23,775 bases of DNA from a virus. The position numbers were made by a program, and so were the translations under genes. Position 1 is the first letter of the stretch. The number at the start of each line of letters is the position of its first letter. The stretch is taken from the IMG/VR virus record IMGVR_UViG_3300017957_000079, positions 1 through 23,775 of that record. The stretch is one strand, 5' to 3'. The notes below the pieces were generated by a model. That model was not told the DNA's origin, searched no databases, and saw nothing but the letters and a program-made list of their open reading frames with translations. Of the stretch, positions 1 to 23,775 are shown piece after piece.

Positions 1-1
1 A

Positions 2-526
2 TTTAACTTTAAGTTTCCTAAGAACTTTATACCTAAAGAGGTTGCTGACAAATATCGTCCTTATTTGAACAGATTACCAGGTAATATAATCGAAGAACCT
101 ATTGATTTCATTAATTATACTATCCAAGGTGTTTCAATGCCAGGTATTTCATATACACCTGCTGAGCAGAATTTCAATGACGGTACTACAGTGTATAAAA
201 GAGGATACCAACCGGTTCAAAACTTAATTAACAGAGAACTAACAGTTACAATGCAGTTATTAGACGGCTTTATTAACTATTGGATTCTTTCAGATGCTTT
301 ATTGTACCATTATAACAGACAGAATGAAAAGTCTTATATTGACGACCTTAAGTTACAACTATTAGATGCCGAAGGTATTCACTTAATGTCGGTTGTATTT
401 GAGAAGCCTATTATGAATTCTATTTCTGAGCTTGACCTTAATATGGCACAAAATGTAGCAGAGTTTAACACAGTCAGTGTAACATTCTTCTATAACAAGT
501 TCAATTTGATTAATGAATTACAGTGA
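2..526 (+). CDS. Tail-tube-like structural protein, 5' end missing
   Basis: The reading frame is open from the first bases of the window, so this is the C-terminal part (about 174 residues) of a gene that starts upstream; the TTG at 65 is unlikely to be the true start. Visible features are a beta-rich pattern with 'YTIQGVSMPGISY' near the N-terminal side, 'RELTVTMQLLDG' in the middle, and a C-terminal stretch 'AQNVAEFNTVSVTFFYNKF' of alternating hydrophobic residues. This order (a strand with a proline/glycine turn, a central strand, a helix, then a final T-V-S-V-T-F-F-Y strand) resembles tail tube folds of the gp19/gp54 type in contractile-tail phages. Assignment to tube rather than another tube-fold protein is by pattern only. 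The stop codon overlaps a possible GTG start of the next frame, but the next gene more likely begins at 538. Confidence 0.5.
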   Translation, partial: FNFKFPKNFIPKEVADKYRPYLNRLPGNIIEEPIDFINYTIQGVSMPGISYTPAEQNFNDGTTVYKRGYQPVQNLINRELTVTMQLLDGFINYWILSDALLYHYNRQNEKSYIDDLKLQLLDAEGIHLMSVVFEKPIMNSISELDLNMAQNVAEFNTVSVTFFYNKFNLINELQ

Positions 527-537
527 TATATAATAAT

Positions 538-906
538 ATGAAAACTTTTTTAACATACTTAGAAGAACAAAACGTAACTCAAGCTGACCTTCAAGCTATC
601 AATGAGTCACTAGAACAGGAATGGACACCTGAGCTAGAAGCTAAAATTGATGAAGCTGTCGATGCATTCTTAGCTGATTACGTAAATGAAGATGGTTCTT
701 ACGACTTAGAAAGATTCAATGCTGAGGTAACTAACGAAGGAGTTCTTGGTTCAATCATCGGTGGTCTTACAGGTTTTGCACTGGGTAAATCAGTTGGTAA
801 GATTGTTGCTAAAGTACTAGGTATTCAAAAAGGTGTATTCTACGATTTATTAACTTCAAGACTAGTTGGTGCCGCTCTAGGCGCAGCGCTTGGTAAAAAG
901 CTTTAA
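538..906 (+). CDS. Small glycine-zipper protein with capsid-targeting-like leader
   Basis: A 122-residue protein starting MKTFLTYLEEQ. The leader closely resembles the N-terminus of T4 internal proteins (recalled as MKTYQEFIAEA), with L8-E9-E10 as a candidate prohead-protease site of the L-x-E type. Residues about 11-60 are acidic. Residues about 68-122 are a glycine/alanine-rich hydrophobic segment with GSIIGGLTGFALGKSVGK and GAALGAALGKKL, a glycine-zipper pattern typical of proteins that pack helices in or across membranes. A second candidate site, V-T-N-E before GVLG, would separate the acidic part from the glycine-zipper part. The ATG at 538 is preferred over the in-frame GTG at 523 because it begins exactly at the leader. 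Function is unknown; an internal virion peptide acting at the host membrane is one possibility. Confidence 0.7.
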   Translation: MKTFLTYLEEQNVTQADLQAINESLEQEWTPELEAKIDEAVDAFLADYVNEDGSYDLERFNAEVTNEGVLGSIIGGLTGFALGKSVGKIVAKVLGIQKGVFYDLLTSRLVGAALGAALGKKL

Positions 907-1525
907 TTTGAATCTAGTCGCAATAGATTATTCTATCAACTCCCCGGGTATCTGTCTTCTTAAAGACGGAAAGCCTTACTATATTTCATACATCAAACCT
1001 AAATCAGGGACAAAGAAGCAACAAGCACTACAGGAAGAGATGAATCTTCTTAATGATGTTACTCTAATAAACCAACCTGAACCAAACGTTGATAAACAAG
1101 AATTAGCTAGAGTCATGAGACACCGAACAATTGCTGAAGGTATCTGTGACTTAATAGCTGAGCATACAAATCCAGATGAGGAATATAAAATCTATTTTGA
1201 GGGTTCTTCTTACGGGACCTCTCGCTTTGGAACAAACTCTCTTATTGATTTGGCTTCTGCTAGCTCTATCTTAAAATCATATTTGATTGATCGCTTCAAT
1301 GTGACTGTACTCGAAGTCTATGCCCCAACCACAATTAAGAAACATGCTGGTAAGGGTAACATGAAAAAGATGGAGATGTGGGAAAAGTACATTAATGATG
1401 AGTCAAATCGTGAGTCGGGTCTTTGGAACTTTTGTCAACAATTTAAGGAGGACAAAAAGATTATGAAGCCCCTAGATGACCTTGTGGATGCTTATTTTAT
1501 CATGTCTTACGTTAGGTCCCTTTAA
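890..1525 (+). CDS. RuvC-like Holliday junction endonuclease (RNase H fold)
   Basis: The protein begins with a first RNase-H-fold strand, NLVAIDYSINSPG, whose aspartate is the expected first catalytic acid. A second strand, IYFEGSSYG, carries the glutamate. The C-terminal PLDDLVDAYFIMSY supplies the last acidic pair in the D-x-x-D/A-x-x pattern of RuvC-type resolvases. VYAPTTIKKHAGKGN matches the conserved 'P..IKK..TG.G.A.K' loop of RuvC proteins. In T4, junction resolution and debranching before packaging is done by unrelated endonuclease VII (gp49); many T4-superfamily members use a RuvC-like enzyme. The start is uncertain: only TTG codons are available, at 890 (17-nt overlap with the previous gene) or at 908 (giving MNLVAIDYS). 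No Shine-Dalgarno sequence is visible for either. Confidence 0.8.
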   Translation: MVKSFNLNLVAIDYSINSPGICLLKDGKPYYISYIKPKSGTKKQQALQEEMNLLNDVTLINQPEPNVDKQELARVMRHRTIAEGICDLIAEHTNPDEEYKIYFEGSSYGTSRFGTNSLIDLASASSILKSYLIDRFNVTVLEVYAPTTIKKHAGKGNMKKMEMWEKYINDESNRESGLWNFCQQFKEDKKIMKPLDDLVDAYFIMSYVRSL

Positions 1526-1531
1526 ATTGTA

Positions 1532-1601
1532 TTTTACCCTCAGGCATAAAACCATAACTTATACGAGCATATTGGTATGTTTGTTTCATTTTAGGGTAAA
1601 A
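1532..1601. repeat. 9-bp inverted repeat bounding 52 nt
   Basis: TTTTACCCT at 1532-1540 is the exact reverse complement of AGGGTAAAA at 1593-1601. It sits in the non-coding gap after the RuvC-like gene and upstream of the promoter at 1635. The downstream arm is followed by A/T sequence but no clean U-tract, so a terminator is only one option. The arms could close a structured RNA. Confidence 0.4.
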
Positions 1602-1634
1602 ATATTTAAAAATAATAAGGTAGTATGTTATTAT

Positions 1635-1662
1635 GAAACAAAAAAGAATAGTTCCATATAAT
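1635..1662 (+). promoter_or_regulatory. GAAAC-N17-TATAAT promoter
   Basis: GAAAC at 1635-1639, 17 nt, then TATAAT at 1657-1662. The same box pair at the same spacing occurs at four other gene boundaries in this window. The -10-like box is only 4 nt from the ATG at 1667, so a transcript starting 6-7 nt downstream would be leaderless or would miss that ATG. Confidence 0.55.
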
Positions 1663-1666
1663 ATAC

Positions 1667-1849
1667 ATGAATAAAAATATACTTACACCAAGTCAATTAA
1701 CAGAACTAAGTCGCGCTGTAGAATTAATGGTAAATTCAGAAATGATTACCGTTGAGGAAGGTGTTGACTTTCTAGGGAAAGCAGGGTTGACTCAAGTAGA
1801 GGGTTCTACATGGGTTGATACTACTGGAACTAAATACGTCTTTGCATAA
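1667..1849 (+). CDS. Small hypothetical protein (60 aa)
   Basis: MNKNILTPSQLTELSRAVEL... gives an N-terminal amphipathic helical region and a C-terminal part with GSTWVDTTGTKYVFA, likely a short beta hairpin. I recognise no family. It stands alone between the RuvC-like gene and gp32, with a GAAAC-N17-TATAAT element directly upstream and another one downstream in front of gp32, so it is probably a separate short transcript. Because the -10-like box is so close to the ATG, either translation is leaderless or the real start is an internal one. No Shine-Dalgarno sequence is seen. Confidence 0.55.
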   Translation: MNKNILTPSQLTELSRAVELMVNSEMITVEEGVDFLGKAGLTQVEGSTWVDTTGTKYVFA

Positions 1850-1864
1850 GACAAAACTATTTTT

Positions 1865-1892
1865 GAAACCTTTTTAAAAGTAGATATATAAA
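1865..1892 (+). promoter_or_regulatory. gp32 promoter, GAAAC-N17-TATAAA overlapping a T4-late-type TATAAATA
   Basis: GAAAC at 1865-1869 and TATAAA at 1887-1892 with 17 nt between. The same -10 region reads TATAAATA at 1887-1894, the T4 late promoter consensus. The position therefore could serve both an early/middle and a late transcription programme. Transcription from here gives a leader of roughly 60 nt before gp32. Confidence 0.65.
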
Positions 1893-1894
1893 TA

Positions 1895-1961
1895 GAGTTA
1901 AGAAACTCAAAAGGTAATTAACAGGATAAACAGTTTAACAAATTAAAGAATTAAAGGAAAC
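1895..1961 (+). promoter_or_regulatory. Candidate gp32 translational operator (leader RNA)
   Basis: The leader contains a small hairpin GAGTT-AAGA-AACTC (1895-1908), then an A/U-rich unstructured run with a perfect tandem repeat AATTAAAG-AATTAAAG (1941-1956) that runs into the ribosome-binding site AAAGGA just before the ATG. T4 gp32 represses its own mRNA by binding a 5' structured element followed by UUAAA-type repeats overlapping the ribosome-binding site. The layout here is similar. I did not find a convincing pseudoknot. This is one of the few genes in the window with a good Shine-Dalgarno sequence. Confidence 0.45.
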
Positions 1962-2870
1962 ATGGCAGATTTTGACATTTTCAATTTGAGCGTCAACGAT
2001 GTTGAAACTCACAAAGCAGCAGCGTCAAACACAAATGACGTAATCTACAAACCATCAGCAGACGATGGTATGGATGGTACTTACAAAGCACTTATTCGCT
2101 TCGTACCAAACCCAGAAAACCCACGCAAATCATTAGTACGCAAGTACGTTCACTGGTTGACTGACCCATCAGGTTCAGGTCGTCTAGTTGATTCTCCTAC
2201 TTCAGTTGGTGAGAAGTGTCCTATTCAAGACGCATTCTTCCGCCTACGTAAGTCTGATTCAGCAATCGACCGTAAGATGAGTGAAAAACTAAAGCGTCGT
2301 GAGCAGTACTACTCTCTGATTAAAATCATTAAAGACCCACAAAACCCGTCAATGGAAGGTCAGTATATGATTTACAAGTTTGGTTACAAAATCAAAGAAA
2401 AGATTGACGAAGAATTGTCACCAGCATTCGGTGAACCAACTCAAGTATTTGACCTGTTTGAAGGTAAAAACTTTGAGCTAATCATTACTCGTCAAGGTGA
2501 TTACAATAACTACGATAAATCTAAATTCTCTGCAAGTACATCTCCAATTATGGTGGGTGATTCACCAGCTGAGCGTACACCAGAGTCTATGCAAGCTATT
2601 AAAGCTGAACTAGAAAGTGCTCCATCACTTTCAACTTATGAGTACAAGCCTTGGGACGATTCAGTTCGTGACTTTGTAAACCAAGTGCTAAGTCAGTACG
2701 TTACTAATCCAGGTCGTTCAATGGGGTCTGTTACAGCACCCGCATCTGCACCGACGCCGACTGCAACAACAGTTACAGAAACTGCACCAACACCAGCTCA
2801 ACCAGCTGCAAGTGCAACAGTTAGTGATGATGACGACCTTGACTCATTCCTAGATGGACTCGATATCTAA
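1962..2870 (+). CDS. 32: Single-stranded DNA-binding protein gp32
   Basis: 302 residues, essentially the length of T4 gp32 (301). The protein coats ssDNA during replication, recombination and repair and recruits partner proteins through its acidic tail. Visible architecture: a short N-terminal region for cooperative binding; a central OB-type core with many aromatic and basic residues (RREQYYSLIKIIKDP, YMIYKFGYKIKEKI, FDLFEGKNFELIITRQGDYNNYDKS); an Ala/Pro/Thr-rich linker at about 248-285; and a strongly acidic tail DDDDLDSFLDGLDI. Unusually, only one cysteine is present (EKCPI, about residue 83), so the His/Cys3 zinc site of T4 gp32 is not conserved. The ATG follows AAAGGAAAC. It overlaps the primase gene by 17 nt. 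Arginine codons are mostly CGT/CGC, unlike the AGA-rich head genes, consistent with high expression. Confidence 0.93.
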   Translation: MADFDIFNLSVNDVETHKAAASNTNDVIYKPSADDGMDGTYKALIRFVPNPENPRKSLVRKYVHWLTDPSGSGRLVDSPTSVGEKCPIQDAFFRLRKSDSAIDRKMSEKLKRREQYYSLIKIIKDPQNPSMEGQYMIYKFGYKIKEKIDEELSPAFGEPTQVFDLFEGKNFELIITRQGDYNNYDKSKFSASTSPIMVGDSPAERTPESMQAIKAELESAPSLSTYEYKPWDDSVRDFVNQVLSQYVTNPGRSMGSVTAPASAPTPTATTVTETAPTPAQPAASATVSDDDDLDSFLDGLDI

Positions 2871-3930
2871 TCTCACAGAAGAGCTTAAAGGTAAAATTAG
2901 AAGCTTAGTAAAAGAGGTGGCTGTGCGTGAGCATGGTCACCCTTCTAAGCAAATGATAAAGGAGATGCCAGGTCGTTTGACTTTGGCTTGTCCTTATTGT
3001 GGTGACTCGACTACAGACCATACAAAGAAAAGATGTAATCTGTATTGGGACACCCTACAATTTCATTGCTATAACTGTGGTGAACATGGTGATGTATACC
3101 GTTTATTAAGAGACCATGATTTAAGACTTAGAGATGGAGATGATTCCATAAAAGTCATTGAGTACATTAAGTCTCGCAAGACTGAAACCAAGCAGATTGA
3201 AACAATGAAGCATGGTATTTATGTCAAGGCTAACGAAGCAGCGATATCAGTATCAGACTTTAAGAAACATTTTAAAGCACAGTCCATTGAAGTTGGTGAC
3301 TATGCTTGGTTTTATTTAAAGGGTCGTGCACTACACCACAAATCCGAAGAGTTTCTATATTCGCCGTTTGGCCAGAACCTATGGATTTTAAATAAAACAC
3401 CAGACGGTAAAATATTAGGTTGTCAGAGTAGAAAGCTTGGTAAGTACAAATCAAGATACCTTACATACGATATGGGTAAGCTGTATTCAGAAATGGGTAA
3501 AGACTTTCCGTTTGAAGGTGATGAACTTATTTCAGTTAATAAGATTTCAACTTTGTTCAACATTATGCGTATAGACATGACTAGAGACGTTACTCTTTTC
3601 GAGGGACCTCTTGATGCAATGTTTATGGCAAACTCTATGGCTCTTGCGACTGCAGGTCGTTCAACAACAGAACTAGACGAGATACCAACAACTCGCTATA
3701 TGTTTGATAACGATGAAACAGGTAAGCAAAAGATGATAGAGAAATTAAAGAAGGGCAAATCAGTGTTTATGTGGTCTAAATTCCTACAGGATTATAAACT
3801 GAATATATACAGTGATGATATAAAAGATTTGAATGATTTAGTACTTAAGTGCTTTGAACTCAAGTCTCCGGCTCTAAAAAATATAGGCAATTATTTTACA
3901 AACTCTAAGTTAGATGCTTTGTACTTATGA
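2854..3930 (+). CDS. 61: DNA primase, T4 gp61 type
   Basis: 358 residues (T4 gp61 is 342). The enzyme makes the short RNA primers for lagging-strand synthesis and works with the replicative helicase. The N-terminal zinc-binding domain is clear: C46-P-Y-C49-GDSTTD followed by C72-Y-N-C75-GEHGD. The pair matches the 'CPVCGDSKTD ... CYNC' pattern of T4 gp61. The TOPRIM-like core is seen at VTLFEGPLDAMF (acidic Glu and Asp) and in YMFDNDETGKQKM, followed by a short segment ending in SDDIKDLNDLVLKC (T4: 'KDVNDMI'). It starts inside the end of gp32 (17-nt overlap) and its stop overlaps the next start as ATGA, so the three genes are probably translated as a coupled operon. Confidence 0.9.
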   Translation: MDSISNLTEELKGKIRSLVKEVAVREHGHPSKQMIKEMPGRLTLACPYCGDSTTDHTKKRCNLYWDTLQFHCYNCGEHGDVYRLLRDHDLRLRDGDDSIKVIEYIKSRKTETKQIETMKHGIYVKANEAAISVSDFKKHFKAQSIEVGDYAWFYLKGRALHHKSEEFLYSPFGQNLWILNKTPDGKILGCQSRKLGKYKSRYLTYDMGKLYSEMGKDFPFEGDELISVNKISTLFNIMRIDMTRDVTLFEGPLDAMFMANSMALATAGRSTTELDEIPTTRYMFDNDETGKQKMIEKLKKGKSVFMWSKFLQDYKLNIYSDDIKDLNDLVLKCFELKSPALKNIGNYFTNSKLDALYL

Positions 3931-4139
3931 TTGATTTTAACCTAATGATTGAAGAAGAATTTGACGACTTCTACGAAGAAAGTGAGAAGCATAAAAATTT
4001 GAAAATGTTCATTGAATTTGATGACCTTGATACTGAATACAAAGGCAAGGAAATTAAGTTCAATGCACCTAAGTTTAAGAAAAGACTGAAAGCGAGTAAA
4101 TGGATTCCTAAGTCCAATAACAAATCATCATTATTCTAA
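3927..4139 (+). CDS. Small acidic/basic hypothetical protein between primase and UvsY
   Basis: 70 residues: the first half is strongly acidic (MIEEEFDDFYEESE), the second half basic (KFKKRLKASKWIPKSNNK), ending in SSLF. Start and stop overlap both neighbours (ATGA with primase, TAATG with UvsY), which supports real, coupled translation. I do not recognise a family. A short charged protein with a hydrophobic S-x-L-F C-terminus could bind the sliding clamp, as T4 gp33 and gp55 do through hydrophobic C-terminal tails, but this is speculation from size, charge and tail only. Confidence 0.7.
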   Translation: MIDFNLMIEEEFDDFYEESEKHKNLKMFIEFDDLDTEYKGKEIKFNAPKFKKRLKASKWIPKSNNKSSLF

Positions 4140-4564
4140 TGTCAACAGAAAATAAAGTAATTAAGATAGACACATACTTGAACGAGCAACGTCAAGATTG
4201 GACCGCTAAGATCCGTGAGCTTGCTAAGTGCTTTAAAGATGTTGACTTACTTAATCAGGCTATGGTAGAGATTCCATCATACCGTCAAATTATTATTGAG
4301 CAGATTGCACAGCTTAATATTAAGATTAAGCAACAGGAAGCAAAGCTTTCTAAAACATATAAAAACTCATACTTGAAGTATTTCGAGTACGACTATAAAT
4401 TAACGGACAAACAAAAAGAATCATTCTTAAAGGCAGACATGTCTGAGGACAATATGGTTCTTGGTTTGTTAACCACGCAAATGGATTTCTTGCGTGAATC
4501 GGTGAAGACTCTAGATAATATGAGCTGGGCCGTTCGTAATAAGCTACAACTACAAGGGCTGTAA
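4139..4564 (+). CDS. uvsY: UvsY-like recombination mediator
   Basis: 141 residues; T4 UvsY is 137. UvsY loads the UvsX recombinase onto gp32-covered ssDNA. The sequence is predicted mostly helical, with a basic long helix (QIAQLNIKIKQQEAKLSKTYK), a tyrosine-rich middle (NSYLKYFEYDYKL), then an L-K-A-D-hydrophobic segment and a second long helix ending SWAVRNKLQLQ. This helix-rich order matches UvsY proteins of T4-like phages, where the final helix contains a similar 'R.fhIrnai.w..F' pattern. The position directly upstream of uvsW supports the call. Sequence identity to T4 UvsY is low by eye, so the assignment rests on length, pattern and context. Confidence 0.65.
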   Translation: MSTENKVIKIDTYLNEQRQDWTAKIRELAKCFKDVDLLNQAMVEIPSYRQIIIEQIAQLNIKIKQQEAKLSKTYKNSYLKYFEYDYKLTDKQKESFLKADMSEDNMVLGLLTTQMDFLRESVKTLDNMSWAVRNKLQLQGL

Positions 4565-4590
4565 CGAGAATAAAAATAGTTTCATTATGA

Positions 4591-6105
4591 ATGGAGCTAA
4601 CTTTAACTGACGACAATCAGTTCTTACGTATAGATAAGGCCAGTGAGATTGAACTTGAACAGGTTACAATTTCACTGACTCGTCGTATAGAAACATGGCG
4701 TTTCAATCCCTTGGTTAAAAAAGGTATTTGGGATGGTTATGTTTCATATGTTAAAGATGATAAGTGGATTCCTGCTGGTTTATGGCAAGAGGTCACAAAA
4801 ATCTGCAAACAGTACAAATACGATATTAAAATCAACGGTGTAACTAGATTGTTTGACAAAGACATTTCAGCTGAAAGCTTTGAAGAGTGGGCTAATGACT
4901 TTTTTGAAGGTCATCCTGATGGTATTAAACCAAGAGACTATCAAATCGAAGCGGCATATAATATTTTAAAGTTTAGAAGGTCTCTTTCTGAATTAGCAAC
5001 ATCTGCTGGTAAAACTTTAATCTCATTTCTTACAGTAGCCTATATGCTTGAAAAAGAAAAGGCTAAGAAGATTCTGTTTATTGTACCGAACGTATCGCTT
5101 GTTGTTCAGGCAAGTGAAGACTTTGGTGAGTACAATCACGAAAACAGAGTTAAGATACTTATACAGCAAATCTATGCTGGTCAAAAGATTAAGGAGAATA
5201 GAAATGTAGTTATTGGTACATACCAGTCTTTAGTTAAAAAGCCTAAGGAATTCTTTGATGATTTTGAGGCAGTTATTGTAGATGAGACACATAAAGCAAA
5301 ATCTAATTCTATCAAAACAATTCTACAGAAATGTAGACATGCTACATATAAATATGGTCTTTCCGGTACAATACCTAAAGAGAATACATTAGACCGTTTA
5401 ACACTAATGTCTCAAACAGGACCTTTAATTACAGAGATTAAGGCAAACTTCTTACAGAAAGAAGGTCACATTGCTGGTTGTAATGTGAATATTATTGAAA
5501 TGGATTATGCTACCGAAGAGACTAAAAAAGCCTTTATGGAGCTTGCAACTAATAGATACGACTCTAAAGATGTATTTCCACTTGAACAGAATTATGTAAT
5601 CAATTCACCAGGTCGTATTAATTTCATAACAAAGGTTATTTCTAAAATACCTAAAAACTCTTTGGTTCTTTTTCATAGAATCGAACATGGTAAAAAGCTG
5701 TATGAAATGTTACGCCAAAGAAGTGATAAAAGGGTGTACTATGTTGACGGTGGAACTAACACTGATATTAGAGAGGAATATAAGGCTAAAATGGAAGCGG
5801 GTGATGACGTGGTTATTATAGCCAGTTATGGTACATTCTCGACGGGTATTTCTATTAAAAAAATACACAACATTTTCTTTACAGAGTCATTCAAATCAGA
5901 AGTAATTATTAGACAGTCAATTGGTCGTGGTTTAAGACAACACGAGTCAAAAGATTCTGTAAACATCATAGATTTTGTAGATGACCTTACAACAGATGAC
6001 TGGCAAAACTATCTGTACAGACATGGTATTGCTCGTAAAAAGATATATCGCCAAGAAAAGTTTAATTACAAGGTTAAAAAAGTCCGTTTTGAAGGAGATA
6101 TATAA
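4591..6105 (+). CDS. uvsW: Recombination DNA/RNA helicase UvsW
   Basis: 504 residues (T4 UvsW is 503). UvsW is a superfamily 2 helicase that remodels branched DNA and R-loops and helps switch the phage from origin- to recombination-dependent replication. An N-terminal UvsW-specific domain (about 1-110) precedes the Q-motif-like KPRDYQIEA. Walker A is TSAGKT with K141. Walker B is the DExH variant D231-E-T-H234. Motif III is SGTIP. Motif VI is R441-QSIGRGLRQ. T4 UvsW has the variant DECH at Walker B. The ATG at 4591 has no Shine-Dalgarno sequence and lies 26 nt after uvsY. Confidence 0.92.
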   Translation: MELTLTDDNQFLRIDKASEIELEQVTISLTRRIETWRFNPLVKKGIWDGYVSYVKDDKWIPAGLWQEVTKICKQYKYDIKINGVTRLFDKDISAESFEEWANDFFEGHPDGIKPRDYQIEAAYNILKFRRSLSELATSAGKTLISFLTVAYMLEKEKAKKILFIVPNVSLVVQASEDFGEYNHENRVKILIQQIYAGQKIKENRNVVIGTYQSLVKKPKEFFDDFEAVIVDETHKAKSNSIKTILQKCRHATYKYGLSGTIPKENTLDRLTLMSQTGPLITEIKANFLQKEGHIAGCNVNIIEMDYATEETKKAFMELATNRYDSKDVFPLEQNYVINSPGRINFITKVISKIPKNSLVLFHRIEHGKKLYEMLRQRSDKRVYYVDGGTNTDIREEYKAKMEAGDDVVIIASYGTFSTGISIKKIHNIFFTESFKSEVIIRQSIGRGLRQHESKDSVNIIDFVDDLTTDDWQNYLYRHGIARKKIYRQEKFNYKVKKVRFEGDI

Positions 6106-6121
6106 CATTAAGATATTATAC

Positions 6122-6129
6122 TATAAAAA
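6122..6129 (+). promoter_or_regulatory. Possible late-type promoter TATAAAAA
   Basis: TATAAAAA in the 41-nt gap before the 677-aa head-type gene differs at one position from the T4 late consensus TATAAATA. No GAAAC box lies 17 nt upstream of this box or of the TATAAT that overlaps the start codon. A late class would suit a structural gene block. Weak on sequence alone. Confidence 0.3.
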
Positions 6130-6146
6130 TAAAGTATCATTATATA

Positions 6147-8180
6147 ATGAAAAAAATCGAATCATTTAAGTCTTTCTCTCAACTGCAGAATCAATTAAGA
6201 GAGGAAGCTAGACTAAAAGAAGTTGCAAGTAAACGTGAAGCTTCTACCGCAGCGTTTAATGAACTACTATCTAAGTACAATGCATCTTCAATCACAGATA
6301 TCAACGAAGAAGACCTTGATGCATTTATGACAGAGCTAACAGCTGAAGGTAACGCCTTTGGTGCTGCAAGAGCAGAAGCTATTGCTAAAGGTGAAAAAGA
6401 GTTTGAAGTTGACGGTGAAAAACTACCAGTTGAAGACGTTGATGCTGAAGACGAGGAAAACGCAGAAGAATTTGCTAACGAGTCAGTGGTTAATGAAGAT
6501 ACTACTATTTTTGAAGCAACAGTTGAGCTAGACGCATTAGACCCAAAATCTAAAGACCTTGCAAAGCTACTTAAGAAAAATAAGGTAGAAATGGAAATCG
6601 TTTCTTATGGCGGTCCAACATACGGTACACAAGTTGTTGTATTAACAGGTAAGAAAAAAGATCTTCAAACTGTAATGGCTGATTGTGATTACGGTTGGTG
6701 TATGGATAACTCTGAGTCTGATGAGTTTATCGAAGAGTCTACTAAAGTAGATTTTATGAATGAAGCACTAGATGCACGTTCTCAAAAAGATGCGGTTAGA
6801 GGTTTAGCAGCTATTAATAAATTTATGGCAGCTCACCCGGCATTTGCAGGTGGTAAAACAGTAGCCGACCAAACAATTGCATGGTTATTAAAAGAAGCTC
6901 TTAAAGCTGCAATGATTGACGCTAACTTTAGTCAAGAGGCTAATCAAGCTGCAAGAGCAATTAACTTTGCAAACTTCATAGCCCCAACTATCTTTATTAA
7001 GGAAATGGGTGGTATGCCAATCCAGATTAGCAAGAGGATAATGATGGAGAAGGTGTATGAACTAGGTACTGAAATAGCTAGAGGTGTTAAATATAATGGA
7101 TATGCTATTATTGAAGCTGTTGCACTTTACATGGAGTCTAGATTTAAAAAGAATTCATCAGCTACAGCACTTAGAGACACATTAAATAAATTTTTAGGTG
7201 AAGCTAACGAACTAGATATCAAAGTACAAAGAATCAACGAAGGTTCAGCTTTTAACACAGCGAGACTAAAAGCGATTGCTGACGATAAGGACGAGTTTGA
7301 GTTTGACGGTAAAACTTATCCAGTAAAGTCTGTTGATAAGGAAGATGAAGAGCTAGCTGATGAAATTACAGAAGCGTTAGGTTCAGGTAATAAGAAGCAT
7401 GCATCAAGCAAACTAATGCAGGCTAAAAGAAGTTTAGAAAATACTTTTGACCCAGATATAGACGCGCCATTAGATGTTAAATCATTTGGTTCAGATATCA
7501 AAAAAATGGTAAAGCAACTAGAGGTTATTCTTAAAAAACAAAAAGAATTTGAAGGTTCAGTAACTGAAGCATTAGACAAAGAAACTATGAAAAGAATGTC
7601 AGGTCTAACAGATACAAGAGACCTACGTGATTTTAGATCAGCTTTCCTATCAATCGTACAGTCACACATTGACGAAGGTTTTGAATTTGACGACGTTATT
7701 GAATTTATGAACTCAATCATGAGGGACCCTAACATAAGAAAGCAACTACAAGAATCATTAATTTCTGAAGGTAGAGCGTTTGCAGCCGCAGCTAAGAAGG
7801 CTAAAGATGCTGGTGAAGAAGAGTTTGAATTTGACGGTAAAACTTACCCAGTAACTATTAAAGAATCACAGGAAGTGATTGAAGAAGGTTACGAAGAAAG
7901 AAAACTAGAAGACGCTAAGGAATTTATTAAGAAGGCTGAAGGTAAAAAAGTTAAGCTAACTATTTACGAAGGCGGTTCTGAATCAGAAATTATAGATACT
8001 TTCAAAAAAGGGTCATACGGCCTTCACAAAATTGATTACATGGGATTTGACTTTGATGAAGAGTTAAAATCTATTGAAAATGGTGATGGTATGATTATGG
8101 GTGTTAGACCTGGTATGTTCCTTAAATGGAAAATCGGTAAAGGTAGACATGGAACTACTTGGTTAATCGAGGTACTATAA
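6147..8180 (+). CDS. Internal head polyprotein candidate with three repeated modules (677 aa)
   Basis: Starts MKKIESFKSFSQLQNQLREE, a short basic/aromatic leader ending in L17-R-E19, like a capsid-targeting sequence. Further candidate prohead-protease sites are E67 (L-T-A-E before G), E117 (VVNE), E206 (MNE), E365 (INE), E409 (ITE), E474 (VTE) and E541 (ISE). Three copies of a module of about 31-32 residues begin directly before or at such sites. Each reads roughly xAFxxARxxAIAxGxxEFEFDGKTYPV (residues about 64-95, 363-393 and 539-569). Between them are an Ala-rich helical domain (about 206-360), a basic helical segment (about 410-470), and a C-terminal beta-rich domain (about 585-677). I recognise no enzyme motif. 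Arg is mostly AGA. A role as prohead core or injected protein is inferred. Confidence 0.75.
   Translation: MKKIESFKSFSQLQNQLREEARLKEVASKREASTAAFNELLSKYNASSITDINEEDLDAFMTELTAEGNAFGAARAEAIAKGEKEFEVDGEKLPVEDVDAEDEENAEEFANESVVNEDTTIFEATVELDALDPKSKDLAKLLKKNKVEMEIVSYGGPTYGTQVVVLTGKKKDLQTVMADCDYGWCMDNSESDEFIEESTKVDFMNEALDARSQKDAVRGLAAINKFMAAHPAFAGGKTVADQTIAWLLKEALKAAMIDANFSQEANQAARAINFANFIAPTIFIKEMGGMPIQISKRIMMEKVYELGTEIARGVKYNGYAIIEAVALYMESRFKKNSSATALRDTLNKFLGEANELDIKVQRINEGSAFNTARLKAIADDKDEFEFDGKTYPVKSVDKEDEELADEITEALGSGNKKHASSKLMQAKRSLENTFDPDIDAPLDVKSFGSDIKKMVKQLEVILKKQKEFEGSVTEALDKETMKRMSGLTDTRDLRDFRSAFLSIVQSHIDEGFEFDDVIEFMNSIMRDPNIRKQLQESLISEGRAFAAAAKKAKDAGEEEFEFDGKTYPVTIKESQEVIEEGYEERKLEDAKEFIKKAEGKKVKLTIYEGGSESEIIDTFKKGSYGLHKIDYMGFDFDEELKSIENGDGMIMGVRPGMFLKWKIGKGRHGTTWLIEVL
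6336..7853 (+). repeat. Three-copy coding repeat (EFEFDGKTYPV module)
   Basis: Copies at 6336-6431, 7233-7325 and 7761-7853 inside the 677-aa gene. Copies 2 and 3 share the peptide EFEFDGKTYPV exactly; copy 1 is diverged (EFEVDGEKLPV). Each copy opens with a (L/I)-x-(A/N/S)-E-G cleavage-like site, so the repeat unit includes its own processing signal. Confidence 0.8.
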
Positions 8181-8190
8181 AAAACTATTA

Positions 8191-8228
8191 AAAAAGTCTG
8201 ACATAATTTTTTTATGTCGGCTTTTTTT
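8191..8228 (+). terminator. Intrinsic terminator after the 677-aa gene
   Basis: AAAGTC (8193-8198) pairs with GGCTTT (8219-8224, one G-T pair). After one bulged T, GACATAA (8200-8206) pairs with TTATGTC (8212-8218) around a T-rich loop. The stem runs into T7. It separates the large polyprotein gene from the run of small head-type genes. Confidence 0.75.
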
Positions 8229-8242
8229 CTTATATTCATATT

Positions 8243-8545
8243 ATGAAAAAGGTAAAACTATTTGAAGCGTTTATTGGCGAAGGTGTCTTTAGAACATACA
8301 ACGAGCTTGTAGGCTATGAGTACAGAGAGTTTGTAGATGGTTTTAAGAAGCTTCATAAAGATAACGTAGTAATCACTGATAACAAAGAAGATGTCGACTA
8401 CGGTATGCGTAAAGGCTCTAAAGAAGCCCTTTGGAAATACTTTAAAGACGAAGGTAGAATTTACCATTCTGAAAAAGACAGAGATGTATTAGGTCTTATT
8501 AATGCATTTAATATGGTGAAGAAAAACCATCCTTGGTCAAAATAA
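8243..8545 (+). CDS. Small head-targeted protein candidate (100 aa)
   Basis: The leader MKKVKLFEAFIGE-G has I11-G12-E13 as a candidate cleavage site. The next two genes and the ligase gene also have their candidate glutamate at residue 13. The body (residues 14-100) is charged and aromatic with no cysteine and no family motif that I recognise: YEYREFVDGFKKLHKD, a middle DYGMRKGSKEALWKYFKDEGR, and NAFNMVKKNHPWSK at the end. Lysine and tryptophan content would suit a DNA-associated internal protein, but that is inference. No Shine-Dalgarno sequence; the ATG follows TATT. Confidence 0.75.
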   Translation: MKKVKLFEAFIGEGVFRTYNELVGYEYREFVDGFKKLHKDNVVITDNKEDVDYGMRKGSKEALWKYFKDEGRIYHSEKDRDVLGLINAFNMVKKNHPWSK

Positions 8546-8557
8546 CAAAACAACAAA

Positions 8558-8887
8558 ATGAAAAGGGTTAGACTATTTGAACAATTCTTAAATGAAAGAA
8601 CAGCAGACTACAAATATTTAGTAGATCTATTATTAAATGCTGATTTAAAACACAGTGTTTATTATAATAATTCTTGGAGAGTTGTTAATGTAGGTGGGAC
8701 TGGTTATGATAAAGGTGATTTAGTTAAACAGTTCAATGCTAAGCCAGGTCAATCTCAAAAAATTAAAGATAACTTCTATTTAGCAGCTCAAAACCCAGAT
8801 GAAACTATAAACCAAATTGATAAGTTAGCAAAGGGTAAAATTGAAGTAGAGCAGGACGGTAAGTTGTTAAAATATACAGTAAAATAA
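8558..8887 (+). CDS. Small head-targeted protein candidate (109 aa)
   Basis: Starts MKRVRLFEQFLNE-R, with L11-N12-E13 as candidate cleavage site. The first 24 nt are identical to those of the next gene, so the leader is shared at DNA level while the bodies differ completely. The body has a helix (YLVDLLLNADLKH), a tyrosine/asparagine-rich turn, then NVGGTGYDKGDLVKQFNAKPGQ and a final beta hairpin EVEQDGKLLKYTVK. No family recognised. It lies 12 nt after the previous stop and 1 nt before the next start, so it is part of a compact transcription unit. Confidence 0.75.
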   Translation: MKRVRLFEQFLNERTADYKYLVDLLLNADLKHSVYYNNSWRVVNVGGTGYDKGDLVKQFNAKPGQSQKIKDNFYLAAQNPDETINQIDKLAKGKIEVEQDGKLLKYTVK

Positions 8888-8888
8888 T

Positions 8889-9371
8889 ATGAAAAGGGTT
8901 AGACTATTTGAAGATTTTGTTAACGAAGCAAAAGTTAACAAAGGTAAAGTTCATAAAGCAGCAAAAGACGCTAGCTATCCAGTGACACTTGTAGTGATTG
9001 ACGGTAAAAAAGTTGTTCACCAAGAATTGGTAGAGACTCCAATGGCAGTTCCAGCTTCAATGTCAGTATTAAAAGACAAGTACCCAAACCTTAAGATTCA
9101 TGTAGAATCTAAAACAGGTGAAGTTGTATTTGTTCAAGAATCAGCTGAAATTAACGAAGGACAGTATCTTAAAAAATTAGATAGATTAGCAGTTAAGTTT
9201 GAAGGTGAAATGGGATTTGCAACTTTGTCTGAGGATGATATGGATAAGTACATTAATATAGATATGGCTAATGAACTTGCAGAAGAAATGTTCGGTGAGT
9301 TTGGTTTTGCAACTTTAGATGAGGACCAAATGGAAAAGGTTCTTAAAAAGAATCCAAAGATAATTAAATAA
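8889..9371 (+). CDS. Small head-targeted protein candidate with internal site (160 aa)
   Basis: Starts MKRVRLFEDFVNE-A with V11-N12-E13 as candidate cleavage site. A second site of the same type, I88-N89-E90 before G, splits the protein into a beta-rich half (about 14-90: VTLVVIDGKKVVHQELVE, KIHVESKTGEVVFVQE) and an acidic helical half (91-160). The second half has a short internal duplication, GFATLSEDDMDK and GFATLDEDQMEK. If both sites are cut, two mature peptides of about 77 and 70 residues result. Its stop overlaps the next ATG by one base (TAATG). Function unknown. Confidence 0.75.
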   Translation: MKRVRLFEDFVNEAKVNKGKVHKAAKDASYPVTLVVIDGKKVVHQELVETPMAVPASMSVLKDKYPNLKIHVESKTGEVVFVQESAEINEGQYLKKLDRLAVKFEGEMGFATLSEDDMDKYINIDMANELAEEMFGEFGFATLDEDQMEKVLKKNPKIIK

Positions 9372-10660
9372 TGAAATTACTTGTTTCTTTTAATGAGTTT
9401 CTTTTAGAAAAAGCTCATAACTCATATAACGCTGATTTAATCTTAGAAGGTGGCGCAGCTGGTCATATGATGCACCCATTTGATGATAAGGGTCTTACTT
9501 TTGATGACTTTAGAAAGTTTATCGAGGCAGGTCTTCAAGGTGAAATGACTTTTGACGAAGAGCCAACTGAAAAGACTGATGGTCAAAACGTATTTGCTAC
9601 TGTTAAAGACGGTCAAGTTCTTTTTGCTAGAAACAAGGGACAATTAATGGCGCCTATAGATTTAGCGGGTATTACAAAAATGTTTGCTGAGCACAAATCT
9701 GAGTTGGTTAGGGACACATTTACATTCGCTGCTCAAGATTTATCATCATCACTTACTAAATTAAAACCAGCTGACCAAGAAAAGTATTTTAACAATGGTA
9801 AGAACTTCATGAACATGGAGCTTATCTATTCAAAGAACCCTAACGTAATCAACTACGATAGAGATGTTATTCAATTCCACGGTATTAAAGAGACTGATGG
9901 TGAGGGCAACATTATTGGTGATATGGGTGCAAGGTCGGCTAAAGAGATTGCAAAGCTTTTAGACAATGTTAATGCAAGAGCTGGTAAGGTATTCAACATT
10001 ATTCCACCCCAGGTACTTAAGCTACAAAAAGATATTGATTTCGAAACTCGTAAACCTTATTTCATGAAAAAAGTAGATGCACTTCAAAAGAGGTACAATC
10101 TAACAGGCCATGACGAGGTTGCAAGATACCATGAAATGTGGTGGAGAGAACAAATTGAAGAAAACTTTGGTGACCTTACACAAGATAAGAAAGAGGGATT
10201 ACTACTTAGATGGGCATATAAAGACAAGAAGACTCTAAACATGAGAACTCTTGCAAAAGAAGTGACTCCAGAACAAATGGAAGCTATTAAAAAGTTTGAT
10301 AAAGAGGACCTTAATAAAAAGTACAAAGAAAACATTAGACCATTTGAAGACCTTTTCCTTGAATTAGGTTCAGTCATTTTAAAGAATGCTTCTAATTTTG
10401 TTGCAGCATCTCCAGACGCGGAAATGCAAAGACTGCATAATCAAATTAGAAAAGAGGCTGACAAAATTAAAAAGGGCGGTGACATTGAGCAAATTGAAAA
10501 GGTAGAAGCCGAGCTTGAAAGACTAAATAGAATCGGAGGTATTGAATCAATCATTCCAACAGAGGGTTTAGTGTTCAAGTATAATGGCAAAATATATAAG
10601 TTAACGGGAACCTTTGCTGCGATTAATCAGCTAATGGGTATCATTAAATACGGTAGATAA
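9371..10660 (+). CDS. Ligase-type nucleotidyltransferase with head-targeting leader
   Basis: 429 residues. Motif I of covalent nucleotidyltransferases is present as K68-T-D-G (the lysine that would take AMP). ELIYSKNPNVI and IQFHGI in the middle resemble motifs III/IIIa. E398-G-L-V-F-K403 is motif IV, and K410 in KIYKLTG fits motif V. The order and spacing fit the RNA/DNA ligase superfamily, though a helical insert of about 200 residues (about 200-395) lies between IIIa and IV. The leader MKLLVSFNEFLLE-K (L11-L12-E13) is like those of the preceding small head proteins, suggesting packaging in the head and, by inference, injection with the DNA. Substrate (RNA nick, DNA nick or other) cannot be told. 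Neighbours on both sides are head-type or nucleotidyltransferase genes. Confidence 0.75.
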   Translation: MKLLVSFNEFLLEKAHNSYNADLILEGGAAGHMMHPFDDKGLTFDDFRKFIEAGLQGEMTFDEEPTEKTDGQNVFATVKDGQVLFARNKGQLMAPIDLAGITKMFAEHKSELVRDTFTFAAQDLSSSLTKLKPADQEKYFNNGKNFMNMELIYSKNPNVINYDRDVIQFHGIKETDGEGNIIGDMGARSAKEIAKLLDNVNARAGKVFNIIPPQVLKLQKDIDFETRKPYFMKKVDALQKRYNLTGHDEVARYHEMWWREQIEENFGDLTQDKKEGLLLRWAYKDKKTLNMRTLAKEVTPEQMEAIKKFDKEDLNKKYKENIRPFEDLFLELGSVILKNASNFVAASPDAEMQRLHNQIRKEADKIKKGGDIEQIEKVEAELERLNRIGGIESIIPTEGLVFKYNGKIYKLTGTFAAINQLMGIIKYGR

Positions 10661-10669
10661 CAATTAAAT

Positions 10670-12517
10670 ATGGCACTTCAAAAACTAAGGGACTATTATA
10701 ACGAAACGTCTAGAAATCATTTTTATAAAATGCTAGAGCAAAAGATTCACGTTGTTGAGAAATTAGCAGCGTCGTCTTTTCACGTTAAAGCAAGTGATAT
10801 TAAAAACGAATACTATAAGTCTGGTCAATCAACACCTCTTAATGTTATTGACAGAACAATCGTTAGTTTTTATGAACCTGCTATTATGCACTTTAAAGGT
10901 CTTCCTATGGAAATTAGAGAAGAAATGCCTAAAGATTGGAAGTTTGGATTTGACTATTTAATTGACGGTGAAACTCCCAACTTCAAGTACTCACTACTTC
11001 CTAAAAACAATTTAGTACTTACACACATTCAAGTATTAAATCCAACTAATGAGACAGTTTCTAAAGTAATTAGAGATACTCAGGTTCTTAATAAATGGGC
11101 AGAAAAACTAGAGGTTCAAAAACCACCAGTTATTTTTGAGGGTCAATTGAGCCACAACCAAAAGGAGGATCTTGTTAAAATGTTAGAGCTTACTGATGAT
11201 GAGTTTGCTAGAAAATATGAAGACAGGTCTTTTACAAGAGATTTGTTCTCAATTTTTAATTCAAATCTTAGGAATTCAGCACTTCAAGAAAATCTTGATA
11301 GTGAAATTGAAGGCTTGGTAGTTTCATTTGTAGACGGTAAAAAAATGACGCCGTTTAAAATTGAAGATTTTAGAAAAATTAATGAATCAGCTGGCCCTAG
11401 AAAGTCATCAGATATTTACCAAATCACTATTGTAGATTTAATTGAGTATCTATCTGAATATGATTTTAAAAAGCATAAATTAGTTAAAGAAGACAAGTAC
11501 CGTAGGTTCCTTGAACTTATGTCAGAAGTGTTCAATAACTATATCAAAGAAAATGCACCTAAATATATTGGTGTTAACTTTGAATCAGCAGACTTTGCTA
11601 AAAAAGAATCGTTTAAGCTTAATACTTCATTTATAGAAAATGAAGAAACGATTAGACTTACGAATAATCCAGTATTAGCAGAGCTGTTTAAAATTACACT
11701 TAGCTCATTTAAGGCTAAGAGAACAAAAACAACGGACATCCTATCTGAAGATATGGTCAATCAAATGAATGAAATTGTTGAAGCTATTGATTCACATGTG
11801 TCTGCAAAAATAGAAGAAGGTGACGTGTTAGATTTCCAGAACTATATCAAAAAAGATAGAATTGATGCTTCTGTAAACGAAGCAAGACGCGTATTTACAG
11901 TAAAACACCCTGAACAAGGTAAGAAGCTTGTAAATATGTTTGTTGGTAGATTCCAACCATTTACATTAGGCCATGCTAAAGTGGTAAAAACAATTCACGA
12001 ACAAAACGGTTACCCTGTAGTAATCTTCCTAGTGAAGTCAGTTTCTAAAAAGAAAGAAGACGGTTTTAAAAGACCTTACGATGAGCAAACACAGCTTGAA
12101 ATGCTAAACGCTCTTAAAAGAGAACTTCCGATTGAAGAGGTATACATTATTAACTCAGCAGGTATTGACCTTATGTTTAACGAAATGAGACCTAAGTACG
12201 AACCAGTTTTATGGGGTACAGGTACTGACAGATTAAAAACGTATGGTTACCAGGTTGATGAGCCAAAATACAGGTCTCAATTAGATGTTAGACCAGACTT
12301 TGGTTTATTTGAGATTCCAAGAACAGGTAAAAACATTTCAGCTACTCAAGTTAGAGAAGCAATGTTAGCTGGTGACGAAAAGTTATTTAAGAAGCTTACA
12401 CCTAAGTCTATTCACGGTATGTACAACGACCTTAAATCTAAATTAGAGCAAGCAATGGCGTTAGCAGAGTCAAATGAAACAATCATGACATTTGAACAAT
12501 TTATTGCTAATATATAA
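10670..12517 (+). CDS. Ligase-like domain fused to NMN-adenylyltransferase-like domain
   Basis: 615 residues. The N-terminal part (about 1-240) resembles a phage family of ligase-like proteins (I recall DUF6267). It shows HVK40ASD as a possible motif I, WKFGFDYL and motif IV-like E214-GLVVSF; the classic KxDG is absent, so activity is doubtful. The C-terminal part (about 420-580) is a HxGH-type nucleotidyltransferase with G426-RFQPFTLGH435 and the second signature ISATQVR562, as in NadM/NadR NMN adenylyltransferases (NMN + ATP to NAD). Candidate prohead-protease sites are I237-N-E239 and V402-N-E404 followed by Ala; the latter falls in the linker between the domains. There is no N-terminal leader, but the C-terminus ends MTFEQFIANI, resembling the leader core FEQFL. 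Starts 9 nt after the ligase gene. Confidence 0.75.
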   Translation: MALQKLRDYYNETSRNHFYKMLEQKIHVVEKLAASSFHVKASDIKNEYYKSGQSTPLNVIDRTIVSFYEPAIMHFKGLPMEIREEMPKDWKFGFDYLIDGETPNFKYSLLPKNNLVLTHIQVLNPTNETVSKVIRDTQVLNKWAEKLEVQKPPVIFEGQLSHNQKEDLVKMLELTDDEFARKYEDRSFTRDLFSIFNSNLRNSALQENLDSEIEGLVVSFVDGKKMTPFKIEDFRKINESAGPRKSSDIYQITIVDLIEYLSEYDFKKHKLVKEDKYRRFLELMSEVFNNYIKENAPKYIGVNFESADFAKKESFKLNTSFIENEETIRLTNNPVLAELFKITLSSFKAKRTKTTDILSEDMVNQMNEIVEAIDSHVSAKIEEGDVLDFQNYIKKDRIDASVNEARRVFTVKHPEQGKKLVNMFVGRFQPFTLGHAKVVKTIHEQNGYPVVIFLVKSVSKKKEDGFKRPYDEQTQLEMLNALKRELPIEEVYIINSAGIDLMFNEMRPKYEPVLWGTGTDRLKTYGYQVDEPKYRSQLDVRPDFGLFEIPRTGKNISATQVREAMLAGDEKLFKKLTPKSIHGMYNDLKSKLEQAMALAESNETIMTFEQFIANI

Positions 12518-12519
12518 TA
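12511..12519 (+). promoter_or_regulatory. Possible late-type promoter TATATAATA
   Basis: TATATAATA overlaps the end of the preceding gene and lies 19 nt before the start of the 1076-aa gene. No GAAAC box at 17 nt. AT-rich leader sequence is common here, so this is weak. Confidence 0.2.
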
Positions 12520-12537
12520 AAATACAATCATAGTAAG

Positions 12538-15500
12538 ATGTTTGAATCTTTTAACGACTTTACAAATAATGACATGCCTTTAAATGAGGGCATGTTCTCG
12601 TTTAAAACCTTAGGTGATAATAAGGCAATCAGTGCTAGGTCAGGTGCTGATATTTACATGTTTGATGATAAAGGAAACATGTGGCATGAAGAAAACTATG
12701 AAGGTTATGGTATCTTCGGTGGTAAAGACTATTTTGAGCTAATGGCCGAAATGAATGGTGAAGAAGGTAGAGATATCGGCATTGACCTTTACTACAGCGA
12801 TAATAAAAAAGTTTTATATCCAGCTTTAACAAGAGACGAAGACTTCAACTGGAAAAGACATAAGTTTACTACTAAGATTAAGTCAGACCCTAAGCAAGGT
12901 TGGTTTTATGAATCTGTAGTTAATGAAGCAAGCGTTACGTTTACAGCAGACCAATTAAACGGACTTCATAGAATTTTGGTTCTTAAAATGGACCAAGGTG
13001 AAAGAATTGCGGGTGTATACGGATATACTTTAAATACAATGCTTTCTAACTATATAAAAAGAGCAGAGTCTAAACCGGGTAACAAAACGGCAGTAAAGGT
13101 TGATGATAAATTAGCAAACGCTATGGACCAACTTCTATCTAATAATGATAATCATTTATCATCAGATGACGAAGCCTATGTTAGATCAAAAATTAGTAAA
13201 ATAGTGACTGAATCAACAATTAATGAAGCTAAGTCAATTGCTAAGATTCAAAAGGAATGGGGTAATGTTACCGCAATTATGAAAGACGTTGTTGCTAAAT
13301 ATAAGAAAGCAGAAGGTCAAGAAAAAGAGGACTTATTAGACGAGCTTAAATCTTTAACAGCTTCTAAGAAACAACTTGAAGCTGAATTAGATGCAGCGGT
13401 TGGTCTTAAAGATATTGACGCTGAATTAGCAGAGGGCATGACAACAGAAACAGTTGACGAGTCTATTAAAGCTGAAGATATTAAACCAGGTGCTGAATTT
13501 AAAATTAAAGGAGGTACTGTTTTTAGAGTTGATGATGTTGAAGACCACAAAAAGCAAGGTCTGATAGTTCATTCAAGCATGTCTGACTCTGGCAAGAAAA
13601 ACGCATACCGCGATAGCCTAGATGATTTTGTAGAATTTTTGAATGACGAAAAAGCAAAGATGTTAGAAAATGCAACAGAAACTCGTGGCACAATCGAGTT
13701 AGTAAGCGAATCGTACAACGAACTTAATGAAAGAACGGTTACACTTAAAAGAAGATATACTGAAAATTACCCAGCAGTTACAGCTGGTAAATCAGCAAGA
13801 ATTAGAAACAAAATGCTAGAAGCAATCGCTGATGGCAAAATCACTCAAGAAGAGTTTAACGCTATCTTAAAAGAAATGTCTAACCACCCAGGTAAGTGGT
13901 CAAGAAGAAACGCTAAGTACTTTAACGTATCTGAAGACGGTATTTCACTATCAAAGTTTGGTAAAAGAGCTCTTAAGCAAATTACAATTAACGAAGACGA
14001 TATGAATGAAGCTAGAGAACACTGGGTTGTTTATACAGGTGAAGCTATGAAAAAGTTTTACTCAGAACACACTGGTAAAAAGTCGGCTGAAAAAATGGTA
14101 GACATGGCCTCAAGAGTACTGAACCAAGTAGGTATGATGACTAAGAGTGAATGGGAAAAAGAAAAAGAAGCGGGTAACGTTATGGAAAACACTAAATTTG
14201 TATTTGAATCATTCTCTGAATTCGAATCTAACACAATTAATGAAGGTGCATTTGTTGTATGGTATGAAGATAAAGAAGGCAAGCACCTTCTAGGTACATT
14301 CCATAATAAAAAAGCAGCGGACAAGTACAAGTCAGAAGAAGAAGATGAAGTACTAAACACAGTGGGTGTTAAAGCAATTGGCACAATGTCTAAAGATATG
14401 TGGGACAAAAAAGAAGCACCATATATTAAAGAAGCTGCAAAGATTAAAATGAATGCTCTTGATTGGGGTAAAACAACAGCTGAAAGAAATGCTAATCAAG
14501 ATAAGTACGATGCACTTGAAACTGAAGAAGAGCGCGAAGAATTCTTAAGACAATTAAAGAATGAATCAGTAGTTAATGAAGGTAAGCACGATGCAATGCT
14601 AGACCAATTAGCAGAGCTTGTTAAAGATGTAACGTTTATGAACATCGGTCTTAAGCTTAAAGAAGCGGGTATCAAGTATGATTTCTCAACAGGTATGATG
14701 CCAATGTATCAACTGAAAAAGTACCCAATCGCTATTCTAAACAAAAAGTATGTTGAAAAAGGTGATAGAGAAGTTGGTGATATTGCAATCGGTGTACTTG
14801 AGTCGGTTACTACGGAAAACGCTGAATTAGTTACAGAAGCATTCAAGTCTTCAAAGCTAAGAAACCTTTTAACAATGAGAGGTGCTGACGGTAACGCAAT
14901 TAAAAGTTTAGCTAGAGCATTTTACGGTTTAACTAAGTACAAACTAGACGAACTACCAGATGCAGCGTTAAGAGATGTTGACCCTCAAACAGCGTACAAG
15001 TCTTACCAAAAAGATAATGAATTTGCAGTATTCTATATTGCAGATAACGAAAAAGAAAATCCTTACGGCGACAGTGACTGGGAAAGCAAAATTCAACCAG
15101 GTATTATTGGAATTACAAGAGGTAAAGAATTCTTAGGTGCAACACACGATACTAAAAAGATGCCAGCGACACTTATGAAAGCTGCTTCAGATAATGCAGT
15201 TGGTGGTGATAAAAGATACTCTGGTTACGGTGCTACAGGTATTTACAATATAAAGAGAGCGGCGGAGCTTGCAGATAGAGCAGTTGTTGTATGGCTTAAT
15301 AATGATGTATTCAAGTCTACTGATAAAGTAGAGCAAAGAGCCGATGCTAAATCAGGTGCTATTGCATTTAAATCTGATAAAGAGTTTAAAGATGCTAACA
15401 TGTATAGATACAGAGAAATTTTAGCAACTAAAGCTTCTAAACTTCCTTTAGATAAAATGGTTGAAAAAGCTATTAATGATTTGTCTGCCCAAATTAAAGA

Positions 15501-15768
15501 TGGTTTAGCTAAAGGTGAATTTACACGTTACGGTGATATTCTTATTGGTAAAAACAAAAAGGGTAGTGATGTTAGAATGAGAGATGCTTCTCAACATATG
15601 TCAAACATTTTAGATGCATACAGTAAATACGTAAGCTATACACAAGAGGCGAAAGAAGAAAAAGACAAGGGATACTCATCAGGTTTCTATGAAAAAGAAG
15701 CTAAAGCTTATGCGAAGAGAGTTGCTGATGACATTAAAAAAATTAAATCGTTTGATTACGCTTGGTAA
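12538..15768 (+). CDS. Giant internal head polyprotein candidate (1076 aa)
   Basis: The N-terminus MFESFNDFTNNDMPLNE-G is a leader with L15-N16-E17. Candidate prohead-protease sites of the same form recur at E130 (VVNE), E230 (TINE), E299 (LAE), E398 (ELNE), E486 (TINE), E569 (TINE), E681 (VVNE) and E767 (LVTE). They split the protein into modules of about 70-170 residues plus a C-terminal domain of about 309. The site at 569 is preceded by FVFESFSEFESN, a second copy of the leader. Modules about 487-569 and 570-681 look duplicated (VVxY ... KK-A ... VLNxVG ... M-x-K-x-x-W-x-K). The C-terminal domain (768-1076) has GYGATGIYNIKRAAELADRA and VVVWLNND and no motif I can assign; an Alt-like ADP-ribosyltransferase was considered but not supported. 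No cysteine-rich or membrane segments. Confidence 0.75.
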   Translation: MFESFNDFTNNDMPLNEGMFSFKTLGDNKAISARSGADIYMFDDKGNMWHEENYEGYGIFGGKDYFELMAEMNGEEGRDIGIDLYYSDNKKVLYPALTRDEDFNWKRHKFTTKIKSDPKQGWFYESVVNEASVTFTADQLNGLHRILVLKMDQGERIAGVYGYTLNTMLSNYIKRAESKPGNKTAVKVDDKLANAMDQLLSNNDNHLSSDDEAYVRSKISKIVTESTINEAKSIAKIQKEWGNVTAIMKDVVAKYKKAEGQEKEDLLDELKSLTASKKQLEAELDAAVGLKDIDAELAEGMTTETVDESIKAEDIKPGAEFKIKGGTVFRVDDVEDHKKQGLIVHSSMSDSGKKNAYRDSLDDFVEFLNDEKAKMLENATETRGTIELVSESYNELNERTVTLKRRYTENYPAVTAGKSARIRNKMLEAIADGKITQEEFNAILKEMSNHPGKWSRRNAKYFNVSEDGISLSKFGKRALKQITINEDDMNEAREHWVVYTGEAMKKFYSEHTGKKSAEKMVDMASRVLNQVGMMTKSEWEKEKEAGNVMENTKFVFESFSEFESNTINEGAFVVWYEDKEGKHLLGTFHNKKAADKYKSEEEDEVLNTVGVKAIGTMSKDMWDKKEAPYIKEAAKIKMNALDWGKTTAERNANQDKYDALETEEEREEFLRQLKNESVVNEGKHDAMLDQLAELVKDVTFMNIGLKLKEAGIKYDFSTGMMPMYQLKKYPIAILNKKYVEKGDREVGDIAIGVLESVTTENAELVTEAFKSSKLRNLLTMRGADGNAIKSLARAFYGLTKYKLDELPDAALRDVDPQTAYKSYQKDNEFAVFYIADNEKENPYGDSDWESKIQPGIIGITRGKEFLGATHDTKKMPATLMKAASDNAVGGDKRYSGYGATGIYNIKRAAELADRAVVVWLNNDVFKSTDKVEQRADAKSGAIAFKSDKEFKDANMYRYREILATKASKLPLDKMVEKAINDLSAQIKDGLAKGEFTRYGDILIGKNKKGSDVRMRDASQHMSNILDAYSKYVSYTQEAKEEKDKGYSSGFYEKEAKAYAKRVADDIKKIKSFDYAW

Positions 15769-15782
15769 TTAAGTTATAGATT

Positions 15783-16475
15783 ATGCCTAGTCAAAGTAAA
15801 TCACAACAACGTCTAATGGGAGTTGCATACGCGGTTAAATCCGGTGATATGCCACTTTCTGATGTAGATGCGTCATATAGAGATAAAGTTAAAGAGCTTG
15901 TTGACGGTATGTCACTTAAAGACCTTAAAGATTTTGCTGAAACAAAACACGACGATATACCGGAAGAGGTTACAGAAGGTGTAGTGAAAATTGATTTACG
16001 TAAAATACTAACTAAAATTTCAGGTGCTATCGGATACAAGCATGACCCAAAAATGAGGGAAGAGTTGTTATCAGCTTTTGAAAAAGACCTTAGGGAAATT
16101 ATGGTTAAGCATGACTACATTGTAGAAGATGAAACAATTGAAGAAGATTTATCAGCTGTTACCCCAAGTATGCTTGGTGGTATGGGCGATGTTGTTTTAC
16201 CCAATGGAGATGCCCCAGGTTCAGGTGATGTTCCAGCAGGTCAAGGTAAAGCTAAAAAGAAAAAAAAGAAACTTTTAAATGTTCAAGAGTTTATTAAAGA
16301 ACAAGAACAATTAAAAGCTTTTAAACCAGAACAAGGTGAAGGTGAAGAGTTAGGTGAGGGTGAATATGAAATTGGCCCAGCTAGAGACCCTGACCTTGAG
16401 ATGGAAGAAATACGCAAACGTAGACACGCTGCAGTTAATGTAACTACTTTTAGTAATTTCACTAAAAATAGGTAA
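15783..16475 (+). CDS. DUF3008-type protein with long charged C-terminal extension
   Basis: 230 residues. The N-terminal 60 or so (MPSQSKSQQRLMGVAYAVK ... DLKDFAETKHDDIPEEV) match the small phage/bacterial family I recall as DUF3008, normally a stand-alone protein of 60-80 residues. Here it is followed by a helical region (about 65-125), a Gly/Pro linker with a lysine run (KAKKKKKK at about 159-166), then LLNVQEFIKE, which resembles the capsid-targeting core 'QEFI', and an acidic/basic tail. The C-terminus VTTFSNFTKNR resembles the 1076-aa leader SFNDFTNN. It is the last gene before the strong terminator at 16500 and so closes the head block. Function unknown. Confidence 0.75.
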   Translation: MPSQSKSQQRLMGVAYAVKSGDMPLSDVDASYRDKVKELVDGMSLKDLKDFAETKHDDIPEEVTEGVVKIDLRKILTKISGAIGYKHDPKMREELLSAFEKDLREIMVKHDYIVEDETIEEDLSAVTPSMLGGMGDVVLPNGDAPGSGDVPAGQGKAKKKKKKLLNVQEFIKEQEQLKAFKPEQGEGEELGEGEYEIGPARDPDLEMEEIRKRRHAAVNVTTFSNFTKNR

Positions 16476-16485
16476 GTCTAATTTC

Positions 16486-16513
16486 GAAACAAATTAAGAA
16501 GTCCATATATAAA
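16486..16513 (+). promoter_or_regulatory. GAAAC-N17-TATAAA promoter embedded in a terminator
   Basis: GAAAC at 16486-16490, 17 nt, TATAAA at 16508-16513. The -10-like box covers the end of the left arm and most of the loop of the terminator hairpin at 16500-16529, so termination of the head block and initiation of the thyA block share the same DNA. Expected start point is about 16520. Confidence 0.6.
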
Positions 16514-16529
16514 CTATATGGACTTTTTT
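16500..16529 (+). terminator. Strong intrinsic terminator ending the head block
   Basis: Perfect 10-bp stem AGTCCATATA (16500-16509) with TATATGGACT (16515-16524), 5-nt loop TAAAC, followed by a T-run to 16529. It lies 24 nt after the stop of the DUF3008-type gene. Confidence 0.85.
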
Positions 16530-16559
16530 ATTAACCCGAATTCACATTATTTAAAGTTG

Positions 16560-16775
16560 ATGTTTATCGTCAAATCGGCGGAAACACCCGGTCAATTAGA
16601 AGTTGCCCAAAGATGTTTAGATCTGTATGATTCTAGAAGAGATTACTATATACAATACTTTAAGAAAAGTAGCGATAAACCTATTGTATCACATACAGGT
16701 GAATACGATCATGAAACAGCAATATGGATACTCAGTAAAAAACTAAAAATGAAAAGAAGCTTATATGACAAGTGA
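16560..16775 (+). CDS. Small hypothetical protein (71 aa)
   Basis: MFIVKSAETPGQLEVAQRCLDLYDSRR...: a short strand, then a helix with the 'ETPxQLEVAxRxLxLY' pattern I have seen in small unannotated T4-like phage proteins, and a C-terminal helix ETAIWILSKKLKMKRSLYDK. An in-frame ATG at 16518 would add 14 residues, but that ATG lies inside the terminator stem and at or before the predicted start point of the embedded promoter, so 16560 is preferred. The end overlaps the next ATG by 11 nt. Function unknown. Confidence 0.65.
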   Translation: MFIVKSAETPGQLEVAQRCLDLYDSRRDYYIQYFKKSSDKPIVSHTGEYDHETAIWILSKKLKMKRSLYDK

Positions 16776-16941
16776 AGAGCAAGTAATTGAAATCTTAATG
16801 GAAGCTGATGCGTTAGGAATTCGCGAAGAGGTTATACAGTATGCTAGACACCTTAGAGAAATCAATATTAGATTAGACCGAGTAGATGCATATGAAGTTG
16901 CATTTAGTAAAATCAAACAAGTTTTAGAAGAAGATGAATAA
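16765..16941 (+). CDS. Small helical acidic protein upstream of thyA (58 aa)
   Basis: Reads MTSEEQVIEILMEADALGIR and continues to KQVLEEDE. It is predicted almost entirely helical and acidic. The ATG lies within the end of the previous gene and the stop overlaps the thyA start (ATG at 16934, TAA at 16939-16941), so it is bridged on both sides, typical of coupled phage genes. The segment AGA-AGA-TG just before thyA is encoded by its last codons. No family recognised. Confidence 0.7.
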   Translation: MTSEEQVIEILMEADALGIREEVIQYARHLREINIRLDRVDAYEVAFSKIKQVLEEDE

Positions 16942-17962
16942 TTTAGATAGACAATACCAAGAGCTATTAAAAGATGTTTTAACTAATGGCGTAAGTAAAG
17001 ACGATAGAACAGGAACCGGTACTATTTCAACATTTGGTCGTATGATGCGTCATAAAATGTCAGATGGTTTTCCACTTCTTACAACTAAGAAGATGTTTAT
17101 GAAAACTTGTATGACCGAGTTAAAATGGTTCTTAAAAGGAGATACCAACATCAAGTATTTGGTGGATAATGGATGTAACATTTGGAATGGTGATGCTTAT
17201 AAGGCATATGAGAAATATGCATTGGCTAATTCTTATGGTGTTGATATTCTGTCAATGGATGAATTTATTGAACAAATTAAAACCGACAATGCATTCGCAG
17301 CAAAATGGGGCGAGTTAGGTCCTATTTATGGTTATCAGTGGAGACACTGGGTTGCTAAGAATGAAATTGAATCCGGTGGTGAATATGCATGGGTTGACCA
17401 AATTGAATGGTTGATTAATGAACTTAAAACAAATCCTGATTCACGTAGACTAATGGTTAACGCTTGGAATGTTGCAGACCTTCCAAATATGACGTTGCCT
17501 CCGTGCCATTACGGGTTCCAAGTTTATACACAACCACTATCGTTAAAGCAACGCAGAGCAGCTTGGGCTAAATCATTGGATAAAGACGAATCATATGCTA
17601 GAGAACTTTCACATGAAGACCTTGATGCTAAAGGATTCCCAACTAGAACTATTTCACTAAAGTGGGACCAGCGTTCAGTTGACACTTTCTTAGGATTACC
17701 TTTTGATATTGCATCGTATGGTATGCTTCTACACTTGATTGCACTTGAAGTAAATATGATACCGGATGAATTGATTTGCATGCTAGGTGATGTTCACATT
17801 TACAACAATCACCTAAAGCAAGTAAATGAACTATTAGGAAGAATGCCTAAAAAATTACCAAAGCTTTCTAAGTTAGAAGGCAGTGTTTTGACGGGTGAGT
17901 TTGAATATGAAATTGAGGGATATGACCCACACCCTGCAATTAAAGCACCCTTAAGTAATTAA
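16934..17962 (+). CDS. thyA: Thymidylate synthase
   Basis: 342 residues, longer than E. coli ThyA (264) or T4 Td (286). It converts dUMP to dTMP with methylene-tetrahydrofolate. Conserved elements: DDRTGTGT for phosphate binding near the N-terminus, GELGPIYGYQWRHW, the R-R-L-M-V-N-AWN segment, the catalytic cysteine C191 in LPPCHYGFQVY, QRSVDTFLGLPFDIASYGML, and the C-terminus DPHPAIKAPLSN. The extra length comes from two insertions relative to E. coli, about residues 85-115 and about 199-235 (rich in charged residues). The frame is intact and all key motifs are present, so the enzyme should be active; there is no intron at this locus, unlike T4 td. It follows the small helical gene with an 8-nt overlap. 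Confidence 0.95.
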   Translation: MNNLDRQYQELLKDVLTNGVSKDDRTGTGTISTFGRMMRHKMSDGFPLLTTKKMFMKTCMTELKWFLKGDTNIKYLVDNGCNIWNGDAYKAYEKYALANSYGVDILSMDEFIEQIKTDNAFAAKWGELGPIYGYQWRHWVAKNEIESGGEYAWVDQIEWLINELKTNPDSRRLMVNAWNVADLPNMTLPPCHYGFQVYTQPLSLKQRRAAWAKSLDKDESYARELSHEDLDAKGFPTRTISLKWDQRSVDTFLGLPFDIASYGMLLHLIALEVNMIPDELICMLGDVHIYNNHLKQVNELLGRMPKKLPKLSKLEGSVLTGEFEYEIEGYDPHPAIKAPLSN

Positions 17963-17964
17963 TT

Positions 17965-18177
17965 ATGATATTTGTTTATTGGGCTATTCGATATTTAGCA
18001 GTTGGTACAATTTTTATGTTGGTTTTAGACATATTACACAGAATGGTAATTAATAAAATTGACGAAGAATTTAAAGAAGGTTATAAAAACTGGGAGCGTA
18101 TATACATTATATGCACTTGGCCTTTCTTTTTGTACAGTGTGATTAAAGAAATAGTCATTAGCAAGAAACAAAAATAA
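17965..18177 (+). CDS. Small two-span membrane protein (70 aa)
   Basis: Two hydrophobic segments: IFVYWAIRYLAVGTIFMLVL (about 2-21) and IYIICTWPFFLYSVIKEIVI (about 46-65), joined by a charged loop KIDEEFKEGYKNWER and ending with lysines. This suggests a small inner-membrane protein with the loop on one side. It starts 2 nt after the thyA stop. No Shine-Dalgarno sequence. Similar short membrane proteins are common in T4-like early regions; function unknown. The promoter for the next gene lies in its last codons. Confidence 0.65.
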   Translation: MIFVYWAIRYLAVGTIFMLVLDILHRMVINKIDEEFKEGYKNWERIYIICTWPFFLYSVIKEIVISKKQK

Positions 18178-18192
18178 CATTAAGAGTATAAT
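18165..18192 (+). promoter_or_regulatory. GAAAC-N17-TATAAT promoter before the gp56-gp43 unit
   Basis: GAAAC at 18165-18169 lies in the end of the membrane-protein gene; TATAAT is at 18187-18192, exactly 17 nt further. The ATG at 18197 is only 4 nt downstream of the -10-like box, as at 1667, so the first gene would be leaderless or translated from a longer transcript. Confidence 0.5.
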
Positions 18193-18196
18193 AAAC

Positions 18197-18571
18197 ATGG
18201 AAGTAAATTTTAAACTTATAAAACCAGACGGTACTGAAATAACAGCAGACGCTATTAATTGGGTAACATGGAATGTTGATGGAGGTGGCTTAAAAGCTGC
18301 GCATGACGGACCATCTGAAGGTAGAAGTTTGGTTATGGATATGAAAACAATTCCAATGGATGTTTTATTGGCAATGTCTCAAAATAACTTTGAAGGTATG
18401 GGCGATATTAAAATAAAAGACCCATATAAATTTTTGTCAGAACCAATTACAAAAATTGTAGAATCTACAAAATCTAAAGTTATCTTTGAAACAGAAAAAG
18501 ATACATTTGAATTATTAATTAATACTAATCCAGCTTGGGTAAAACCACGCTCACCATTTAGCTTAAGATAA
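18197..18571 (+). CDS. Hypothetical protein upstream of gp56 (124 aa)
   Basis: MEVNFKLIKPDGTEITADAINWVTWNVDGG...: a beta-rich start, a middle SLVMDMKTIPMDVLLAMSQNNF, and an end with strand pattern SKVIFETEKDTFELLINTNP. No cysteine, membrane segment or catalytic motif that I recognise. It is 1 nt upstream of gp56 and presumably co-transcribed with gp56 and gp43. Small beta-rich proteins in this position could be regulators, but nothing in the sequence shows this. Confidence 0.65.
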   Translation: MEVNFKLIKPDGTEITADAINWVTWNVDGGGLKAAHDGPSEGRSLVMDMKTIPMDVLLAMSQNNFEGMGDIKIKDPYKFLSEPITKIVESTKSKVIFETEKDTFELLINTNPAWVKPRSPFSLR

Positions 18572-18572
18572 T

Positions 18573-19040
18573 ATGGCAAACGCAGATAATCAATGTAAAG
18601 ACCTAGAGGTAAAAGACTTCTACGGCGAATCAACAACACACCTAGCAGACATTATGGAGCATCAAAAAGAGATGCAAGAAAAAACTTATGGATTCAACTT
18701 TGAAGATATGAGTTTACGTGATGTTATGAATTTCTGGCATGTTACAAATCATGCGATGATTGACGAGATTCACGAAATGACAGATGCACTTGGTGGTATT
18801 AATGATGGCTCTGGTTCTGCGATTTGGAAGACGTGGAAAAAAGACTTTAGTAAATACGACACCATGAAGGTTGCCGACCTAACAGACGATGACCGCAAAG
18901 AGTTGTATATGGAGTGGGTTGATATTCTACACTTCTTTATGAACTACGCTGCGTCTATTGGACTTGACGCTAAAACGGCATACAATTACTACTTCGCAAA
19001 AGCAGAAGAGAATAAGAACCGTCAAAAGCGTGGATACTAA
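18573..19040 (+). CDS. 56: dCTPase/dUTPase, T4 gp56 type (all-alpha NTP pyrophosphohydrolase)
   Basis: 155 residues (T4 gp56 about 171). It hydrolyses dUTP and dCTP to the monophosphates, feeding dUMP to thymidylate synthase and, in phages with modified cytosine, removing dCTP. The MazG-like metal site is visible as E65-I-H-E68 and E114-W-V-D117. AIWKTWKKDF matches T4 'AVWKKWKARY', and AYNYYFAKAEENKNRQKRGY matches T4 'LYYLKNKENFERQDNGY'. It is next to gp43 and in the same region as thyA, as expected for a dNTP-supply unit. The last base of the stop overlaps the gp43A ATG (TAATG). Whether it acts on dCTP as well as dUTP cannot be read from sequence, and no cytosine-modification gene is in the window. 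Confidence 0.85.
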   Translation: MANADNQCKDLEVKDFYGESTTHLADIMEHQKEMQEKTYGFNFEDMSLRDVMNFWHVTNHAMIDEIHEMTDALGGINDGSGSAIWKTWKKDFSKYDTMKVADLTDDDRKELYMEWVDILHFFMNYAASIGLDAKTAYNYYFAKAEENKNRQKRGY

Positions 19041-20443
19041 TGCTATTAGATGTAGAACAAAAAGACAAAGAAATTATCGTATCGTATTACGATAAAGAAG
19101 GCCAAGTTAAGTTTCGTCGTTATCCAATCGAACAGTATAAAAACTGGTACATCACAGATGAGAACGACAGATACAAACACAGCTCTTTAAGAAATTGGGA
19201 CGGTCGACCAGTAAAAGAAGGTCGCTCAAGACAATACAGTAAGTTCTCTCTTATTTCATTCTTGGATAATTTACCAGAGAACGATAAGAAAGTTATCTTT
19301 GAGCCTACAATGCCTAAAACATACTTTGTCGATATTGAGACAGAGATTGTTGACGGTTTCCCTAAACCAGAAGAGGCTAAGACAAGAATCCTTGCGTTCT
19401 CAATCATTACGCCAGAACGTAAAGCGATTGTACTAGGTCTTGAAGACATGCCTCAAGAAAAGATTCAGAAGATTCAAGATGATACTAATGAGTATTTTAA
19501 GACACTTGATTCTGATTGGACCTTTGACTACCGTAAGTTTGATTCTGAGTATGACATGGTATTCACATTCATCAACAGATTCTTGCCTAAGTTCCCAATG
19601 ATGACAGGTTGGAACTTTATCAATTATGACTGGCAGTACATTGTAAACCGATGCAAGCGTTTACAGATTGACATTACCGCCGCAGCAAAGACTAAAGCAC
19701 TTGACCGTGTAGATTCAAGACCACTTCATATGGGTATTCTTGATTACATGCAGTTATATGACAAATACGACCGCTCGGTTAAAGTAAAGGAGTCTAACGC
19801 ACTCGACTATGTTTCTGGACAAGTACTTAAGTTGAATAAGATTAAGTTCCAGGGGTCGCTGCAGGACCTTTACGAGCAAGATTTCGTTAAATACATTTAC
19901 TACAACGTTGTCGATTCAGTTTTGGTATATTACATTGACCAGAAACTAAAATCAATGGAAGTACTTCTTACACTCGCATCGATTACAAAGATGCCATTGT
20001 ATAAAGCTGCGTCACCTGTATCGGTTACCGAAGCTCTTATTGCACGTAAGTTAGCGGAAGATAACAAGTGTGTTGCATCTGAGAAGAAAGAAGACAGTCA
20101 GAAGGATGGTAAATATGCAGGTGCTTATGTGAAGCAACCTAAAGTAGGATTCTATCAAGGTGTATCTGCATTTGACTTTGCGTCACTGTATCCTTCAATT
20201 ATGAGACAATATAATATCTCACCGGATTCGTACAAAGATATTATTCCAGTCTCTCAGATTCCAGAGCGTCGCAAGAATAAAGATGAGATTGTTTGTGCTA
20301 ACGGTGTTGTGTATGATAAGAAAGATTCTATTTTAAAGCAGATTCTTTCTGATTTGTACGGTCAAAGAAAGGCTTACAAAAAGACTTCTTATGATTATTA
20401 TACCAAAGCCAAAGAAGTAAAAGATAAGCTGGCCGAATTATAG
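19040..20443 (+). CDS. 43A: DNA polymerase gp43, N-terminal part only (split gene)
   Basis: 467 residues of a family B polymerase; T4 gp43 is about 898. Present: the N-terminal domain; the 3'-5' exonuclease with Exo I D98-I-E100, Exo II TGWNFINYDWQYI, and Exo III YNVVDSVLVYY; and the first polymerase motif (motif A) F-D379-FASLYPSIMRQYNIS. The frame stops with TAG in the fingers (…YTKAKEVKDKLAEL), before motif B (Kx3NSLYG) and motif C (YGDTD). No continuation of motifs B or C is found in the other frames downstream or elsewhere in the window. T4-like phages of Aeromonas are known to carry gene 43 as two genes, 43A and 43B, whose products work together; that is the most likely reading. The alternative is a disabled gene. 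No intein splice residues are seen at the end. Confidence 0.88.
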   Translation: MLLDVEQKDKEIIVSYYDKEGQVKFRRYPIEQYKNWYITDENDRYKHSSLRNWDGRPVKEGRSRQYSKFSLISFLDNLPENDKKVIFEPTMPKTYFVDIETEIVDGFPKPEEAKTRILAFSIITPERKAIVLGLEDMPQEKIQKIQDDTNEYFKTLDSDWTFDYRKFDSEYDMVFTFINRFLPKFPMMTGWNFINYDWQYIVNRCKRLQIDITAAAKTKALDRVDSRPLHMGILDYMQLYDKYDRSVKVKESNALDYVSGQVLKLNKIKFQGSLQDLYEQDFVKYIYYNVVDSVLVYYIDQKLKSMEVLLTLASITKMPLYKAASPVSVTEALIARKLAEDNKCVASEKKEDSQKDGKYAGAYVKQPKVGFYQGVSAFDFASLYPSIMRQYNISPDSYKDIIPVSQIPERRKNKDEIVCANGVVYDKKDSILKQILSDLYGQRKAYKKTSYDYYTKAKEVKDKLAEL

Positions 20444-20471
20444 TGCCATACTATAATTAGCTATTTTAAGC

Positions 20472-20499
20472 GACCCTTTTGTTTAACGAAATATATAAT
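20472..20499 (+). promoter_or_regulatory. Degenerate GACCC-N17-TATAAT promoter before nrdB
   Basis: TATAAT at 20494-20499 has GACCC (three of five matches to GAAAC) 17 nt upstream at 20472-20476. It lies just before the hairpin at 20506, so a transcript would begin at or inside that hairpin. The only other AT-rich box in the gap is weaker. Confidence 0.35.
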
Positions 20500-20505
20500 A
20501 CAATT

Positions 20506-20540
20506 AAACGGGTCTGGAGTAACTTCCTAGACCCGTTTTT
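20506..20540 (+). terminator. Terminator-like hairpin between gp43A and nrdB
   Basis: AAACGGGTCT (20506-20515) pairs perfectly with AGACCCGTTT (20529-20538), with GGAG/CTTCC able to extend the stem after a bulged T, and TTTTT at 20536-20540. The apical sequence GGAGT...ACTTCCT recurs in the hairpin after nrdA. The gap 20444-20578 otherwise holds only the weak promoter and A/T-rich sequence. Confidence 0.8.
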
Positions 20541-20578
20541 AGTCTAATACGATTTTTAAAAAAAATAGAATTTTAAAA

Positions 20579-21583
20579 ATGTCAAAACTTTTTGAAGAAA
20601 GAATAGAATATAAACCATTTGAATACCCTGTATATTATACAGAGGGATGGTTAAAGCAAGCACAAGCATTTTGGTTACACACTGAAATTTCGATGCAAGG
20701 TGATGTTAAAGATTGGAATGAAAATCTTACGCCTGAAGAAAAGAATCTAGTAGGTAACATCCTTTTAGGTTTTGCACAAACAGAATGTGCAGTTTCAGAT
20801 TACTGGACAACAATGGTTACTAAGTGGTTCCCTAAGCATGAAATCAAGCAAATGGCTATGATGTTCGGTTCACAGGAGACTATTCACGCGACAGCGTACT
20901 CATACCTTAATGAAACTCTAGGTCTTGAAGACTTTGCAGGGTTCTTACATGAACCTGCGATTGCAGACCGTTTCGAGTTCCTTATGAATACGGAAGCAGA
21001 TTGGACACATGAAGACTTACAAGAAAATGCAAGAGCAAGAAAGCAAGTTGCACGTTCATTAGCAATCTTTTCGGCATTTGCAGAAGGTGTTGCTCTTTAC
21101 TCATCATTTGCGGTACTTTACTCATTCCAAATGAGAGATAAACTAAAGGGTATCGGTCAACAAATGAAATGGTCTGTAAGAGATGAATCACTACACTCTA
21201 AGATGGGTTGTCAGTTATTCAGACACATGACTGAAGAATATCCCGAGCTTCTTGACGAAGTTAAAGATGATGTTATCGAAGCTGCAAAACTTATGGTTGA
21301 GATGGAAATGTCATACATTGATAAAATCTTTGAACAGGGTGATCTTGAAAACCTTAATAAAGCAGACCTTAAAGAATTTATCAAAATGAGAGCAAATGAA
21401 AAGCTAGCAGAATTAAACATTAAGCCAGCTTTTATGTATAATGAAGAGCAGGCTGAAGCATTAGACTGGTTCTATCACTTGACTGGTGGACATACCCACA
21501 CCGATTTCTTTGCAGTAAGACCTACAGATTATTCTAAGGCAGGTGAAGATGAAAACTGGGATGAAGACGATTTATTTGATTAA
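20579..21583 (+). CDS. nrdB: Ribonucleotide reductase class I, small (radical) subunit
   Basis: 334 residues. NrdB holds the di-metal site and the stable radical used by NrdA. Metal ligands and radical tyrosine align as E69 (TE69CAVSD), E100 and H103 (Q-E-T-I-H), Y107 (H-A-T-A-Y), E169 (FAEGVALY), and E203 plus H206 (RDESLH). The first ligand is glutamate where E. coli NrdB has Asp84, unless D73 four residues on takes that role; the radical tyrosine is retained. The C-terminus is acidic and ends DEDDLFD, the usual tail that docks on NrdA. Leader: A/T-rich, no Shine-Dalgarno sequence. It is 14 nt upstream of nrdA, and the order B then A is reversed relative to the usual nrdA-nrdB order. Confidence 0.93.
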   Translation: MSKLFEERIEYKPFEYPVYYTEGWLKQAQAFWLHTEISMQGDVKDWNENLTPEEKNLVGNILLGFAQTECAVSDYWTTMVTKWFPKHEIKQMAMMFGSQETIHATAYSYLNETLGLEDFAGFLHEPAIADRFEFLMNTEADWTHEDLQENARARKQVARSLAIFSAFAEGVALYSSFAVLYSFQMRDKLKGIGQQMKWSVRDESLHSKMGCQLFRHMTEEYPELLDEVKDDVIEAAKLMVEMEMSYIDKIFEQGDLENLNKADLKEFIKMRANEKLAELNIKPAFMYNEEQAEALDWFYHLTGGHTHTDFFAVRPTDYSKAGEDENWDEDDLFD

Positions 21584-21597
21584 TAAGATTATTAAAG

Positions 21598-23403
21598 ATG
21601 ACAGATATTAAAAATTGGGGAGCTGAATTTGGCTGGGAACTTGGCGTTGATTTTCCTGTATGGGGGAACACAGAGATATACGTTAAGACGGTTTCAAAAG
21701 GTTACCTACTACAAGGGGAAACTCCAAAAGATGCTTACTGGAGAGTTGCGACTGCTGCAGCTAAAAGACTTCAGAAGCCAGAGCTTGCGAGTAAATTTTA
21801 TGATTACATTTGGAGAGGTTGGTTAAACCTAGCGACACCTGTATTCTCAAACACGGGTACTGAAAGAGGTCTTCCAATTTCTTGTTTCGGTATTGATGTG
21901 GCTGATTCGATTTACGACATTGGTAATAAGAATCTTGAGTTAATGCTTTTAGCAAAGCACGGTGGTGGTGTTGGTATTGGCGTAAACCAAATTAGACCAG
22001 CTGGAGCAACTATCAAAGGCAATGGTACATCTGATGGTGTGGTTCCGTTCATTAAGATTTATGATTCAACTATCCTTGCAACAAATCAAGGTTCAGTTCG
22101 TAGAGGCGCTGCTTCTGTGAACATTGATATTGAACACGATGATTTTTGGGAATGGCTAGAGATTCGTGAACCTAAGGGTGATGTAAACCGCCAGTCTCTA
22201 AACGTACACCAAGCAGTTATTGTATCTGATGGTTTTATGAAGAAGCTTTCAGAAGGTGATAAAGAATCACGTAAACGTTGGGCCGCGGTTCTTAAAAAGA
22301 GACGTTCAACAGGTGAACCTTACATTATGTTTAAGGGTAACGTCAACCGTCAAAACCCAGAGGCATACAAGCAAAATGGACTTAAAGTGTACATGACGAA
22401 CATTTGTTCTGAGATTGCACTACACACTGATGAGAACCACTCGTTTGTTTGTTGTTTATCATCTGTGAACCTTGCGAAGTACGACGAATGGAAAGATACT
22501 GACCTAATCTACACAGCCACATGGTTCCTTGATGGTGTTCTTGAGGAGTTTATCACAAGAGCAAAATACATGAGAGGGTTTGAAAACTCAGTACGTTCTG
22601 CTGAAAAAGGTAGAGCACTTGGTTTAGGTGTTCTAGGATGGCACACATACCTACAAGACAGAAACATTCCTTTCGATTCACTATCAGCACAGTTTGAAAC
22701 TCGCAAGATTTTCTCTCAGATTAAGATTGAGTCTGAAAGAGCATCTAGAGATATGGCTACTGAAATGGGTGAACCTCTATGGTGTGTTGGAACTGGAATG
22801 CGTAACACTCACTTAAGAGCGATTGCACCAACAGTTTCTAACTCTAAATTATCAGGTAACGTTTCTCCGGGTATTGAGCCATGGGCTGCGAATGTATTCA
22901 CTGAGCAAACAGCTAAAGGTACATTTATCAGAAAGAACCATACGCTAGAAAAGTTCTTAGACTTTGCTGAAATCAATACAAAATATGTATGGGATAAGAT
23001 TTTAGCAGACGGTGGTTCAGTTCAAGGTGTTGATGCAATGGACGGATGGTATGGGAAACACAACTGTCCTGGTAAATATATCAATCAAGAAGAATTCGAT
23101 AAACTAGACAAGCTTCAACAAGACGAATGGACACCTATCAAAGATGTGTTCTTAACGTTCAAAGAGTTGAATCAAATGGAATTGGTAAAACAAGCAGGTG
23201 TGCGTCAGCAATATATTGACCAAGCTGTTTCATTAAACCTTGCATTCCCAACAGAAGCAACACCTAAGTTTATTAACCAAGTGCATATGGAAGCATATAA
23301 ACAAGGTGTAAAAACACTCTATTACATGAGAACGGAGTCAGTCCTTAGAGGTGACATTGCTACGCGAGCAACAGATCCAGACTGTCTTTCATGTGATGGA
23401 TAA
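21598..23403 (+). CDS. nrdA: Ribonucleotide reductase class I, large (catalytic) subunit, short form
   Basis: 601 residues against about 754-761 in T4 and E. coli. It reduces ribonucleoside diphosphates to deoxy forms. Active-site residues are visible: C96 in SC96FG (first redox cysteine), N268-x-C270-x-E272 in NICSEI (thiyl radical site), C285 in VCCLSSVNL (second redox cysteine), and Y575-Y576 in TLYYMRT (radical transfer pair). C596 and C599 (CLSC) are the C-terminal shuttle cysteines, so the C-terminus is complete. The length difference is at the N-terminus, where the ATP-cone that gives dATP feedback inhibition is missing; the protein starts straight in the helical domain (MTDIKNWGAEFGWELG). 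It is directly downstream of nrdB and followed by a set of hairpins. Confidence 0.94.
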   Translation: MTDIKNWGAEFGWELGVDFPVWGNTEIYVKTVSKGYLLQGETPKDAYWRVATAAAKRLQKPELASKFYDYIWRGWLNLATPVFSNTGTERGLPISCFGIDVADSIYDIGNKNLELMLLAKHGGGVGIGVNQIRPAGATIKGNGTSDGVVPFIKIYDSTILATNQGSVRRGAASVNIDIEHDDFWEWLEIREPKGDVNRQSLNVHQAVIVSDGFMKKLSEGDKESRKRWAAVLKKRRSTGEPYIMFKGNVNRQNPEAYKQNGLKVYMTNICSEIALHTDENHSFVCCLSSVNLAKYDEWKDTDLIYTATWFLDGVLEEFITRAKYMRGFENSVRSAEKGRALGLGVLGWHTYLQDRNIPFDSLSAQFETRKIFSQIKIESERASRDMATEMGEPLWCVGTGMRNTHLRAIAPTVSNSKLSGNVSPGIEPWAANVFTEQTAKGTFIRKNHTLEKFLDFAEINTKYVWDKILADGGSVQGVDAMDGWYGKHNCPGKYINQEEFDKLDKLQQDEWTPIKDVFLTFKELNQMELVKQAGVRQQYIDQAVSLNLAFPTEATPKFINQVHMEAYKQGVKTLYYMRTESVLRGDIATRATDPDCLSCDG

Positions 23404-23410
23404 CGATGGT

Positions 23411-23451
23411 GGGGTTTGAAGACCCCGTCTTAGGACCGTTATAGTTAACGG
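23411..23451 (+). other. Tandem small hairpins after nrdA
   Basis: Directly after the nrdA stop, GGGGT (23411-23415) pairs with ACCCC (23422-23426). Then CCGTTA (23436-23441) pairs with TAACGG (23446-23451). With the terminator at 23455 this makes three adjacent hairpins within about 75 nt, more structure than termination needs. It is not a tRNA: the arms and the spacing do not fit. Confidence 0.55.
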
Positions 23452-23454
23452 AAC

Positions 23455-23491
23455 GAGGCCAGGAGTTCGCTACTTCCTGGCCTCATCTTTT
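23455..23491 (+). terminator. Terminator-like hairpin after nrdA
   Basis: GAGGCCAGGA (23455-23464) pairs perfectly with TCCTGGCCTC (23475-23484); a short ATCTTTT follows. The apical part GGAGT...ACTTCCT matches the hairpin before nrdB. Confidence 0.75.
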
Positions 23492-23493
23492 AT

Positions 23494-23521
23494 GAAACAA
23501 TTTAAATAGGTTTTATATAAT
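23494..23521 (+). promoter_or_regulatory. GAAAC-N17-TATAAT promoter
   Basis: GAAAC at 23494-23498, 17 nt, TATAAT at 23516-23521, placed right after the nrdA terminator and 37 nt before the ATG at 23559. This gives a normal leader length and is the cleanest copy of the element. Confidence 0.6.
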
Positions 23522-23558
23522 ATACGTATTGTCGCATTAAAAATACAATATTAAAATT

Positions 23559-23775
23559 ATGGAAACACTTTATTTTGTTTTGGGTGCGCTTTCAGTGGTA
23601 ACTTTAGTTGCTGTTGTGAGTGTGTTTAAGATTAGAAAAGAAATGGACAAAATGGTTGATGACCGTTTAGACCAAACAGTAAACCACCTTTCAAGTTACA
23701 TTGAAAAGGTAGAACGCTACAGCGATGCCGTCGAATCTCGTATAGATTCAGAAGTCGACAAACTTTACAAATATG
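23559..23775 (+). CDS. Small membrane-anchored coiled-coil protein, 3' end missing
   Basis: 72 codons are visible before the window ends. METLYFVLGALSVVTLVAVV is one hydrophobic span (about residues 3-22), followed by the basic stop-transfer FKIRK and then a charged helical region with heptad-like hydrophobic spacing (MDKMVDDRLDQTVNHLSSYI...VESRIDSEVDKLYKY). This suggests an N-terminal membrane anchor with a coiled coil in the cytoplasm. No family recognised. It is the first gene of a new unit under the GAAAC-N17-TATAAT element. It is not a continuation of the split polymerase gene. Confidence 0.65.
   Translation, partial: METLYFVLGALSVVTLVAVVSVFKIRKEMDKMVDDRLDQTVNHLSSYIEKVERYSDAVESRIDSEVDKLYKY

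Follow-up and report, generated by a model that had tools for sequence, protein, structure and literature searches.

Polyprotein processing is a hallmark of many eukaryotic viruses. The head protease of tailed phages is, to our knowledge, known for trimming propeptides and shredding scaffold, and not for releasing a series of mature domains. A 1076-residue open reading frame (ORF) in the stretch of viral DNA analysed here (the window; 23,775 nucleotides, IMG/VR record IMGVR_UViG_3300017957_000079) raises the question of whether a phage does encode such a series in one chain. The first-pass annotation had proposed a serial polyprotein processed by the head protease, and our results support it: module borders fall at the sites, single modules occur behind tags, an S77 protease is co-encoded and its own RVNE junction has the same form. 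From this we infer cleavage, and with a probability of roughly 0.8 we take the ORF to encode a capsid-targeted serial polyprotein of a T4-superfamily phage, cut in the prohead by the S77 protease into co-packaged small proteins.

Cleavage-like sites in the open reading frame

All of the tetrapeptides listed in the first-pass annotation, including the leader site at residue 17, were found in the ORF translation (PLNE-17, VVNE-130, TINE-230, (E)LAE-299, ELNE-398, TINE-486, TINE-569, VVNE-681 and LVTE-767). The tripeptide [ILVMF]NE occurred 8 times against 1.4 expected, a count reached by none of 5000 composition shuffles, and [ILVMF][NT]E occurred 10 times against 2.7 expected from such shuffles. 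The genome background of [ILVMFT][NT]E was about 0.4 per 100 aa. The looser T4-like motif [ILVMF]xE was only marginally in excess (32 against 24.7, p ~0.05), so the signal sits in NE/TE; the [ILVMF]xE count, being near chance in the window protein, was dropped as primary evidence. At five borders two sites lie 5-7 residues apart (225/230, 299/304, 486/491, 676/681 and 760/767). The weakest call is LAE-299, a position at which relatives have ELDE or ELAE. An additional site, YIKE-632, starts a module that is found behind NLNE in an isolated phage, PTm1 (see below). As this site had been overlooked, the serial pieces stand but their number changes, from about nine to, most likely, about ten modules plus a 17-residue leader (Table 1; arrows mark predicted cleavage points). 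The leader is a short N-terminal propeptide ending in a hydrophobic-x-Glu site, as in T4-type targeting tags.

Table 1. Coordinates of the polyprotein, its modules and other genes of the window
Feature	Positions	Strand	Remarks
Polyprotein ORF	12538-15768	+	1076 aa
Leader, residues 1-17	12538-12588	+	capsid-targeting-like tag MFESFNDFTNNDMPLNE↓G; site 17 kept in L091 and L093
Module 18-130	12589-12927	+	C-terminal end ESVVNE↓A
Module 131-230	12928-13227	+	end TINE↓A; second site IVTE-225
Module 231-299	13228-13434	+	coiled-coil-like; end ELAE (weak) or MTTE-304
Module 300/305-398	13435-13731	+	end ELNE↓R
Module 399-486	13732-13995	+	begins VTLKRRYTE; end TINE↓
Module 487-569	13996-14244	+	end is an internal tag-like stretch, FESFSEFESNTINE↓G
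Module 570-632	14245-14433	+	end YIKE↓A; kept in L091 and L093
Module 633-681	14434-14580	+	end ESVVNE↓G; PTm1 ORF-082 match
Module 682-767	14581-14838	+	end LVTE↓A
Module 768-1076	14839-15765	+	conserved C-terminal domain, 309 aa
Second polyprotein of the same type	6147-8180	+	677 aa
Short tagged protein	8243-8545	+	MKKVKLFEAFIGE↓G
Short tagged protein	8558-8887	+	MKRVRLFEQFLNE↓R
Tagged protein	8889-9371	+	MKRVRLFEDFVNE↓A; internal EINE↓G
Ligase-like protein	9371-10660		429 aa; tag-like MKLLVSFNEFLLE
Cytidylyltransferase/NMNAT-like protein	10670-12517		615 aa
Gene downstream of the polyprotein	15783-16475		DUF3008-like N-terminus, MPSQSKSQQRLMGVAYAVKSGD

We used AlphaFold2 to see where the sites fall relative to folded domains, a point raised by the first-pass annotation. 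The alignment for folding was built from whole relatives, since a fragment-based alignment misplaced modules. The whole chain was predicted from this shallow alignment with a mean pLDDT of 61 and 41% of residues below 50, so the structural support for the borders is modest. Eight of the nine named sites (17, 130, 299, 398, 486, 569, 681 and 767) lay in stretches with pLDDT below 50, as far as the shallow alignment allows, while site 230 lay in a predicted helix with pLDDT above 60; site 681 was also placed in a predicted helix. In module 300/305-398 the core reached pLDDT 75-87, with both sites in the flanking low-confidence stretches, and module 768-1076 had a mean pLDDT of 86. Fold searches with this last module gave no clear match (helical-bundle matches to its C-terminal part alone had E >0.1), and no PDB sequence was matched when its profile was searched. 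Scans with Pfam, PHROGs and PADLOC found no family for the 1076-residue protein and, over the polyproteins of 50 relatives, gave scattered weak matches, with remote domains possible; a Pfam-level search found no peptidase domain in the chain, with the same reservation. A scan of genome contigs found no cellular or prophage copy.

Module borders and their exchange in relatives

About 75 ORFs of related contigs contain module 768-1076. The residue before it was Glu in 72 of the 72 copies alignable at its start, always with L, V or I at P3 and N, T or A at P2. The P1' residue was A or S with rare exceptions; A, S or G are preferred at P1'. In five contigs (L036, L019, L021, L097 and L053) the module stands alone directly behind a tag, for example MNKIHTTFESFVNESLEVNE↓AFKSSKL in L019 and MKHIKLFEQFINESDSSLNE↓AFASTKL in L036, and in other phages 117-853 residues of other modules precede it. 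Among 44 non-redundant relatives, the part of the chain ahead of the last module had 1.50 sites per 100 aa, and the module itself 14-fold fewer (0.11). The other modules gave similar pictures. Module 18-130 starts after KINE↓GQFSWM at the N-terminus of one relative (L027) and after MIAE↓GQFSWM internally in another (L045); homologues of module 231-299 start in other polyproteins at INE↓, ITE↓, IDE↓ or IVE↓(A)RSI(A/N)K; and module 399-486 is found either directly behind an N-terminal tag (MKKFEEFIGE↓GKITLK) or internally after VTE↓, VNE↓ or LDE↓. When 14 stand-alone tagged proteins were matched to segments of larger ORFs, Glu directly preceded the start in 91 of 112 placements.

Across the 44 relatives, 27.8% of homology ends lay within 3 aa of [ILVMFT][NT]E, compared with 5.7% of random positions, and 13.5% of homology starts compared with 6.6%. 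Insertion borders fell at sites in 61% and 41% of cases against 12%. Control motifs with K or D/Q/S/G replacing the Glu were at or below the null at homology ends. Control motifs of the form [hydrophobic][DQSKEAR]E were likewise enriched at homology and insertion borders, and therefore either the motif is broader than NE/TE or part of the signal comes from acidic linkers; judging from these motifs, the real site specificity is probably wider than NE/TE. The proposal that the sites mark module borders was borne out, as the borders seen in relatives coincide with them. A processed polyprotein should consist of several separable domains that share one kind of cleavage-like site at their borders, and this is the layout found here.

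Comparison with two close relatives, L091 and L093, revealed exchange of modules from site to site. Between sites 130 and 230 the window carries one module, L091 none and L093 three others; module 131-230 is missing exactly site-to-site in L091, and each of the three modules replacing it in L093 is joined by ESV(V/I)(N/T)E↓A. The DNA flanking this exchange is 78-87% identical. In L091 and L093, module 682-767 is missing from this polyprotein; it is found, flanked by IVTE↓ and LITE↓, in their other one, at a place that holds an unrelated segment in the second polyprotein of the window. Residues 118-206 of the window's second polyprotein are swapped relative to L091 and L093, again between two sites (VVNE-117 and FMNE-206). 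This protein also contains three copies of a segment of about 30 residues, G(N/S/R)AFxxA...EFExDGKxYPV, each directly after a site (TAE-67, INE-365 and ISE-541).

As modules recombine exactly at these tripeptide-rich linkers, the linkers might be recombination joints at the DNA level, with no meaning for a protease. The codons at the sites, however, vary synonymously (AAT/AAC, GAA/GAG, ACT/ACA/ACG) while the amino acids are constant, and therefore selection acts on the amino acids. In addition, the N-terminal tags of stand-alone proteins still end in this tripeptide. We regard a pure DNA-level explanation as very unlikely.

Another possibility is that the chain is never cut, being a multidomain protein of the beads-on-a-string type whose xNE tripeptides are what remains of N-terminal tags after repeated fusion of tagged genes. 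Indeed, a complete FESFxxF-like tag (FIYESFxxFVxSLNE) persists at 42 of the 65 internal borders that precede the last module, and therefore fusion of tagged genes clearly happened. At the other 23 borders the tag has decayed, yet the tripeptide and the following Ala are kept. The P1 Glu before the last module has likewise been retained throughout while the linkers diverge, the synonymous codon changes at constant amino acids also speak against mere relics, and a matching protease is present. An uncut fusion protein is thus an improbable reading of these data, and we continue with that of a processed polyprotein.

Head protease, tagged genes and an isolated relative

The window, a fragment of a viral contig, encodes functions of DNA metabolism and has a tail-tube-like gene. 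A contig (L002) that is 99.9% identical to it over 17.8 kb carries an S77 protease gene (T4 gp21 family, PF03420) at its far end, on the same strand as the polyprotein and, from the coordinates, about 23 kb downstream of it. Matches to PF03420 above cut-off were obtained in 18 of 25 and in 7 of 8 records, this contig included, and 6 of 8 had a gp23-type gene for the major capsid protein. No S77 match came from G001 and G022, two large records that contain the ligase neighbour or the polyprotein but may be fragments. Relatives encode the protease as one protein with the scaffold, and 12 of 12 distinct proteases have the junction L(K/N)RVNE↓(S/A/T)(Y/F)G as well as conserved GELDHP and ISSR motifs. 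The junction RVNE↓ is the same site as that at the polyprotein borders. By analogy, and from the protease's own scaffold junction, the polyprotein sites would fall within its specificity.

Further observations were made around the head genes. The in-frame fusion of the head protease with an acidic, repetitive scaffold (a gp21-gp22 fusion), exemplified by L121:1441-3348, occurs across these phages. Near the head genes of G003, a 254-aa protein (L150:1606-2367) with 8 [ILVMFT][NT]E sites is top-ranked in its record and, from its sequence, is possibly another substrate of the head protease. A second, weaker S77 match in two records (G018 and G019; L171 and L172) may represent a diverged paralogue of the protease, such as has been reported for SPN3US.

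Relatives contain 118 distinct tagged ORFs of the form MKxxxLFExF(I/V)NE↓, typically KLFExF(I/V)NE↓. In the window, the 429-aa protein behind a tag-like stretch has an EKTDG motif as in nucleotidyltransferase-type ligases and more than 560 relatives in viral contigs; it may itself be a tagged, packaged enzyme. The C-terminal half of the 615-aa protein matches cytidylyltransferase/NMNAT-like families and its C-terminus is a tag-like MTFEQFIANI. Relatives of the gene downstream of the polyprotein also have site-bounded extra modules (L007:1483-3093). A tagged GTR(S/G)QFG protein (L108:12323-12745) has a body with relatives in Synechococcus and Streptococcus phages, and this body recurs within polyproteins of the present phage group. 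In Microcystis phage Mel-JY01, which shares the ligase-like gene, no clear tagged or site-dense polyprotein was seen in the 25 kb inspected.

An isolated relative was found in Tenacibaculum phage PTm1 (AP019524.1; Shirahamavirus), whose ORF-082 has 396 aa and 7 sites. Module 633-681 is 61% identical to ORF-082 over residues 636-692 of the 1076-residue protein, and in PTm1 the module is bounded by NLNE↓G and SLNE↓A. When the 282 PTm1 ORFs were ranked by sites, the first two places went to the protease-scaffold fusion, with 15 sites over 589 aa, and to ORF-082, with 7 over 396 aa. PTm1 thus shares with the window the site-bounded layout, this module and, in its genome, an S77 protease-scaffold fusion, but ORF-082 is shorter and the conserved C-terminal module was not found by tblastn.

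The highest site density in PTm1 is in the scaffold region of the protease fusion. This would suit an alternative in which the chain is cut but its products serve as filler of the core or scaffold and, like the fragments of T4 gp22 and gp67, exit the prohead instead of being delivered as cargo; in T4 itself, scaffold and core proteins are cut up and for the most part lost from the head (PMC9026906). The modules studied here are, however, compact and conserved, the last of them 309 aa with a confident fold and few internal sites, which sets them apart from a repetitive, acidic scaffold. Like the T4 internal proteins, they can also be encoded singly with a tag, and their fast gain and loss fits host-interaction cargo better than core scaffold. 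Because the modules are compact and conserved and also have tagged forms that stand alone, we disfavour the filler alternative, while granting it some chance, and prefer retained cargo.

Known systems and a proposed route for the polyprotein

In T4, gp21 is reported to cut after L/I-X-E, dividing scaffold and core proteins into several fragments, and to remove capsid targeting sequences of 10-19 residues from internal proteins (PMC9026906). The internal proteins IPI, IPII and IPIII and Alt (PMC9026906) resemble the present system in having a short N-terminal tag with a Glu site, an S77-type protease and a fast-changing set of small proteins. Each of them is encoded separately with one leader, whereas here up to about ten modules share a chain with a site at every border. 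T4 gp22, gp67 and gp68 receive several head-protease cuts per protein, as predicted here, but their pieces are scaffold or core and mostly removed, while those of the polyprotein are conserved domains also found as separate genes. The inner-body and ejection proteins of phiKZ and SPN3US are processed after Glu by S80-type proteases, some at multiple sites (PMC10052503, PMC5694885); the published sites remove N-terminal propeptides (one C-terminal), and none is reported to release a series of mature domains.

The nearest concept is that of the polyvalent proteins of phages and conjugative elements, which likewise have many domains per chain and heavy shuffling, are thought to be packaged and delivered, and are likened by the authors to the polyproteins of eukaryotic viruses (PMC5512222). 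Their processing is assigned to peptidase domains within the chain, whereas here the cutter would be the separate head protease. The targeting tag, the gp21-type protease and cleavage after hydrophobic-x-Glu are known from T4, and what is new is their arrangement. No report of a series of domains processed by a phage head protease was found in the open-licence PMC papers searched.

We propose the following route. The N-terminal leader would direct the entire chain to the core of the prohead, in the way that internal proteins of T4 are brought in by their capsid-targeting sequence. There the S77 (gp21-type) protease would cut after (L/V/I)(N/T)E at the borders and release about ten small proteins. 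The folded ones would remain packaged with the DNA and would probably be ejected into the next host as separate effectors. Because one and the same short site bounds every module, modules could be added, be lost or change places between polyproteins and tagged single genes.

On a broader scale, we think it reasonably likely that cassette polyproteins supply exchangeable cargo for the heads of marine T4-superfamily jumbo phages, with one leader and up to about ten domains separated by the protease, the cleavage site also serving as the evolutionary joint. The isolated phage PTm1 makes the polyprotein model testable now. If confirmed, it would represent a phage polyprotein strategy that is widespread in marine T4-like and jumbo phages. 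The tag together with xNE borders would then be a simple sequence rule for finding hundreds of unknown head-packaged proteins, and the polyproteins would amount to a naturally occurring system of exchangeable modules with which virions deliver cargo.
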